From the NCBI GenBank assembly GCA_018902545.1, contig JAHIQM010000008.1, positions 62,001 through 126,000 of the forward strand: a DNA stretch of 64,000 nt, read 5' to 3'. Shown piece by piece: positions 1 through 64,000 of the stretch. Within the stretch, counting starts at the first letter, position 1. Each line of letters begins with the position of its first letter. Below the pieces are notes generated by a model. It searched no databases and was not told the origin of the DNA. It worked only from the letters and a program-made list of their open reading frames with translations. A program made the translations under genes and the position numbers. Source of the stretch: Pseudomonadota bacterium. Lineage in GTDB: Bacteria; Desulfobacterota; Desulfovibrionia; Desulfovibrionales; Desulfomicrobiaceae.

Positions 1-1063
1 TGACCCCGGTGGAGCCTGATTTGACCGAGAACTCGAGGCCTGTGAGATTACCGGTGCCGGTGATCTGTACTCCGCCATACGGAGTCTGGATCACGGGCGT
101 GGCCGTGGCGTTGTCGACCGTGACTGTCGTCCAGGTGGTCCCGTCAACTGAGTACTGAGCCTGAAACGTGCCGCCGCTGCCGGGAGCTAAAACCGTTCCC
201 AAAACCTCCACATGCACATCCTTCTCGAATCCACCGAGAGGCAGGGCGGAAATGGTCGAACTGCCTGCGGTATAGAGAACCGCCGACTGGGACTGGTGAT
301 CGCCCTTGTACACGGCCGTGGGCGCAATCGTCAGCCAGGAGCCCTTCGCCATGGAGGTGTTCGACGCGGGAGAAAGCTCAACGGAATAGCCCTGACTCAG
401 GTTCAGGCTGATCCCTCCCAGCTCCAATGCACCATTGGCACCCACGTTGGCAGGATCCGACCAGGTATTCCCGCCATCCTTGCTGTAACGGTATGAAATA
501 GTATCTGTTCCTACCGTGGCAGTAGTTCCTTCCGGCCCCAGGAACTGGACCACAAAACTGCGACTGGCCTGGCCCGTGACCAGGCCGAGGCTCTTTCCGT
601 CCTGATCGTAGGCCATGAGCGCTTCCTCGAAAGCGCTCCCCTCGAACTTCTGTCCACCGAAAATGGATTTGCCTTCGTAGCGGGTGTTCCCCAGGTTGAC
701 CAACTGGCTGAAGATCTGCCTTACCTCGTAGGAGGTGGCCTCACGGTCAGAAGCAGCCATGGTTCCCGTGGCGCCCTGCTCGGCCAGGCCCTTGAGCTTG
801 GTCAGAAGGGTGCTGACCTGCATCATGGACTCGTCAGCCAGGTTGAGCCAGCCCTTGGCCGTGTCGATGTTTTTGCGATACTGATCTATGGATGCCAGAG
901 AGGAACGGTAATTGAGTACCCGCCCCGTGCCTACCGGATCGTCGGAGGGCTTGTTGATGCGCTTCTGGCTGGAAGCCTGCATGTTCAAGTCCATCAGCCG
1001 TGACTGGGTCTTCTGCATGTTGTACAGAAAGTTGCTGTACTGGTTACGAAGGGATACGCGCAT
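1..1063 (-). CDS. flgL: Flagellar hook-associated protein FlgL (3' end outside window)
   Basis: HAP3, the second hook-filament junction protein, exported by the flagellar type III apparatus and placed between FlgK and the first flagellin. The start codon is at 1063-1061 and 354 codons are visible without a stop, so the C-terminus is missing. The N-terminus begins MRVSLRNQYSNFLYNMQKTQ and continues with flagellin-like D0/D1 sequence, including a KPSDDPVGT motif near residue 40, typical of FlgL. From about residue 170 the protein looks like a Gly/Ser/Thr-rich inserted beta domain, as in the long FlgL proteins of this group. It starts 12 nt after the flgK stop, so it is the last visible gene of flgN-flgK-flgL. 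Confidence 0.93.
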   Translation of the reverse strand, partial: MRVSLRNQYSNFLYNMQKTQSRLMDLNMQASSQKRINKPSDDPVGTGRVLNYRSSLASIDQYRKNIDTAKGWLNLADESMMQVSTLLTKLKGLAEQGATGTMAASDREATSYEVRQIFSQLVNLGNTRYEGKSIFGGQKFEGSAFEEALMAYDQDGKSLGLVTGQASRSFVVQFLGPEGTTATVGTDTISYRYSKDGGNTWSDPANVGANGALELGGISLNLSQGYSVELSPASNTSMAKGSWLTIAPTAVYKGDHQSQSAVLYTAGSSTISALPLGGFEKDVHVEVLGTVLAPGSGGTFQAQYSVDGTTWTTVTVDNATATPVIQTPYGGVQITGTGNLTGLEFSVKSGSTGV

Positions 1064-1075
1064 GATCCGCCTCCA

Positions 1076-3184
1076 TCAGTTCTTGAGCCCGAGCAGCACT
1101 TGCAGCATGGATTCGGCCGTGGTGATGAGTTTCGCCGCCGCCGTATAGGCGTGCTGGAACTTGATCAGGTTGGTCATCTCCTCGTCCAGGTTCACTCCCG
1201 AAACGGATTCCTGCCTGGCCCTCAGGTCATTGGCCAGGGCCTGCTGATATTCGAAATTGAATTTGGAAGACTGGGTATCGGAGCCCGCCTTGGCTACCAA
1301 TGTGGAATAATATTCCCCCAGTGTCTGGCGCGTCGTACCCCCGGTCACGGTACGCGTGGACACGGCCCTGTTTTGCAGGGCGGCGATGGCTGCGGCCGTG
1401 GTGTTGTCGCCCTCGTTCATCTCTCCCGCGCCGTTGATATGGCCGGTGTTGATGCGTGCGGTGTTGCCGCGCACGTTATTGTTGAGGGCCAGGGTTCTGG
1501 CGTCGGAGCCGTCAAAAAAGGTGTTGATGCCGAGGGCAGCCAGCAAGCCCGTGGAGTCGGAGCCAAAGGCGAAATCATAATCGCCGGAGGCCTTGATCTG
1601 CAGATGGTTGTCCGGCGCGGAGGCGGTGAGCATACCGGGAAAGGTGTTGTTTATTGCGGCAATGACTTGCTGCAGGGAATGCAACGCCGGGTCAAAATTC
1701 TGGACGCCGGGTGCTGTGGAGTCGAAATCCAGGGCCGAAAACTGCACCTGCGCCCCGGTATTCTTGTCGTAAACCGCGATCATGAAATTGCCGCTCTCCA
1801 GCTTGTCGCCAAAAACAAGCCCCGCCCCGGCCTTGAGGGGAAGGCTACTATTCGCCACCCCGTAGGTTCCGACAACCTCTTCGAAGCGTTCGAGCCCCGC
1901 ACCCTGGGAATGCAGGCGGTTGACTTCCCAGGCCAGGCTTTTGGCGAAAGCGTCGAGCTTTTCGAGATAGCTGCCCACGCTCGCGTCCCGGAACTGGAAA
2001 TAGCCAGCCAGGCTGCCGCCGGTCAGGCGACGCTCGTTGTCCTCCCCGTTGGTCAGGGCCTGGGGAGTGACGTTGATCTTGGAAGAGGTGGTCTCATACC
2101 AGAAAAGGGACTTGTTGGGCAGAACCTGGAAGCGATCGCCCGCTTGCAAGCCGTCATTTCCGGTCGTGCCATTCGGAAACATCAGGGTGCCCCTGCCGTC
2201 GGGCAGCAGGATCGGCTGTCCAGTGAACTTGAGTTCGCTGACCCCGTTTTCATCGGCAAGCCAGGTCTTGCCACCGTCCACGGAAACCCTGAACTTCAGT
2301 TCGTCGCCGGAAGCGAGCGGCACGGTGGCGGCTTCAAGGATTTCTACCGTGTATTCGCTTGAACTCGCGCCGTTGAAATTTGGAAGGCCATTATACGTCG
2401 AGGAGCTGCTCAGATAGGGGATGGACGGCACCGACTCGAAAGCCAGTCGAAAAGCGCTGACACCGTCGACCAGGGTATGCCCGGCCTGGGTGGTGATGGT
2501 CACGTTGCCAAGGCCACTGTCGATGTACCTGATGTCGAGCTTTTCGGCCAACTGCCTGACCAAAGCCGCACGCTGGTCGCGCAGCCCGTTGGCGTTGTTC
2601 TTGCCCGTTTCCTCGGTCACGGTGATCTGGCCGTTGAGCGTAGCGATGCTTTTAAGAAGGGTGTTGACCTCCCCGACTTCCGCCGCGATGGTGTCGTTGG
2701 TCTGCGCTTGCAGGCGCTGCAGGTCGCTGTAGACTACCCCGATGGCCTGCTCCAGGTTGGAGGCATGGCCGAGCAGGGCCGCGCGCACGCTCTGATTCTC
2801 GGGGTTTGCGGACAGGGTCTGCCAGTCAGCCCAGAACGCGGACAGGGCCGAGTTGACCCCTTGGGCATTGGCCTCATTGAAGATCATCTCGACGTTCTGC
2901 AGATTCTCATAGAGCTTCTGCCAGCGTTGCTGTTCCGAGTTCTTGGTGTTGTACATGATCTCGGTGAATTCATCGAAATAGCGGACGACTTCAGCAGCGT
3001 TGACACCGGTTCCAAGCTGGCCCGGGGTGTAGCTGATGTAATAGCCGTCCTCGAAGCGTACGGCCTGGCGGCTGTAGCCCTGAGTGTTGGCGTTGGAAAT
3101 GTTGTTGCCGACGACCTCGATGGCCGCCTGGTTGGCGAACAGGGATTTCTTCCCGATATTGAACAGGGACGCGATGCCAGGCAT
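1076..3184 (-). CDS. flgK: Flagellar hook-associated protein FlgK
   Basis: HAP1, the first hook-filament junction protein, 702 residues. An upstream in-frame extension exists, but the start at 3184 (MPGIASLFNIGKKSLFANQA) is preferred: it follows a GGGAGG ribosome site and shares one base with the flgN stop (TGATG). The N-terminal rod/hook motif (NNISNANTQGYSRQ, about residues 30-43) and the C-terminal D0 helix (NLIKFQHAYTAAAKLITTAE) are both present, with a large variable middle. It is longer than enteric FlgK (about 550 residues), as is usual for delta-proteobacterial proteins. It is co-translated with flgN and followed 12 nt later by flgL. Confidence 0.96.
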   Translation of the reverse strand: MPGIASLFNIGKKSLFANQAAIEVVGNNISNANTQGYSRQAVRFEDGYYISYTPGQLGTGVNAAEVVRYFDEFTEIMYNTKNSEQQRWQKLYENLQNVEMIFNEANAQGVNSALSAFWADWQTLSANPENQSVRAALLGHASNLEQAIGVVYSDLQRLQAQTNDTIAAEVGEVNTLLKSIATLNGQITVTEETGKNNANGLRDQRAALVRQLAEKLDIRYIDSGLGNVTITTQAGHTLVDGVSAFRLAFESVPSIPYLSSSSTYNGLPNFNGASSSEYTVEILEAATVPLASGDELKFRVSVDGGKTWLADENGVSELKFTGQPILLPDGRGTLMFPNGTTGNDGLQAGDRFQVLPNKSLFWYETTSSKINVTPQALTNGEDNERRLTGGSLAGYFQFRDASVGSYLEKLDAFAKSLAWEVNRLHSQGAGLERFEEVVGTYGVANSSLPLKAGAGLVFGDKLESGNFMIAVYDKNTGAQVQFSALDFDSTAPGVQNFDPALHSLQQVIAAINNTFPGMLTASAPDNHLQIKASGDYDFAFGSDSTGLLAALGINTFFDGSDARTLALNNNVRGNTARINTGHINGAGEMNEGDNTTAAAIAALQNRAVSTRTVTGGTTRQTLGEYYSTLVAKAGSDTQSSKFNFEYQQALANDLRARQESVSGVNLDEEMTNLIKFQHAYTAAAKLITTAESMLQVLLGLKN

Positions 3185-3657
3185 CAGAGCCTCCCGCGCA
3201 CCAACGTCGCCGTGGTCGCGCGATCCTGCCACGTCCCCTTGGCGGAATAGGTGTTGCGCTCCCTGGGCGCGACCTGATCCTGAAAATGCCTGAGGAGCAC
3301 CCCACTCTGCTTCCAGAGGGCCATGGCCAGTTCGGCGTTCACAGAAGCCAGATGGGCGCTGTCCTGTTCATGCATGATGATCCGGGCGCGCCAGGTTTCA
3401 AAAATCCGTCTGTCCGCAGGGGAAAGCTTTTCCAGAAAAACTGCGAGACTGGTCATCCCGTCCGCCAGAAGACGCCCGGTCAGGGCTTCGCGCTCACGCA
3501 CCAGTTGTCTGATCAGGTCCTGAACGCTCATCTCCAGGGCCGCCACCCGGTCCGGCTCTCCGGCCCGCAGCAGGGAATATTCCTCGCGCAGGAGCTGGCA
3601 GAGAAGCTCCGTGCCTTTGGCCTGACGGATGAGGCTGCCAAGTATGATCTGTTGCAT
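3184..3657 (-). CDS. flgN: FlgN-like flagellar export chaperone
   Basis: Probable type III chaperone for FlgK and FlgL, 157 residues. Identification rests on position directly before flgK-flgL, size, and a helical heptad-like N-terminal half (LLCQLLREEYSLL, then LIRQLVREREAL) that resembles the FlgN pattern; sequence similarity in this family is weak. The start at 3657 (MQQIILGSLIRQ) follows an AAGGAAG site; longer in-frame starts would add Arg/Lys-rich sequence unlike the family. Its stop overlaps the flgK start by one base. A sigma-54-like promoter lies about 87 nt upstream. No separate FlgM-like reading frame is seen between it and flgJ. Confidence 0.7.
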   Translation of the reverse strand: MQQIILGSLIRQAKGTELLCQLLREEYSLLRAGEPDRVAALEMSVQDLIRQLVREREALTGRLLADGMTSLAVFLEKLSPADRRIFETWRARIIMHEQDSAHLASVNAELAMALWKQSGVLLRHFQDQVAPRERNTYSAKGTWQDRATTATLVRGRL

Positions 3658-3743
3658 ATCGCGCTTCCTTACACGTGAAAGGTCTTGGGTCTTAAGGCCG
3701 GACCAGGAAATCCCTGCCCGGCAAACCCTTTTTTTTCGATATT

Positions 3744-3759
3744 TGCAAATTCCCGACCA
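3744..3759 (-). promoter_or_regulatory. Candidate sigma-54 promoter for flgN-flgK-flgL
   Basis: On the minus strand the sequence reads TGGTCG-N5-TTGCA, giving the GG and GC dinucleotides the exact 10-nt separation required for a -24/-12 promoter. It lies in the 199-nt gap between flgJ and flgN, about 87 nt before the flgN start. The -24 box differs from the TGGCAC consensus at two or three positions. Confidence 0.4.
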
Positions 3760-3856
3760 GTTCGCCATCTACCCCCGAAAACCGCATGGGCTGCGTGTCG
3801 CCACCGCAACGAGGGACCTGGGCCGCCCGGCAAGAATTTCCCTGAACGCGACAACT

Positions 3857-4444
3857 CTACAACTCATCCTCTCCGTCAAGGCGAACAACTCGCAGGGCGT
3901 CGTCCAGGTCGGTGGGCATCACCCCGCCCTTCTGCGCCCCGGACGTATGCGACTGTTCGATGCGCCTGGCCAGCATCTCGGCCTCGTGCTGGGCTGTGAG
4001 CGCGGCCAGGGTGCGCGGCGCGACAGCATCGGCACGACTGCGGGCAAGGCTGTCCGCCCCCGCGCGGTCCAGGGGCTGTAGAGGCGCTGCGGACGTCGTG
4101 TCGCGACTGGCATTGACCAGACGTTCAGAAAGATTCGCGTAGAGCATGTCGGACAGGCCGATGCCGCCGCTACGCGCCATCTTGAGCGAGAGTTCCTGAT
4201 CGAACATGGACAGGTAGCTTTCTTGTTCCTTGGAATTGAGCATACCTTCCTTGGGCACGGATGCGCGCATCTGCTTCCATATCTGGCCGATGAACACGGC
4301 CTCGAAATCCTGACAGGCCTTCTTGAGCTTGGCTTCGTCGAGCCCCTTTTCGGGATGTACCTGCGAGCGCAGGTCGCGCAGGCGATCCTGCAGACTCTGT
4401 GTAGAATCCTGCTCGGGCAGGCTCATGGCGGTGATCTCGTTCAT
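3857..4444 (-). CDS. flgJ: Rod-binding protein FlgJ (scaffold domain only)
   Basis: Rod assembly scaffold protein, 195 residues. Residues about 38-115 match the rod-binding FlgJ N-terminal domain: KKACQDFEAVFIGQIWKQMR, then a YLSMFDQELS segment and GGIGLSDMLY. The peptidoglycan hydrolase domain of enteric FlgJ is absent; instead an Ala/Arg-rich tail of about 80 residues follows, so wall digestion must come from another enzyme. The start at 4444 has a GGAGG site 5 nt upstream. It lies 14 nt after flgI and is the last gene of the flgF-to-flgJ run before a 199-nt gap. Confidence 0.85.
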   Translation of the reverse strand: MNEITAMSLPEQDSTQSLQDRLRDLRSQVHPEKGLDEAKLKKACQDFEAVFIGQIWKQMRASVPKEGMLNSKEQESYLSMFDQELSLKMARSGGIGLSDMLYANLSERLVNASRDTTSAAPLQPLDRAGADSLARSRADAVAPRTLAALTAQHEAEMLARRIEQSHTSGAQKGGVMPTDLDDALRVVRLDGEDEL

Positions 4445-4458
4445 ATCGCCTCCGTTTG

Positions 4459-5574
4459 CTAAAGGACCTCAAGATCGGCATGCAGGGCGCCCGCCGATTT
4501 CATGGTCCGCAGAATGGAAATAAGGTCCCGGGGCGTGGCACCGATGGCGTTTAAGCCATCGACCAGTTCCTGGATGGATGCTCCGGCCATGAGCACGAGC
4601 CGACGCTGCTCCTCGCGCACGCCGATCCCCGTGGCCGGAGTGACGACCGTCTGCCCCTGGGCAAACGCGCCCGGCTGGGAAACCTGGGGCTGCTCGGACA
4701 CGACCACGTTCAGATTGCCATGAGACACGGCGACCCTGGACAGGCTGACGTTGGAGCCCAGCACGACGGTACCGGTCTTCTCGTCGACGACCACCTTGGC
4801 CCTGCTGTCGGGCTGGACTTCCAGATTCTCCAAGGACGCCATGAGGGCGACGATGTTGCCCTGATATTGCGGCGGAATGGCGAGCTTTATGGAGGATGCG
4901 TCCTGGGCATGGGCGTACTGGCCGCCGATGGACCTGTTCACGCTGTCCGCGACCTGCTTGGCCGTGGAAAAATCCTCCACCGCCAACTGGATGGAGATGT
5001 CGGCCTGGTCGTTGAAGCTGAAGGGCACGCCGCGCTCCACTACCGCGCCGCCGGGGATGCGACCCACGGTGGTGACGTTCTTGGTCGCGGTGGCCGCTTC
5101 TCCGGCGGCGGAAAATCCGCCTACGGCCAGGGGGCCCTGACACAGGGCGTAAACCCCGCCATCCACGCCCTTGAGCGGAGTCATGAGCAGCACGCCGCCG
5201 ACCAGAGAGGTCGCGTCGCCCACGGAGGAGATGGTCGCATCGAGCCTGGACCCGGGTCTGGCCGAGGCAGGCATCTTGACCGTGACCATGACCGCGGCCA
5301 CGTTCTTGGGTTTGAGTGCGGCCCGGTCGACCTTGACCCCCATGCTTTCAAGCATGTTGGCCATGGACTGGATCGTGAACTGCGAACTGCTCTTGTCTCC
5401 GGTCCCGGGCAGACCAACGACCAGGCCGTAGCCGACCAGGCCGTTGGTGCGCACCCCGCCAAAGCTGGCAATGTCCTTCAGGCGCACGGCCTCGGCTGGC
5501 AGGGCTGACGCCATGGCCATAGCCAGGACGAGAAGCAGGAAAAGGATGGGTCGAATTCTAGAATGGCCATACAT
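4459..5574 (-). CDS. flgI: Flagellar P-ring protein FlgI
   Basis: Periplasmic P-ring subunit of the basal body, 371 residues, the usual length. The start at 5574 (MYGHSRIRP) gives a cleavable signal peptide with hydrophobic stretch [20 protein letters not shown], then the family hallmark [20 protein letters not shown] and [11 protein letters not shown]. The C-terminus carries [20 protein letters not shown], also diagnostic. An in-frame extension further upstream would lie inside flgH and is not needed. The start overlaps the end of flgH by 17 nt, so the two are translationally coupled; a GAGGA site precedes it. Confidence 0.97.
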
Positions 5575-6247
5575 TGTCGAGTATCCTCGCGAGCCACCCG
5601 GGGCGTTGTTTGTCGGCCAGGACTCCCTCGCCGTAGAGTTCGATGCGCGCTTCGGCCAGACTGGTTGACATGATGGTGTTGTCGGCGTCGATGTCGCGGT
5701 CCCGGGCCACGCCCTGCACCAGAACGATCTGGGTTTCGCCGTTGACCCGCGTCTCACGCGCTCCGACCACTTCCATGAGCCCGCCGCCAAGGACCCGGGT
5801 CACCCGGGCCGCCACGGTGGTAGTGATGGAACTCTCGCGCTTGGTTTCTCCGTCGCCGGCAAACGTGCTGGAGGAGTTGGCCCGGACCAGATCACCCGCG
5901 CCCACTGTCGCGCCGGGGATAAGCGGCAGCTTGTCCTTGCCCAGGTAGGCGTCAACGCCCAGAGCCATGGAGCTGCCCCGATTGGCGTCGGTCTCGGCTT
6001 TGCTCTTGGAGAGCGTGGATTCCATCACCTTGATGAGCAGCACATCGCCGACCCGCTTGGCCCTGGCGTCGGCAAAGAGCATGGTCGCCCCGTCCGGATC
6101 GAACAGCGAGCCGGGGTTTTCCGCCGCGGACACCCGCTCCTGGGGTGGAGGGGTGACCACGGCCGTCGGCATGGGCGGGCGACTGGTGGTCCGGCAGCCC
6201 GTCAGGACCGGCAAAGCCAGCATGAATACCAATAAATATATCCGCAT
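5558..6247 (-). CDS. flgH: Flagellar L-ring lipoprotein FlgH
   Basis: Outer-membrane L-ring subunit, 229 residues. The start at 6247 follows a strong GGGAGGAAAT site and yields a lipoprotein signal peptide, [18 protein letters not shown], with lipobox LTGC (lipidated Cys at residue 18). Family motifs include [23 protein letters not shown] and the C-terminal [15 protein letters not shown]-like segment. Its presence confirms a Gram-negative envelope with an outer membrane. It sits 13 nt after flgA and overlaps flgI by 17 nt. Confidence 0.97.
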
Positions 6248-6260
6248 ATTTCCTCCCGGC

Positions 6261-7211
6261 CTACGGCACGCGCACAGTTTCGGCGTCCACGACCTGCGCG
6301 GCCACGATTCTGCGGCTCTGCATGTTCCGGACCCGGATGGTGTTGCCGATGCTGCCGTCATCAAGGCTCTCGACCGGCACGGTCAATCTCATTGTCTGCC
6401 CTGCGTAAACCAGGGTCAGAACCTGTCCTTTGGACACTACGGGAATCATCTCCACCGCGTCGGCGCTGATGGGCTGGCCTTCGCCCACCGCTGCGGTCAT
6501 GCGCAGGGGCAGGCCGCGCCCGTCCCATGGCGCCCGGGCCATGTAGGCGAGGTTCTTGCGTGCAAAACCGACCAGCGCGGGTTCGAGCATATCTCCCCGG
6601 TTCAGGACTCGGGCGGCGCAGGGCACTGTTTTCCAGACATCGGCGAAAACCGTGCCCGTGAAACTCTGCACCACGCGGTCGTCTTCGGTCACAGCCTCCA
6701 GACGCAGGCTGATGCGGCCCGGCGCGGGGACGCCCACCGGGGCGACGCGCATCCGGACCGGCTCCTTTTCGGTGATGAAGAGATGCTCGGCGATGCGGTG
6801 CTCCCGTATCTCGACCTCGCCCTCATGATGGGCCAGGGCTTCAGTCAAAATTTTGTCGATCGCAGGAATGAGCGATAACGCGCTGACCACCTGGCCACCG
6901 CGCTGCACCTGAACCTGGTCGGGAACATCTATTCGCGGCACGCCGGGTCCCAGACGCTGCATGATGAGTTCGCGCAGCCTCGGGCCGCTCAGGCTCGCCC
7001 GCGCCCCGTCGAACTTGGGCGACGCCAGCAGGGGTTCGTCTGCGGCGCGAAGCATGAGGGCCTCGGCCTGCATGCCCTCGGCCCGGGCCAAATCCTTCAG
7101 GGTGATGACCGGACCGTCGACACACACGGCCCCGGCCACGACCAGCCTGCCCTCTGCCACGGCAAAGCCGGGACAGAGCAGAATGACGAGCAGAGCCATT
7201 ACACAACGCAT
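6261..7211 (-). CDS. flgA: Flagellar P-ring assembly chaperone FlgA
   Basis: Periplasmic chaperone for FlgI polymerisation, 316 residues. An N-terminal signal peptide (MRCVMALLVILLCPGFAVAEG) is followed by a long N-terminal half and a C-terminal SAF/ChapFlgA domain containing NRGDMLEPALVGF, VGEGQPISADAVEMIPVV and GSIGNTIRVRNMQSRRIV. It is longer than enteric FlgA (about 220 residues), as is common in this lineage. The start at 7211 follows an AGAGG site and lies 3 nt beyond the flgG stop, so the two are probably coupled. The flgG-flgA-flgH-flgI order is the conserved one. Confidence 0.93.
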   Translation of the reverse strand: MRCVMALLVILLCPGFAVAEGRLVVAGAVCVDGPVITLKDLARAEGMQAEALMLRAADEPLLASPKFDGARASLSGPRLRELIMQRLGPGVPRIDVPDQVQVQRGGQVVSALSLIPAIDKILTEALAHHEGEVEIREHRIAEHLFITEKEPVRMRVAPVGVPAPGRISLRLEAVTEDDRVVQSFTGTVFADVWKTVPCAARVLNRGDMLEPALVGFARKNLAYMARAPWDGRGLPLRMTAAVGEGQPISADAVEMIPVVSKGQVLTLVYAGQTMRLTVPVESLDDGSIGNTIRVRNMQSRRIVAAQVVDAETVRVP

Positions 7212-7214
7212 GAT

Positions 7215-7997
7215 TTACCTCTTCAACTGGTTGGCGACCTGCAGCATCGTGTCGGCCGTGGTGATGGACTTTGAATTGGCTTCATAGGCGCGCTGACCGA
7301 CAATCATGTTGACCATTTCCTCAACGATCTGAACGTTGGACATCTCCAGAAAACCCTGGGCCAATGTTCCGGCATTGTTCTGGCCGGGCACGCTCTCCAC
7401 CGCCTCACCGGACCCGTCGGTCTGCACGTACAGGTTGCGACCCTCGGCTTTGAGGCCCGCCGGATTGACAAAGGTGTACACGGGGATGTCCGTGCCTGCG
7501 ATTTCCGCGCCGGCCTTGTCCACGCAGGTCAGCCGCCCGTCCTCGGTCACGACGATGTTCTGGGTCTCGCCGGGAACGATGAACTCCGGCTGCAAGGGAT
7601 GACCGTTGTCGGTGACGATGCGCCCGTCGCTGTCAAGCTTGAACGCCCCGCTTCTGGTGTAGGCTTCCTCCCCGTTGCGATCGACACGGAAGAATCCGTC
7701 ACCTTCGATGACCAGATCAAGCTGGTTGCCCGTATTCTGGAAATCGCCCTGAGAAAATATCTTGTGCACGGCCACGGGCCTGACACCCATACCGACCTGC
7801 ATGCCCACTGGCAGACGGTCGCCTTCCTGATTGGCGGAGCCCGCGATCTTCATGTTCTGATACATGAGATCCTCGAACTCGGCCCGGTTCTTCTTGAAGC
7901 CGGTGGTGTTGACGTTGGCCAGGTTGTTGGCCGTGACATCGAGATTGAGCTGCTGGGCGATCATGCCCGAAGCGCTGGTCCATAATGCGCGAATCAT
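7215..7997 (-). CDS. flgG: Flagellar distal rod protein FlgG
   Basis: Distal rod subunit, 260 residues, the standard size. The N-terminus MIRALWTSASGMIAQQLNLD and NNLANVNTTGFKKNRAEFEDL are almost invariant in FlgG. The C-terminal D0 helix (NVQIVEEMVNMIVGQRAYEANSKSI and ITTADTMLQVANQLKR) is intact. Its start at 7997 has a GGAGAA ribosome site. It lies 76 nt after flgF, its paralogue in the proximal rod, and 3 nt before flgA. Confidence 0.98.
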   Translation of the reverse strand: MIRALWTSASGMIAQQLNLDVTANNLANVNTTGFKKNRAEFEDLMYQNMKIAGSANQEGDRLPVGMQVGMGVRPVAVHKIFSQGDFQNTGNQLDLVIEGDGFFRVDRNGEEAYTRSGAFKLDSDGRIVTDNGHPLQPEFIVPGETQNIVVTEDGRLTCVDKAGAEIAGTDIPVYTFVNPAGLKAEGRNLYVQTDGSGEAVESVPGQNNAGTLAQGFLEMSNVQIVEEMVNMIVGQRAYEANSKSITTADTMLQVANQLKR

Positions 7998-8073
7998 GTT
8001 TTTCTCCTTGCGGGATCACCCGCATCCCGGCCGCTGCCCGCGATCTCGCAGCACAGCCGCACCGCCGGGGGTA

Positions 8074-8850
8074 CTATCTGGGCGCACCGATTTCGGTGAT
8101 GGCTTTCTTATCCTGTTCAAACGAGCCGCTGATCATCTTCTGGTAGGCCTCGAAGGCACGCAACGCCTCGATCATGTTGACCATCTCCGAGACGACGTTG
8201 ACATTGGCGGCCTCCAGAAACCCCTGCTCCACGGTGGCGCCTTCGGCCGGAACGGCCTGCGCTGCCGCATCGGGACGGATGCGCAGCATGGAATGTCCCA
8301 CCTTTTCCAGGGCCCGCTGGTCCTCGACCCGGACCAGGGTGATGGTGTCGAGGAACTCCCCGTCCACGGAAACCCCGCCGGCGGCATCAATCAATATGAC
8401 GCCCCCTTCCGGAATCTGCAGGGGGCCACCCTCGCCCAGAAGCTGGTTGCCGTGGCCGTCAACGATAAACCCTTCGGCCGAGCGGTGATAAACGCCCTGA
8501 CGGGTCATAAATTCCCCTTCGGGAGTCTGAACCCGGAAAAAACCGTCCCCGGCAATGGCCAGGTCCAGGGGATTACCGGTGCTCTTCATGGCGCCCTGGG
8601 AAAGATCGATGACCGACTCGGAAATCCTGGGCTGGGCCAGGAGGTTGGCCTGAGGCCAGGGCACCTTGTGGGTCAGGTTGGTGTTGGGATCGAGCATGTC
8701 GTGGGCATAGCGGCGAAAGGTATCCTTGAAGGCCAGCTTGTCGCCCTTGAATCCTGTCGTGTTCACGTTCGCCAAATTATTGGCGATGGTATCTAGCCGA
8801 TGTTGCTGGGTCAGAGCCCCGAATACGGCGCTGTAGCTGCTGTCTTGCAT
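8074..8850 (-). CDS. flgF: Flagellar basal-body rod protein FlgF
   Basis: Proximal rod protein, 258 residues. It has the N-terminal rod motif (NNLANVNTTGFKGDK, about residues 25-39), the family GDGFFRVQTPEGEFMTRQG segment, and the C-terminal helix NVNVVSEMVNMIEALRAFEAYQK. It resembles FlgG but ends with FEQDKKAITEIGAPR and lacks the terminal TMLQVANQL of FlgG, which supports FlgF. It is the first gene of the rod/ring operon; the start at 8850 has an AAGGAGGA site and a strong sigma-54-like promoter 28 nt upstream. Confidence 0.95.
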   Translation of the reverse strand: MQDSSYSAVFGALTQQHRLDTIANNLANVNTTGFKGDKLAFKDTFRRYAHDMLDPNTNLTHKVPWPQANLLAQPRISESVIDLSQGAMKSTGNPLDLAIAGDGFFRVQTPEGEFMTRQGVYHRSAEGFIVDGHGNQLLGEGGPLQIPEGGVILIDAAGGVSVDGEFLDTITLVRVEDQRALEKVGHSMLRIRPDAAAQAVPAEGATVEQGFLEAANVNVVSEMVNMIEALRAFEAYQKMISGSFEQDKKAITEIGAPR

Positions 8851-8877
8851 GGGGGGTCCTCCTTGATAACCCCTTTG

Positions 8878-8893
8878 AGCAAATACCAGGCCA
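8878..8893 (-). promoter_or_regulatory. Candidate sigma-54 promoter of the flgF operon
   Basis: The minus strand reads TGGCCT-N5-TTGCT with GG and GC at the exact -24/-12 spacing. The GC lies about 30 nt before the flgF start, leaving a short leader that contains the AAGGAGGA ribosome site. This would drive flgF-flgG-flgA-flgH-flgI-flgJ. Confidence 0.6.
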
Positions 8894-8939
8894 CCGGATC
8901 ATGTTCGCCCGAAGAGCAAGGGCCGCCGGAAAAAAACAC

Positions 8940-8967
8940 TTGACTGCCATCCCCCCCCTCATGCAAG
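8940..8967 (+). promoter_or_regulatory. Possible sigma-70 promoter for tRNA-Gly
   Basis: TTGACT at 8940-8945 followed after 16 nt by TGCAAG at 8962-8967. The -35 box is good and the -10 box poor. The start point would be near 8974, just before the mature tRNA 5' end. Confidence 0.3.
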
Positions 8968-8982
8968 GGAAACGGTTGCAGA

Positions 8983-9057
8983 GCGGGTGTAGCTCAATGG
9001 CAGAGTACAAGCTTCCCAAGCTTGGAGTCGCGAGTTCGACCCTCGTCACCCGCTCCA
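8983..9057 (+). tRNA. glyT: tRNA-Gly (anticodon CCC)
   Basis: A complete cloverleaf: 7-bp acceptor stem GCGGGTG/CACCCGC, D arm TAGCTCAATGGCAGAGTA, anticodon stem CAAGC/GCTTG around loop TTCCCAA (anticodon CCC, reads GGG), and T arm GCGAG-TTCGACC-CTCGT with one G-U pair. Discriminator T and a genome-encoded CCA close the gene at 9055-9057. It stands directly before rimP-nusA-infB, where Escherichia coli has the initiator tRNA gene metY. Confidence 0.97.
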
Positions 9058-9097
9058 CTCCTGTGTGTGGTCATACTGATATTCGGTAGCTGATGGG

Positions 9098-9129
9098 GGT
9101 GGGCCTTTTTGTGGTCCACCTTTTTTTTT
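9098..9129 (+). terminator. Intrinsic terminator after tRNA-Gly
   Basis: Stem GGTGGGCC/GGTCCACC (one G-U) with a 7-nt loop, followed by nine T residues ending at 9129. It ends only 14 nt before the rimP start codon, so rimP-nusA transcripts either read through it or arise from an unseen promoter. Confidence 0.8.
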
Positions 9130-9143
9130 CCGGCAGGCGTAAA

Positions 9144-9632
9144 ATGGACAAAAACGAAATACACGCAAGGCTCATGGATATAGTGACGCCCCTGTGCCAG
9201 GCCCGGGACCTCGACGTCTGGGGCATCGACCTGCTTTTTGGCGCCGGAGGACGGCACCGGATCGTGCGCGTCTATCTGGATTCGCAGCAGGGAGTCGGCA
9301 TCGACGAATGCACGGAGATCAGCCGCCACCTGAGCCTGGCCCTGGACGTGGATGACATCATTCCCGGCGCGTTCACCCTGGAAGTGTCTTCCCCTGGACT
9401 TGAGCGCTCCTTTTTTGCTGTGGAGCAGATGCGCGCCTATGTCGGACAGACGGTACGCGTCCGCCTGGAAAATCCGCTGGCGGGCCGAAAAAATTTCAAG
9501 GGCCGCATTGAGTCCATCGATCCGCCCATGTTCACGCTGTCCATCGACGACACTGCATTTGAATTGAACTGGGACGATGTGGGCAAGGCCAACCTCGTCT
9601 ACGAGCCCTTCGACCAGGGCGAGAAAAGATAA
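9144..9632 (+). CDS. rimP: Ribosome maturation factor RimP
   Basis: Factor for 30S subunit maturation, 162 residues. The start at 9144 (MDKNEIHARLMDIVTPLCQ) fits the family; the 17 codons upstream run through the tRNA terminator and are unlikely to be translated. Family segments include GIDLLFGAGGRHRIVRVYLD, GIDECTEISRHLSLALD and the conserved YTLEVSSPGL-type motif (here FTLEVSSPGLERSF). The C-terminal SH3-like domain follows. The ribosome site (GGCAGGCG) is weak. It is the first protein gene of the rimP-nusA-infB operon. Confidence 0.95.
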   Translation: MDKNEIHARLMDIVTPLCQARDLDVWGIDLLFGAGGRHRIVRVYLDSQQGVGIDECTEISRHLSLALDVDDIIPGAFTLEVSSPGLERSFFAVEQMRAYVGQTVRVRLENPLAGRKNFKGRIESIDPPMFTLSIDDTAFELNWDDVGKANLVYEPFDQGEKR

Positions 9633-9680
9633 ATTTCGGAACACGGCGGGCTGTTTCCGCGAGGAGAACGGAGGACGTTC

Positions 9681-11000
9681 ATGAATTTGGAACTCAAAAA
9701 AGCCATTGATCAGATCAGCAAGGACAAGGGCATAGACCGCGAAATGCTGATCGACACCCTGGAAGAAGCCATTCGGGCCTCCGTGACCAAGAAATACGGC
9801 GACAAGATGGATATAGAGGTCACCTTCAACGAGGAGACCGGTGAAATCGAAGTCTACCAGTTCAAGATAGTCGTCGAAGAAATTGAGGACACCGATACGG
9901 AGATCCTCATGGCCGACGCCATCAAGCACGACCCCAACGTCGAGCTTGACGACGCCATCGGGTTTCGTCTGCAGGTCGAGGACCTCGGTCGCATCGCCGC
10001 CCAGAGCGCCAAGCAGGTCATCATCCAGCGCATGCGTGACGCCGAGCAGGAAATCATTTTCGAAGAATACAAGAACCGCAAGGGCGAGATCGTCAGCGGC
10101 ATCATCCAGCGCCGCGACCGTTCCGGCTGGATCATCAACCTTGGTCGCACCGAGGCCCTTTTACCCAAAGACAAGCAGATTCCGCGCGAACGCTTCCGTC
10201 AGGGCGACCGGGTCGAGGGACTCATCATCGACGTTCGCAAGGAAGGCCGCGGACCGCAGATCATCGTCACCCGCTCCGATCCCGAATACATGACCGCCCT
10301 GTTCCGCCGGGAGGTGCCCGAGGTAGCCGATGGAACGGTGAACATCATGGGCGTGGCCCGCGATCCGGGTCTGCGCGCCAAGGTCACGGTCCTGTCCCAG
10401 GACTCCAACGTCGATCCGGTGGGCGCCTGCGTCGGCATCCGCGGTTCGCGCATCCACAGCATCGTGCAGGAACTGCGCGGCGAGCGCATCGACATCGTGC
10501 TCTGGAGCCCGGACATCGCCACCTACGCCGCCAACGCCCTGTCGCCGGCGCGCATCTCCAAGATCGCCATCGATGACGAGGAAAAATCCCTGGAGGTCGT
10601 GGTGCCCGAGGACCAGCTGACCCCGGCCATCGGCAAGAAGGGACAGAACGTCAAGCTGGCGGCCAAGCTTCTGGGCTGGAAGATCGACATTTTCACCAAC
10701 ACCCGCTTCAACAAGCTGCACAAGGACCGCCACCTGCTGGAACAGCTGGCCAGCGCGGCCCAGGTATCAGTGGCCGACTTCGCCGAAGCGGGTTTTGATT
10801 CCCTGGAATCCATGGCCGCCTGCACCAACGAGCAGCTTCTGGACATCCAGGGCATAAGCGAAGAAAATATAGGCGCTCTGCGCGGGGCCCTGAACCTCCT
10901 CATCAGCCAGAACCGGGAAGAGACTTCGGAAAAATCCGAGGAATCGGACAGCCCGACTGGAGGAGAAGATGCGGATTACGCGGACGGAGACGAAGCGTAG
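9681..11000 (+). CDS. nusA: Transcription termination/antitermination factor NusA
   Basis: RNA polymerase-associated elongation factor, 439 residues. In order: N-terminal polymerase-binding domain (1-125), S1 domain (about 135-200, GEIVSGIIQRRDRSGWIINL), two KH domains (about 205-345, VGACVGIRGSRIHSIVQEL and AIGKKGQNVKLAAKLLGW), then a single C-terminal helix-hairpin-helix region and an acidic tail rich in Glu, Asp and Ser. Enteric NusA has two C-terminal repeats; here there is one. The start has a GGAGGACGTTC ribosome site. Its TAG stop is followed at once by the ylxR ATG. Confidence 0.98.
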   Translation: MNLELKKAIDQISKDKGIDREMLIDTLEEAIRASVTKKYGDKMDIEVTFNEETGEIEVYQFKIVVEEIEDTDTEILMADAIKHDPNVELDDAIGFRLQVEDLGRIAAQSAKQVIIQRMRDAEQEIIFEEYKNRKGEIVSGIIQRRDRSGWIINLGRTEALLPKDKQIPRERFRQGDRVEGLIIDVRKEGRGPQIIVTRSDPEYMTALFRREVPEVADGTVNIMGVARDPGLRAKVTVLSQDSNVDPVGACVGIRGSRIHSIVQELRGERIDIVLWSPDIATYAANALSPARISKIAIDDEEKSLEVVVPEDQLTPAIGKKGQNVKLAAKLLGWKIDIFTNTRFNKLHKDRHLLEQLASAAQVSVADFAEAGFDSLESMAACTNEQLLDIQGISEENIGALRGALNLLISQNREETSEKSEESDSPTGGEDADYADGDEA

Positions 11001-11258
11001 ATGATACCTGCGAAAGACATGGCTGACTGCATCCATGAACCGGTGCGCATGTGCGTCATCTGCAGGCAGCGTTTTTCAAAGGACGAATTGTACAGATTTA
11101 CCTGCCCTGTTCACGGAGAGCTCACACTGACCGCTGACAGCACCGGAAAAAGACCGGGACGGGGTTTTTATCTTTGCCGCGATGCGGCGTGCCGGAACAA
11201 ATTCGAGCGATTCAAGGGCTGGCAGAAGAAATGTAAGGGGGTTGGGCATGTCCACTAG
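11001..11258 (+). CDS. ylxR: YlxR family (DUF448) RNA-binding protein
   Basis: Small basic protein of 85 residues, normally encoded between nusA and infB. The motif [18 protein letters not shown] (about residues 16-33) matches the YlxR signature, and [19 protein letters not shown] is the second conserved block. Family members bind RNA; in Gram-positive bacteria YlxR is reported to modulate RNase P, but its role here is inferred only from homology. The ATG immediately abuts the nusA stop (an internal Met at 11019 is an alternative). Its last 11 nt overlap infB. Confidence 0.9.
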
Positions 11259-14100
11259 ATTGCGAGTGAGAGATCTTGCCACGGAGCTTGATATCTCCAG
11301 CAAGGATTTGATGACATTATTGCGGGAACTCAAAATCCCGGCCAAGAGCCATATGAGCAGCCTGACCGACGAAGAAGTCGATCAGGTCCGCAATCATCAC
11401 CGGAACCGGGCCGCGACGCCCCAGGTCGTCGACACACGCGCCACGACCGGCGTCATTGTGCGCAAGCGGCACAAAGTCGTCGCCGAGGCTGCGACTGCAG
11501 CCGACGACACACCAATCAAGGACAAAGCCCCCGCCGAAGCCCCGCCCCAGGCTCCGGCCGAAGTCGTGGCCGAAACGGACGAAGCGGCCGCCAAGCCCAA
11601 GGCCCGCAAGTCATCGCGCGCCGTCATCGTCGCTCCGGCCCGCATCATTGAGGAAGCCCCGAGCGCTGAAGGACATGCTGTCAAACCCGCGGCCGAAGAA
11701 GCACCTGAAATCCAGGTTTCCGCTGAAACGGCAACTGCCGGAGAACCCGCTGTCACAGCGGATGAAGCTCCTGAAAAGCCCGTTGCCACCAAAGCGGTCG
11801 AGTCCGAAGATTCTGTTGAAGCGAAGGATGGGGTCGCGACCTCGGCCGAGACGCCTGCGGATGCCGACAATGAGACCGAAGAAGCAAAGCGGGCCCGCAA
11901 AAAGACGAAAAAGGCCAAGCCCGCCCCGGCTTCCGTGCAGGTCAAAATCATTTCCAGGCCCACCATCGTCGAATTTCCCGACACCAGGGTCGGCGGCCAG
12001 CCAGTCCGCCCCATGGGACCGGCCGCAAGGCCCATGGGCCCTGCCGGCTACACACCCCGCCCCGCAGGACCTGCGCGGCCTTCCGGCCCCGCTGGACCCC
12101 GTCCGGGCGCGCCACGCCCAGCAGGACCTCCCGATCTTGGCGCACCGCCCCGCCCGGCTCCTGAAAACGAAGGGAGCAGGGATGCACGCGGCAAGAAAAA
12201 GAAGGGCCGTCGCACCGTGGAGGCGGCCGACCTGTACCGCAAGGAAGAATTCAGCATGGGCAAGGGCAAGAAAGCCCAGCGCGCCGAAGCCCGCAGGGCT
12301 GGCGGTGCCCGCGCCCAGCAGCAGATCACGCAGCCCCTCAAGGCGTCCAAACGCAAGATCCGGATCGATGACACCATCAGGCTGACCGACCTTGCGCATC
12401 AGATGGGCATCAAGGCCCAGGACCTGATCAAAAAGCTCTTTTTAATGGGCGTGATGGCCACCATCAACCAGTCCCTGGATTTCGAGACTGCTCTGCTTTT
12501 GGCCGCCGAATTCAAGTATGAAGTGGAAAGAGCGGGGTTCTCGGAAGATGAATTCCTGCTGCCCAAGGAGGCCGACAAGGCCGAAGACTTGAAGCCGCGT
12601 CCGCCTGTCGTGACCATCATGGGCCACGTCGACCACGGCAAAACCTCGCTGCTTGACGCCATCCGGTCAACCAGCGTGGCCGACGGCGAAGCGGGCGGCA
12701 TCACGCAGCATATCGGCGCATATCACGTGGCCACCTCGCGCGGCGAAGTCGTGTTCCTGGACACCCCCGGCCACGAAGCCTTCACCACCATGCGCGCCCG
12801 TGGGGCCAAGGTCACGGACATCGTCGTCCTGGTCGTGGCGGCCGATGACGGCGTCATGGAGCAGACCCGCGAGGCGGTCAGCCACTCCAAGGCGGCGGGC
12901 GTGCCCATCGTCGTGGCCGTAAACAAGATGGACAAGGAAGGGGCCGACCCTGACCGCGTCAAGCGTGAACTTTCCGACCTGGGTCTCATGCCCGAGGACT
13001 GGGGCGGGGATACCATCTACGCCCACGTCTCGGCCAAGAAGCGTGAAGGTTTGGACGAACTCCTCGAACTCATCCTCCTGCAGGCGGAAGTACTTGACCT
13101 CAAGGCCAACCCCGACAAGCCGGGCCGAGGCCACGTTGTCGAGGCCAAGCTCGACAAGGGACGCGGACCCGTGGGCACGGTGCTCATCCAGGAAGGGCAG
13201 ATCAGCCAGGGCGACGCCTTTGTGTGCGGCTTGATCAGCGGCAAGGTACGCGCCATGTTCGACGACCAGGGACGCCAGATCAAGTCCGCAGGGCCGGCCA
13301 TCCCGGCGGAAATCCAGGGTTTTGAAGCCATCCCCGAGGCAGGCGACGAGTTCGTCATCGTCAAGGACGAGAAGGTTGCCCGCAAGATCGCCGAGGACCG
13401 CCGCGTCAAACACCGCGACAAGGAACTGGCCAAGGAATCCAAGGTCACCCTCGAAAGCTTCCTGGCTTCCAAGGCCGGCGAAGAGGCCCAGAACCTGAAC
13501 CTGCTTTTGAAAGCCGACGTACAGGGCTCCCTTGAGGCTATCTCCGAGGCCTTGCGCAAGCTGTCCACGGACGAGGTCAAGATCGTCCTCCTCCATGGCG
13601 GTGCCGGAGCCATCACTGAATCCGACATTCTGCTGGCGTCGGCCTCCAACGCCATCATCATCGGGTTCAACATCCGGCCCACGGCCAAGATCAAGGAAGT
13701 GGCGGAGCAGGAGAAGGTCGACATCCGCTTCTATGACATCATCTACAAGCTGGTGGACGACATCAAGGCGGCCATGTCCGGCATGCTCAGTCCCGACATC
13801 AAGGAAGTCTACCTTGGTCAGGCCGACGTGCAGCAGGTCTTCAGCGTGCCCAAGATCGGCAACATCGCCGGCTGCATGGTCAGCGATGGCAAACTGAAGC
13901 GCAACGCGAGCATCCGTCTGCTGCGCAACGGTGTGGTCATCTACACCGGCAAGCTCAGTTCCCTGAAGCGCTTCAAAGACGACGCCAAGGAAGTGACCAA
14001 GGGTTACGACTGCGGCGCGGGACTGGAGAACTTCAACGATATCAAGATGGGCGATATCATCGAAGCCTTTGAACTTGTGGAAGAAGCCCGGACCATCTAG
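11248..14100 (+). CDS. infB: Translation initiation factor IF-2
   Basis: GTPase that delivers initiator tRNA to the 30S subunit, 950 residues. Domains: IF2_N (1-55, [20 protein letters not shown]), a long disordered Ala/Pro/Lys/Glu linker with Gly-Pro-Arg repeats (about 60-330), a second IF2_N (about 365-420), the G domain (about 455-620; [25 protein letters not shown]), beta-barrel domain 2, the IF2 domain and the C-terminal fMet-binding barrel. The start at 11248 ([11 protein letters not shown]) follows an AAGGGGG site inside ylxR; a longer frame begins earlier but would overlap ylxR by 77 nt. Confidence 0.98.
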
Positions 14101-14152
14101 GTTCGGGCTGGCCGTGAGGATCGACTGCGGTCCTCACGACTTGAGAACAAAA

Positions 14153-14236
14153 GCATGGATTCCCGCCTGCGCGGGAATGACGCACAGCCCGCTCGCGTCA
14201 CTTCCGTGTCATTCCCGCGCAGGCGGGAATCCATGC
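14153..14236. repeat. Perfect 29-bp inverted repeat of ATTCCC-N8-GGGAAT units
   Basis: Arms at 14153-14181 and 14208-14236 are exact reverse complements separated by a 26-nt spacer. Each arm is itself a small palindrome of form ATTCCC-N8-GGGAAT, with the common GCGCAGGCGGGAATCCATGC edge. This repeat form is widespread in proteobacterial intergenic DNA and resembles the dRS3 repeats of Neisseria. It fills the 179-nt gap between infB and the DUF503 gene and is followed by seven T residues at 14242-14248, so it could also attenuate or process the operon mRNA. Confidence 0.9.
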
Positions 14237-14279
14237 CTTACTTTTTTTATCACGTCTGAACCGCAACCGGTACACGGCC

Positions 14280-14567
14280 ATGATCATCGGCACCCTGCGC
14301 CTTGAATTCAGGCTGCACGGCGTTTTTTCCTTGAAGGAAAAACGAAAAAGCGCCAACAGTCTGAAGCAGAAGCTGCGCAACACCTTCAATGTGTCCGTAG
14401 CCGAAACCGAAGCCCAGGATTCCCATCAGACCCTGGTCCTCGGCGTGGTCACTGTCTCCAACGACACAGCCCACGTGCACAGCAGACTGTCGAAAGTCCT
14501 CGCCATGGTGGAGGCCGCCACCGCCGATGAGCTTGTCCATGCCGACATGGACGTATTTGGAGCCTGA
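14280..14567 (+). CDS. DUF503 (YlxP-like) protein
   Basis: A 95-residue protein of the DUF503 family. MIIGTLRLEFRLHGVFSLKE followed by KRKSANSLKQKLRNTFNVSV is the usual N-terminal block, and the remainder (DSHQTLVLGVVTVSND, then HADMDVFGA) fits the ferredoxin-like fold of the family. The gene is commonly found between infB and rbfA, which suggests a role linked to ribosome assembly, but no activity is established. It stops 6 nt before rbfA. The start codon follows the inverted repeat region and has only a weak ribosome site. Confidence 0.88.
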   Translation: MIIGTLRLEFRLHGVFSLKEKRKSANSLKQKLRNTFNVSVAETEAQDSHQTLVLGVVTVSNDTAHVHSRLSKVLAMVEAATADELVHADMDVFGA

Positions 14568-14573
14568 TTTTTT

Positions 14574-14918
14574 ATGCAAAGAAGCAATTCCAGACGCGCA
14601 GTCCAGATGGGCGATCAGATCATGCAGGTCCTGGCCTCGATCCTGATTCAGGAAGTCGAAGATCCGACCCTTGCCCTGCTCACCATCACGGGAGTGCGCC
14701 TGAACCGGGATTTCAGCATCGCCGAAGTCCTTTACACCCACCTGCGCGGACGCGCGGCGGAACCGGAGATCACCAAGGCGCTTTACCACGCCAAGGGATT
14801 CCTGCGTTCGCGCCTGAGCAAGGAGCTCAACCTGCGCGGCATCCCGGAACTGCGCTTCAAGTGGGACACCTTTCTCGAAGACATGGTGTACGATGCCCCT
14901 CCTGAAACAGATCGCTGA
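14574..14918 (+). CDS. rbfA: Ribosome-binding factor RbfA
   Basis: KH-like factor for late 16S rRNA maturation in the 30S subunit, 114 residues, the typical size. Recognised by RRAVQMGDQIMQVLASIL, VEDPTLALLTITGVRLNRDF and AKGFLRSRLSKELNLRGIPE followed by LRFKWDTFLEDM. It lies 6 nt after the DUF503 gene and overlaps the next gene by 26 nt, so the two are translationally coupled. Its company with rimP, infB and truB is the conserved ribosome-maturation order. Confidence 0.95.
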   Translation: MQRSNSRRAVQMGDQIMQVLASILIQEVEDPTLALLTITGVRLNRDFSIAEVLYTHLRGRAAEPEITKALYHAKGFLRSRLSKELNLRGIPELRFKWDTFLEDMVYDAPPETDR

Positions 14919-15855
14919 ACAAATTCGGAACGCGGACAACTTCCTGGTCCTCTCCCACGTCGCACCGGACGGTGACGCCCTGGGCTCCATGCTGGCCATG
15001 GGAGAACTTCTCGACGCCTTGGGCAAGAAGGTCAGGCTGTTCAACGAATCCGGAATTCCCCATCGTTTCCAATGGCTTGCACCCAAGCGGGAAATTTTGA
15101 GCGCACTGCCCGAAGAGGAACCGGACATCCTCATCGTGCTGGACTGCGGCAGCCCCGAACGCGCCGGAGACCTCATCGCGCCATGGCTTAAGTCCAAAAC
15201 AGTGTTCAATTTCGACCACCACCTGGGCAATCCCATGTTCGGCACCGTGAACTGGGTCGAGCAGCGCGCGTCATCGGTGGGCGAGATGGTCGGCATGCTG
15301 GCCCGAAAACTGGGGGTGCCTCTGGTTGGACTTTTGGGCGAATATGTCTATCTGGCGCTCATTTCCGATACCGGGGACTTCTGTTTCAACAACACCCGTC
15401 CAGAAACCCTGGAGATGGCTGCTGAAATTCTGCGCCTGGGCCTCCTGCCCGGACCCTTTCACGAGCAGAAGCAGAGCACCGGAACCCTGAATCAGCTGCA
15501 GATGCGGGGCACTGTCCTGCAACAGGCCCGTTTGCACGCGCAGGGGCAAATCATCCTCATTTCCTTCACGCGCGAACTTTTTGAACAGACCGGCACCGGC
15601 CCCGAAGACACGGAAGGCTTGGTCAACACGGTCCTCTACGTAAGCGGCGTGCAGGTTGCCATCAGTTTGCGCGAGGAGGAGAAGGGCATCAAATTCTCCC
15701 TGCGCTCCAAGGGCAGCACCAACGTGCAGTCCGTGGCGGCCCACTTCGGCGGCGGCGGGCATCGCAACGCCGCCGGCGGAACCCTGCTCATGGACATGGA
15801 ACAGGCCAAGGCGGCCATAGTCAAGGCCGTGACCGAGGAACTGGCGAATTCATGA
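14893..15855 (+). CDS. nrnA: DHH-family phosphoesterase (NrnA-like oligoribonuclease / pAp phosphatase)
   Basis: Mn-dependent DHH/DHHA1 enzyme, 320 residues, expected to degrade short RNA oligomers and pAp to mononucleotides. Metal-binding motifs: SHVAPDGDALGSMLAMGELL (about 21-40), ILIVLDCGS, VFNFDHHLGN (the DHH signature, near residue 105) and ISDTGDF. The C-terminal DHHA1 domain ends with GGGGHRNAAGG. The gene overlaps rbfA at its start and shares ATGA with truB at its end. The rbfA-nrnA-truB order is common and places this activity beside PNPase, which leaves short oligonucleotides. Confidence 0.92.
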   Translation: MPLLKQIAEQIRNADNFLVLSHVAPDGDALGSMLAMGELLDALGKKVRLFNESGIPHRFQWLAPKREILSALPEEEPDILIVLDCGSPERAGDLIAPWLKSKTVFNFDHHLGNPMFGTVNWVEQRASSVGEMVGMLARKLGVPLVGLLGEYVYLALISDTGDFCFNNTRPETLEMAAEILRLGLLPGPFHEQKQSTGTLNQLQMRGTVLQQARLHAQGQIILISFTRELFEQTGTGPEDTEGLVNTVLYVSGVQVAISLREEEKGIKFSLRSKGSTNVQSVAAHFGGGGHRNAAGGTLLMDMEQAKAAIVKAVTEELANS

Positions 15856-16772
15856 GCACTGCCTTCAAACAACTTGACGGGGTGCTGATTTTGCATAAAC
15901 CGGGAGGTCCCACTTCCGCAGATTGCCTGAATCAGATCAAGCGTCGTCTGGGGCAGAAAAAAATCGGCCACGCCGGAACCCTCGACCCCATGGCTACGGG
16001 TGTACTCGTGGTTCTGCTCGGGCAAGGCACCAAGCTGGCTGGCTATTTGGTCGATGGCCGCAAGACCTACCGGGGCAGTCTGATCCTGGGACAGACCACG
16101 GACAGCTACGACACTGAGGGCAAGGTTCTCGCTGAAGCGCCCTGGGAGCACCTGGACCAGGAGGCAGTGCGCGCCGAGGTGCTCGGCTGGAAGGGAACCA
16201 TAAGCCAGGAGGTGCCGCCGGTATCGGCGGCCAAACACCAGGGCAAGCCCCTGTACGCCCTGCACCGGGCCGGCATGGAAGTGCCGGTCAAGGTCAAGGA
16301 TGTAACAATTTTCGATTCGCAGCTTCTGTCCATGGAATTGCCGAATCTTGATTTTCGAGTCACCTGTTCCGCAGGAACCTACATCCGCTCCCTGGCCCAC
16401 AGCCTGGGGATGCGACTTGGGTGCGGAGCGGTGCTCAGCGAACTGGAGCGGGAGGCAAGCCACCCGTTCACCCTCGCCCAGGCTCATGATCTGGAAAAAG
16501 TGCTGGAAAGCAAAGATCAGCTCCACGAGTTGGTCTTGCCCATGACCCAGGCCCTGCCCCACTGGCCCAAGCTCGTGCTCGACCACGAGCAGGCCGCGCT
16601 GGTGCAGAACGGGGCCTGGCTGCCGATCAGCCTATTTCCCGATTACCCGGCCCAGGAAGGGGACCGCGCCCTCATGCTCTCTCCCGAAAGGGCCCCGCTG
16701 GCCCTGATGGAAGCGGGGATGCGCTCGGAAGTCCTGTCATGGGTCATCCTGCGCGGGCTTTGGCAAGCCTGA
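15852..16772 (+). CDS. truB: tRNA pseudouridine(55) synthase TruB
   Basis: Isomerises U55 in the T loop of tRNAs, 306 residues. The catalytic motif GHAGTLDPMATGVLVV holds the nucleophilic Asp45; KPGGPTSADCLNQIKRRLG precedes it, and KTYRGSLILGQTTDSYDTEG and CSAGTYIRSLAHSLGMRLGC are the other signature blocks. The C-terminal part is a divergent PUA-like domain. The start overlaps the previous stop by 4 nt (ATGA). It ends 57 nt before rpsO. Confidence 0.97.
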   Translation: MSTAFKQLDGVLILHKPGGPTSADCLNQIKRRLGQKKIGHAGTLDPMATGVLVVLLGQGTKLAGYLVDGRKTYRGSLILGQTTDSYDTEGKVLAEAPWEHLDQEAVRAEVLGWKGTISQEVPPVSAAKHQGKPLYALHRAGMEVPVKVKDVTIFDSQLLSMELPNLDFRVTCSAGTYIRSLAHSLGMRLGCGAVLSELEREASHPFTLAQAHDLEKVLESKDQLHELVLPMTQALPHWPKLVLDHEQAALVQNGAWLPISLFPDYPAQEGDRALMLSPERAPLALMEAGMRSEVLSWVILRGLWQA

Positions 16773-16829
16773 CGGCTCTGGTTCGCAATTGGATATGGTC
16801 AGGTGGAAGAAACATGATAACCGGAGGAT

Positions 16830-17105
16830 ATGGCTGTGGTCTTAACCCCTGAACTCAAGGCTGAAGTTGTAAAGGAATATGGCAAAACCGAGACCGATAC
16901 CGGGTCCCCTGAAGTACAGGTGGCTCTGTTGACTGAACGGATTACGTACCTCACTGACCACTTCAAAGGTCACCAGAAGGACTACCATTCCCGCACAGGA
17001 CTCTTAAAGCTCGTCGGCAAGCGCAGAAAGCTTTTGAAGTACCTGAAAAGCAAGGACATTCAGCGCTACCGCGATCTGATCGCGAGACTCGGTCTGCGCA
17101 AGTAG
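16830..17105 (+). CDS. rpsO: 30S ribosomal protein S15
   Basis: Primary 16S rRNA-binding protein of the central domain, 91 residues, close to the usual 88-89. Signature: [40 protein letters not shown] and [20 protein letters not shown]. The chosen ATG is only 2 nt after GGAGG, which is short; a GTG two codons later (16836) would have better spacing and gives almost the same protein. It is followed by a clear terminator and then pnp, the same rpsO-pnp order as in many bacteria. Confidence 0.96.
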
Positions 17106-17114
17106 ACATCTTGA

Positions 17115-17148
17115 AGGCGGGGCCTATGGTCCCGCCTGCCCTTTTTTT
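17115..17148 (+). terminator. Intrinsic terminator after rpsO
   Basis: Stem AGGCGGG/CCCGCCT with a 9-nt loop and, four bases on, seven T residues at 17142-17148. It separates rpsO from pnp, so pnp needs read-through or its own promoter. Confidence 0.88.
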
Positions 17149-17180
17149 GAACCGCGCTCCCGGCAGCATCATATGCCTGC

Positions 17181-17237
17181 GGTTTTGTGTTTAGTGCATG
17201 GCTCAACCCTGTTGAACCATACCCTAAACACCAAACC
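17181..17237 (+). repeat. Long imperfect stem in the pnp leader
   Basis: A 27-bp inverted repeat (arms 17181-17207 and 17211-17237, loop CCT) with four mismatches, ending 51 nt before the pnp start. In E. coli the pnp leader contains an RNase III-cleaved stem used for PNPase autocontrol; the position here is equivalent, the function is inference. Confidence 0.75.
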
Positions 17238-17288
17238 CGCCGCCCGCTGCCCTCGACAGGGAGTGCCCAAACCAGCACGAGGCAAATC

Positions 17289-19517
17289 ATGGCAGTTTTT
17301 CAGACCACCAGACGCACCATCCCCATGGGTGACAGTGAAATCATCATCGAACACGGCAAGCTCGCGCTACAGGCCAGCGGAGCCGTGACTGTGCAGTGGG
17401 GCGACACCGTCGTTCTGGTCACGGCCACCCACCAGGCCCTGGACCGGGTCGTGGATTTTCTTCCCCTGACCTGCAACTATCAGGAAATGCTCTACTCCGC
17501 AGGCCGCGTCCCGGGCAACTACTTCCGCCGCGAAGTGGGCCGCCCCAGCGAACACGAGACTCTGACTTCCCGGCTCATGGACCGTCCTATCCGTCCGCTC
17601 TTCCCCAAGGGCTGCACCAACGAGATCCAGGTCATTGCCACGGTCATCTCTTCGGACAAAGAACGTTCCGCCGACATCCTGGCCATGCTCGGCGCATCCA
17701 CGGCCCTGCACATCTCCGAGATCCCCTTCGCCGGACCGATCGCGGCCATCCGCGTGGGCTATCGCGACGGAAAATTTCTCCTCAATCCCACGGCCACGGA
17801 ACTTGCGACAAGCCAGTTGAACATGATTCTGGCCGGTTCGCGTGACGCCGTGGTCATGGTCGAAGGCGGGGCCCAGTTCCTGTCCGAGGACATCATGACC
17901 GAAGCCATCGCCTGGGGACATGCCCAGCTTGGCCCCCTGCTTGATGTCCAGGAAGACCTGCGCAAGGAGCTTGGCTGTGCGAAATTCACGGTCACGCCCC
18001 CGACCGAAGACACGGCGCTCATTGAAGCCGTGGCCGAACTTGCCACCGCGCCCCTGAAAGAAGCCCTGGCAGTGCCCGGCAAGATGGATCGCCGCGATGC
18101 CAAGAAGAAGGTCAAGCATAATCTGATGGAAGCCCTGATGGCCAAATTCGCCGAGACTCCCGAACGGGTCAGGGGCGTTGGCGAAATCATGGAAAAGCTG
18201 GAGAAGAAGATTGTCCGCCAGCGCATCATGACCGACAAGATCCGCATCGACGGCCGCGACCTGACCACGGTCCGCGCCCTGATCATGGAAGTGGGTTTTC
18301 TGCCCCGCACGCACGGCTCGGCCATCTTCACGCGCGGCGAGACCAAGGCCATGTGCACCTGCACTCTCGGGAGCACCCGCGACGAACAGCGCGTTGAGAC
18401 CCTGGCCGGGGATACAACCAGACGCTTTCTGATGCATTACAACTTCCCGCCTTACTGCGTGGGCGAGGCCCGCATGCTGCGCGCACCGTCACGCCGCGAG
18501 GTCGGCCACGGCGCCCTCTCAGAGCGGGCCCTGAATCCTGTTCTGCCCGATCCGGACGCGTTCCCGTTCACCATCCGTATCGTCTCCGACATCATGGAAT
18601 CCAACGGATCATCCTCCATGGCCTCCGTCTGCGGCGGCACCCTTGCACTCATGGACGCGGGCGTGCCTATCAAGACCCCCATCGCAGGCATCGCCATGGG
18701 CCTCATCAAGGAAGGCGACGAATACCTGGTCCTGACCGACATCCTTGGTGACGAAGACCACCTTGGCGACATGGACTTCAAGGTCGCGGGTTCCCGCGAC
18801 GGTGTGACCTCCATCCAGATGGACATCAAGATCGCGGGCATCCCGGCCGAAGTCATGCAGAAAGCGCTGCATCAGGCCAAGGCCGCTCGCGTGAGCATCC
18901 TCGACCAGATGGAAGCGCTCATCGCCGCGCCCAGAGGCGAACTGTCCAAGTTTGCTCCGCAGATGGACATCGTACACATCTCCCAGGACAAAATCCGCGA
19001 AGTCATCGGACCCGGCGGCAAGAACATCAAGGCCATCTGCGAAGCAACCAAAGCCGACATCGACATCGACGATTCCGGCAAGATCTCCATCTTTGCTCCG
19101 GATTCCGTATCTCTGGCCAAGGCCCGGGAAATGGTCCTCTACTACGACCAGAAAGCAGATCTGGGCAAAGACTACGACGGCATCGTCAAGAAGATCATGG
19201 ATTTCGGTGCGTTCATCGAGATCCTGCCCGGGCTCGAAGGCCTGTGCCACATCTCACAGCTGGACCGTGACCGCGTGAACGTGGTGACGGACGTGGTCCA
19301 GGAAGGCGACGCCATCCGCGTGCGGGTCATCGACATCGAGCCCTCGGGCCGCATCAAGCTCAGCCGCAGGGCCATCATCCTCGAAGAACTGGGCGAAGAG
19401 CCCGAACCGGTCCAGCCCCGCTCCGACCGCCCCCGCAACGACAGGCCGCGCGGCGGAGACAGACCGCGCGGAGGAGACAGACCGCGCGGCGGCGATCGCG
19501 GCGGACCACGCCGCTAA
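17289..19517 (+). CDS. pnp: Polyribonucleotide nucleotidyltransferase (PNPase)
   Basis: Phosphorolytic 3'-5' exoribonuclease of the RNA degradosome, 742 residues. The start at 17289 (MAVFQTTRRTIPMGDSEIII) follows GAGG and aligns with the family; an upstream in-frame ATG at 17187 lies in the leader stem and is unlikely. Domains: RNase PH 1 (about 10-210), helical linker, RNase PH 2 (about 325-530), KH (IREVIGPGGKNIKAICEATK), S1 (YDGIVKKIMDFGAFIEILPG). The C-terminus has a basic tail with repeated RPRGGD units and GDRGGPRR, probably an extra RNA-binding extension. A strong terminator follows. Confidence 0.98.
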   Translation: MAVFQTTRRTIPMGDSEIIIEHGKLALQASGAVTVQWGDTVVLVTATHQALDRVVDFLPLTCNYQEMLYSAGRVPGNYFRREVGRPSEHETLTSRLMDRPIRPLFPKGCTNEIQVIATVISSDKERSADILAMLGASTALHISEIPFAGPIAAIRVGYRDGKFLLNPTATELATSQLNMILAGSRDAVVMVEGGAQFLSEDIMTEAIAWGHAQLGPLLDVQEDLRKELGCAKFTVTPPTEDTALIEAVAELATAPLKEALAVPGKMDRRDAKKKVKHNLMEALMAKFAETPERVRGVGEIMEKLEKKIVRQRIMTDKIRIDGRDLTTVRALIMEVGFLPRTHGSAIFTRGETKAMCTCTLGSTRDEQRVETLAGDTTRRFLMHYNFPPYCVGEARMLRAPSRREVGHGALSERALNPVLPDPDAFPFTIRIVSDIMESNGSSSMASVCGGTLALMDAGVPIKTPIAGIAMGLIKEGDEYLVLTDILGDEDHLGDMDFKVAGSRDGVTSIQMDIKIAGIPAEVMQKALHQAKAARVSILDQMEALIAAPRGELSKFAPQMDIVHISQDKIREVIGPGGKNIKAICEATKADIDIDDSGKISIFAPDSVSLAKAREMVLYYDQKADLGKDYDGIVKKIMDFGAFIEILPGLEGLCHISQLDRDRVNVVTDVVQEGDAIRVRVIDIEPSGRIKLSRRAIILEELGEEPEPVQPRSDRPRNDRPRGGDRPRGGDRPRGGDRGGPRR

Positions 19518-19531
19518 ACACAACCATCACA

Positions 19532-19565
19532 AAAAACCCGGGCTAACCCCCCGGGTTTTTCTTTT
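19532..19565. terminator. Bidirectional terminator after pnp
   Basis: Stem AAAAACCCGG/CCGGGTTTTT around a 9-nt loop, with T-rich sequence on both strands. It ends pnp transcription and would also stop minus-strand transcription coming from repeat copy 1 at 19608-19772. Confidence 0.9.
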
Positions 19566-19607
19566 TGTTTGGAGCCTTGGGGTTGGGCGCGTTGAGATTG
19601 GGCGCGG

Positions 19608-19772
19608 GTCGGCGTGGCCCGGACAAGGTCTGCCGGAACTCCTTCGCTGGCCTCGTAATGCTTCCCGGCCTTGAGGGAAGGAGATCGTTCGAACTTCACG
19701 GCTGGCGGCCGGGAAGCAAACGATGCTCGGCTCAGTCAGACAGCCGACAGCCCTTGTCCGGGCCACGCCGAC
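19608..19772 (-). repeat. Structured repeat, copy 1 (candidate RNA element)
   Basis: Read on the minus strand. Outer stem: perfect 21-bp inverted repeat, arms 19752-19772 and 19608-19628. Conserved block L at 19718-19751 (contains GTCGGCTGTCTGACTGAGCC and GCATCGTTTG). Inner stem: 11 bp, 19707-19717 with 19660-19670. Apical loop 36 nt. Conserved block R at 19629-19659 (contains TACGAGGCC and GGAGTTCCGGC). Both stems differ in sequence from copies 2 and 3 but keep pairing. A further homologous flank (CCTTGCGTACCGCCACAAGC, about 19774-19793) precedes it. No coding signal is convincing in the region. Confidence 0.85.
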
Positions 19773-19856
19773 TCGCTTGTGGCGGTACGCAAGGGGGGAG
19801 TCCCCCTGCCCGCCAAAAGCAAAAAAATCCCGACCGGGCTCAAGGCTGGCTGGCGG

Positions 19857-20005
19857 CATGGTCTTGAGACGCGTCGGCTGTCTGACCGAGCCAGGCATCG
19901 TTTGGTGAATCGTTGCCGGACGTGCTGCCCAAAATTCCCGCTCTGCACGCAACGATTCAACTCTACGAGGCCGGTGAGGGAGTTCCGGCGGGTCTCAAGG
20001 TCATG
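19857..20005 (+). repeat. Structured repeat, copy 2 (candidate RNA element)
   Basis: Outer stem: 14 bp with two G-U pairs, arms 19857-19870 and 19992-20005. Block L at 19871-19906 (GTCGGCTGTCTGACCGAGCC, then GGCATCGTTTG). Inner stem: GAATCGTTGC (19907-19916) with GCAACGATTC (19949-19958), unrelated in sequence to the inner stems of copies 1 and 3. Apical loop 32 nt. Block R at 19959-19991 (TACGAGGCC, GAGGGAGTTCCGGC). It lies in the same gap as copy 1, in opposite orientation; the 84 nt between them (19773-19856) hold a small GGGGGAGTCCCCC palindrome. Confidence 0.85.
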
Positions 20006-20038
20006 TCGACAGCGGGCCGTGGAGCGTTCAAAAATCAG

Positions 20039-20083
20039 GTTTTAGGGTTTTACGTTTTACGCATCACGTTTCACGTTTTACGC
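20039..20083. repeat. Short ACGTTTTACGC / ACGTTTCACG repeats
   Basis: An AT-rich run with ACGTTTTACGC at about 20051 and again at about 20072, and ATCACGTTTCACG between them. It overlaps the last codons of the gene ending at 20078. It looks like a small simple-repeat tract; no function is evident. Confidence 0.6.
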
Positions 20084-21034
20084 AATACTCACCCAGTAAT
20101 ACACGGCTCCACAGAAAATCAGGCTGGCCACGCGGAAGCCCTGGCTGCAAATAATGAGTTCCAGGGCCAGTTTCGGCTTGAAGATGCCTGCGTAGTAGGG
20201 AAACTGGTGCCGAAAGGCCCGCATGGGCGAGGACAGGACATTGCCGACGAGAAGGGCCATGACCACATCACGCACGGACATGGACCCTGCGTCAAGCAAT
20301 GCCCCGGCGGCGGCCATGCCTGCGGAGAACTCGGCGACCATTTGAAAGACGATGATGCCCACGGCCTTGGGATGCAGCCAGGACATGGCGCTCATGTGCT
20401 CGGCCAGAAAAAGCTCCGTCGCAGAAAACATGCCGAACTTGTTCATGAAGTGCACCCCGACATAAATGGGCGCGGTGATCATGACGATCTTCTTGATGCG
20501 CAGCCTGAAGCGCTTCCAGGTCTTCTCCAGGACCTGCCGGGCCACCAGCTTTTCGTCGGCGGGCATGTCCATGGCATGACAGCGGTCGAGCCCAGTGAGC
20601 AGAATCCGTCCCACAAAAAGGATCAGGATCGTACGCAGCAGGGCCGCACCCACGGTGATCCCGAGGTAGACCACGGCTGCTGACTTGAGGATGGGCACGG
20701 TGATGAAGATCATGGTCGGCAGATGCAGGAAATAGGTCGGCAGGCTGTTGAACAGATTGGACAGGATGAGTTCACGGCGGGTGAGCTTGCCCTGGTCGTA
20801 GGCCTCGGCCAGCATGGTGTTGGCCGTGACCCCGGAAACAAAGGCCACGGAAAAACTGGCCGCCGAGATTTCGCACATGCGCCCGATACGGGTCAGCGGA
20901 TTGGCCAAACGGGCCATGAAACGCGTCCAGTGCATGGCCTCGATGAGGTTGCCGATAAAGAGGCCCACGGACACAAGACCGATGAGCTTGCACAGCGGCC
21001 AGAAAATCTCCGCCCACAATTCAGCCAGGCTCAT
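20078..21034 (-). CDS. Nucleoside-recognition (Gate) domain membrane protein
   Basis: Polytopic inner-membrane protein of 318 residues with the nucleoside recognition/Gate domain found in concentrative nucleoside transporters and SpmA/SpmB-type proteins. Several hydrophobic segments are visible, including LIGLVSVGLFIGNLIEA near the N-terminus and LILSNLFNSLPTYFLHLPTM in the middle. The substrate cannot be deduced. The start at 21034 (MSLAELWAEIFWPLCK) follows GAGGAGGGC and overlaps the upstream VanZ-like gene by 4 nt; a much longer upstream frame lies antisense or out of frame to that gene and is rejected. Confidence 0.8.
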   Translation of the reverse strand: MSLAELWAEIFWPLCKLIGLVSVGLFIGNLIEAMHWTRFMARLANPLTRIGRMCEISAASFSVAFVSGVTANTMLAEAYDQGKLTRRELILSNLFNSLPTYFLHLPTMIFITVPILKSAAVVYLGITVGAALLRTILILFVGRILLTGLDRCHAMDMPADEKLVARQVLEKTWKRFRLRIKKIVMITAPIYVGVHFMNKFGMFSATELFLAEHMSAMSWLHPKAVGIIVFQMVAEFSAGMAAAGALLDAGSMSVRDVVMALLVGNVLSSPMRAFRHQFPYYAGIFKPKLALELIICSQGFRVASLIFCGAVYYWVSIA

Positions 21035-21390
21035 GCCGCCCTCCTCGTGAACCTGGACCACAGAAGAGCGGCTGTCGCGCCCACTCCCGCGCCCACCGCA
21101 TTGGCAGTCACGTCCCAGAAATCCATGAAGCGGCCAGTAGGTAAAACACCCTGGGCAATTTCGAGAAGCAGGCCAAGCCCGGACGCAAGCCAGAACGAAG
21201 AGACGCGGGAGCATTTCCAGGACGCAGGCCAGAAGAACACCATCAGCCCGTAGGCCAGAAAATGGAGAACCTTGTCGCTTTGTGCCGGGGCTGCGGACAT
21301 GTCCACCGGGACCAACGAGCCCGCGACCAGGGCCAGCACGTAAGCCGCCCAAAAAAACTTGTGCAGGGAGATGACCGTGTTTTCACGCAT
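21031..21390 (-). CDS. VanZ-like family membrane protein
   Basis: Small membrane protein of 119 residues with a VanZ-like arrangement: three or four hydrophobic helices, the motif SDKVLHFLAYGLMVFF (about 39-54) and GLLLEIAQGVLPTGRFMDFW followed by DVTANAVGAGVGA. The conserved His, Glu and Asp pattern (KVLHF, LEIAQ, DVTAN) matches the family. Its function in bacteria without glycopeptide resistance is unknown. The start at 21390 (MRENTVIS) is chosen over one 8 codons upstream. It is co-translated (ATGA) with the nucleoside-recognition protein and divergent from lpxB, with 82 nt between starts. Confidence 0.8.
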   Translation of the reverse strand: MRENTVISLHKFFWAAYVLALVAGSLVPVDMSAAPAQSDKVLHFLAYGLMVFFWPASWKCSRVSSFWLASGLGLLLEIAQGVLPTGRFMDFWDVTANAVGAGVGATAALLWSRFTRRAA

Positions 21391-21472
21391 GGCCTCCCCT
21401 ATGCCAAAGCTCATGACAGGGCAAGAGACCGGGCTTCTTGTTATTTTGGCGGCAAGAGACTATTGCCACGCC

Positions 21473-22597
21473 ATGTCGATCGCACCCATTATCTGGATGA
21501 ATGCTGGAGAAACCTCCGGTGACCTGCACGGCCAGCTCCTGGCCCGCGCCCTGCGCGAAGAGCGCCCTGACGCCAGGATACTGGGCATGGCCGGTCCGGC
21601 GATGCGCGAGGAAGGAGTGGAGGCCAGGCTTGAAACCGAAGCGCTGTCGGTCATGGGCTTCACGGAGGTGCTGGCCCATCTGCCCAAAATCTTGGGGCTG
21701 CTGCGCACGTTGAAGGAGGAGCTGACCAAAACCCGTCCGGACGTGGTGGTGGTCATCGACGCCCCGGATTTTCATTTCCGCGTGGCCCGCATCGCCGGGA
21801 GCCTAGGCATCCCCGTAGTCTACTACATCAGCCCCAAACTCTGGGCCTGGCGCGAGGGCCGGGTAAAATTTTTGCGCCGCCACGTCAGCCGCCTCATCTC
21901 CATCCTGCCCTTCGAGGTCGAGTTCTACGCCCGCCACGGCATGAACATCGACTATGTCGGCCACCCCCTGCTCGATTCCATCAGAACCCAGGAAATCCTG
22001 GAAACCAAACCCCGCGCGAACCGCATCGGCATCCTTCCCGGCAGCCGCAAGCGGGAGATCACGTCCCTTCTGCCCGTATTTTCCCGCACCGCCGCCCTGC
22101 TCTCCGCACGCTATCCGGAGCTGGAGTTCGTGCTGCCCGTGGCCCCAGGCATGGACCGGGACCTCATCACCAAGTGCTGGGCCTGCGAGACTCCCGTCAC
22201 TCTGGCCGACAGTTCGTCGCGCTACGAGCTCATGCGCTCCTGCCGAGCCATCATGGCGGCCTCGGGCACGGCCACTCTGGAGACGGCCCTGCTCGGAACG
22301 CCCACTGCGGTCGCGTACAAATTTTCGCAGCTGACCTATCTGCTGGGACGATTGCTCGTGAAGGTGCCCTTCATTTCCCTGCCGAACCTGATCCTGGACA
22401 AATCCGTGTTTCCGGAATTCCTCCAGCACGATGCCAACCCCTCGGCTCTGGCTGCGGCCATGGCGCAATGGATCGAGGACACTCCGGCCCGTGCCCGCGT
22501 CCTGGAGCAACTGGACATCCTGCCCGGCCTGCTCGGCAACGGCGGGGCCGCGAGCCGGGCGGCGAAAATCGTGCTGGAGACCATGCGCAAGCCCTAA
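21473..22597 (+). CDS. lpxB: Lipid-A-disaccharide synthase LpxB
   Basis: Glycosyltransferase (GT19) that joins UDP-diacylglucosamine and lipid X in lipid A synthesis at the inner membrane, 374 residues. Motifs: WMNAGETSGDLHGQLLARAL near the N-terminus, VVVIDAPDFHFRVARIAGSL, VVYYISPKLWAWREGR, ILPGSRKREI and MAASGTATLETALLGTPTAV. The start at 21473 (MSIAPIIWMNAGETSGD) fits the family; a 38-codon upstream extension is not expected. Confirms LPS production. It stands alone here rather than beside lpxA/lpxD, with the cimA leader 47 nt downstream. Confidence 0.96.
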   Translation: MSIAPIIWMNAGETSGDLHGQLLARALREERPDARILGMAGPAMREEGVEARLETEALSVMGFTEVLAHLPKILGLLRTLKEELTKTRPDVVVVIDAPDFHFRVARIAGSLGIPVVYYISPKLWAWREGRVKFLRRHVSRLISILPFEVEFYARHGMNIDYVGHPLLDSIRTQEILETKPRANRIGILPGSRKREITSLLPVFSRTAALLSARYPELEFVLPVAPGMDRDLITKCWACETPVTLADSSSRYELMRSCRAIMAASGTATLETALLGTPTAVAYKFSQLTYLLGRLLVKVPFISLPNLILDKSVFPEFLQHDANPSALAAAMAQWIEDTPARARVLEQLDILPGLLGNGGAASRAAKIVLETMRKP

Positions 22598-22644
22598 AAC
22601 CCGGCCAGTTCCATACGCCCGGAGCCGAACACCAAAGATCATGC

Positions 22645-22673
22645 TTGACAATCGATTCTCCATTGTTCATCAG
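22645..22673 (+). promoter_or_regulatory. Candidate sigma-70 promoter for the cimA leader
   Basis: Perfect -35 TTGACA at 22645-22650 and, 17 nt later, a weak -10 CATCAG at 22668-22673. The start point would fall near 22680, giving a short leader before the leader-peptide ATG at 22692. Confidence 0.4.
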
Positions 22674-22691
22674 CAACAGGAGAAACATACC

Positions 22692-22763
22692 ATGAAAAAC
22701 ATACTCGCCCCCATTTCCATTATTATCATTTCCGTGATTACAAGATCACGGCCGGGGGTGTGA
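22692..22763 (+). CDS. Isoleucine-rich leader peptide of cimA
   Basis: A 23-codon reading frame with an AGGAG site 10 nt upstream. It begins MKNILAPISIIIISVI and has six Ile codons between residues 8 and 16, four of them consecutive (10-13), plus Val codons. It ends in TGA at 22761-22763. It precedes a terminator and then the gene for the first step of Ile synthesis from pyruvate, so its role is to report Ile-tRNA (and perhaps Val-tRNA) charging by ribosome stalling. Not a structural protein. Confidence 0.85.
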   Translation: MKNILAPISIIIISVITRSRPGV

Positions 22764-22830
22764 GGCGTCCGCGCAAGCGGGTATTCACGTAAACAAAAAG
22801 CCCCCGGCCGCAAGGTTCGGGGGCTTTTTC
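22732..22830 (+). promoter_or_regulatory. Transcription attenuator of cimA
   Basis: Four interacting segments are visible. Segment 1, CCGTGAT (22732-22738), pairs perfectly with ATCACGG (22745-22751), the start of segment 2. Segment 2 (CGGCCGGGGG, 22749-22758) is the exact complement of segment 3 (CCCCCGGCCG, 22801-22810). Segment 3 also forms the terminator stem AAAAAGCCCCCG/CGGGGGCTTTTT (22795-22806 with 22818-22829). A ribosome stalled on the Ile codons would cover segment 1 and free segment 2 to block the terminator; one that reaches the stop codon would cover segment 2 and allow termination. Confidence 0.87.
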
Positions 22831-22894
22831 ATTGCACTATCAGCCAGGCCCGGCGGGCATGGAACCATGAACGGCGGACACCGCCAGGAGCACT

Positions 22895-24514
22895 ATGAAC
22901 ACCATTCAGATCTACGACACCACGCTGCGCGACGGCACCCAGTCCGAGGAATTGAACCTCTCCACGGAGGACAAGCTGCGCATCGCCACCAAGCTTGACC
23001 AGCTTGGAGTGGCTTACATCGAGGGAGGATGGCCTGGCTCCAACCCCAAGGACAAGCGCTTTTTCGCGGAGATGAAGCAGTACCATCTCGGCACCGCCAA
23101 GCTGGCGGCCTTCGGCTCCACCCACGCCGCCAAGGGCAACGCCGAAAGCGATGCCAACCTGCTGGCCCTCATCGAATCGGAAGCGCCGGTGCTGACCATT
23201 TTCGGCAAGACCTGGGACATCCACGTCACCGACGCGCTGAAAATCACCCTGGAGCGCAACCTCGAACTCATCCGTGACTCCCTGGCCTTCCTGCGTCCCC
23301 ATGCCGGGGAGCTTTTCTACGATGCCGAACATTTCTTCGACGGCTACAAGAAAAACGCCGACTACGCCATTTCCTGCCTGAGAACAGCCATGGACGCTGG
23401 CGCCGACCTCCTGGTGCTCTGCGACACCAACGGCGGCACCCTGCCCGAGGAAATCGCCGCCATCATGGACGCTGTTCGCACGCGTCTGCCCGAAGCGAGC
23501 CTGGGCATCCACGTCCATAACGACTGCGAACTGGCCGTGGCCAATTCCCTGACGGCCGTGCGGCACGGGGCCATTCAGGTCCAGGGAACCATGAACGGCT
23601 ATGGCGAGCGCTGCGGCAACGCCAACCTCTGCTCCATCATCGGCAACCTGGAACTCAAAATGGGCTATTCCTGCCTGCCGCAGGGACACCTGGAACGCCT
23701 GACCGACACCTCGGCCTTTGTAGCCGAAGTGGCCAACCTGCGCTGTTTCAACCGCCAGCCCTACACAGGCCAATCCGCCTTCACGCACAAGGGCGGGGTG
23801 CACGTCGCCGCAGTGCGCCGCAACCCGCGCACCTACGAACATATCGAACCCGAGCTGGTCGGCAACAAGCAGCGCATCGTGCTCTCGGACCTGGCCGGGC
23901 AGTCCAACATTCTTTTCAAGGCCAAGCAGTACGGCTTCGAGCTGGACAAGGGCGACCCCTTTGTCCTGGAACTTCTGACCGAGCTCAAGAACCGGGAAGA
24001 CCGTGGCTACGAATACTCGGCGGCCGAAGCCTCTTACGAACTGCTGGTCAACCGCGTGCTGGGCCGGGCGCGCAACTACTTCCGGCTGATGAGCTTTCGC
24101 ATCCTTGATTCGGTCTTTACCGAAGGCGTCGAGCCCTTTACCGAGGCCACGGTCATGCTGCGCGTGGGTGGCATGGTCGAACACACGGCGGCCACGGGCA
24201 GGGGGCCGGTCAACGCCATGGACTGCGCGCTGCGCAAAGGCCTGGAACGCTTCTACCCCAACTTAAGCGAAATGCACCTGATGGACTTCAAGGTGCGCGT
24301 GCTGACCGGATCGGTGCGTGAGGAAGGACATGGCGGGACAGCCGCAGTGGTAAGGGTGCTCATCGAATCAGGAGACCAGAAAAGCCGCTGGACCACGGTG
24401 GGCGTCTCCTACAACATCATCGAGGCCAGCCGCCAGGCTCTGGAAGACTCCATCAACTACAAGCTGTTCAAAGACGACCAGAAAAAACTGACCCAGGCCA
24501 TCCGCGAGATCTGA
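22895..24514 (+). CDS. cimA: (R)-citramalate synthase
   Basis: Condenses pyruvate and acetyl-CoA to citramalate, the first step of the threonine-independent isoleucine pathway; 539 residues. The N-terminal TIM barrel has the HMGL/IPMS signature (YDTTLRDGTQSEE, about 7-19), the metal-binding HVHNDCELAVANSL, and GTMNGYGERCGNANL. The length, and sequence such as YIEGGWPGSNPKDKRFF, fit the CimA branch (TIGR00977 type) rather than LeuA. The C-terminal LeuA-like dimer/regulatory domain spans about 370-520. An AGGAG site precedes the ATG. Upstream is an Ile-responsive attenuator, which agrees with the assigned pathway. Confidence 0.93.
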   Translation: MNTIQIYDTTLRDGTQSEELNLSTEDKLRIATKLDQLGVAYIEGGWPGSNPKDKRFFAEMKQYHLGTAKLAAFGSTHAAKGNAESDANLLALIESEAPVLTIFGKTWDIHVTDALKITLERNLELIRDSLAFLRPHAGELFYDAEHFFDGYKKNADYAISCLRTAMDAGADLLVLCDTNGGTLPEEIAAIMDAVRTRLPEASLGIHVHNDCELAVANSLTAVRHGAIQVQGTMNGYGERCGNANLCSIIGNLELKMGYSCLPQGHLERLTDTSAFVAEVANLRCFNRQPYTGQSAFTHKGGVHVAAVRRNPRTYEHIEPELVGNKQRIVLSDLAGQSNILFKAKQYGFELDKGDPFVLELLTELKNREDRGYEYSAAEASYELLVNRVLGRARNYFRLMSFRILDSVFTEGVEPFTEATVMLRVGGMVEHTAATGRGPVNAMDCALRKGLERFYPNLSEMHLMDFKVRVLTGSVREEGHGGTAAVVRVLIESGDQKSRWTTVGVSYNIIEASRQALEDSINYKLFKDDQKKLTQAIREI

Positions 24515-24572
24515 CGGCAGTTCAACTCGCCCTGAGCCTCATGTTCCCCAACCTTGCGCACAACCGCAAGCG

Positions 24573-24743
24573 TTCCGTCGCGGGCCGGGCAAGGGCTGTC
24601 GGCTGTCTGACCGAGCCCAGGCATCGTTTGCCTCCCGCCCGCGTGGCGAACAGTGCTCTGACCTCTGCCCATAGCTCAAGGACGGGAGGCATTACGAGGC
24701 CCGCGAGGGAGTTCCGGCAGACCTTGCCCGGCCCGCGACGGAA
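24573..24743 (+). repeat. Structured repeat, copy 3 (candidate RNA element)
   Basis: Outer stem: perfect 22-bp inverted repeat, arms 24573-24594 and 24722-24743. Block L at 24595-24629 (GTCGGCTGTCTGACCGAGCC, GGCATCGTTT). Inner stem GCCTCCCG (24630-24637) with CGGGAGGC (24683-24690). Apical loop 45 nt. Block R at 24691-24721 (TACGAGGCC, GAGGGAGTTCCGGC). A flank hairpin CTTGCG/CGCAAG at about 24553-24571 is shared with copy 1. The copy fills most of the 321-nt gap after cimA and lies 33 nt before a terminator. Confidence 0.85.
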
Positions 24744-24776
24744 TGCGACTCCGGCAAGAATGGCTCCTGGGTTCTC

Positions 24777-24820
24777 CCGAAAAGGAAAAGCCCCGATTCT
24801 TGCGGGGCTTTTCCTTTCGG
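24777..24820. terminator. Bidirectional terminator between cimA and the DRTGG gene
   Basis: A 17-bp stem with one bulged A (arms 24777-24794 and 24804-24820), core AAAAGCCCC/GGGGCTTTT. It serves convergent transcription and may also end a plus-strand transcript carrying repeat copy 3. Confidence 0.85.
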
Positions 24821-24835
24821 CCTGAGTCCGGGGCT

Positions 24836-25897
24836 TCAGATTCCCAGTTTTTCCTTCATGAACTGGAAGTCGATGATGGAGCTGACCAGCTGGGAGCCGT
24901 GCTGAATCTTGATCACGTCGCGCAGTTTGTGACGCGACAGGATGGCTTCCATCTTTTTGGCCACGGTGAACGTATCGTCGCGGACGACCACGATGGGCAC
25001 TTCGAGCACCTCGGCGCGGGTCATGATGATGTCGTTGGGGTACAGGTTGCCGGTCAGCACCAGGCACTGGCACTGCCCTTCCAGGGCGACGAGCTGCACG
25101 TCGGAGCGGTCACCGCCGACAATGATGGCGGATTTCTTGCTCTTGCGGAAATGGGTCATGAAATTTTCGACCTGCATAGTGCCGATCAGAAAATTCTCCA
25201 CCACCCGTTCGGACTTGTCCTGGGCGGTTATAATCTTGCCGCCCAGACGATCGGCCAGATCCGCGACCTTGATGGCGCCCATGAGCGGATCAGACGGGAT
25301 CTTGCCCAGGACCTTGATGCCCTTGCTTTCCATGAAGGGGTGCAGCAGCGAGTCCAGCTCTTCCTTGAATACCGGAGGAATGTCGTTCAGGAGCACGCCA
25401 AGAAGCTGATCCCCGAGCAATTCCTTCATGGCGATGAGATAATCGTAGTTGAGTTCCTTGACGTAGCGGTCGATGATCATGGACTTGATTCCCAGGGCCT
25501 TGACGACGCTGACCCCGTCCACCCCGCAATACTTGCCCGAGTACATGCTGCCCGACCCGGCCACGATCGTGATGTCCTTGTCCTTGCTGATCTGCTCGTA
25601 AGCGCTCTTGATGCGGGGCATGAGGTCTTCGCATTTGCCGGTAAAGGCCTTAATTTTGAAGTCCTGATCCACCACTACAGGGGTGACCAGGGTGGGATCC
25701 TCGCTGAGTCCCAGAATGTCCTGCACGAAAAAGGCGTCGGCGTCGCCGAGCACCCCGTTCTTTTCCTGCGGCAGGGCTCCCACCGGTTTCATGTATCCGA
25801 CCCGGTAGCCCTCTTTTTGCAGTTTGAGCCCGATCCCCATGGCAATCATGTTCTTCCCGGAATAACCGGATGTCGCCCCTACATAAATTCCTACCAT
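24836..25897 (-). CDS. AAA_26/DRTGG domain protein (Pta N-terminal-like)
   Basis: A 353-residue cytoplasmic protein resembling the N-terminal half of long phosphotransacetylases. Residues 1-210 form a BioD-like P-loop domain with GATSGYSGKNMIAMGIGLKL and KPVGALPQ; residues about 215-325 are the DRTGG domain, with VGGDRSDVQLVALEG. There is no phosphotransacetylase catalytic domain, so it is more likely a regulatory or nucleotide-sensing partner. It follows the acetyl-CoA synthetase gene by 50 nt on the same strand, a pairing that suggests control of acetate/acetyl-CoA interconversion. GGGAGGGA precedes the start. Confidence 0.82.
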   Translation of the reverse strand: MVGIYVGATSGYSGKNMIAMGIGLKLQKEGYRVGYMKPVGALPQEKNGVLGDADAFFVQDILGLSEDPTLVTPVVVDQDFKIKAFTGKCEDLMPRIKSAYEQISKDKDITIVAGSGSMYSGKYCGVDGVSVVKALGIKSMIIDRYVKELNYDYLIAMKELLGDQLLGVLLNDIPPVFKEELDSLLHPFMESKGIKVLGKIPSDPLMGAIKVADLADRLGGKIITAQDKSERVVENFLIGTMQVENFMTHFRKSKKSAIIVGGDRSDVQLVALEGQCQCLVLTGNLYPNDIIMTRAEVLEVPIVVVRDDTFTVAKKMEAILSRHKLRDVIKIQHGSQLVSSIIDFQFMKEKLGI

Positions 25898-25947
25898 ATT
25901 CCCTCCCGATCAGGACTGCGAAATAATTGTATCGATCAAGGCTTAAA

Positions 25948-28041
25948 CTATTCCAAAAGCGGTAAAAGAGACATACGCACTCCGGCCACCCAGGCCCCAC
26001 GCGAGGTGACCAGGACGGGGTCAAATTCCAGGGTGTAGATTTCCGGAAAATCCAGGGTCATCTGCGACACAGTCAGGAGTACATCCTCAAGGGCCCTCAA
26101 GTCCAGTGCATCGCGCCCGCGCTCCCGCTTGAGCAGAGAAAAAACCTTGAGCTCGCGCATCATTGCGGCGGCGTCCTCCAGGGACAACGGCGCAAGACGC
26201 ATGGAATACTCCTGAAAAATATCGGCTTGGCTTCCGGACACGGAGAACCGGATCAGCGGGCCGAATTTCGGATCGCGCTGCGCACGGATGCAGACCTCCG
26301 CAGGCTTGCCGAGAATCATCTCCTGCACCAGACAGCCGGAGATGAAGGCTTCGCTGCGCTGGCGCTGCACTCGCGAAGTCAGGTTCATAAAACCCTGGCG
26401 CACCTCTTCCGAGGTATGCAGGTTGACCTCCACCCCGTCCACATCGCTTTTGTATTCGATATGCGGAGAGGCGATCTTCAGGGCCACCGGACAGGCCAGG
26501 CGCTTGGCTATCTTGACAGCGCTCCTGCTGGTGCGGGCCAGCTCCGTGCGGGGAAAACTCAACTCGTAGGCCATGAGCAGTGGCTGCGCCTCGAACCCGA
26601 AAAGTTCGGTCTTGCTGGCGGCCAGACAATCCTCCAGAAAGCGCTCGGCCTTGGCCTTGTCGCGGCGGTAGCACACCTCCACCGGATAGGACTTGGTCTT
26701 CCACTGCGCGTAACGCAACATGGCCTCAAAGCCGGACAGCGCCGCCTTGGGATTGGCATAGCAGGGCAGGCCACTGCGTTGCAGAAAGCGCTTCTCTTCC
26801 ATGACCCCTTCCTGTCCGATCAGGCATACGGCCACGGGCTTGCCCTCGACCCGGGGCATGGCCACCAGTTCACGCACTATGGCTGGCAGATCCACACCAA
26901 GACCCGGCGCGATGACCACCAGGGCCATCTGCACCTGCCGGTCTCGCAGGACCGCCTCCAGGGCCTTCGCGTACTGCACGGGCGTGGCTTCCATGCCGAT
27001 GTCCACCAGACTTGAACTCTGCGCATGACGCGGAAGCAACTCGGCCAGACGGGCCGCTGTGTCCCCGCCAAAACGCGGAAGGATGAGGCTGGTCCCGGCC
27101 ATGCCGTCGGCGGCCAGGATGCCCGCCCCGCCGGAATTGGTGACAATGGCCAGGTTCGGCCCATTGGGCAGCGGCTGGGTTCCGAACATGCGCGCAAGAT
27201 CGAACAGGGTGGAGAGATTATCCACCTGGATGATGCCCGCCTGCTTCAGTGCGGTCTGATAAGCCCGCTCCGATCCGGTCAGGGCTCCCACATGGGAGGA
27301 GATCGCCTTTTGGCCGTGCTCGGTCATGCCGGCCTGCAGCATGATGACCGGCTTCTCGCGGGTGATGGTCTGGCTGATCCGCGCGAAACGGCGGCCGTTG
27401 TTCATGCCCTCCAGGTAACCGATGATGACGCTGGTCTGTGCGTCATCAGCCAGAAACTGGAGCATGGACGCCTCATCGATGACCGCACGGTTACCGAGGC
27501 TTGCGAACTTGGAAAATCCGATCGCCTCGCTGGCCGCCCAGTCCAGGATGGCATTGCACATGGATCCTGAAGGCGAAAAAAAGGCGATATTGCCCTGAGT
27601 TGGCAGCCGCGAAATGAGCGACGCGTTCATCCGGCCTTCCCAGGAGGCCACCCCCAGGCAGTTGGGGCCGAGCAGGGTCAGGTTGCGGCGTGCGGCCAAC
27701 TGGATGACGGCCTCTTCCAGATAGTACCCCTGGCCACCGATTTCCCGGAATCCGGCGGAAGTGATGATGACCGCCTTGACGCCCTTGTCCGCTAACAATT
27801 CCAGAGCTTCGAGCACGTGCTCCGGAGAAAGACAGACCACGGCAAGGTCGATCCCCGTCAGGGAGTCAACGGTTTGCGGTTCAAGCTGCGTAGCCCAATT
27901 GACGGGCACAATCCTCCCCTGATACCCCCAGCCTTCAAGATTGGAGAGTACCACACGGGCCAAGGCTCCTGCGCTGTCGAAAATTCCGACAACGGCGATG
28001 GCTTTGGGTGAAAACAGGGCGTGAAGATAATCGTCTCTCAT
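25948..28041 (-). CDS. Acetate-CoA ligase (ADP-forming), fused alpha and beta subunits
   Basis: A 697-residue enzyme of the NDP-forming acyl-CoA synthetase family, which interconverts acetyl-CoA plus ADP and acetate plus ATP. Order: CoA-binding Rossmann domain (1-130, FSPKAIAVVGIFDSAG), succinyl-CoA ligase-like domains (130-460) with the phospho-His motif SSHVGALTGS, then an ATP-grasp beta domain (about 470-697; CPVALKIASPHIEYKSDVDG). No GNAT domain is present, so it is not a Pat-type acetyltransferase. The start at 28041 (MRDDYLHALFSPKAIAVVG) is preferred over 28080. It is divergent from rnc with only 11 nt between start codons. An acyl-CoA other than acetyl-CoA is possible. Confidence 0.85.
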   Translation of the reverse strand: MRDDYLHALFSPKAIAVVGIFDSAGALARVVLSNLEGWGYQGRIVPVNWATQLEPQTVDSLTGIDLAVVCLSPEHVLEALELLADKGVKAVIITSAGFREIGGQGYYLEEAVIQLAARRNLTLLGPNCLGVASWEGRMNASLISRLPTQGNIAFFSPSGSMCNAILDWAASEAIGFSKFASLGNRAVIDEASMLQFLADDAQTSVIIGYLEGMNNGRRFARISQTITREKPVIMLQAGMTEHGQKAISSHVGALTGSERAYQTALKQAGIIQVDNLSTLFDLARMFGTQPLPNGPNLAIVTNSGGAGILAADGMAGTSLILPRFGGDTAARLAELLPRHAQSSSLVDIGMEATPVQYAKALEAVLRDRQVQMALVVIAPGLGVDLPAIVRELVAMPRVEGKPVAVCLIGQEGVMEEKRFLQRSGLPCYANPKAALSGFEAMLRYAQWKTKSYPVEVCYRRDKAKAERFLEDCLAASKTELFGFEAQPLLMAYELSFPRTELARTSRSAVKIAKRLACPVALKIASPHIEYKSDVDGVEVNLHTSEEVRQGFMNLTSRVQRQRSEAFISGCLVQEMILGKPAEVCIRAQRDPKFGPLIRFSVSGSQADIFQEYSMRLAPLSLEDAAAMMRELKVFSLLKRERGRDALDLRALEDVLLTVSQMTLDFPEIYTLEFDPVLVTSRGAWVAGVRMSLLPLLE

Positions 28042-28052
28042 GGAGAACCTTA

Positions 28053-28781
28053 ATGTCACTGGAAGTTCCGACGGATGCACTGCAGGTACTGCAGTCTGAA
28101 ATCCATTATGAATTCAAGCAAGTCAAGCTTTTAATCCAGGCCCTCACACACAGCTCTCATGCCAATGAACACGGCTGCCCGCACAATGAACGGCTGGAAT
28201 TTCTTGGAGATGCGGTGCTGGAGCTGGCCGTTTCCCATGAATTGTTTCGAAAGTTTCCCGAAGTGCAGGAGGGACACCTGACCAAGATGCGCTCCGCGCT
28301 GGTCAGCGAAGGGGCGCTGGCTCAGGCGGCAAGGAGAATTGACCTTGGCTCGTGCCTGCTTCTCGGCAAGGGAGAGGATGTGCAGGGCGGGAGAGAAAAA
28401 AATTCCGTGCTCAGCGACGGTCTGGAGGCGGTGCTCGGGGCGGTCTATCTTGACGGCGGCCTGGTGCCCGCCATCACATGCGTCAATTTTTTGTTTGACG
28501 GGCAATGGCCCTCGCCGCCCCAGACCTTCCGCCCGCGTGACTTCAAAAGCCTGCTCCAGGAAGCGACCCAGCGCATCTGGAAGGCACGCCCGGCCTACGC
28601 GCTACGCGACAGCTACGGCCCTGAGCATGCCAAACAGTACACAGTTGTCGTCACCCTGCCGGACAAGACCGAGGTGGAGTGTGAGGAGCGCAGCATGCGC
28701 AAGGCTGAGCAGGGAGCGGCGGAGCAAGCTCTGCGACTGTTGCGTGAACGCTTTCCAGATCTTGTTGATCCCACGTTTTGA
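28053..28781 (+). CDS. rnc: Ribonuclease III
   Basis: Double-strand-specific endoribonuclease for rRNA and mRNA processing, 242 residues. The catalytic signature NERLEFLGDAVLELAVSHEL is at about residues 45-64, with the second acidic site in SDGLEAVLGAVYLDGG. A C-terminal dsRNA-binding domain (about 165-235) ends with KAEQGAAEQALRLL. The start at 28053 (MSLEVPTDALQVLQ) has a GGAG site; a 15-codon upstream extension would run into the divergent gene. A terminator follows. Its substrate could include the pnp leader stem at 17181-17237. Confidence 0.96.
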   Translation: MSLEVPTDALQVLQSEIHYEFKQVKLLIQALTHSSHANEHGCPHNERLEFLGDAVLELAVSHELFRKFPEVQEGHLTKMRSALVSEGALAQAARRIDLGSCLLLGKGEDVQGGREKNSVLSDGLEAVLGAVYLDGGLVPAITCVNFLFDGQWPSPPQTFRPRDFKSLLQEATQRIWKARPAYALRDSYGPEHAKQYTVVVTLPDKTEVECEERSMRKAEQGAAEQALRLLRERFPDLVDPTF

Positions 28782-28818
28782 CCCTGGCCTCGCCGGGACT
28801 ACCCACCGCAACGAAACA

Positions 28819-28850
28819 AGCCGGGGCATAACGCCCCGGCTTTGTCTTTG
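28819..28850. terminator. Terminator between rnc and flagellin
   Basis: Stem AGCCGGGG/CCCCGGCT with a 7-nt loop and T-rich tail TTTGTCTTTG on the plus strand. It ends rnc and probably also the convergent fliC transcript. Confidence 0.85.
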
Positions 28851-28878
28851 ATCATTGCCTCTGCCAGAAAACTCGCCC

Positions 28879-29805
28879 TTAGCCCTGCATGAGCTGCATG
28901 GCCATCTGCGGCAGCTGGTTGGCCTGGGCCAACATGGCCACGGCGGCCTGCGTCAGGATCTGGTTGCGCACGAATTCCGTCATTTCCTTGGCCACGTCCA
29001 CGTCGGAGATACGGGATTCAGCGGCCTGCAGGTTCTCGGCCTGGATCTGCAGGTTGGTGATGGTATTCTCCAGGCGGTTCTGCAAGGAACCCAGGCTGGC
29101 CCGGATCTTGTCCTTGGAGATGATGGCTTGGTTGATGGCGTCAAGAGCCTGCTGCGCACCCTGTTGGGTGGAGATGCTGAAGCCGGCGCTGGAGATGCTG
29201 CGATCGGACTGGTTGCCGACACCCAAAGCCGAAGCCGTGGAGTTGCCGATGGCGATGTAGTAGTAGTCCTCGCTGCTGTCGTTGCCCGTGCCGAAATGGA
29301 TCTTCAGGGCTCCGCGAGACTGCAGGGCTTCGCCGCTGTGATCGAGCCGCCATTCCGCCGCATTTTGATAGCTGGAAGAAAGATTGCCGTTGAGCAGATA
29401 AATTCCGTTGAAGTCCGTGGCATTGGCGATTCGGGTGATTTCCGAGGCCATGGCCTGGTACTCCGAGTCGATGATCAGGCGCTGATCCGAACCATAGGTG
29501 CCGGTGGCGGCCTGAGTGGCCAATTCCTTCATGCGGATCAGCTTTTCATCGATGACGCCCAGAGCTCCGTCCGCAGTCTGGATCATGGAGATGGCGTCGT
29601 TGGCGTTACGCACGCCCTGGTTGAGGGACGCAATATCGGCGCGCATCAACTCGCGGATGGCGAGGCCTGCCGCATCATCGGCGGCGGTGCTCACGCGCAA
29701 ACCGGAGGAAAGGCGCCGGGTCGAGGTTGCCAGATTGCTGTAGGAATTGGACAGGTTTCTGGCGGAGTTCATCGCCATCAAGTTGTGATTTATGACCAAA
29801 GACAT
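28879..29805 (-). CDS. fliC: Flagellin
   Basis: Filament subunit of 308 residues. The conserved N-terminal D0/D1 (MSLVINHNLMAMNSARNLSN, RRLSSGLRVSTAADDAAGLA) and C-terminal D1/D0 (SRISDVDVAKEMTEFVRNQI, then LTQAAVAMLAQANQLPQ) are intact. The exposed middle (about 140-215) is short and rich in Ser and Asn, so the filament surface domain is small. TAAGGAGGAT precedes the start at 29805, and a well-matched sigma-54 promoter lies 36 nt upstream. Divergent from flaG across a 201-nt region holding both promoters. Confidence 0.97.
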   Translation of the reverse strand: MSLVINHNLMAMNSARNLSNSYSNLATSTRRLSSGLRVSTAADDAAGLAIRELMRADIASLNQGVRNANDAISMIQTADGALGVIDEKLIRMKELATQAATGTYGSDQRLIIDSEYQAMASEITRIANATDFNGIYLLNGNLSSSYQNAAEWRLDHSGEALQSRGALKIHFGTGNDSSEDYYYIAIGNSTASALGVGNQSDRSISSAGFSISTQQGAQQALDAINQAIISKDKIRASLGSLQNRLENTITNLQIQAENLQAAESRISDVDVAKEMTEFVRNQILTQAAVAMLAQANQLPQMAMQLMQG

Positions 29806-29840
29806 ATAAGATCCTCCTTACGCTGGTATGCTCGCGACAT

Positions 29841-29856
29841 TGCACACGGAATGCCA
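29841..29856 (-). promoter_or_regulatory. Candidate sigma-54 promoter of fliC
   Basis: The minus strand reads TGGCAT-N5-GTGCA with GG and GC at exact -24/-12 spacing. The start point would be near 29830, giving a 25-nt leader with the AAGGAGG ribosome site. No sigma-28 box is seen for fliC. Confidence 0.6.
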
Positions 29857-29942
29857 TTTATATTTATTCATTAATTTTCAGTATCTTAAAATAAAATTAA
29901 ACCCGCCAGCACACTCAGGAGGTCAAAATTGCCTCCTGCCGC

Positions 29943-29969
29943 TAAAGTTTTTTGCCCTGCGACCGATTA
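29943..29969 (+). promoter_or_regulatory. Sigma-28 (FliA) promoter of flaG
   Basis: TAAAGTTT (29943-29950), 11 nt, then ACCGATTA (29962-29969). The -35 box is identical to the flagellar sigma-28 consensus and the -10 box matches GCCGATAA at six of eight positions with the correct spacing. The start point would be near 29976, before the GAGGAGG site and ATG at 30007. Confidence 0.78.
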
Positions 29970-30006
29970 TTATGATGAACTCATCCATCTAGAGGAGGCC
30001 CAGGCC

Positions 30007-30390
30007 ATGAAAATTACCTCTCTGAACTACGAGGCCCAGGACCTTCTGACGCCCGTCGAGCAGACCAGCCAGCAGAAATCCAGTCCTGAATACGCCGAGC
30101 GCGCGGCGTTGGCCGGTCTTCAGGATCGGCGCCTGGATGCTGCGTCTGGAGAACAGGAAGAAATTTCCCTGCAGAAGTTGCAAAATCTGACCGATGCGGT
30201 CGATTCCTATATGTCTTCCCTGGGCGTGAACCTGAAGTTCCACATCGACGAGAAGACCGACACCGTGCAGGTAGAAGTCCGCGACCCGGACACCCAGAAG
30301 CTGATCCGCAAGATTCCCGCCGACGAAATGCTCGAACTGGCTGCGTCCATCGAGAAAATGGTCGGCCTGTTCCTGGACAGATCCCTCTAG
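30007..30390 (+). CDS. flaG: FlaG family flagellar protein
   Basis: A 127-residue FlaG protein. In other bacteria flaG lies beside flagellin genes and affects filament length; the mechanism is not settled. The C-terminal FlaG domain (about 60-125) has LGVNLKFHIDEKTDTVQVEV, DPDTQKLIRKIPADEMLELA and the final VGLFLDRSL. The start at 30007 (MKITSLNYE) follows GAGGAGG; an in-frame start 26 codons upstream would place the sigma-28 promoter inside the coding region and is rejected. A bidirectional terminator follows. Confidence 0.92.
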   Translation: MKITSLNYEAQDLLTPVEQTSQQKSSPEYAERAALAGLQDRRLDAASGEQEEISLQKLQNLTDAVDSYMSSLGVNLKFHIDEKTDTVQVEVRDPDTQKLIRKIPADEMLELAASIEKMVGLFLDRSL

Positions 30391-30410
30391 CCGGCCCTTG
30401 CGCCACATGA

Positions 30411-30447
30411 AAAAAACCCGCGCCGGAATTACCGGAGCGGGTTTTTT
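30411..30447. terminator. Bidirectional terminator between flaG and flgE
   Basis: Stem AAAAAACCCGC/GCGGGTTTTTT extended by CCGG/CCGG, with T-runs on both strands. It serves the convergent flaG and fliK-flgD-flgE transcripts. Confidence 0.92.
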
Positions 30448-30468
30448 GTCGTGTTTATGCTTTAAAGA

Positions 30469-32304
30469 TTAACGCTTGAGCTGGATGAGCACGGTCAGCA
30501 TCTGGTCCACGGTGGTGATGGTCTTGGAGTTGGCCTGGAAGCCTTTTTCCGTGGTGATCATCTTCACGAATTCCGTGGCCAAGTCCACGTTGGACTGCTC
30601 CAGAGAGTTGGAGGCGATGCTGCCCTTGCCGCCGGTATTGGCCAGACCGGTGATGGGCGGCCCGGAGGAACGGGTCTCGGAGAAGAGGTTACCACCTTCG
30701 CGGAACAAGGCATAGTTGTTGTTGAAGGTGGCCAGAGTCACGGCAAAGAGCTGCAGGACCTGCCCATTGGAGTAACGGCCGGTGATGACCCCGTCGCGGT
30801 CCACGGAGATGTTCTGCAGGAAACCGGCGGTATACCCGTCCTGGGCCTGGAAGATGGTCGTGGAGCCCGTACTGTAGCTAGTGGTCGACAGGGCGCTGAT
30901 TTCCGTGGACTGCATGCCGTTTATGGCGGAAAGGCTGGCGGAAGCCTCGGCGGCGGCTTGGGCCCTCAAAGTAGCAATCTGGACGGCGTCAGTAACCGGA
31001 TCTAATGCTCCTATTGCACTAACAGTAGTGTTACTTGTTGAAAATATATCTCTTAAATCTGCCAAGTTCATTGTTGGATCAGTCCACGCAGCATCCTTGT
31101 TACGAAGCCCGAAATTAAGCTCTATATTCCTGGAATTATTTACAGCCATGGCCGGAATTATTGTAGCCCCATCCGGACTCGTTTCAGAAGCGGTGACACT
31201 GGAGTGTTCAGCACCCAAAAAATTCGCAGTGCAGATCGGATACCCATTTTGGGAAAAATTGGCAGGCGTCCAATTGCCAATGTCTGCAGCGGTAGGGTCA
31301 AACGTAGCCGGACCGGGGACCGGTTCTACCAAATACGGATTGTTGATCGAGAACGCGGACATATCCTCAAGCTCTCCGGCAGCATTGAACGTCAAGGTCC
31401 CGGCCATCAGGATGCCTCGCTTTGTCGCGTCTATGCCTGCGGTGCCCCAAAATTCACGATTGTCCTCGCCGGGGGGAACGGTCACGATATATTCCATGTA
31501 ACGCTTTCCACCGGAGTTCTCCGCCACATCAGGATCCAGAACGGGGTCCATGTAGACGGTCATGTTATGCGATGTGCCGTTTTCGTCATAGACCTTGATG
31601 GTCGACTGGTAGGCATACTGGGCGTCACCCAGGGGCGGGATCGCCGAGCCGTCCCATTTCTCGAACATCGCCGTGAACGGGGTGCCGTCATACGCCCCGG
31701 CCTCAAGCACGGCGCCGTTGGCGGTGGTCCGGTCTTCAGACTGCGAGTCGATGTTCAATATCATGTCCACACGGCTGGTGGCCTGGGGTGGGGACTGAAA
31801 ATTTTCCAGCTTGACGTCCGTTGGCACGCCCTTGATCTTGACGCCCGCGCTCTCTGAAGCCGTGGCACCGCCGGAAGCCGCAGCGCTGGTGTTCTCCGTC
31901 TGCACGGCCCAGCCCTGCAGCCGATAGCCACGTGGGTCCACAAGAAAGCCTTCCTCATCAAAACGGAAGTTCCCGGCCCGTGTGTAGTAGTTGAGCTCCT
32001 GCCCGGCGGGCGAGACCATGAAGAAACCGTTGCCGCCGATGGCCAGGTCCGTGGCCTCCGTGGTGTTCTCCAGAGAGCCCTGAGAGAAATCGCCCATGAC
32101 CGCGCCCACGGAGACGCCGCGTCCTACCTGCCCGCCTCCGGAGGCGGTGGTGATCTGCTGGCTCAGGGCGTCCTCAAAATACATGCGCGAGGCCTTGAAC
32201 CCGATGGTTGACACGTTGGAGATATTGTTGCCGATAACGGTCATCTTTTCGCCATGAGCCTTAAGACCGCTGGTCCCTGAGTACATTGATGCTGACAAAC
32301 CCAT
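30469..32304 (-). CDS. flgE: Flagellar hook protein FlgE
   Basis: Hook subunit of 611 residues, longer than the enteric protein (about 400), as usual in this group. The N-terminus [20 protein letters not shown] and [20 protein letters not shown], and the C-terminus ([20 protein letters not shown], then [14 protein letters not shown]) are canonical. The exposed middle is expanded. A segment at about 30985-31270 (residues about 345-440) is clearly AT-richer than the rest, with lines near 32-43 percent GC against roughly 60 percent around it. It is the last gene of fliK-flgD-flgE; an AAGGGGG site precedes the start. Confidence 0.95.
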
Positions 32305-32344
32305 AACTACCCCCTTATTTCACCGCAGTGATGAAAATTTTCGT

Positions 32345-33022
32345 TTATTCTATCACGGCCGGTTGAACGACCTTCTTGATGTCGCCGAAGCTGATCTTGC
32401 GCCCGTCATTCAGGCGGAAAAAGGTTTCCCCGTCGCCCTGTTCCAGGGCCGTAATTGTCCCGCTGACTTCCGTGTCCACGAATACTGCCGCTCCGGTGGG
32501 GCTTTCGGCCGCAAAATACACGTTGTACTGCCCGTTATTGACCGGGTTGCCGCTGTAGTCCTTGCCGTCCCAGGTGAACGCGAACTCTCCGGCCTGCATG
32601 GAGGTGAACTTCTCGGTGCGCACCAGGTTGTTGTTCCCGTCGTAGACGTTGGCATAGACCTGCGCAGCCGGTCCGCTGAGGGTGAAGTACACCGGGGTGA
32701 CATAGTCTGCGAGCTTGGTCATGGAACTGCCCGAGGCGGTGACGTCCTTGCCGATGTAGTTCACGGCACTGAGCATGTCCTGCTGGGCCGTCTTGTCGGT
32801 CAGGCTCTTGATGCCGTCGGAGATGTTGGTCATCTGTTCCAGGCTCGAGAATTGCGCGAGCTGGGCAATGAATTCCTTGTCGTCGAGGGGATTAAGGGGA
32901 TCCTGATTCTGCAGCTGGACAACGAGCAGCTTCAAAAAAGCATCCTTGCCCAGGACATCGTTCTTGGATGCCTTGTCCGCGCCGTAAAACCCGCCCTGCT
33001 GTTGCAAAATCTGATCGATCAT
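32345..33022 (-). CDS. flgD: Flagellar hook capping protein FlgD
   Basis: Scaffold that caps the growing hook, 225 residues. The N-terminal export/cap region has LGKDAFLKLLVVQLQNQDPL and NPLDDKEFIAQLAQFSSLEQ, the family signature. A FlgD Ig-like domain (about 110-190; TLSGPAAQVYANVYDGNNNL, FAFTWDGKDYSGNPVNNGQY) and a Tudor-like segment follow. A GGAG site precedes the start at 33022. It lies 12 nt after fliK and 40 nt before flgE, the usual hook cluster order. Confidence 0.95.
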   Translation of the reverse strand: MIDQILQQQGGFYGADKASKNDVLGKDAFLKLLVVQLQNQDPLNPLDDKEFIAQLAQFSSLEQMTNISDGIKSLTDKTAQQDMLSAVNYIGKDVTASGSSMTKLADYVTPVYFTLSGPAAQVYANVYDGNNNLVRTEKFTSMQAGEFAFTWDGKDYSGNPVNNGQYNVYFAAESPTGAAVFVDTEVSGTITALEQGDGETFFRLNDGRKISFGDIKKVVQPAVIE

Positions 33023-33034
33023 GACCCTCTCCTC

Positions 33035-35086
33035 TCAGGCAAAAATATCCAGGCCGCTTTGGGAAAGATTTTCCCTGTGCGGACTGTTTTGCACATCCCG
33101 GACCAGCTCTGGGGCCGTTCGTTCCTGGGTGCGCCATCGCTTGGCGGACATGGCCAGCTCCTGGTTCTCCTGGTAACGATTGTGGCTCTCGGCGCCTTGC
33201 CATTGCGACTGGCTCTGGGAATCGGCCAACTGGGTCTGCACTTCAAGCTTGCCAACCTTGAGCCCCTGGGCTTCGAGCTGGCTGCGCAATTGACCCATCT
33301 GCTCGCTCAAAGCCAGTGAGGTTTCCTGGTTGCTGGACCGGAGCACAGCCTGGACCTCCTTGCCCCGCACCTGCAGGATGACGCTGATCTGACCCAGATC
33401 GGCCGGATCAAGACGGATGACCAACTGCTTCACGCCCTGCCCCAGATTCTTGAACGCCCCGTTCTCGACCTGCTGATAGACTTGGGCGCTGCGTGTGCTG
33501 ACAGGGGATTCGACCCGTTGCTGGAACTGCGCCTGAGCGTTCTGGGCGGAGGCCTGGGTCACGGATTCTGGAACATTCTTCCCGCTGCCGGTGGTTTGGA
33601 CGGCCCTTGATGCGGTTTTTTCCCGGTCCGGCTGCCCGAAGAAGCCCTGCCTGGCGTCAGGCTGGTTCTTGGTGCCCGTGGAATCAGCGACTCTGGCCTT
33701 TTCCGAAGCTCCGATCGGCCCGTCCTGGCGCTGGGAGTCGACCTGCTGCATCGTCTGGGCGGAACCGTCCTTGACAACGGCAGACCTGTTTGCGGCGGCA
33801 GCGATTCCGTTGTGTGTCGCCGCCTCGGTGCGGGTGGAACCCTCCTGGCCTTTGGCGCCAGCCGGAGTTCGATCCGCATCGGCCGCAACGGATTTTTGGA
33901 GCTGATCCGCCGATAACGCTGAATCATCAGCACCGGCCTGCGTCTGAGAATTATTCGCGGAAGAATTCTCAAGCACCGCACCGCGAAATTCCAAGCGACC
34001 TTGCGACGCCTCCTGAGACTGCTGCTCACGAGATGCCGGACGCGCGGCGACCTCCTGCCCCTTGCCGGTCCTTCGCACGCCAATCGCCCCGGTTTCGCCG
34101 CCATCACCATGCTTGCGCGCAGAAGTATCGAGCACCGCTTCCTGCACCGCCGCTATTGTTGCCGTAGAGACCCTGACCGGACGCGCTCGGCCGCCCTGAT
34201 CATCTTTCACGGCGGTCGCCCCTGCGGCAGCGGACAACGCGGCAGCAACCCGGCGCGCCAGCGCACCCTCGGCCTCGTGCCCCGCCGCCGTCCGGGCTTC
34301 AAGCCTATGCAGCAGCGCTTCGATCCTCTGCTCGGCCGCGGATGCGGCGCGAGATGTGCTTCCTGCCTTGCCCCGTGAAGCCACGGCAACCTCGGCCTTA
34401 GACCCTGCCGCCAGATCTCTCTGCAGGCCGCGGATCTGTTCCCCGAGGGCCACGGCAAGTTCGCTCCTGCTCGCAGGCGGGGCATCCCTGAACTGCCGCA
34501 GCAGCTCATGCAGAGCCTCGATTCTGGAAGAAATACCCGCCGCATCCGGTCCGCCCTTGCGCTGCGCGTCGACAGCAGCCAAAGCACCAAGAAGCTCCTG
34601 GACTTCGACCACAAGAGATTCATCGCTCACATCAGCGGCCAGCGCCGCGTCCGTGCCTTCGGAAACGGGCCGATCATCAGATGGCACCTTGGGCGCGGAT
34701 TTTCCTTGTTCGGACTTTGCAGCATCCTGCCGCTGCCCGGCATCTTTTGCCGGTTCAGCGGAGCCAGCGGCAGGCCGACCTTCCTCGCGCTCTGCGACAT
34801 CGGATCTGCTTGAAGCGCTCTGATTTTCAGAGGCAAAGGGCTCAGGCGATGCCTCTTTTGCGTGATTTTTGTCAGACGGAGCGCTCTCAACAAAAGGCCT
34901 GTCCTGCGTGGCCTGCGGCCACGGCTGCTCGGCCGGAGGCGGCGCGTCAGGCGTCTTCGGATCATTCAGATGCGCGGAGAACAGGTCATGGAAACCCTGA
35001 CCAGGCTTTGCATCCGTCAGTTCAAACAAACCGCCCGGGCGCGAGAACTGTGCGCCATGAGATAGCGCTGCGGGAAAAAACTGCAT
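33035..35086 (-). CDS. fliK: Flagellar hook-length control protein FliK
   Basis: Molecular ruler that sets hook length and triggers the export specificity switch, 683 residues. About 520 residues are low-complexity, rich in Ala, Gln, Ser, Glu and Arg, as expected for the ruler part. The C-terminal FliK domain (about 540-640) contains KQLVIRLDPADLGQISVILQ and a LRSQLEAQGLKVGKLEVQTQ segment. A GGAGGTG ribosome site precedes the start at 35086. It is the first gene of fliK-flgD-flgE. Long ruler proteins usually go with long hooks, but that is inference. Confidence 0.92.
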   Translation of the reverse strand: MQFFPAALSHGAQFSRPGGLFELTDAKPGQGFHDLFSAHLNDPKTPDAPPPAEQPWPQATQDRPFVESAPSDKNHAKEASPEPFASENQSASSRSDVAEREEGRPAAGSAEPAKDAGQRQDAAKSEQGKSAPKVPSDDRPVSEGTDAALAADVSDESLVVEVQELLGALAAVDAQRKGGPDAAGISSRIEALHELLRQFRDAPPASRSELAVALGEQIRGLQRDLAAGSKAEVAVASRGKAGSTSRAASAAEQRIEALLHRLEARTAAGHEAEGALARRVAAALSAAAGATAVKDDQGGRARPVRVSTATIAAVQEAVLDTSARKHGDGGETGAIGVRRTGKGQEVAARPASREQQSQEASQGRLEFRGAVLENSSANNSQTQAGADDSALSADQLQKSVAADADRTPAGAKGQEGSTRTEAATHNGIAAAANRSAVVKDGSAQTMQQVDSQRQDGPIGASEKARVADSTGTKNQPDARQGFFGQPDREKTASRAVQTTGSGKNVPESVTQASAQNAQAQFQQRVESPVSTRSAQVYQQVENGAFKNLGQGVKQLVIRLDPADLGQISVILQVRGKEVQAVLRSSNQETSLALSEQMGQLRSQLEAQGLKVGKLEVQTQLADSQSQSQWQGAESHNRYQENQELAMSAKRWRTQERTAPELVRDVQNSPHRENLSQSGLDIFA

Positions 35087-35112
35087 TCTACACCTCCTGC
35101 TGGAGGCAATAG

Positions 35113-35128
35113 ATCAAAAGCCGGGCCA
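35113..35128 (-). promoter_or_regulatory. Weak sigma-54-like promoter of fliK-flgD-flgE
   Basis: The minus strand reads TGGCCC-N5-TTGAT. The -24 box is good and spacing exact, but the -12 dinucleotide is GA instead of GC. Its distance from the fliK start (27 nt) matches that of the flgF site (28 nt), which supports it. Confidence 0.33.
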
Positions 35129-35350
35129 AACTCGGAACACAGCGAGCTGGCCGCTCGCGCGCAACCGATTTCAACCCGCGCACAGGCCATCTCCCGGCGC
35201 GTCCTACAAAAACCTAAATTTTTGTCATACATACCTTTTTTGATTTACTTTTTTCTCAGAGCAATGTTAAAAGAAATCGACTATCGCGTCATGGACAAGG
35301 GTTTTCGGAGCTGGCTTCTCCGAAGGCCCTTTGCTCCTTAATCAAAAAAT

Positions 35351-35385
35351 AAAAACGCCCGGCGGCTTCCCGTCGGGCGTTTTTC
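35351..35385. terminator. Bidirectional terminator after the DUF2878 gene
   Basis: Stem AAAAACGCCCG/CGGGCGTTTTT around a 12-nt loop, with A-run and T-run on opposite sides. It ends the lipid operon transcribed on the minus strand. Confidence 0.88.
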
Positions 35386-35417
35386 ATGTCTGTCGATAAA
35401 TACGCTGATAGTTCGCG

Positions 35418-35972
35418 CTAGCTGAAAATCCGGTAACACTCCCCTCTGCCATGGTTCTTTTGCGCGACAAAAAACAGCAGCGGCAAGGCCAGGCCCCAGC
35501 CAGCCCCGATCTGCGCCAAGGCCAGCGTGTAGTCCGGGCCGAACCCCGCCGCGCCGAGGCGAACCCCGGCCGCATAGGCCCCGGCTCCCGAACAGGCCCC
35601 CAGAACGCCCGCAAGCACATAGCGCCCAGCGAGCCAGCTCAGGGAAAAGCGCAGGATGGAGGCAAGCTGCATCCACAAGACAAGAAGCCAGGGCGGGGCC
35701 AGTCCGGGAATAACGCCGCCGCTAAAAACGACGAGTACTCCGGTGCTCGCGTGGACGGAATCGACCACAAGCCCGAGGGCCAGGGCAAAAGCCAGCAAGC
35801 GCGCCTCCCGGCCACGGTCCAGGACCAAGGCCAGATGCGTAAACACAAGAGCCAAGCCAAGGCCCGTGCCAAGCCAGGCCCGACCGGAAGCGGCGCCCAG
35901 CACGCAAGCGAACCATCCCGCCTGAAAGAGCGCAAAGTTCAGCAGCCGTGTCCTAAAAAGCGCCGAACTCAT
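35418..35972 (-). CDS. DUF2878-like integral membrane protein
   Basis: A 184-residue polytopic membrane protein with about five hydrophobic helices (for example LLNFALFQAGWFACVLGAAS and ARLLAFALALGLVVDSVHAS). The N-terminal NFALFQAGWFACVLGA and the VVDS motif agree with DUF2878 proteins, which are encoded beside DUF1365 and cyclopropane synthase-like genes in many proteobacteria. Function unknown; probably acts with the lipid-modifying enzymes at the inner membrane. It overlaps the fusion gene upstream by 4 nt (ATGA) and is the last gene of the operon, followed by a terminator. Confidence 0.72.
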   Translation of the reverse strand: MSSALFRTRLLNFALFQAGWFACVLGAASGRAWLGTGLGLALVFTHLALVLDRGREARLLAFALALGLVVDSVHASTGVLVVFSGGVIPGLAPPWLLVLWMQLASILRFSLSWLAGRYVLAGVLGACSGAGAYAAGVRLGAAGFGPDYTLALAQIGAGWGLALPLLFFVAQKNHGRGECYRIFS

Positions 35973-37945
35973 GCCTGCCCGGCCATTTCCGGCTCACCCG
36001 TGCGTGAGAGCAGAAGCTGGTAGTTGCGCACCGTGCGGCTGCGAAAACCCGCCTCGCAGTAACAAAAATAATACTCCCACTTGCGCAGGAAATCTCGGTC
36101 GAATCCCAGCCTCATGGCCTCGTCGCTGCGGGCCAGAAGCGCCAGACGCCACAATTTCAGAGTGCGGGCGTAATCCAGACCGATATCTTGCATGCGCGTG
36201 ATATTCAGCCTGCTCCGTACGCCCATGGCCTTGGCCATGGCCCCGATGGAAGGCAGATGACCGCCCGGGAAGATGTGCTTACGGATCCAGTCCGATCCCA
36301 GGCGATATGCATCGTATTTCTGATCGGGCATGGTGATGACCTGCAACACGGCCCGGCCGCCCGCAGAAAGCAAGCGGTCCAGGGCTGCAAAATAGACGGG
36401 CAGATTGCGGTGTCCCACGGCTTCGAGCATCTCGATGGACACGATGGCGCTGAAACGCCCCTGCACGTGACGATAATCGGTCAACTCGATGCTGATACGC
36501 TCGTCAAGGCCCTCTTCCTTCACCCTGCGCGTGGCCCAGTCATACTGCTCCCTGGAAATCGTGATGCCCGTCACCCGGCAGCCGGTCCGCCGCACCGCCT
36601 CCAGGGCGAATCCGCCCCAGCCGCAGCCTATCTCCAGCACGTGGTCGTCCGGGCCGAGGTTTGCCATGTCGATGAGGGTGCGCATCTTGGCGTGCTGGGA
36701 TTCTTCGAGACCATCCCCCTCACTTTTGAAAATGCCCCCTGAATAGGACATGGTCGGGTCCAGGAAGAGCCGGTAAAAATCATTGCCCAGGTCATAGTGC
36801 TCGCCGATGTTGCGACGGCTTCCCGCAACAGTGTTGGGCCGACGCAGATGGGCCGTGTAATTGAGCGCCCTGCCCGCCAGAGTCGGCCAGAAGCGCCTGT
36901 CGTCCAGGACGTCTTCCCGTTGCGCCAGCAGGCAGAGCAGCCCGACCAGGTCCGGGCTACTCCAGTCGCCGTCCACGTAAGCCTCTCCGAAGCCGATGTC
37001 CCCAGACAGCATTACGCGCCGGAAAAACCGGGTTCTGTGCACGTTCAGCACGGCCTGGGGCAGGGTTTGAGGCGCTCCGAAAATTTCCTGTTTCCCGTCG
37101 GGCAGGGCCAGAGTCAGTTGGCCGTGATCCAACCGCCGCAAAAATCGCCCCACGGCCCACTTGCCGAGGTCGTCAAAGACCGTGGACGGGGCATGCCGAA
37201 TGGTCATGGACGAGGCTGGCTCGGGTTTGGGATGAACGCGGAGCTTCTTCCCGAAATAAAGGCGCGCCGCCTGGGCGACAATTCTCGGAAAGGTCAGCGC
37301 AGCCCGCAAGGGATGCCCAAGGATCATGCCCGCCAGATTCCGGCCACTCATGGGCCGGGCCCGGCCGGAAAAGGAAGCTTTGAGGGCCAAAGCCTCGTCA
37401 AGATAATAGGCGATGGAGACTTCAAGTTCTTCGCCCGGCGCTGAAAACGTGAACTCGTAGCGCCCCCGGCGCGGAAAGAACGGAGAAACGTGAAACTCCT
37501 TTGGCGCGGCAAATCGGCCCTCTTCACCCTCCGGAGTGAGCACGTAGAGATGGGTCTCGCCAAAGGTGTTGTTGACCTGCGCCAGAACGCAGGCCAGCCG
37601 CCCGGAATCATCGAGGCAATAAAAGAAGCTGGCCGGATTGAAGACGTAATGAAACTGCCGCAACGCCGTGATCAGCACGATGCGCGACGGCACGATGTCC
37701 ACCCCGTTTTCGCTCAGGGCTCGCAGCACCTTGTCTCGCAGCCCGCCGCCCGTGGGATACAGATAATCCCGGTCATGCAGCGCCAGAGGCCGCAGACGGT
37801 TGTGCCCGAACCAGAAGGTGGAACGGTCCAGGTGCTGCAGTTCGTCAAGATCCAGGGCAAAGAGGTGCAGGTCGTAATCAAAGCCATGGTCGATCTCGTG
37901 GGTGCGGGCATGGCTCAGGGTTCCGACATAAATCCGCGAGTTCAT
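35969..37945 (-). CDS. DUF1365 / cyclopropane-fatty-acid synthase-like methyltransferase fusion
   Basis: A 658-residue fusion. Residues 1-240 are a DUF1365 domain (MNSRIYVGTLSHARTHEIDH, NPASFFYCLDDSGRLACVLA, FHVSPFF). Residues about 260-650 are a SAM-dependent cyclopropane synthase-like domain, with NIGEHYDLGNDFYRLFLDPT, MSYSGGIF, the SAM motif HVLEIGCGWGGFALEAV near 435 and SIEMLEAVGHRNLPVYF. The methyltransferase probably acts on unsaturated phospholipid acyl chains. In most bacteria the two parts are separate adjacent genes, so the fusion supports their joint function. It overlaps both neighbours by 4 nt. Confidence 0.88.
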   Translation of the reverse strand: MNSRIYVGTLSHARTHEIDHGFDYDLHLFALDLDELQHLDRSTFWFGHNRLRPLALHDRDYLYPTGGGLRDKVLRALSENGVDIVPSRIVLITALRQFHYVFNPASFFYCLDDSGRLACVLAQVNNTFGETHLYVLTPEGEEGRFAAPKEFHVSPFFPRRGRYEFTFSAPGEELEVSIAYYLDEALALKASFSGRARPMSGRNLAGMILGHPLRAALTFPRIVAQAARLYFGKKLRVHPKPEPASSMTIRHAPSTVFDDLGKWAVGRFLRRLDHGQLTLALPDGKQEIFGAPQTLPQAVLNVHRTRFFRRVMLSGDIGFGEAYVDGDWSSPDLVGLLCLLAQREDVLDDRRFWPTLAGRALNYTAHLRRPNTVAGSRRNIGEHYDLGNDFYRLFLDPTMSYSGGIFKSEGDGLEESQHAKMRTLIDMANLGPDDHVLEIGCGWGGFALEAVRRTGCRVTGITISREQYDWATRRVKEEGLDERISIELTDYRHVQGRFSAIVSIEMLEAVGHRNLPVYFAALDRLLSAGGRAVLQVITMPDQKYDAYRLGSDWIRKHIFPGGHLPSIGAMAKAMGVRSRLNITRMQDIGLDYARTLKLWRLALLARSDEAMRLGFDRDFLRKWEYYFCYCEAGFRSRTVRNYQLLLSRTGEPEMAGQA

Positions 37946-39216
37946 CCATTCCTCCTGAATTGGGCCACGGCCTCGTGACTGGAGCGGACCGCGTCCTCGT
38001 GAAAGCCAAAGCCGAAGTAGCTGCCGCAGAAATAGGTGTTACGCGGCCCGTTCAGGGACAAAAGAGCGCTCTGGGTCTCCATGGACTCTTTGGTGTACAC
38101 CGGATGATGGTAGACAAAGCTGGCCATGACCCGGGACTGGTCTAGCGGGGTCGGACTGTTAAGGGTCACCAGATACTGCTTTTCTCCTGTCAGGCCTTGC
38201 AGCAGATTCATGGCGTAGGTGACGAAAACCCCTGCCCCCTCATGGGCCTCCCGCCGGAAGTTCCAGCAGGCCCAGGCCTTGGGTGTAGGCGGCAGGACCG
38301 CAACATCCGTATGCAGAACCGTCGTGTTCTCTTCGTAATGCCAAGCCCCCAGCAGTCGCGCCTCCTCGGGCGAAGGATCGGCCAGGAGCCGCAGAGCCTG
38401 GTCGGCATGGGCGGCGATGAACACGTCGTCAAAAATGCGCGCGTCTTCCCCGGCAACCTCCACGCTCACCCCCGCAGGACCGCGCAGGATCCTGGCGATG
38501 GGGGCCTCAAGCCGCACCGCGCCGAGAAAATGGCGCAAAAACGCCCTGACGTAGCTGGAACTGCCGCCGGCAACGGTTCTCCATTTCGGGCGATCAAGCA
38601 GAGACAGGAGCCCGTGGTTGTTGAAAAAACGCAGAAAGGCCAAGGCCGGAAACCGGCCCACCCGCCCGGCCGGAGTCGACCAGATGGCCGCCGCCATGGG
38701 CAAAAGATAGTTCTCGACCATGAAGGGCGAAAATCCATGACGGGCAACGTAGTCATCCAGGGTGCCGAGCTCCTGTCCGTGCTGAAGATCCGCCTTTCCC
38801 TGACGGCAAAACCGGGCTATCTCGAACAGAAAACGGTAGTAACGCGCCGAAAACACATTGGAGCGCTGGGCGAAAATCCCGGCCAGATCCGAACCGGCAT
38901 AGGTCAACCCGGTGCGCGCACAATGAAATCCAAACGACATCTGCGTCTCCCGCGTGGGCACCTCAAGCTCTTCCAGAAATCGGATGAACAGTGGGTAGGT
39001 GGCCTCGTTGAAGACGATAAAACCCGTATCGACAGGGGTTCCCCCATCCGGGCCATCGGGAACCGAGACGGTGTGCGTGTGCCCGCCCAGATAATTTTCC
39101 TTCTCGAAGATGGTCACCTCGCACGAGTCCTGCAACAGATGCGCGGCCACTATCCCGGCCACTCCACCGCCGATGACGGCCACTTTCCTCCTGGCGCCAG
39201 GCCTGTCCGTATTCAT
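37942..39216 (-). CDS. FAD-dependent amine-oxidase-like oxidoreductase
   Basis: A 424-residue flavoprotein. The N-terminal dinucleotide-binding motif VAVIGGGVAGIVAAHLL (about 12-28) and EKENYLGGHTHT mark an FAD-binding fold; VDTGFIVFNEATYPLFIRFL and the C-terminal GPRNTYFCGSYFGFGFHEDA match the NAD(P)-binding oxidoreductases that accompany cyclopropane synthase-like genes. Related genes occur in the singlet-oxygen (sigma-E/ChrR) regulon of Rhodobacter. It probably oxidises or desaturates a lipid chain; the substrate is not known. It overlaps both flanking genes by 4 nt. Confidence 0.85.
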   Translation of the reverse strand: MNTDRPGARRKVAVIGGGVAGIVAAHLLQDSCEVTIFEKENYLGGHTHTVSVPDGPDGGTPVDTGFIVFNEATYPLFIRFLEELEVPTRETQMSFGFHCARTGLTYAGSDLAGIFAQRSNVFSARYYRFLFEIARFCRQGKADLQHGQELGTLDDYVARHGFSPFMVENYLLPMAAAIWSTPAGRVGRFPALAFLRFFNNHGLLSLLDRPKWRTVAGGSSSYVRAFLRHFLGAVRLEAPIARILRGPAGVSVEVAGEDARIFDDVFIAAHADQALRLLADPSPEEARLLGAWHYEENTTVLHTDVAVLPPTPKAWACWNFRREAHEGAGVFVTYAMNLLQGLTGEKQYLVTLNSPTPLDQSRVMASFVYHHPVYTKESMETQSALLSLNGPRNTYFCGSYFGFGFHEDAVRSSHEAVAQFRRNG

Positions 39217-40028
39217 GCCAACTCCGAATCGTCGCCGTCGCGACCGCTGCGTTGAAAAGTTCGCGGGGGCAAGGGGAAAAAGGGGCTGGTCGCCCTTTTG
39301 TAGGCTTCAAAATCGGGCCGCCCCTTGTATTTCTCCTCCAGCATGGGGATGCCCGAAACTTTAAGCAGCAAAAAGGCGATCAACAGGGGGCTGACCAGTC
39401 CGTACAGCCCGTACTCCGAGCCGAGGCCCAGAAAGAAGAAACCCCACCACAGCACGGCCTCACCGAAATAATTCGGGTGGCGGGTGTAGCGCCACAGCCC
39501 GGTGGTCATGAGTTGCCCCCTGTTGGCCGGATCCTTTCTGAAGCGTGAGAGCTGCCAGTCGCCCACGGCCTCAAAGAAAAAGCCCAGGGCAAAGAGACCA
39601 ACCCCCAGGACGTCGGTCCAGACGAGCGCTCCGCCGGGCCTGGCCATGGCCAAGAGAACCGGTGCGGCGACCAGAAAAACGACCAGGCCCTGAAGCATGT
39701 AAATCTGCAGGAAACTGCGCCAGACAAAGGTCTCGCCCCACGCCTTCCGAAAGGCCATGTAACGAAAATCCTCTCCCCGGCCCCGGTGCCTGAGGCCGAT
39801 GTGCAGCCCCAGGCGCGCCGCCCAGAGAATCAACAGGCAGAACATGACGAGAGGCCGGAAGTGTGTTTCCATACCGCCCGCGAGCCAGCCCCCAAGACAT
39901 GCCAGCACGAAGGCCGGACCGTAAGCGATGTCAATGAGGCTGTTGTCGCTAGCGCGCATGCCGACGACGAACATGGCATTCATGGTCAAAAAGAGCGCCA
40001 CGGCCGCACCGAGGAGCACAACAGTCAT
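39213..40028 (-). CDS. DUF1295 (steroid 5-alpha-reductase-like) membrane protein
   Basis: A 271-residue integral membrane protein with about six hydrophobic segments. It matches DUF1295 by the C-terminal pattern GLWRYTRHPNYFGEAVLWWG and PMLEEKYKGRPDFEAYKRAT, the motif of the 5-alpha-reductase and isoprenylcysteine methyltransferase superfamily. A reductase or methyltransferase role on a lipid substrate is possible, not shown. It is the second gene of the operon, 19 nt after the DUF2177 gene, and overlaps the flavoprotein gene by 4 nt. Confidence 0.85.
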   Translation of the reverse strand: MTVVLLGAAVALFLTMNAMFVVGMRASDNSLIDIAYGPAFVLACLGGWLAGGMETHFRPLVMFCLLILWAARLGLHIGLRHRGRGEDFRYMAFRKAWGETFVWRSFLQIYMLQGLVVFLVAAPVLLAMARPGGALVWTDVLGVGLFALGFFFEAVGDWQLSRFRKDPANRGQLMTTGLWRYTRHPNYFGEAVLWWGFFFLGLGSEYGLYGLVSPLLIAFLLLKVSGIPMLEEKYKGRPDFEAYKRATSPFFPLPPRTFQRSGRDGDDSELA

Positions 40029-40047
40029 AAGACCTCCGTCATGGTTT

Positions 40048-40455
40048 TCAGCCCAGCCGCATGCCGATGAGGTAGCTGCCTGCGGCGACCAGCGTGCACA
40101 GCACCGTGCCCCACGCGATGTCGACTACGACCACAAGCACCGGCCAGTCCCGCAAGGTGGCCAGGTTTGTCAGGTCATAGGTGGCGTAGGTGAAGAACCC
40201 GAACAGCGCGCCCCACAGGCAGGCTCTGGCCAGGGACTGCGCCTCAAGGCCGGGGCGGACGGCAAAAAGAAGAATCCCGGCTATGTAGATGAAATAGAAG
40301 GCAAAGGCTGCGGGCCAGTTGACATCAGGGCTCAGCAGATGGCCCAGGTTGTTTTTGTAGAAAGACCTGGCCACAAACCCGAGCCAGATCATGTCGATGG
40401 CGAAAAAAACAGGAATGGTAAACAGATAGAGCTTGACCCAGAAAACAGGATTCAT
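40048..40455 (-). CDS. DUF2177 membrane protein
   Basis: A 135-residue membrane protein with four predicted helices. FFAIDMIWLGFVARSFYKNN, FAFYFIYIAGILLFAV and GFFTYATYDLTNLATLRDWP match DUF2177 (the TYDLTNLATLRDWP block is diagnostic). It often accompanies DUF1295/cyclopropane synthase-like clusters. The start at 40455 (MNPVFWVKLYLF) has a CGGAGG site; a 20-codon upstream extension is rejected. First gene of the five-gene lipid operon. No clear promoter is seen between it and the terminator at 40568-40596. Confidence 0.85.
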   Translation of the reverse strand: MNPVFWVKLYLFTIPVFFAIDMIWLGFVARSFYKNNLGHLLSPDVNWPAAFAFYFIYIAGILLFAVRPGLEAQSLARACLWGALFGFFTYATYDLTNLATLRDWPVLVVVVDIAWGTVLCTLVAAGSYLIGMRLG

Positions 40456-40567
40456 GGCCGATCCTCCGATGTTGCAAGCGTTCTGCAGGACCATGTCATC
40501 CCTGATGTTCGACAACGGGAATCATCGCCGGGACACTTCCTGCCGGACCATGCGTGGCAGCCGGAAT

Positions 40568-40596
40568 GAAAACGCCCGGCTAAAAACACCGGGCGC
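40568..40596 (-). terminator. Terminator of the 127-residue hypothetical gene
   Basis: On the minus strand, stem CGCCCGG/CCGGGCG with an 8-nt loop and a TTTTC tail. It separates the hypothetical gene at 40629-41012 from the lipid operon. Confidence 0.75.
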
Positions 40597-40628
40597 ACTC
40601 GTATTATCTTAACCTGCAGGTCTTGTCA

Positions 40629-41012
40629 TCAGCCTCCGAAAGAACCTGCGCCCATCACTTCCAAGGCCTTGCTGTAGTGAACCCTGACCTGCCCGATCTT
40701 GTCTTCCAGATCTTTGGATGCAGCCTGAACTCCTTCCAGGGGACATTCGGATTCAAGCTGGGCGGTTTTGGTTTCAATCTCGCGCACAAGTGCCTTGATT
40801 TCCGTCACTGTATCCAGAAGCGCGCTACGGTCGGCGTCTTTAAGATCCATGAATCCGGCCATAACGTCATACAGAGTGGCCTTCCACGCGGTCAGTTCCC
40901 CTTCTACACCCTTGCAATATCCTTTAACAGCGAGCCTTTTTGCTTCGTCGGTCATGCAACCTTCTACTGCTGAGCATCCCCAACCCGGTCCCGGATAATC
41001 CATGTTTACCAT
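40629..41012 (-). CDS. Hypothetical Cys-containing coiled-coil protein
   Basis: A 127-residue protein I do not recognise. The N-terminus has a small Gly/Cys cluster (PGPGWGCSAVEGC, about 5-17) and YCKGVEGE; the rest is helical and probably coiled-coil (VTEIKALVREIETKTAQLES, then a single ECPLEG Cys, then KDLEDKIGQVRVHYSKALEV). No signal peptide or membrane helix. The start at 41012 (MVNMDYPG) has a GGAGGCAGCT ribosome site; four extra codons from a TTG are unlikely. It is a single-gene unit with a strong sigma-70 promoter and its own terminator, so it is probably well expressed. Confidence 0.8.
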   Translation of the reverse strand: MVNMDYPGPGWGCSAVEGCMTDEAKRLAVKGYCKGVEGELTAWKATLYDVMAGFMDLKDADRSALLDTVTEIKALVREIETKTAQLESECPLEGVQAASKDLEDKIGQVRVHYSKALEVMGAGSFGG

Positions 41013-41046
41013 AGCTGCCTCCAAAAAAAGTTTGATGTTTGTTGTT

Positions 41047-41074
41047 ATTCTACACGCAAATCATTTATCGTCAA
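41047..41074 (-). promoter_or_regulatory. Sigma-70 promoter of the hypothetical gene
   Basis: The minus strand reads TTGACG-N16-TAGAAT, five of six matches in each box. The start point lies near 41040, about 28 nt before the start codon. Confidence 0.7.
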
Positions 41075-41297
41075 TAAAAATCATTAGTTCTCTCCTAATG
41101 TCACAGGGCAACCTGGCAAGAGGTTCTGCTCATTTATTTGCGCCTTCATGACCAGCCCGGTCACCGTCTGCGGCACGACTGCCCGTATTCTGCCCTGCTT
41201 CGCGTGGCCGGAGCGAGAAATTGTTGGGCGGGTCAGCAGGCATTGAATTCCGTCGGACGACGTGCGGTTCCACGCCAGGGCTCTGCCCGCTCGGCGC
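41075..41297. other. Intergenic DNA without a recognised gene
   Basis: About 220 nt between the promoter at 41047-41074 and the ppi terminator. A minus-strand frame of 71 codons runs through it, but it has no good ribosome site and no recognised similarity. GC-rich palindromic fragments are present; it may be a decayed gene or spacer. Confidence 0.4.
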
Positions 41298-41336
41298 AAA
41301 AAAAGGGCGACCCATTGCGGACCGCCCCCGTTTTTT
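41298..41336. terminator. Bidirectional terminator after the ppi gene
   Basis: On the minus strand, GGGCGGTCC pairs with GGTCGCCC (two G-U pairs) around a short loop and is followed by seven T residues. It ends the valS-to-ppi operon. A T-run is also present on the plus strand. Confidence 0.82.
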
Positions 41337-41350
41337 CGCTCTGCTCGGCG

Positions 41351-41905
41351 TTATTCCATCACTTCGGCCTTCTCGATGACAATGGTCTCCTGGGGAACGT
41401 CCCCGTGCATGCCCTTGGAGCCCGTGGGGATAGCTTCGATGAGGTCCACCACGCTTTTTCCGGCCACAACCCGGCCGAAGACCGCGTAGCCGAAGTCACG
41501 CGTGCCGTGGTTCAGAAACGCGTTGTCGGCCGTATTGATGAAAAACTGGGCGGTGGCGGAGTTGATCTCGCCCGTGCGGGCCATGGCCAGGGTGTACTTG
41601 TCGTTTTTCAGTCCGTTGTCGGCTTCGTTCTTGATGGGCGCATGCCCTCTCTTGGGGGTCATGGATGCGTCCATGCCGCCGCCCTGGACCATGAAGCCCT
41701 TGATGACACGGTGAAAGACCGTGCCGTCGTAAAAGCCTTCATTGACGTAGGTCAGAAAGTTTTGCGTCGAGATCGGGGCCTTGGCGTTGTCGAGTTCGAT
41801 GACGATGACGCCCTTGTTGGTGGTCAGGGAAACCTTGGGGCCTTCCGCCAAAACCAGAGACGAGGACACGAAAACCATGATCAGTGCAATAATGAGCGTA
41901 CGCAT
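41351..41905 (-). CDS. ppiA: Peptidyl-prolyl cis-trans isomerase, cyclophilin type (exported)
   Basis: A 184-residue cyclophilin with a signal peptide (MRTLIIALIMVFVSSSLVLA), so periplasmic. Catalytic and fold motifs: GTVFHRVIKGFMVQGGGM (the Arg of FHRVI and Gln of VQGG are active-site residues), NSATAQFFINTADNAFLNH and YAVFGRVVAGKSVVDLIEA. The active-site Trp of eukaryotic cyclophilins is replaced, as in bacterial PpiA-type enzymes. Last gene of the valS-cobA/hemD-purN-AMMECR1-ppi run, 12 nt after its neighbour, with a terminator behind it. Confidence 0.94.
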   Translation of the reverse strand: MRTLIIALIMVFVSSSLVLAEGPKVSLTTNKGVIVIELDNAKAPISTQNFLTYVNEGFYDGTVFHRVIKGFMVQGGGMDASMTPKRGHAPIKNEADNGLKNDKYTLAMARTGEINSATAQFFINTADNAFLNHGTRDFGYAVFGRVVAGKSVVDLIEAIPTGSKGMHGDVPQETIVIEKAEVME

Positions 41906-41917
41906 ACTTTCCTTCCT

Positions 41918-42469
41918 TTAAAAGATGACGGCTTCAAACCACCAGATCTCTGTCTTCGGTTTGCGCCAGGTTCCCTTGGGCAGACCGGCCTTGACGCAGG
42001 TCTGGTCCAGAAAAGTTTCGCGGTCCCAGCCCCACTCCGTGGCCACCTGAGGCAGGAGCAGGCCGGAATGCATGGCCTTGCGGATATAAAGCCCGTGGCG
42101 GCCTGGCTCAATGAGCTCCGCGTCAGGACAGGGCGAAAGCGGCCCCATGACCGAAACTTCGATATGCAGGCCCTCGATCTCATCCGCCGCGAGAGGAGCA
42201 AAACGCGGGTCCTCGAAGGCCGCCGCGCCAGCCATGCGTTCAATGGTCGCGACCAGCGGCCCGTTGCCGACGATGTTCCCGATGCAGCCGCGCAGGCGTC
42301 CACCGCTCTTCAGGGTCACAAAGGCCCCCAGCTCCTCGCGCAGGGTCCTGGAATCCATTACGGGCTTGGGATCGGAAGTCAGGCCCAGATGATCGCGGAT
42401 GACCCAGTCCACGAGCTCCTTGCAGAAGCGCTTCTCTTCGTCGGTCAAAATCAGTTCAAATGCGTTCAT
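41918..42469 (-). CDS. amrA: AMMECR1 domain protein (AmmeMemoRadiSam system A type)
   Basis: A 183-residue AMMECR1 family protein. GAFVTLKSGGRLRGCIGNIV (about 48-67) contains the invariant LRGCIG hexapeptide, and FEDPRFAPLAADEIEGLHIE and SVMGPL follow. It is a single-domain protein; its partners in the AmmeMemoRadiSam system (Memo and a radical SAM protein) are not in the window, so the biochemical role stays unknown. The start at 42469 is chosen because it is 6 nt from GGAGG, whereas the ATG two codons earlier directly abuts that site. It lies between purN and ppi with 12-nt gaps. Confidence 0.88.
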   Translation of the reverse strand: MNAFELILTDEEKRFCKELVDWVIRDHLGLTSDPKPVMDSRTLREELGAFVTLKSGGRLRGCIGNIVGNGPLVATIERMAGAAAFEDPRFAPLAADEIEGLHIEVSVMGPLSPCPDAELIEPGRHGLYIRKAMHSGLLLPQVATEWGWDRETFLDQTCVKAGLPKGTWRKPKTEIWWFEAVIF

Positions 42470-42481
42470 GCACATCCTCCC

Positions 42482-43150
42482 TCAAGCATCAAAAGGGGTT
42501 TCAAGCGGCGGGTTGGTCCACATCGCACCCATGCTGCGAGCCGCGCCGACAACTTCCACCTGTCGGTCCCTGACCCGCACCCGGTCCTGGGCGATCCAGT
42601 GCAGGGCCTGCGGGTAGATGCGGTGCTCCATGGCCAGAATGCGCGCGCCAAGGGTGTTTTCGTCGTCACCTGCAAAAGCAGGCACGGCGGCCTGGATGAT
42701 GATAGGGCCATGGTCCATCTGTTCGTCCACGAAATGCACGGTGCACCCGGCCAGGCGCACCCCGTGCCCGGCCTGCTGCCGTTGGGCGTTCAGGCCGGGG
42801 CAAGCCGGGAGCAGGGACGGATGGATATTGACCACGCGACCGGCGAAGGGGGTCAAAAACTCCGTCGTCAGGATGCGCATGAATCCGGCCAGGGCCACGA
42901 ATTCCACCTCGGCCGCCCGCAGCAGGCGGACGAGTTCGCGGTCAAAATCCTCCCGCACGGGAAAATCCGCATGCCGGACGCAGGCGGTGGGAATCCCGGC
43001 GTGACGCGCGCGCTCAAGTCCTTGGGCGCCTGGCATGTTGGTGATGACTATACGAATGTCCGCGTCAAGACTTCCTTCCCGAACCCGGTCGATGATGGCC
43101 TGCAGATTGGAGCCGGAGCCGGAAACAAGCACGCCCAGGGCGATGGTCAT
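42482..43150 (-). CDS. purN: Phosphoribosylglycinamide formyltransferase
   Basis: 10-formyltetrahydrofolate-dependent GAR transformylase of purine synthesis, 222 residues. The N-terminal LGVLVSGSGSNLQAIIDRV binds the phosphoribosyl group; VALAGFMRILT, the catalytic NIHPSLLPACPGLNAQRQ (Asn and His) and VHFVDEQMDHGPII (catalytic Asp) are present. A GLN replaces the common FPG-type context after PACP, a mild variation. It starts 4 nt beyond the cobA-hemD stop, so co-translation is likely. Confidence 0.95.
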   Translation of the reverse strand: MTIALGVLVSGSGSNLQAIIDRVREGSLDADIRIVITNMPGAQGLERARHAGIPTACVRHADFPVREDFDRELVRLLRAAEVEFVALAGFMRILTTEFLTPFAGRVVNIHPSLLPACPGLNAQRQQAGHGVRLAGCTVHFVDEQMDHGPIIIQAAVPAFAGDDENTLGARILAMEHRIYPQALHWIAQDRVRVRDRQVEVVGAARSMGAMWTNPPLETPFDA

Positions 43151-43154
43151 GGCC

Positions 43155-44663
43155 TTATCCCTTCACCAATGCCTCGACCAGGGCCGGGATGGTGTAGTCT
43201 TCGGGCATGATGTCCGGGACGAACCCGTATTCCTTCAGGGTTTTCGCGGTCACCGGGCCGATGCAACAGATCCGCAGACCCTGGTCCACATAGGGGCGCA
43301 GGGTGTCGGCCGGGACCAGGGCGAAAAAGTTCTCCACCGTGGATGAACTGGAGAAGGTCAGAAAGTGGAGCCTGCCCTTTTCCAGAAGCTCAACGATCTC
43401 GGCTCCGTCCTCCTCGGTCAGCTTTGTTTCGTAGACCGGGAGCACGTCCACCTGCGCCGCGACCTTGGCCAATTCCTCGGGCAGCACCTCGCGCGCGACC
43501 TTGGCCCGGGGAATGAGAACCTTCTTGCCGGCCACGCCGCGCTCCAAAAGCCCCTCGACCACGGATTCGGCCACGTACTTGGGCGGAATGAAGTCGGGGC
43601 GGATGCCGCGATCCAGGAGCGCTTCGGCCGTGGCGGGGCCGATGGCCGCGACCTGCAAGCCTCCCAGGGCCCTCGCGTCTTTGCCCACCAGTTCAAGCTG
43701 ATTCCAGAAATGGCGCACGCCGTTGACGGAGGTGAAAATGGCCCAGTCATAATCCGCAAGCCTGTCAATGGCCGCGCGGACCGGGGCGTAATCCTCCAGG
43801 GGCACGATAGTGATGGTCGGAAATTCGTAGCAGGCCGCGCCCAGGCCTTCCAGGGTGTCTTTCAAACCGCTGGCCTGTTCGCGGGCGCGGGTCACGACCA
43901 CTCCCTTGCCGTGCAGGGGCAGCTTTTCGAACCAGTTCAAGGTGTCGTGCAGCTGCACCACTTCACCAACGACCAGCATGGACGGGGCCTTGACCCCTTC
44001 GCGCGCGGCCATGGCCGCAATCTCGCCGATGGTCGAAACCCACGACTGGTGCTCGCTTGTCGTGCCCCAGCGCACCAGGGCGGCGGGCATGTCCGGGCGC
44101 ATCCCGTTTTCCATCAGCTTGGCCGAGATGTAGGGAAGGTTCTTCACGCCCATGTAGAAACACAGGGTGCTGGCCGCAGTGGCCAGGGCCGGCCAGTTGT
44201 GGGCCGAGTCGGGCTTGGTCGGGTCCTCGTGACCGGTGATCAGCGACACGGACGAAGCGTACTTGCGGTGCGTCAACGGGATGCCCGCATAGGCAGCTCC
44301 GGCCACGGCCGAGGTCACTCCGGGCACGACCTCGAATTCGAGCCCGGCTTCAAGCAACTCCTCGGCCTCCTCGGCCCCGCGTCCGAAAATATACGGGTCG
44401 CCGCCCTTCAAGCGGGCCACGTTCTTGCCTTCCCTGACCTTGGCTACGATCAGATCGTTGATCTGGTCCTGAGGCAGGGTGTGATCGCCGCCCTTCTTGC
44501 CTACATAAATGATCTCGGCGTCGGGACGGCACAGGGACAGGAAGCTCTTGCTGGCAAGGTAATCGTAAATGACGACCTCGCACTCCTGCATGAGACGCTG
44601 CCCCTTGACCGTGATGAGGCCCGGGTCGCCGGGGCCCGCGCCGATGAGATATGCTTTGGCCAT
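43155..44663 (-). CDS. cobA-hemD: Uroporphyrinogen-III C-methyltransferase / uroporphyrinogen-III synthase fusion
   Basis: A 502-residue bifunctional protein for siroheme, cobalamin and alternative heme synthesis. Residues 1-240 are SUMT: GAGPGDPGLITVKGQRLMQE, KGGDPYIFGRGAEEAE, VVPGVTSAVAGAAYAGIPLT. Residues about 250-500 are HemD: VVVTRAREQASGL, DWAIFTSVNGVRHFW, IGPATAEALLDRGI, FLTFSSSSTVENF. The fusion makes uroporphyrinogen III and methylates it without release. The precorrin-2 dehydrogenase part of CysG is absent. High demand for siroheme in dissimilatory sulfite reductase fits a sulfate reducer, which is inference. It follows valS by 32 nt. Confidence 0.95.
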   Translation of the reverse strand: MAKAYLIGAGPGDPGLITVKGQRLMQECEVVIYDYLASKSFLSLCRPDAEIIYVGKKGGDHTLPQDQINDLIVAKVREGKNVARLKGGDPYIFGRGAEEAEELLEAGLEFEVVPGVTSAVAGAAYAGIPLTHRKYASSVSLITGHEDPTKPDSAHNWPALATAASTLCFYMGVKNLPYISAKLMENGMRPDMPAALVRWGTTSEHQSWVSTIGEIAAMAAREGVKAPSMLVVGEVVQLHDTLNWFEKLPLHGKGVVVTRAREQASGLKDTLEGLGAACYEFPTITIVPLEDYAPVRAAIDRLADYDWAIFTSVNGVRHFWNQLELVGKDARALGGLQVAAIGPATAEALLDRGIRPDFIPPKYVAESVVEGLLERGVAGKKVLIPRAKVAREVLPEELAKVAAQVDVLPVYETKLTEEDGAEIVELLEKGRLHFLTFSSSSTVENFFALVPADTLRPYVDQGLRICCIGPVTAKTLKEYGFVPDIMPEDYTIPALVEALVKG

Positions 44664-44695
44664 GATGTTTCCTTTCGTTAGAATATGTGGACCGA

Positions 44696-47359
44696 CTAGC
44701 CGACGAACTCCAGCACCTTGGCCCGCAGCTGCTCCAGGGTGGCCTTTTTCTCGGCAAAGCCCGCCGCCTTGGCCTTTTCCTTGGCCACCACGTCCTCGGG
44801 GGCCTTGCTGACAAAGCTTTCGTTGCCAAGCTTCATGGTCACAAAATCGAGTTCCTTGGTGATCTTGCCGAGTTCCTTGTCCAAGCGGGCCAGTTCGGCC
44901 ACGAAATCCACCACGCCCGCCAGGGGCACGAAGAGTTCATACCCGCGCACGACCGCCGAGGCACAGCCCTTGGGCGGCTCGATGTCCGCCTCCACGCTAA
45001 GGCTTCCCACCCGGGCCAGGGCCGCGATCTCCGTCTCGTGGGACAGGAGAAACTCGCGATCATCCCCGCCTGCGCGGACCATCACGGTCAGGGGCACGCC
45101 GGGCGCAACGCCCAGCTCGGCGCGGATGTTGCGCACGGCCACGATGATGCCCTGCAGAAACTCCATGTCGCGCACAGCCCCATCATCCTCACACTCTGGC
45201 CGGACCTTGGGATAGGGCCGCACGGCCAGGCTCTCGGCGTCCAGGGCCGGGATGCAGGACCAGATCTCCTGAGTGACGAAGGGGATGACCGGGTGGGCGA
45301 TGATCATGATCTCGGACAGCACGTGCTTCAGGCACGAACGCGCCGCGGCCTTGGCCTCTTCGTCCTCGCCGTAGAGTTCGGGCTTGATCAGCTCCAGGTA
45401 CCAGTCACAGAACTCACGCCAGACGAAGCCGTAGAGGCCCTGGGCCGCCTCGTTGAAGCGGTATCCCTCGATCTGGGCGGCGTGTTCTTTCTTGAGCATC
45501 TCCAGACGGTGCAGGATCCAGCGGTGATGCAGCCCGGACAGTTTGGCGGAATCGAACTCGGGCTCGCTGCCGTCGACATGCATGAGCGCGAAGCGGGCCG
45601 CGTTCCAGATCTTGTTGATGAAATGCCGATAGCCCTCGATGCGCGCCTCGGACAGCTTGATGTCCCGGCCCATGGCCGCGAACGAGGTCAGGGTGAAGCG
45701 CAGGGAGTCGCATCCGTACTTGTCGATCATGGCCAGGGGATCGATGACGTTGCCCGTGGACTTGGACATCTTCTTGCCGTGCTCATCGCGAACCAGGGCG
45801 TGGATGTAAACGTCCTTGAAGGGCACGTTGTCCATGAACTGCAGGCCCATCATCATCATGCGGGCCACCCAGAAGAAGAGGATGTCAAAACCCGTGACCA
45901 GGAGTGAGGTCGGATAAAAAGCCTTGAGTTCGTTGGTCTTGTCCGGCCAACCCATGGTCGAGAACGGCCACAGGGCGGAGGAGAACCAGGTGTCGAGCAC
46001 ATCCTCATCCTGGACCAGACCCGCGCTGCCGCACTTGCAGGCCGTCGGGTCCTGACGGGCCACGATGACCTCGCCGCAATCCTGGCAGGTCCACACCGGG
46101 ATGCGGTGCCCCCACCACAGTTGCCGGGAGATGCACCAGTCGCGGATGTTGTCGAGCCAGTTGAAATAGGTCTTGTTCCACTGCGCGGGCCAGATGGTCG
46201 TGCGGCCGTCTTCCACGGCAATGCGGGCCTTCTCGGCCAGCGGCTTGACGGACACGAACCACTGTTCGGACACAAAGGGCTCGATATTGGTCTTGCAACG
46301 GTAGCACTGGTTGACCTTGTTCTCGTAAGGCTCCTCGGCCGTGAGCGAGCCGCAGGCACGCAGGTCTTCAACAATGCGCGTACGGCAGTCGGCGGCGCTC
46401 ATGCCCCGATACGCCTCGGGCGCGTTTTCGTTCATGCGGCCCTTGTCGTCGATGACGCTGACTGTCTCCAGGCCGTATTTGCGACCCAGTTCCCAGTCGT
46501 TCATGTCGTGGGCCGGGGTGATCTTGAGGCACCCGGTGCCGAATTCGCGATCCACGTAGGCGTCGGCGATAACCGGGATGCGACGGCCGACCAGGGGCAG
46601 GATCACGTGCTTGCCGACCATGGACTGATAACGCTCGTCCTCGGGGTGCACGGCCACAGCCGTGTCGCCGAGCATGGTCTCCGGGCGCACCGTGGCCACG
46701 GTCACGGAGCCCGAGCCATCTTCGAGAGGATAGCTCAAATGATACAGGGTCGACTTGGCCGGGGCGTACTCGACCTCGTCGTCGGCCAGGGCCGTATGGC
46801 AGCGGGTACACCAGTTGACGATGTACTTGCCGCGATAAACAAGCCCCTGCTCGTACAGGGACACGAAAACCTCGCGCACGGCTCTCGACAGGCCCTCGTC
46901 CATGGTGAAGCGCTCCCGGGTCCAGTCGACGCTGGCGCCCAGACGGCGGATCTGGTTCAGGATGCGTCCGCCGTAGTCTTCCTTCCATTCCCAGACGCGG
47001 CTGATGAATTCCTCGCGGCCCAGGTCCTCGCGGCGTTTGCCTTCGGCCAGGAGCTTCCTTTCGACCACGTTCTGGGTGGCGATGCCCGCGTGATCTGTGC
47101 CCGGCACCCAGAGCACGGTCTTGCCCCGCTGGCGCATGTAGCGGCACATGATGTCCTGCAGGGTGATATTGAGGGCGTGGCCCATGTGCAGGGCGCCGGT
47201 GACGTTGGGCGGGGGAATGACTATGGAGTAATTGTCCCCCGGGTGGGCTGCGGCCTTGGCCGCGTCAGGGGTGAAACTCTGGTGCGTCTTCCAGTACTCA
47301 AGCCACCGCTCTTCCACGTCGACGGGTTCGTATCCTTTGGAAAGCGTTTCGTTGGCCAT
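44696..47359 (-). CDS. valS: Valyl-tRNA synthetase
   Basis: Class I aminoacyl-tRNA synthetase of 887 residues. Signature motifs: PPPNVTGALHMGH (HIGH, about 49-61), the CP1 editing domain with TVRPETMLGDTAVAV, a zinc-finger-like segment (CQDCGEVIVARQDPTACKCG), and KMSKSTGNVIDP (KMSKS). The C-terminal coiled-coil arm (FVAELARLDKELGKITKELD) is typical of ValRS. First gene of the run valS-cobA/hemD-purN-AMMECR1-ppi. Its leader contains a terminator-like hairpin 34 nt before the start, which suggests attenuation. Confidence 0.98.
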   Translation of the reverse strand: MANETLSKGYEPVDVEERWLEYWKTHQSFTPDAAKAAAHPGDNYSIVIPPPNVTGALHMGHALNITLQDIMCRYMRQRGKTVLWVPGTDHAGIATQNVVERKLLAEGKRREDLGREEFISRVWEWKEDYGGRILNQIRRLGASVDWTRERFTMDEGLSRAVREVFVSLYEQGLVYRGKYIVNWCTRCHTALADDEVEYAPAKSTLYHLSYPLEDGSGSVTVATVRPETMLGDTAVAVHPEDERYQSMVGKHVILPLVGRRIPVIADAYVDREFGTGCLKITPAHDMNDWELGRKYGLETVSVIDDKGRMNENAPEAYRGMSAADCRTRIVEDLRACGSLTAEEPYENKVNQCYRCKTNIEPFVSEQWFVSVKPLAEKARIAVEDGRTTIWPAQWNKTYFNWLDNIRDWCISRQLWWGHRIPVWTCQDCGEVIVARQDPTACKCGSAGLVQDEDVLDTWFSSALWPFSTMGWPDKTNELKAFYPTSLLVTGFDILFFWVARMMMMGLQFMDNVPFKDVYIHALVRDEHGKKMSKSTGNVIDPLAMIDKYGCDSLRFTLTSFAAMGRDIKLSEARIEGYRHFINKIWNAARFALMHVDGSEPEFDSAKLSGLHHRWILHRLEMLKKEHAAQIEGYRFNEAAQGLYGFVWREFCDWYLELIKPELYGEDEEAKAAARSCLKHVLSEIMIIAHPVIPFVTQEIWSCIPALDAESLAVRPYPKVRPECEDDGAVRDMEFLQGIIVAVRNIRAELGVAPGVPLTVMVRAGGDDREFLLSHETEIAALARVGSLSVEADIEPPKGCASAVVRGYELFVPLAGVVDFVAELARLDKELGKITKELDFVTMKLGNESFVSKAPEDVVAKEKAKAAGFAEKKATLEQLRAKVLEFVG

Positions 47360-47392
47360 ATGGTGAACTCCGGATAATGAGCTGATTGAGGC

Positions 47393-47416
47393 AAAAAAGC
47401 GCCGGATGCCCGGCGC
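47393..47416 (-). terminator. Terminator-like hairpin in the valS leader
   Basis: On the minus strand, GCGCCGG pairs with CCGGCGC (loop GCAT) and is followed by six T residues. It lies 34 nt before the valS start. The gene upstream is divergent, so no minus-strand gene needs this terminator; an attenuator of valS is the simplest reading. No T-box or Val-rich leader peptide is visible. Confidence 0.6.
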
Positions 47417-47502
47417 TGCGGAAACAAAAATGAGTACTGGGGCGAACCTTAAAAATCAAGCCCGACTTGCCCGCCACCCCGCTTCCTGCTAGGCCGACGG
47501 AC

Positions 47503-48747
47503 ATGCATCGACACTGTCCGCCTCTGGCCCTGCTGTGGGATGAATCGCACCTGTGGGGTCTGCTCCTGCGCCATGCCCTCAAAGCCCTGCGCGCTCCCGT
47601 GACCATGCTCAAGGCCGAGCATGTCCGCGCCGGAGCGTTGCGCGATCTGCGCCCGTCCACCCTGCTCGTGCCAGGCGGGTGGGCCAAGCTCAAATCCCTG
47701 GCCCTGGGCCGGGAAGGCCGCGAGGAGATCCGCAATCATGTGCGCGAAGGCGGCGCGTATCTGGGATTTTGCGGAGGCGCGGGGCTGGCCCTGAATTCGG
47801 AGCGCAGCGCCCCTTTTCTGGGACTGTGCGACTGGTCCCGCAAACCGGCCAGCCAGCGATTGCCCAATTTCAGCGGGCACATGCACTGCACTATCAATGA
47901 AAACGGCGGCAGGTACGAAGCCGCCCTGCCGGTCTGGTGGCCTTCGCAATTTCTGCCCGGAAAAACCCCCCTGGAAGTACTCGCGCGGTACGAAGGACCG
48001 GGGCCGGACTTCTGGGCCGCCGATCTGGACTGGTCAGGCGTGACGTCCTCGGAGGTCGGGCAATGGGAAAAACTCTACGGCATCAACCTCGATCCAGAAC
48101 GGTTGCACCACGAACCCTGCATTGTCCGGGGCGTGTACGGGCAAGGCTCGTTCGTGCTCAGCTACGCCCATCTGGAGACTCCGTCCTCGCCGCAGGCCAA
48201 CGCCCTGCTCTCACGCCTGCTGGGGCTCGGGGATCAGCTGACGGTTCCGGTCTGGGATCTGGGGCAGGAAGCGCCACTGTGGGACGACAAAACCCTGCGC
48301 ACGCTCCACGAAGGCCTCTTAAGCCTTGTCGCCTTCGGACAAAACCATTTCCTGCTTTTCTGGCGCACCCCCTGGCTTCTGGGCTGGCGGCGCGGAGTGC
48401 CCGGCTCGCCCATCAACTTCCTGCTGGCCATGGCCTGGCAGGCCCGGCACAGCCATGCCTCAACCCGGGCCAAAGACTACTGGGCAGACCATGGAGCGCG
48501 CTGCTGCGAGCAGTGCCTGGATTTTTGCTTGCAAACCCAGGACTACCTCTTGCAGGAACGACGCATCCTGGCCACGTCCCCGTCATCGCCCGAGGCCAGC
48601 GCCTCCCCGAACCTGCAACGGCGCAAGCTGGAGCTTTTCGGCAAATTCCCCGGATACGGAGGGCTGTACGGAGAAATCCTGCACACCCTGGACGAACTGT
48701 TGTGGCTGCAATTCAGCGATCAAGACCAGCAGCAAGGTGGGCCTTGA
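47503..48747 (+). CDS. BPL_N (biotin-protein-ligase N-terminal-like) domain protein
   Basis: A 414-residue protein whose first 210 residues look like the glutamine-amidotransferase-like BPL_N fold: a LLVPGGWAKL segment and the nucleophile-elbow-like GAYLGFCGGAGLALN (Cys near residue 90). No biotin ligase catalytic core follows. The C-terminal half is helical and unrecognised, with CCEQCLDFCLQTQDYLLQER. The start at 47503 (MHRHCPPLALLWDESHLWG) is preferred over one 12 codons earlier. Function unknown. It is divergent from valS (143 nt) and overlaps the convergent HD gene by 35 nt. Confidence 0.72.
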   Translation: MHRHCPPLALLWDESHLWGLLLRHALKALRAPVTMLKAEHVRAGALRDLRPSTLLVPGGWAKLKSLALGREGREEIRNHVREGGAYLGFCGGAGLALNSERSAPFLGLCDWSRKPASQRLPNFSGHMHCTINENGGRYEAALPVWWPSQFLPGKTPLEVLARYEGPGPDFWAADLDWSGVTSSEVGQWEKLYGINLDPERLHHEPCIVRGVYGQGSFVLSYAHLETPSSPQANALLSRLLGLGDQLTVPVWDLGQEAPLWDDKTLRTLHEGLLSLVAFGQNHFLLFWRTPWLLGWRRGVPGSPINFLLAMAWQARHSHASTRAKDYWADHGARCCEQCLDFCLQTQDYLLQERRILATSPSSPEASASPNLQRRKLELFGKFPGYGGLYGEILHTLDELLWLQFSDQDQQQGGP

Positions 48748-49483
48748 GCCCCGCAAAGCGGTCGTCTAGCGGCAACAGGGCAAAAAGACGGTCCAGATAG
48801 CCGCGCCCTGCGAAAATACGCCGACTTGCCCCGTGCGCCAGCTTTGGGCCCCAGGACGCAAGCAGCAGCTTGAAATCGTTTATGTAGTGCAGGTCGCCAT
48901 AGGCAGGACTCTCCCCCCGCGCCACGATCTCGACAATGGCTTCAGTCCAGGCCCCAGGCTCGTCAGCGAGCCCCAGGGTGACCACGCCGTCAGCAGGCCC
49001 GGCAGCGCCGAGCCTGGACAGGACCACGGGCACGATGTCGAGCTTGTCCGCGTCCCGGACAACGACGCACAGGGACTTGGTCAGCGGGTCCATCCCTGCG
49101 GGAATTTCCCGCTTGTTGTGCAGCCGCACCGCTTCGATGACGCATTCGCGCACAGGGGCGTCGAAGGCATCCAGAAAATCTCCCCTGCGCAGAAAATCCG
49201 CCCCCTCCTCGCCATGATCGACAGACTCGTCGTCACGGTAGGTGCCGAACCGCTCGAACTGGGAAAACCTGCCGATGTCGTGCACCAGGGCTGCGGCCAG
49301 ATACGGCCCGGGCGGGGAAATGCTTTCCCTGGCCACGATCTTGGCGGCCAGGGCATGCACTCGCAGGGAATGGTCGCGCTTGAGGACAATGTGCTCCCGC
49401 CGTTGCCCCAGGCGCTCGGCATATTCGCCCGCCATGAGGACAAAGCGCCTGCGCATATCCCGCAGCACGGCCGGGTCCATCAA
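48713..49483 (-). CDS. HD-domain phosphohydrolase
   Basis: A 256-residue HD superfamily protein. Metal ligands are visible as RDHSLRVHALAAKI, YLAAALVHDIGRF (HD motif, about residues 66-70) and VRDADKLDIVPVVLSRLG. It lacks GGDEF, EAL or ppGpp synthetase domains, so the substrate is likely a small nucleotide or phosphate ester, not known. The start overlaps the stop of the 63-residue gene by 4 nt (ATGA), which fixes it at 49483. The last 35 nt overlap the convergent BPL_N gene tail to tail. Confidence 0.85.
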   Translation of the reverse strand: MMDPAVLRDMRRRFVLMAGEYAERLGQRREHIVLKRDHSLRVHALAAKIVARESISPPGPYLAAALVHDIGRFSQFERFGTYRDDESVDHGEEGADFLRRGDFLDAFDAPVRECVIEAVRLHNKREIPAGMDPLTKSLCVVVRDADKLDIVPVVLSRLGAAGPADGVVTLGLADEPGAWTEAIVEIVARGESPAYGDLHYINDFKLLLASWGPKLAHGASRRIFAGRGYLDRLFALLPLDDRFAGLKAHLAAGLDR

Positions 49484-49671
49484 AGACCCTGATAGAACTT
49501 GTAGAGAGCTTCGTCGATAAGCAGCCGAAAGCCTTTCTCCGTCTCTTCGAATCGAATGACCTGGGCCGGATCCAGGGCAATGTCCAGGGCGTATTCCGCC
49601 ATCCGACTCGCTTCTTTCTGCGCCGTCTCATCAAGCTGTGCAAACTTTCCCATCTCGATCCATTCCGTCAT
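49480..49671 (-). CDS. Small hypothetical protein (63 residues)
   Basis: Unrecognised acidic protein of 63 residues, MTEWIEMGKFAQLDETAQKE at the N-terminus and FRLLIDEALYKFYQGL at the end; no signal peptide or membrane helix. Support for being real: a GGGAGGC ribosome site at correct spacing, a 20-nt gap from trkH, and a 4-nt ATGA overlap with the HD gene. It probably acts with the HD protein or is a small regulator; nothing in the sequence tells which. Confidence 0.7.
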   Translation of the reverse strand: MTEWIEMGKFAQLDETAQKEASRMAEYALDIALDPAQVIRFEETEKGFRLLIDEALYKFYQGL

Positions 49672-49691
49672 GATTGCCTCCCAGGGCTTAT

Positions 49692-51137
49692 CTATTTTCT
49701 CCAGAATTCGGGCACAAACAACACCAGAACCGTATAAATCTCAAGCCTGCCCAGCAGCATGCAAAAACTGAGCACCCATTTGCCCAGGGCGGGGATTCCG
49801 GCGTAATTATCCACCGGACCGACCTCGCCCAGACCGGGGCCGATGTTGCCGATACAGGCCGCCACAGCCGTGAACGCAGTCAGCAGGTCAACACCCAGGG
49901 CCGCCAGAGCAAGCCCGGAAAGAACAAAAAGAAGCATGAAAAGCACAAAAAAACCCCAGATGCTGTTCAGCACTTCGTCCCGGACCAGCTTCGGACCGAA
50001 CTTGACCGGCAGCACGGCTCTGGGGTGCACAAGCCTGAACAGTTCGCGGTAAGCGTGCTTGAAAAGCAGCATGATTCGCATGCACTTGATCCCGCCAGAG
50101 GTGGATCCGGCGCAGCCGCCGACGAACATGCAAAGGAGCAGCACCCCCTGCGGCAGGGGGAGCCAGAGCTCATAGTCTGCGGTGGCATATCCGGTGGTGC
50201 TGATGATGGAAGCCACCTGGAAGGAACCGAAACGCAGGGCGTCGGCCCAGGACGGATACGAGGACCCGTGGACGCTGATGGTCACCACGGCGGTCAAGGC
50301 GAGAAAAAGAAGCACGAAAAACCGGAACTCCGGATTCCGCCACATGGTCAGTGGCCGTCCCCGCAAGAGCTGAAAATGAAGTGCGAAATTGACTCCGGCC
50401 AGGAGCATGAAAAAGGTGATCACGCCATCGATATAGGCGGAATCGTAGGCCGCTATAGACGCGTTGCGCGTCGAGAACCCGCCCGTGGCCATGGCCCCGA
50501 AGGCGTGGCAGACGCTCTCGAAGAGATCCATGTCGCCGAGCATGAGCAGCACGACCAGGGCCACCGTGAACAGCACATAAACCTTCCACAGGCTCATGGC
50601 CGTGTCCTTGATGCGCGGTTGCAGCTTGTCGGCCACCGGACCCGGCACCTCGGCCTTGTAGAGTTGCATGCCGCCCACGCCCAGAAAAGGCAGGATGGCT
50701 ATGGTCAGGACGATGATACCCATGCCGCCCAGCCAGTGGGTCAGACTGCGCCACAGCAACAGCCCCTTGGGCTGGGCTTCGACGTCGGTCAGAATGGACG
50801 CGCCCGTGGTGGTGAAACCGGACATGGATTCGAAAAATGCGTCTGTGAAAGACGCGAATCCACCCAGGGCAAAGGGCAGAGCCCCGAATAACGCGCAGGC
50901 CGCCCAAGCCAAGGCGACGATGACCATGCCCTCGCGGTGGTTGATGACCAGAGGCTTGGGGCGGCGAAAACCGAGCATGAGCAAAACGCCCGTCAGCACG
51001 GTCACGCACAGGGACAGGAAAAGGGGCGCCACCGACGCGTCGTCATAATACCAGCCGCAGGCCAGGGGAAAAAACATGCACAATCCCACGCACAGCAGGA
51101 TAAGTCCGGTCACGTGCAGGGCGATGGGCCAGCGCAT
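49692..51137 (-). CDS. trkH: Trk potassium uptake protein TrkH
   Basis: K+-translocating membrane subunit of the Trk system, 481 residues with the four-fold M1-P-M2 architecture. Pore-loop filters are visible as GFTTTGAS (about 107-114), GAMATGGFSTRN, IISTTGYATAD and CIGNIGPGLG. The C-terminus ends VLFVPEFWRK, a TrkH hallmark. It overlaps the trkA stop by one base (TGATG), so the NAD-binding regulatory subunit and the channel are made together. K+ uptake would be the main osmotic and turgor system. Confidence 0.97.
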   Translation of the reverse strand: MRWPIALHVTGLILLCVGLCMFFPLACGWYYDDASVAPLFLSLCVTVLTGVLLMLGFRRPKPLVINHREGMVIVALAWAACALFGALPFALGGFASFTDAFFESMSGFTTTGASILTDVEAQPKGLLLWRSLTHWLGGMGIIVLTIAILPFLGVGGMQLYKAEVPGPVADKLQPRIKDTAMSLWKVYVLFTVALVVLLMLGDMDLFESVCHAFGAMATGGFSTRNASIAAYDSAYIDGVITFFMLLAGVNFALHFQLLRGRPLTMWRNPEFRFFVLLFLALTAVVTISVHGSSYPSWADALRFGSFQVASIISTTGYATADYELWLPLPQGVLLLCMFVGGCAGSTSGGIKCMRIMLLFKHAYRELFRLVHPRAVLPVKFGPKLVRDEVLNSIWGFFVLFMLLFVLSGLALAALGVDLLTAFTAVAACIGNIGPGLGEVGPVDNYAGIPALGKWVLSFCMLLGRLEIYTVLVLFVPEFWRK

Positions 51138-52495
51138 CAGGCCTGCTCCTGTTCCCGGGACAGCATCCGTTCCAGCGACGGAATGGATTCGGTTAGGCTC
51201 AGGATGAAGAGGCGATCCCCGCTTTTAATCACGTCATGGCCAGCCGGAATGAGCACCGCGTCGGCGCGCATGATGCAAAGCACCAGCACCCCCTTGGGAA
51301 AGGACAGGTCTTTAAGGGCCTGTCCGACCAGGCTGGAGTCTGGACCGACCAGCGCTTCCAGGGCTTCCGCCCCATCTTTGATGGCTACGGCGGAAAGCAC
51401 TCCGCCTTTACGCACATGCTTGAAGATACTGTTCACCGCCGAAAGCCTGGGGCTGACAATGTGCTCAAGCCCGATGGCCCGCACCAGCGGCATGTACTCG
51501 ATCTTGTTCAACCGGGTAATGGCCATGGGCGTGCCCAGTTTCCTGGCCAGAAGCGACGAAAGGATGTTGCTCTCCTCGTTGCCGGTCATCGTCACCACCA
51601 CGTCCATGGCGCCGATGTTTTCTTCGAGCAGCGCCTCCTGATCCGTACCGTCTCCGACCAGGACCACGGTACGATCCAGCTCTCCGGCCAGCACGGCGCA
51701 GCGCTCGGGGTCCTTGTCCATGAGCTTGACATGAATGGGCTTTTTTTCCAGGGCGCGGGCCAGCCTCAGGCCGATGTTGCCCCCCCCGATGATGAGCACG
51801 TTCTTCTTCTTGGCCGACCGATTGCCCATAAATGAGAATACGGTCTGTAGCTGTGTATCTTCACACACAAAATAGACCAGATCGCCGTCCCGGATCTCGT
51901 CGGCGCCGGTGGGAACGATGACCCTGTCGTCGCGCACAATGGCCGCTATGATCAGCGGCAGGTCCCCGGCCTTGCGGCGCATATCCATGAGGGTCGTGCC
52001 GGAAAGGGGGTTGCCCGAAGTGATCCAGGTGCCCACGATCTTGATGCGCCCGCCCGCGAGATCGCATATATCGACCGCCCCCGGAGCGCGCAGCATGTGC
52101 TCGATGGTCCGCACCACCTCGACTTCCGGGTTGATGATGATGCCGATGCCGATCCCATCGGCCAGTTGCCGGGCGTAGGACGTGTACTCGTCGTTGCGGA
52201 TGCGGGCCAGCTTGGTCAGGCCCGGGGCGAGCATGTTGGCAAAGGTGCAGGCCATGAGGTTGATCTCGTCGCTGTCGGTCACGGCCAGCAGCATATCAGC
52301 CTGGGCGATACCGGCCTCGCCCAGCACCAACGGGCTGCAGCCCGAGCCTTCCAGCACCTGCACGTCCATGTGGTCGAGAATCCGCTGCAGCACTGCGGGG
52401 TTGCGGTCGATGACCACCACATCCTTGTTTTCGGAAGCCAGCCGTTTGGCGATATGAAATCCGACCTCTCCGGCTCCGACAATAATGGCTTTCAA
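51137..52495 (-). CDS. trkA: Trk system potassium regulatory protein TrkA
   Basis: Cytoplasmic gating subunit of TrkH, 452 residues with two RCK halves. First NAD-binding motif MKAIIVGAGEVGFHIAKRLA at residue 1, second VLIIGGGNIGLRLARALEKK near 233; each is followed by a TrkA-C domain (about 140-220 and 370-450). The full-length double form is the enteric TrkA type. Its stop overlaps the trkH start by one base; it starts 23 nt after the nuclease gene. Confidence 0.96.
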   Translation of the reverse strand: MKAIIVGAGEVGFHIAKRLASENKDVVVIDRNPAVLQRILDHMDVQVLEGSGCSPLVLGEAGIAQADMLLAVTDSDEINLMACTFANMLAPGLTKLARIRNDEYTSYARQLADGIGIGIIINPEVEVVRTIEHMLRAPGAVDICDLAGGRIKIVGTWITSGNPLSGTTLMDMRRKAGDLPLIIAAIVRDDRVIVPTGADEIRDGDLVYFVCEDTQLQTVFSFMGNRSAKKKNVLIIGGGNIGLRLARALEKKPIHVKLMDKDPERCAVLAGELDRTVVLVGDGTDQEALLEENIGAMDVVVTMTGNEESNILSSLLARKLGTPMAITRLNKIEYMPLVRAIGLEHIVSPRLSAVNSIFKHVRKGGVLSAVAIKDGAEALEALVGPDSSLVGQALKDLSFPKGVLVLCIMRADAVLIPAGHDVIKSGDRLFILSLTESIPSLERMLSREQEQA

Positions 52496-52518
52496 GCTCT
52501 TCGCTCCGGCTTATATGA

Positions 52519-53230
52519 CTAGCGGCCCGATTCGGTGGGCCACGGAGTGCATTCCCGAGCCGGTGCATAACCGGCCGCGAAGGCATCCCGCAAGGAGGAA
52601 AAATACACCCTGTTGGCGGCACGTATGGTGCGCCCCTGGGCGCAGGACAAGACATGAAAACGCTTGCTGTTCTTCGTGCCGACAAAACCGTCCCGCGCCC
52701 TTGGCGACGAGATCAGTCCGGGCCAGAAACCCCGGCCTTGCTCCATGGCCGCGTTCTGTGCGGCGAGCAGCGCGCTGGCCAGCCTCCTGTCCTTGTCCGA
52801 GGAATGCGGATAGACGAAAGCCGCGCCCGCTTCAATCATGAGCAGATTGACCTGGCGTCCGTCGGCCAACTGCGCCACGCCGACCAGCCGCCCGTAGCGA
52901 TCCGTGCCGAGTTCGCGTCTGTCCAGTACAAGGTCTTGCCCGGAAACAAAAGCGGTCAGGATCTTTCCGGACTCTGCGCCGTAATACTGCCCGGACCTGC
53001 CCTTGCGGGAAACCTCGGGAGCGTCGATGCCGCGAAGCCGCAGGCGCTCCCCGCCGTCAAGGATCACTGTGTCCCCGTCCAGAACAGCCTGAACTCCGAC
53101 GCGCCACGTCTGGGCCACAGCGCCCTGCGCCGAAAAAACCAGCACCAGGGCGACAACCAGCACCCGAAGCAGCGGCCCAAAAAAGAAGGCAACCCGGGGG
53201 GTTGCCTTGGGATTTGCGATCACGTTCAGG

Positions 53231-53241
<11 letters not shown>
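52519..53241 (-). CDS. Exported thermonuclease-family (SNase-like) protein
   Basis: A 240-residue protein with a staphylococcal-nuclease fold after a hydrophobic N-terminus ([20 protein letters not shown]). Catalytic-type motifs: [20 protein letters not shown] followed by [21 protein letters not shown] and [15 protein letters not shown]-terminal segment ([20 protein letters not shown] ... [12 protein letters not shown]) resembles the Cys/His metal-binding tail seen on such nucleases, but one Cys of the final CxxC is Ala. The ATG at 53241 overlaps rpoD by 11 nt and the first codons span the rpoD terminator, so the true start may be a later codon. Confidence 0.78.
53179..53208 (-). terminator. 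Intrinsic terminator of rpoD
   Basis: On the minus strand, AAGGCAACCC pairs with GGGTTGCCTT and is followed by C and six T residues. It lies 23 nt after the rpoD stop, inside the first codons assigned to the nuclease gene. Confidence 0.88.
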
Positions 53242-54997
<1,756 letters not shown>

Positions 54998-55049
54998 CCG
55001 TTCCCCCCAAAGTTGATAAAACTTTTCGTCCGCCGATGCGAAAAAATCT

Positions 55050-56756
55050 TCAGCCCTGCGTTTTGGTCTGGATCAGAGCCAAAAAACGCAGTTCCTCCTG
55101 GAAATCCCCGCTCAGGCGGGCCTTGCGCAAACCCAAGTTGAGACTCTCCAACTCGCGTCGCTGGCCGGTCTGACGCAAAAAATCCCGAACCTCGTCCCAC
55201 TCACCCTGGCCGTCATCAACCGCGACATCGGTGCGCATCTGGCACTGCACATAAAACTGCTTTTCGCCCTGATCCAAACGGCTCAGAACTTCATGGGGGT
55301 TTACCCCGTAAATCTTGTCCCAGAAAATTCTGCCCCGCTCTGTTGCCAAGGCCCTGCCAAGACCAAGTTCGTGCAGCTGCCCGTGGTATTCGGGAAAGCG
55401 CACGGCAAAGGCCAGCAGGTCCCTGTCGAGCTGGGAGGGCTTACATTGTTCCAGCCGCGCCGAGGCTGGGGCGGCGCTAGCGGCTGCGCTCTTGTCTCCC
55501 AGCGTGCGCCGCAACTCGGTTTCCGAGAGTCCCAGGCCTGCCGCCAGCTTGGGCAGATAAAATGCTTGCCAGTCCAGCTGCTTAAGCCGCGTCATGAAAC
55601 CCGTGGCCCACTGCAGCACGTCTTTAGGCGCATGCTCGGCAGACAGCTGCCTCAGGCAGTAGTCAAGACCGTCCATGGCCTGGGCGGACAATTCCAGCAG
55701 GCTCTCGCGGCCGTTCTTCTGCAACACGGAATCCACGTCCTCGCCCTCGGGCATGCAGAGTACCCGGCATTTGAGGCCTTGAGTCAAAATCATCTCCGCG
55801 CTGCGCAAGGCCGCCTTGCGGCCCGCATTGTCCCCGTCGAAAACCAGGTCGACCTGGCCGACCAGGCCGGAAAGACGGTGCACCTGCTCGGGAGTGAGCG
55901 CCGTGCCGAGCACCCCGCAGCTGTTCTCGAACCCAAACTGGTGCAGGCTCAAGACGTCCACGTACCCCTCGGTCAACAGCACGCTCTTGGAGTGCGACAT
56001 GGCCCGCCGGGCCTGGTACAGTCCGTAAAGGTGCTCACCTTTGATGTAGATGGGCGTCTCGCTCGAATTCAGGTACTTCGGGCCGTCGCCGTCCGTCAGG
56101 CTCCGCCCGCCAAAGGCCACGGTCTGGGCCGACAGGTTCATGATCGGAAAAATAAGCCGCTCGCGGAACCGATCGTAGAACGTGCCCTTTGCCGACTTGC
56201 TGACCAGCCCGGCCTTTTCGGCGGCCTCGCCGGAAAAACCGCTTCTTCGCAAATGATCGCGCAGCTCGCCCCAGCCCCCCGGAGCCCAGCCCAGGCAAAA
56301 ACGCTCCACGATCCCGGGAGCCAGCCCGCGCCGCGCAATGTAGTCCCGGGCGGCCTGCCCCGGCCCACGACCCAGCATCTGCTGGTAAAAAACAACGGCC
56401 TGGGCGTGCATGTCCAGGCACTGGGAACGCGAAATCTCACCCGGAGCCCTGTACTCAGGCCGCTTGCGGACCTCCAGGCCCGCCTCGACCGCCAGGGCTT
56501 CAACGGCTTCTCCGAACTCCAGACCATTGATGGCGCGGTAGAATTCGATGATATCTCCGGACGCCTGGCAACCGAAGCAATAGTAAAAGCCCCCTTCCGG
56601 ATTGACCGAGAAGGACGGCTTGGTTTCCTGATGGAACGGACACGGAGCGACCAGTCTGTTGCCGGCCGGCCTGAGCTCGACGTGTCTTGCGATCACGTCC
56701 TCGATGCGCAGGCGGGCTTTTATCTCCGCGATCAGTCCCGGGTCGAACGCGCTCAT
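55050..56756 (-). CDS. dnaG: DNA primase DnaG
   Basis: Synthesises RNA primers at the replication fork, 568 residues. N-terminal zinc ribbon: [20 protein letters not shown] followed by YCFGC (CHC2 type, about 39-63). The catalytic core has [20 protein letters not shown], and TOPRIM motifs [16 protein letters not shown] and [15 protein letters not shown]. The C-terminal helicase-binding domain (about 430-568) is divergent. It starts 19 nt after mutS2 and precedes rpoD, the classical dnaG-rpoD order. Confidence 0.97.
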
Positions 56757-56775
56757 CAGGCTCCGCTTAAAAAAA

Positions 56776-59073
56776 TTACTCCGCCAGGACCACCTTGGTC
56801 ACGCCGTCTCCGCCTTCGTCCGCATTGCCCAGACGATAATCCCCCACCGCCCTGGACCGCTTGAGATGATCGTGCACCACCCGGCGCATGGCTCCGGTAC
56901 CCATCCCGTGCACGATCTCGACTTCGTTGCGCCCGGCCAGCAAGGCCTTGTCGAGGAAACGCGACAGCTCGGACTCGGCCTCGTCGGCCCGCAGGCCGCG
57001 CAAATCGAGCCGCAGGGGAGTCACCGGGGCCGGGGCGCTCCTGAGCACGACCTTGCCTCCGTCAGAGGCACCCTTGGTCGAAACCTGCACATCAGCAAGG
57101 CCGACCCACAGCGAAACGCCGCCCATGTCCAGGCGCACCCGTTCTTTCTTGCCGTCGATCTCCTGCACCAGACCTGTTTTGTTCCAGGGCAGATAAAGCA
57201 GGACCTGCCCCTGGGCAATGGCCTGGATGGAAAGTTTATTGAGGCCCTCTTGTATTTCCGGCGAACCGGCCACGGTGTCCCGCAGCTGAGCGATCTCCCT
57301 TAGGGCCTCTTTGCGGCCGCGTTGGCCTTCCCGCCACTGGCGCATGATCTCCTGGGAGGCCTCGCGCAATTCCTTGTGCATGCGGGCCCGTTCCTGGTCG
57401 AGCTTTTCCAGCTTGCGGGAATATTTGAGTTCCAGGTCGCGAGTACGGGCCTTGGCCTTGTCCAGTTCCTCTTCCTTGGCTGCAGCCAGGCTATTGAGGC
57501 GCTCGAACACTTCCTCGGCATCCCCCGAATCCAGATACAGGTACTCCTGGGCCCGCGCCAGAATGGACTCGGGCAACCCCTGTTCCCGGGCCACGTCCAG
57601 GGCGCGACTGGCCCCGACCTGATCGTAGCCGAGCTTGAAGAGAGGCTTTCTGGTATCCGGCGAAAAAATGACCGAAGCGGCGCGCACCCCTTCCTTGGAA
57701 AGCCCGTACGCCTTGAGGGCCGGAAAATGCGTGGCCGCGCCGACCCAGGCCCGACGTTCCAGCAGTCCGTCGACCACGGCCTGAGCCAGGGCCGCGCCCT
57801 GACTGGGATCAGTGCCGACTCCGAACTCATCGAGAATGACCAGCGTGCGAGCGTCGATATGCGGCCAGATCTCGCTGAAATGGCGGATCTGGGCCGTGAA
57901 GGTAGACAGGCTTAGCTCGATGGACTGCTCGTCGCCCATGGAGACCACAAATTTGTTCCACAGCGGCAGGGTGCTGCCCTCGGCCGCCGTGATGGGCAGC
58001 CCGGCGTGGGCCATGAGTCCCAAGAGACCCAGAGTCTTGAGGCACACGGTCTTGCCCCCGGCGTTGCCACCGGTGATAATGAGCGCGCGCTGGCCTTCGT
58101 GCAGCACCAGATCCACGGGCACGACACGATCCTGTCCGAAGACCAGCAAAGGATGGCGAGCCTCGGTCAGGGAGAGCGGCGCGTCGGGGGCGATGTCGAC
58201 CACATGGGCACCCGTCTGGCGTGCAAAGGCGCAGATGGCAAGCAGCCCGTCAAAACGGACCAACTCCTCAAAGGTATGCTCGATGGCACCCTGCTCCCCG
58301 CGCACCAGTTCGCTTAAGAACCTCAGGACTTTTTGTTCCTCGGCGCGCTCTTCCTGCTTGTATTCCTGCAGGTCGTTGTTGAGCTCGACCAGGAAAAGCG
58401 GCTCGAAATAGCACGTCTCCCCGGTCTGGGAATAGTCGTGCACGATGCCTTTGAGGCGCCCCTTGAAATTGTTCTTCAGGGCCAGAACATAGCGGTCCGA
58501 GGAAATGGTCAGAAATTCGTCCTGCAGCATGAACTGCAGATCCTTGTTCTGGAAAAAATCCTGCACCTTGCGGGTGCACATCTGATGCACGCGGCGGATT
58601 TCCTGACGCACGGAATAAAGCTCGGGCGAGGCCTCGTCACGGATCGTGCCGTCGGGGGCGAGACAGCGCGACAAGCCGGACCACGTCCTGGGCGGCAGGG
58701 TCAGCCCGGCCAGCAAGTCGGTCAGGCCGGGATAGCGCTCTTTGTCGGCGGTCCCGACGCGCTCCAGAAGCGCGGCGGCGGCTTTGAGCATCTCCCAGAG
58801 TCCGATGAGGCCGTCCACATCAAGAAAGGCCAGGGGGCTCCGCAGATAGGAAAACACTCCGGCCACATCGGGAAAGGCGGAGAGCCGAACGTCCGTGTGG
58901 CCGCAAAAATGGATAGCCTCACGCACCAAGGCCGCCCGCTCGGCAATGCGGATGGGATCGGATTCGGGCAAAAGCGAAAGGCAGGCATCCCTGCCCGCCT
59001 CACTGACCGCGAAGTGCGAAAGATGCTGCAGGACCTTCGGATATTCCAGCAGCTGCAATGTTCTTGAATCCAT
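56776..59073 (-). CDS. mutS2: MutS2 family ATPase/endonuclease with Smr domain
   Basis: A 765-residue MutS2 protein, linked in other bacteria to suppression of recombination and to rescue of collided ribosomes. The ATPase has Walker A ITGGNAGGKTVCLKTLGLLG and Walker B TLVILDEFGVGTDPSQGAAL; a coiled coil (about 510-600) follows. The C-terminal Smr domain has LRLDLRGLRADEAESELSRF and VEIVHGMGTGAMRRVVHDHL. The mismatch-recognition domain of MutS is absent. The start at 59073 (MDSRTLQLLEYPKVL) is 4 nt past the yqeY stop and is preferred over 59139, which lies inside yqeY. Confidence 0.93.
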   Translation of the reverse strand: MDSRTLQLLEYPKVLQHLSHFAVSEAGRDACLSLLPESDPIRIAERAALVREAIHFCGHTDVRLSAFPDVAGVFSYLRSPLAFLDVDGLIGLWEMLKAAAALLERVGTADKERYPGLTDLLAGLTLPPRTWSGLSRCLAPDGTIRDEASPELYSVRQEIRRVHQMCTRKVQDFFQNKDLQFMLQDEFLTISSDRYVLALKNNFKGRLKGIVHDYSQTGETCYFEPLFLVELNNDLQEYKQEERAEEQKVLRFLSELVRGEQGAIEHTFEELVRFDGLLAICAFARQTGAHVVDIAPDAPLSLTEARHPLLVFGQDRVVPVDLVLHEGQRALIITGGNAGGKTVCLKTLGLLGLMAHAGLPITAAEGSTLPLWNKFVVSMGDEQSIELSLSTFTAQIRHFSEIWPHIDARTLVILDEFGVGTDPSQGAALAQAVVDGLLERRAWVGAATHFPALKAYGLSKEGVRAASVIFSPDTRKPLFKLGYDQVGASRALDVAREQGLPESILARAQEYLYLDSGDAEEVFERLNSLAAAKEEELDKAKARTRDLELKYSRKLEKLDQERARMHKELREASQEIMRQWREGQRGRKEALREIAQLRDTVAGSPEIQEGLNKLSIQAIAQGQVLLYLPWNKTGLVQEIDGKKERVRLDMGGVSLWVGLADVQVSTKGASDGGKVVLRSAPAPVTPLRLDLRGLRADEAESELSRFLDKALLAGRNEVEIVHGMGTGAMRRVVHDHLKRSRAVGDYRLGNADEGGDGVTKVVLAE

Positions 59074-59077
59074 AGGA

Positions 59078-59524
59078 TTACGATGAAAGCTTGGCGCGCA
59101 CCAGGGCGCTGAGTTCCTTTCCGTCGACACGACCGGCATGCTCGCCCATGATGGCGTTCATGACCTTGCCCATGTCCTTCATGTCGGAAACACCGAGGGT
59201 TTGAATGGTCGAGGCCACGGCCGCCTCAAGTTCCGCTGGGGAAAGGGCCGTGGGAAGATAGGCACGCAGAATGAGGTGCTCGCGCTCCTCGATTTCGGCA
59301 AGATCGATCCGGCCAGCAGCCCGGAACTGATCAATGGATTCCTGGCGCTGCTTGACCTGCTTGGACACCACATCCAGGATCTCGTTGTCGGTGAGTTCGC
59401 GGCGAAGCTCGACCTGCTTGTTCTTGACGGCTGCCTTGAGCATCCTCAAGACAGCCACCTCGTCAGTCTTTCTCGCCTTGAAAGCGGTCACGTAGTCCTT
59501 TTCAATGCGCACAGAAAGACTCAT
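59078..59524 (-). CDS. yqeY: YqeY/GatB tail-domain protein
   Basis: A 148-residue protein of the GatB_Yqey family, related to the tRNA-binding tail of the GatB amidotransferase subunit. YVTAFKARKTDEVAVLRMLK, EEREHLILRAYLPTALSPAE and DMGKVMNAIMGEHAGRVDGK are signature blocks. A tRNA-related role is inferred only. The start shares one base with the rpsU stop (TAATG). rpsU-yqeY-dnaG-rpoD order is common in several phyla. Confidence 0.93.
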   Translation of the reverse strand: MSLSVRIEKDYVTAFKARKTDEVAVLRMLKAAVKNKQVELRRELTDNEILDVVSKQVKQRQESIDQFRAAGRIDLAEIEEREHLILRAYLPTALSPAELEAAVASTIQTLGVSDMKDMGKVMNAIMGEHAGRVDGKELSALVRAKLSS

Positions 59525-59724
59525 TACATCACCTGCATTTTACGAATCTTTTTCAACAGTCTTTTCTTGGCCGCAGCTTCCTTCTTTTTCTTCTGGATGC
59601 TGGGTTTTTCGAAATGCTGACGCTTCTTCAGCTCGGAAAGGATACCGGCCTTCTCTACCTGCTTCTTGAACTTACGCAGGGAGTAGTCAAAAGTATCGCT
59701 GTCACCCATGTATACACCTGGCAA
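59524..59724 (-). CDS. rpsU: 30S ribosomal protein S21 (TTG start)
   Basis: Small basic ribosomal protein of 66 residues. The family N-terminus MPGV requires the TTG at 59724-59722, giving (M)[18 protein letters not shown]; this codon lies 7 nt after a perfect GGAGGTGATC ribosome site. A GTG further up overlaps that site itself, and the internal ATG would lose conserved residues. [20 protein letters not shown] and the Lys/Arg-rich tail are typical. First gene of the macromolecular synthesis operon, with a sigma-70-like promoter upstream. Confidence 0.95.
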
Positions 59725-59785
59725 ACGGATCACCTCCCGTTCTCGATCTGGTCCCGCTCACGCGGTGGCGAGCAGGAAATTTTGC

Positions 59786-59814
59786 TTTTTATGCCAACCC
59801 AGGGCGCATGGCAA
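59786..59814 (-). promoter_or_regulatory. Candidate sigma-70 promoter of rpsU-yqeY-mutS2-dnaG-rpoD
   Basis: The minus strand reads TTGCCA-N17-TAAAAA. The start point lies near 59779, about 55 nt before the rpsU start codon. Located between the upstream terminator and rpsU. Confidence 0.5.
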
Positions 59815-59828
59815 GAAAAATAAGTGCC

Positions 59829-59853
59829 AAAAAAAGGGGCGCCATGCACCCCT
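59829..59853 (-). terminator. Terminator of the 58-residue membrane protein gene
   Basis: On the minus strand, GGGGTGC pairs with GCGCCCC (one G-U) and is followed by seven T residues, 25 nt after the stop codon. Confidence 0.85.
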
Positions 59854-59877
59854 TTCAAAGCATCTTGAAAAATCAGG

Positions 59878-60054
59878 CTAGGAAATCTTTTCCTTCACGG
59901 TATCGGCCAGAGACTTCAGGATGACCACGCCAAGTCCGCTGCCGATAATGAAAAGCACAGCGTACAGCACGCCGAAAAAAATGGCATGATCAGGCTGCCA
60001 CCAGGGTAAATCCTGCGGCAGAGGGCTCTGAACGGTTTCTCCATGTATCATCAT
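59878..60054 (-). CDS. Small single-span membrane protein (58 residues)
   Basis: A short gene encoding MMIHGETVQSPLPQDLPWWQ at the N-terminus, one strongly hydrophobic helix (AIFFGVLYAVLFIIGSGLGV, about 24-43) and a basic/acidic tail ending KSLADTVKEKIS. Support: a GGGGGATGG ribosome site, a good codon pattern, and its own terminator directly behind. A second ATG follows the first, so the start is 60054 or 60051. I do not recognise a family with certainty; it could be a small membrane subunit or regulator. It lies 22 nt after the HU gene, probably in the same transcript. Confidence 0.78.
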   Translation of the reverse strand: MMIHGETVQSPLPQDLPWWQPDHAIFFGVLYAVLFIIGSGLGVVILKSLADTVKEKIS

Positions 60055-60076
60055 AGATCCATCCCCCTTGCGGTGA

Positions 60077-60349
60077 CTACTTGATTGCTTCCTTCAGTTC
60101 CTTGCCGGGGCGGAACTTGACAACCTTGCAAGCGGGAATCTTCAGCTCTTCGCCGGTGCGGGGGTTACGTCCGGTGCGGGCCTGACGCTCTTCAACCACG
60201 AAGGTTCCAAAACCGGTAAGGGTCATCTTCTTTTCGGCAACCAGTGTGTCCTGGACGGCCTTCAAAAATTCCGTAAGCGCACGTTCGGCGTTAGCCTTGG
60301 TCAATCCAGCCTTTTCCGCCATTTTAGCAACCAATTCAGCTTTCGTCAT
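60077..60349 (-). CDS. hup: DNA-binding protein HU
   Basis: Histone-like nucleoid protein of 90 residues. MTKAELVAKMAEKAGLTKAN, LVAEKKMTLTGFGTFVVEER and the DNA-binding beta-arm ARTGRNPRTGEELKIPA match HU; the C-terminus VVKFRPGKELKEAIK is standard. The start at 60349 follows an AAAGGAGGAAG ribosome site; an in-frame extension of 57 codons upstream is leader sequence. A leader of up to 288 nt separates it from the next upstream gene (rsmA, same strand), with TTGACT near 60580 as a possible -35 box. Confidence 0.96.
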   Translation of the reverse strand: MTKAELVAKMAEKAGLTKANAERALTEFLKAVQDTLVAEKKMTLTGFGTFVVEERQARTGRNPRTGEELKIPACKVVKFRPGKELKEAIK

Positions 60350-60637
60350 CAGTCTTCCTCCTTTGCAGTAATTTACCAACGGATGCGTGAAGCTCTCCAG
60401 AAGCCTCATGGGCTCACAGCCGTCAACACGTGGAACATTCAGCCTGATCTTGAAATTTCCCGGACATGGCTGCGAACTTCCTACTGGAAGGAAGGAAACA
60501 TGTCCATAGGGCTTCAGCACTTGGCCCGCATCACTTTCCGGCGCAAACGCTCAGAGGGCAGGCAAACAGAATTTCACTTGCAAAGTCAAGCTTATTTTCA
60601 AAAAAACTAAGGTAAAACCTGCCTTGACGGGCTTTTT

Positions 60638-61492
60638 TCAGCCCTTTGACAATTTTCTTGCGCGTCCCAGAACACGTGCCAGCGAACGCAAGGCATCGGG
60701 CCCCAATTCTTCGGGGCGAACGCGCCGGTCAACGCCCAGGTCGGCGCACCACGCTTCCACGTCGGGGGACCAGTGGCTCTTGAGGATCGTGCCAAGCTGC
60801 TTGCGGCGCTGCTGAAAAAGAATCTTGACCGTAAAGGACAGGGCCGGGCCATCATCCCAGGCCGGATCCGGGCGGGGCAGGAAACGCACAATGGCCGAAT
60901 CCACCTTGGGCTGGGGACGGAAGACATGGGGTGGGACCGTGAAAACGTACTGCGCCCGCGCGAAATTTCCAACCCAGGCCGAAAGCGCCCCATACGCCTT
61001 GCAGCCCGCCTCGGCCGTGAGGCGCAGGGCGACCTCCTTTTGCACCATGAAGAGCATGCTCTTCCAGGAGCGGCAGCGACTGACCATCTCCCAGATCATG
61101 GGCGAGGCCACGTTGTAGGGCAGATTGCCGATGAGGGACAGGCCGGGCAGACCCCGCGTCCCCTCCCAGCAGAAATCCAGCCCGTCGGCATGGATCACCC
61201 CGACGGCGGGAAACTGAGTCTTTATCCAGCGCACCAGCTCGGAGTCTTTTTCCAAGGCCATGACCGGCCCATCGTGCCCGGCCAGAATGCGGGTCAAGGC
61301 ACCGCGCCCCGGACCGATCTCAAGCACCGGATCTTTCGGCCCTAGCTCCAGGCTCGCGACGATGCGCCTACATATATTGGGGTCGGAAAGAAAATTCTGT
61401 CCCAGGGAACGCTTGGGCGCATAAAAGGAGGATCTATCCACGGCGAGACATCCGGCGTTGCCGCTCGAGTCTGCGTTTGGCCCGTCGGTCAT
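60638..61492 (-). CDS. rsmA: 16S rRNA dimethyladenosine transferase KsgA/RsmA
   Basis: Dimethylates A1518 and A1519 of 16S rRNA, a checkpoint of 30S assembly; 284 residues. Motifs: LGQNFLSDPNICRRIVASLE, SAM-binding VLEIGPGRGALTRILAG, catalytic IGNLPYNVASPMIWEM. The C-terminal domain has FRPQPKVDSAIVRFLPRP. The ATG at 61492 overlaps the upstream DUF2062 gene by 59 nt and has no clear ribosome site; a GTG at 61441 (VDRSSFYAPKRSLGQNF) would remove most of the overlap and is a serious alternative. Confidence 0.95.
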   Translation of the reverse strand: MTDGPNADSSGNAGCLAVDRSSFYAPKRSLGQNFLSDPNICRRIVASLELGPKDPVLEIGPGRGALTRILAGHDGPVMALEKDSELVRWIKTQFPAVGVIHADGLDFCWEGTRGLPGLSLIGNLPYNVASPMIWEMVSRCRSWKSMLFMVQKEVALRLTAEAGCKAYGALSAWVGNFARAQYVFTVPPHVFRPQPKVDSAIVRFLPRPDPAWDDGPALSFTVKILFQQRRKQLGTILKSHWSPDVEAWCADLGVDRRVRPEELGPDALRSLARVLGRARKLSKG

Positions 61493-61943
61493 GATAGATG
61501 AGCACGGCGCGCAGGGCGATGAAATACGTGCCTACGGCCAGGGGAATTCCGGCGATGAAACCGCCGAGGGTGGTGATGAGCAGCCATTTCCAGCTCCGTT
61601 GCAAAAGTTCCAGGAGCGGGAGGTTCAAGAATTCGTGGATATTGAGGGGTGCCACGTCCACGGGCACGAAAACCTTGCCCAGCATGTACAGCAGTGGAAA
61701 AATGATGGCCCAGTTGAAGGGGTTGCTCCACCAGGTTCCCAAGGCCGCAGCTATGATATTGCCCCGCAGGAGAAGGGCCAGAACCACGGCGATGGCCATC
61801 TGCAGGGACAGAAAAGGCAGCGTGCCAGCGAACACGCCGAGGGCCAGCCCCAGGGCGATGGACTCGGCCGGGGCTTTGATGCGCACGACGCGCAGGTAGG
61901 AATAGCGGCTCAGGCGGGCTATCTTGGTCCAGATTCTTTCCAT
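61434..61943 (-). CDS. DUF2062 membrane protein
   Basis: A 169-residue membrane protein with DUF2062 features: SIALGLALGVFAGTLPFLSL, a second helix AIAVVLALLLRGNIIAAALG, then the TWWSNPFNWAIIFPLLYMLG motif, and a final helix (TLGGFIAGIPLAVGTYFIAL). The C-terminus is very basic (RRAKRRLERQRRMSRRG). Function is unknown; the family often occurs near glycosyltransferases or cell-envelope genes. It overlaps rsmA. A terminator-like hairpin ends 11 nt before its start codon. Confidence 0.85.
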   Translation of the reverse strand: MERIWTKIARLSRYSYLRVVRIKAPAESIALGLALGVFAGTLPFLSLQMAIAVVLALLLRGNIIAAALGTWWSNPFNWAIIFPLLYMLGKVFVPVDVAPLNIHEFLNLPLLELLQRSWKWLLITTLGGFIAGIPLAVGTYFIALRAVLIYHDRRAKRRLERQRRMSRRG

Positions 61944-61953
61944 AAATTCACAT

Positions 61954-62049
61954 AAAAAAAGGCAGTTGGAGTACCCAGCCTGCCTTGGTTCCTGGCGTGT
62001 TCAGACTATTTGTGGCCAAGATGTATTGCCCTGGCGCGCAGCTTGTCAA
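61954..62049 (-). ncRNA. Possible small RNA or attenuated leader before the DUF2062 gene
   Basis: On the minus strand a perfect TTGACA (62049-62044) is followed by a -10-like ATACAT (62026-62021, 17-nt spacer). About 30 nt below the expected start point begins a terminator: stem AAGGCAG/CTGCCTT with inner TGG/CCA pairs and seven T residues (61986-61954). The predicted transcript is about 60 nt. It ends 11 nt before the DUF2062 start, so it is either an independent small RNA or a regulated leader. Confidence 0.45.
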
Positions 62050-62086
62050 ATCATTTCCCGCTGCCTCCCGCACGCCCAAACGCATC

Positions 62087-62113
62087 AAAAAAGGGCAGGA
62101 CGTCCCCCTGCCC
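62087..62113 (-). terminator. Terminator after ferritin
   Basis: On the minus strand, GGGCAGG-type stem (CCTGCCC complement) with a 7-nt loop and six T residues, 7 nt after the ferritin stop. Confidence 0.88.
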
Positions 62114-62120
62114 CTGCATT

Positions 62121-62627
62121 CTACACTGCCGGAGGCGTGAACACGCGCGCGGCCATGTCCCGGTCCATCATGAAGAGTCCCCCGCCATCGGACCCCAGAA
62201 GACGCAGCTTCTGCACAACGGCGTTTACGCTGTCCTCTTCCTCGACCTGTTCCGAAACGAACCAGTTCAGGAAATTGGCGGAGGCGTGATCCTTCTCCTT
62301 AATGGCGAGGTTCATCAGATCATTGATGCGGCCGGTGATGTAGGCCTCGTGCTTACGCGCGGCTTCCATGGCCGCCAGCGGGCTCTCCCACTCGAACTGC
62401 GGCTTGTCGATGGGCTCCAGGGTCACCCTTCCGCCGCGTTCGCTTATGTAGTTGAAGAACTTCATGGCGTGGAAGGTCTCCTCCTGGTTCTGGATGGTCA
62501 TCCAGTTGGCGAAACCGGCCAGGTTTTTGTCCTGGAAATAGGCCACCATGGCCAGGTAGAGATAGGCGGAAAACATTTCCGCGTTGATCTGATCGTTGAG
62601 CGCTTTTTCCATCTTGGTGCTGAGCAT
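62121..62627 (-). CDS. ftnA: Ferritin (non-heme)
   Basis: Iron-storage ferritin of 168 residues. Ferroxidase ligands are visible: Glu17 in NDQINAEMFSAYLYLAM, Glu50 and His53 in QNQEETFHAMKFFNYI, and the later Glu residues in KHEAYITGRINDLMN and FLNWFVSEQVEEED. The heme-binding Met context of bacterioferritin is not present. It lies 30 nt after tpx with an AAGGAGAA ribosome site, so the two form a tpx-ferritin operon against peroxide and iron stress, useful for an anaerobe exposed to oxygen. Confidence 0.95.
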   Translation of the reverse strand: MLSTKMEKALNDQINAEMFSAYLYLAMVAYFQDKNLAGFANWMTIQNQEETFHAMKFFNYISERGGRVTLEPIDKPQFEWESPLAAMEAARKHEAYITGRINDLMNLAIKEKDHASANFLNWFVSEQVEEEDSVNAVVQKLRLLGSDGGGLFMMDRDMAARVFTPPAV

Positions 62628-62657
62628 GAGGGTATTCTCCTTGAAGCGTTTACGTAA

Positions 62658-63173
62658 TTAAAGCAGCTTTTTAACAGCCTCGATCACTGCAGCGTAATCC
62701 GGTTCGCTGCTGATTTCAGGGACAGTCTGCACGTACGCCACCTTGCCCTTAGCATCGACGACGAAGATCGCCCTGGTCAGCAGACGCAAACCTTCGATGA
62801 GCACTCCGTAGGCCTGCCCAAAAGAGGCCGTCTGGTAGTCGGACACGGTCTGCACGTTCTCAACGCCCGCGCTACCGCACCAGCGTTTCTGGGCAAAGGG
62901 CAGATCCATGCTCACGGTCAGGATCTTGACCTTGTCGCCTAGGGCCTGGGCTTCCTGGTTGAAGCGCCGGGTCTCCATGTCGCAGGTCGGGGTGTCCAGG
63001 GACGGCACTGCCGAAAGCACCACCACCTTGCCCTTGAAATCGGCAAGGGACACGGGACCGAGGCCGTTATCGACCACGTTGAAATCCGGGGCGACCATGC
63101 CGGGGGTGATCTCCGGGCCGAGCAGGGTCACGGGATTTCCTTTCATTGTCACGACGTTGGCTCTTTTGTTCAT
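62658..63173 (-). CDS. tpx: Thiol peroxidase (atypical 2-Cys peroxiredoxin)
   Basis: Periplasm/cytoplasm peroxidase that reduces H2O2 and alkyl peroxides with thioredoxin, 171 residues. The peroxidatic site SAVPSLDTPTCD (about 54-65) is the Tpx signature, and the resolving Cys is in AQKRWCGSAG. VKILTVSMDLPFAQKRW and DYQTASFGQAYGVLIEGLRL are conserved. First gene of tpx-ferritin, with a candidate sigma-70 promoter about 75 nt upstream. Confidence 0.96.
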   Translation of the reverse strand: MNKRANVVTMKGNPVTLLGPEITPGMVAPDFNVVDNGLGPVSLADFKGKVVVLSAVPSLDTPTCDMETRRFNQEAQALGDKVKILTVSMDLPFAQKRWCGSAGVENVQTVSDYQTASFGQAYGVLIEGLRLLTRAIFVVDAKGKVAYVQTVPEISSEPDYAAVIEAVKKLL

Positions 63174-63248
63174 TGCGTACTCCGTTGTTTGAGGCCAGCT
63201 CCGCTGACGGCCAGCGCGGAAGCGATGTGGCCGGTTTATCAGTATTGC

Positions 63249-63276
63249 ATTCTAAGGTTTTCATCCGCCCACGCAA
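63249..63276 (-). promoter_or_regulatory. Candidate sigma-70 promoter of tpx-ferritin
   Basis: The minus strand reads TTGCGT-N16-TAGAAT, then a leader of about 70 nt. A TTAGAAT...CTGATAA pattern overlaps the -10 box and slightly resembles half of a PerR/Fur box, too weak to call. Confidence 0.45.
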
Positions 63277-63376
63277 GGGGCAAAAAGCATATTCTGCATC
63301 CTATCAGCTCATTGGTTGCCAAGTCACCACTTTTCCGCCTCTGGCCAACCGCCCCGCCCCCTGCTACACCGCCCCC

Positions 63377-64000
63377 ATGCACGATCCCCGACTGGTTTTT
63401 CTCGGCCTGGACGGCCTGCCGTGGTCTCTGGCCCAAAACCTCTGCGCCCAGGGTCTGCTCCCCAATCTGGCGACCATAGCGGGGTCCTGCGGATGCCGGG
63501 CCATCTCCGCCGAACTGCCCGAACTCTCCCCCGTGAACTGGACCAGCCTCTTCACTGCCTCCTCGCCCGGCGAACACGGGGTCTTCGGGTTCACGCGCCT
63601 GGACCCGCGAACCTACGAACTTCAGTTCACGGACTTCACCCACGTGCATGGGGCGACGATTTTTGAACGACTGGCGGACAAGGGCCTTTTCTGCAAGGTC
63701 CTGAACATGCCCAACCTCGCCCCGGTGCGGCCCATGCGGGCCATGCTCGTGGCCGGGTTTCCGGCCCAGACCCTGCGCGGCTCCGTGCATCCTGCGGCCA
63801 TGGAGGGCATCCTCGCCGACCACGACTACACGATAGAAGCCGACACCGTGCGCGGAGCCTCGGACACGGCCTTTCTGCTGGGTGACCTGCACCGTTCCCT
63901 GGCCTGCCGCGAACGCGCGCTTGACCTCCTGTGGCCGGACCTGGCCTGGGACCTCTTCTTCTTCGTGCTGACGGAGACCGATCGCCTGGGACACTTCCTC
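63377..64000 (+). CDS. Type I phosphodiesterase / alkaline phosphatase superfamily protein (3' end outside window)
   Basis: The first 208 codons of a nucleotide pyrophosphatase/phosphodiesterase family protein. After MHDPRLVFLGLDGLPW (metal-binding Asp12) comes PELSPVNWTSLFTASSPGEH with the Thr/Ser nucleophile region, then GFTRLDP, and later FVLTETDRLGHFL, the second metal-binding Asp/His block. No signal peptide is seen. The family acts on nucleotide or phospho-ester substrates; the substrate is not known. It is divergent from tpx with 203 nt between starts. No strong ribosome site is visible upstream. Confidence 0.85.
   Translation, partial: MHDPRLVFLGLDGLPWSLAQNLCAQGLLPNLATIAGSCGCRAISAELPELSPVNWTSLFTASSPGEHGVFGFTRLDPRTYELQFTDFTHVHGATIFERLADKGLFCKVLNMPNLAPVRPMRAMLVAGFPAQTLRGSVHPAAMEGILADHDYTIEADTVRGASDTAFLLGDLHRSLACRERALDLLWPDLAWDLFFFVLTETDRLGHFL

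Follow-up and report, generated by a model that had tools for sequence, protein, structure and literature searches.

A candidate isoleucine-sensing attenuator upstream of the citramalate synthase gene cimA in one bacterial family

Citramalate synthase, the product of cimA, is the first enzyme of an isoleucine pathway that does not use threonine. In a 64,000-nucleotide stretch of DNA (the window) from a bacterium of sulfate-reducer type, we read the region upstream of cimA, with a probability of roughly nine in ten, as a ribosome-mediated attenuator that responds to charged isoleucyl-tRNA and controls transcription of this gene. At the level of sequence, the element is of the ribosome-mediated attenuator type, combining a putative leader ORF, Ile codons, a terminator, an antiterminator and a protector. 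The type of switch is textbook; its target gene is unusual. Rereading of the sequence bore out every coordinate that an earlier note on this DNA had given for the leader, the 1:2 hairpin, the 10-bp antiterminator and the terminator, and added an outer helix, a ribosome-binding site near 22680 and a conserved TTGACA. The features are as follows, with the basis of each assignment in parentheses.

22644..22649, + strand, TTGACA, probable -35 element (sequence, conservation)
22679..22684, + strand, Shine–Dalgarno-like AGGAG, about ten bases 5′ of the leader ORF (sequence)
22692..22763, + strand, leader ORF, 23 codons plus stop, with seven Ile codons including four consecutive (sequence)
22707..22712, + strand, 5′ arm of the outer protector helix, pairing with 22754-22759 and burying segment 2 (fold)
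22719..22730, + strand, Ile control codons ATT ATT ATC ATT, expected ribosome stall site (sequence)
22732..22751, + strand, 1:2 protector/pause hairpin, CCGTGAT/ATCACGG (sequence, fold)
22749..22758, + strand, segment 2, 5′ arm of the antiterminator, just 5′ of the leader stop codon (sequence, pairing)
22801..22810, + strand, segment 3, 3′ arm of the antiterminator, overlapping the 5′ arm of the terminator (sequence, pairing)
22795..22829, + strand, intrinsic terminator hairpin and T run (segments 3:4), -24.7 kcal/mol
22895..24514, + strand, cimA, encoding the 539-aa citramalate synthase (TIGR00977), proposed target of the switch, with its own Shine–Dalgarno AGGAG before the ATG

Translation of 22692-22763 yields the leader peptide MKNILAPISIIIISVITRSRPGV, followed by the stop codon. 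Its Ile codons fall at positions 4, 8, 10-13 and 16, and the 23-codon leader described previously, with four Ile codons in a row and six within nine positions, is found as stated, the nine being codons 8-16. The ORF, with its start codon and ribosome-binding site, lies between the probable promoter and the terminator and would be translated into a control peptide. An in-frame start further upstream, at 22641, was ruled out because it overlaps the -35 element. No other short ORF that precedes a terminator-like site in the 64-kb window has six or more identical residues among nine. The TTGACA belongs to a 25-nt stretch (22644-22668, TTGACAATCGATTCTCCATTGTTCA) with a single copy in the genome, invariant in most genomes of the genus; its counterpart in the sister genus is conserved as TTGACAATCGATT. 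No good -10 match was found downstream of TTGACA, and the -10 box is weak. Conservation extending beyond the -35 box, with no obvious -10 element, might reflect an additional operator.

The arms of the 1:2 hairpin (22732-22738/22745-22751) form 7 bp, all exact, and the outer helix that extends it (22707-22712/22754-22759) is also present in most close relatives. The antiterminator pairing comprises 10 exact base pairs, or 11 with a terminal G-U; among 1000 dinucleotide-shuffled versions of the leader, 2 equalled its duplex value of -27.5. The strong intrinsic terminator (AAAAAGCCCCCG...CGGGGGCTTTTT) ends 65 nt before cimA. The predicted folding energy of the whole 150-nt region is -57.6 kcal/mol versus -39.4 ± 3.8 for shuffles (z = -4.8).

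Ribosome stalling, termination efficiency and the response to isoleucine are inferred here from the established trp/ilv mechanism, which has been summarized for trpL (PMC7298713). When isoleucine is scarce, a ribosome would stall at the Ile run 22719-22730 or at codon 16 and would mask the 5′ side of the 1:2 hairpin. With segment 2 thereby released for pairing with segment 3, the terminator could not form, and cimA would be transcribed. When isoleucine is plentiful, the ribosome would reach the stop codon at 22761 and cover segment 2, the 3:4 hairpin would form, and transcription would end at about 22829. If the leader were not translated, the extended 1:2 protector would bury segment 2, giving termination by default. 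The enteric ilv/trp logic proposed in the earlier note finds its protector, antiterminator and terminator anatomy present, and the response itself is expected by analogy. Because the leader also has Val codons, and those of relatives also Leu codons, some cross-response is possible.

The cimA product scores 730 bits against the TIGR00977 equivalog (cut-off 450) and falls below the cut-off of all 2-isopropylmalate synthase models, in agreement with the previous identification of the controlled gene. The next gene downstream lies on the opposite strand, so cimA is apparently monocistronic and seems to be the only gene under the switch. The proposal that this enzyme supplies isoleucine also gained support. 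In the host genome, the best match to the threonine dehydratase model reached at most 56 bits against a cut-off of 379, with no full-length enzyme; the same model found matches in 14/14 control genomes. Three members of the order lacking cimA (G030, G034 and G038) have ilvA-like matches of 315-324 bits. With no full-length threonine dehydratase in the host, citramalate is probably its route to isoleucine, a reading that these searches support and do not prove.

An Ile leader, antiterminator and terminator precede cimA in 15/15 cimA-bearing genomes of the genus and in 3/3 of the sister genus. G021, the third sister-genus case, did not contribute to the covariance model that recovered it, directly upstream of a cimA fragment (E = 1.9e-12). 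The consensus-structure model R1 (MAFFT) had a poor predicted structure of 15 pairs and worked mostly by sequence. Leader peptides diverge strongly (MKNILAPISIIIISVITRSRPGV, MNAIPAIIILIMDRDTASGS, MHTTLCPILSIIGMIRIASGRFGAACA, MNIITLAIISIISEIHKSRPGA, MNTAASTISIIIMTPALRLGA), and Ile clusters persist. Relative to the leader stop codon, segment 2 ends between -1 and +2 nt in the genus and at -10 nt in the sister genus, positions at which a terminating ribosome would be expected to mask it. Segments 2 and 3 covary (GGCCGGGGG with CCCCCGGCC, GGTCGGGGG with CCCCCGACC, and GGTTCGGGG with CCCCGGACC), the replacements among relatives running from C-G to U-A and U-G. Segments from the same genome pair better than swapped ones, with 0/20,000 permutations as good in a test that ignores relatedness. 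Conservation among relatives had been set beforehand as a refuting test of the attenuator, and both Ile codons and pairing were found in 18/18 genomes, the pairing being weak in a few: it is poor in G003 (6 bp, matched by 50/1000 shuffles) and marginal in G002, G011 and G005 (matched by 20-38/1000 shuffles). In more distant genomes the 1:2 hairpin is weak or shifted in position; the protector is clear in the window and its close relatives and not clear in G004, G008, G011 and G005. What the sequences show directly is the anatomy, its conservation and the complementarity of the antiterminator.

Outside these two genera the element was not encountered. Two genomes of the same family, G017 and G019, have cimA without an Ile leader and terminator, and beyond the family, across the order and phylum, no Ile leader with a terminator was found at approximately 165 loci with cimA. 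Sequence encoding the ACT domain of LysC lies directly upstream of cimA at 52/80 and 60/75 loci scanned in two sets, counts that come from a motif search and are lower bounds; the second set comprised 80 extra loci, less 5 that the script could not orient. In G017, a monofunctional aspartate kinase gene (lysC) sits just before cimA (G017:C16:80168-83177). No monofunctional aspartate kinase scored over the cut-off in the genome of the window, in two other genomes of the genus or in the one sister-genus genome tested. Because these approximately 165 loci are without the element and lysC stands immediately before cimA at most of them, the simplest reading of these gene orders is that the attenuator was gained as cimA parted from lysC. 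The attenuator arose in one bacterial family and is confined to it, so it says nothing on cimA in general. Elsewhere, Ile-rich matches in front of cimA proved to be pieces of the ACT domain of lysC or short ORFs arising by chance, and the chance ORFs at L228 and L071 were ruled out because no terminator follows them. Weak covariance-model matches in other families were ordinary terminators, except for one unrelated Phe/Tyr leader.

At six loci (L013, L014, L015, L016, L017 and L157, from all three sister-genus genomes and from G003, G005 and G011), only 35-39 nt separate TTGACA from the leader ATG, and most of these leaders have no Shine–Dalgarno sequence, which suggests leaderless translation. 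It is conceivable, at somewhat less than even odds, that Shine–Dalgarno-led and leaderless forms of the Ile attenuator both occur in the family, gained once cimA had separated from lysC. In Sinorhizobium meliloti trpL, the leader ORF likewise has its start at the extreme 5′ end of the transcript (PMC7298713), as we infer for several of these relatives. The S. meliloti leader, however, pairs Trp codons with trpE(G), whereas here Ile codons precede cimA and the leader in the window has a Shine–Dalgarno sequence.

Three other explanations of the region were weighed. The hairpin could be a plain intrinsic terminator of the upstream gene lpxB, which ends at 22597, with the Ile-rich ORF a coincidence, and a terminator between co-directional genes would be ordinary. 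This terminator, however, stands approximately 200 nt beyond lpxB, past the conserved TTGACA and the leader ORF. The genes upstream vary between species, whereas leader, terminator and cimA remain together, and antiterminator complementarity is far above that of shuffles in most genomes. We regard an lpxB terminator as very improbable. Equally little weight falls on a T-box or metabolite riboswitch that would read isoleucine or tRNA-Ile without leader translation. T-boxes frequently regulate genes of branched-chain amino acid metabolism in other phyla, but over this region every Rfam family stays below its gathering score, and the T-box is absent even among the weak matches. The room between promoter and terminator is approximately 150 nt, about half of which is taken up by the leader ORF.

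The product of the leader ORF might instead be a small (membrane) protein with a function of its own, or the leader transcript or peptide might act in trans in the manner of peTrpL. A hydrophobic, Ile-rich peptide would suit such a role, and an attenuator leader peptide has roles in trans in S. meliloti (PMC7298713). Yet with such strong divergence of the peptide, only its Ile richness and the RNA pairing are kept, which makes this explanation improbable, if slightly less so than the other two; an extra role of this kind would be compatible with attenuation. Ribosome-mediated attenuation of cimA remains the preferred reading.

The element resembles the enteric attenuators of ilvGMEDA, ilvBN (ivbL), leu, thr, his and trp in its short ORF with tandem end-product codons, in its protector/antiterminator/terminator logic and in the placement of segment 2 beside the leader stop codon. 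Unlike them, it has a leader dominated by Ile codons, and the gene it precedes is cimA, of the citramalate route, instead of an operon for threonine deaminase or acetolactate synthase. Rfam amino-acid leaders matched below their gathering cut-offs in every case (RF00514 His, 23.3 bits against 49; RF01859 Phe, 22.3 against 55; RF00506 Thr, 18.4 against 55). The 2004 survey by Vitreschak is reportedly the key account of proteobacterial attenuators. A limited search of the open PMC literature subset found no description of a cimA attenuator. Outside the gamma-proteobacteria, candidate leader-peptide attenuators of ilvB have been reported in Actinobacteria (PMC1262725), and a uORF is reported for Corynebacterium ilvBNC (PMC10272879). 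They share with the present element a leader peptide and terminator before a branched-chain amino acid gene. They differ in gene and phylum, and the actinobacterial cases partly lack attenuator components or have an unproven mechanism.

Other leaders were noticed in the course of the analysis. Elsewhere in the host genome, outside the window, a Val-rich leader (MNRITANASLSLVVAVVVVRVVMDAQTL; L116:3594-3800, G000:C21, - strand) with a Shine–Dalgarno sequence and terminator precedes the second acetolactate synthase large subunit gene. It is kept in 10 genomes of the genus and resembles enteric ivbL. Given this conserved leader, the attenuation mechanism appears to be in general use in the host, and the Val leader offers a parallel for comparison with the Ile leader of cimA. 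Among the selected operons scanned, leuA and the first acetolactate synthase gene of the host genome had no leader upstream. In another genome, a Phe/Tyr leader (MNKAFFFSFTYYYYPDALPRLGVMPCA; L160:1501-1644, G141:C9:93591-93734) is followed by a terminator and a sodium:solute symporter-like gene, and looks like an attenuator on a transporter.

If the attenuator operates as proposed, leader-peptide attenuation, known mainly from enteric operons, would act in a distant phylum on the enzyme that opens the citramalate route. The Ile leader would provide independent regulatory evidence that citramalate synthase makes isoleucine there. The family may also provide a compact and clear-cut example of a regulatory switch acquired as a gene parted from its former operon partner, in this instance lysC.
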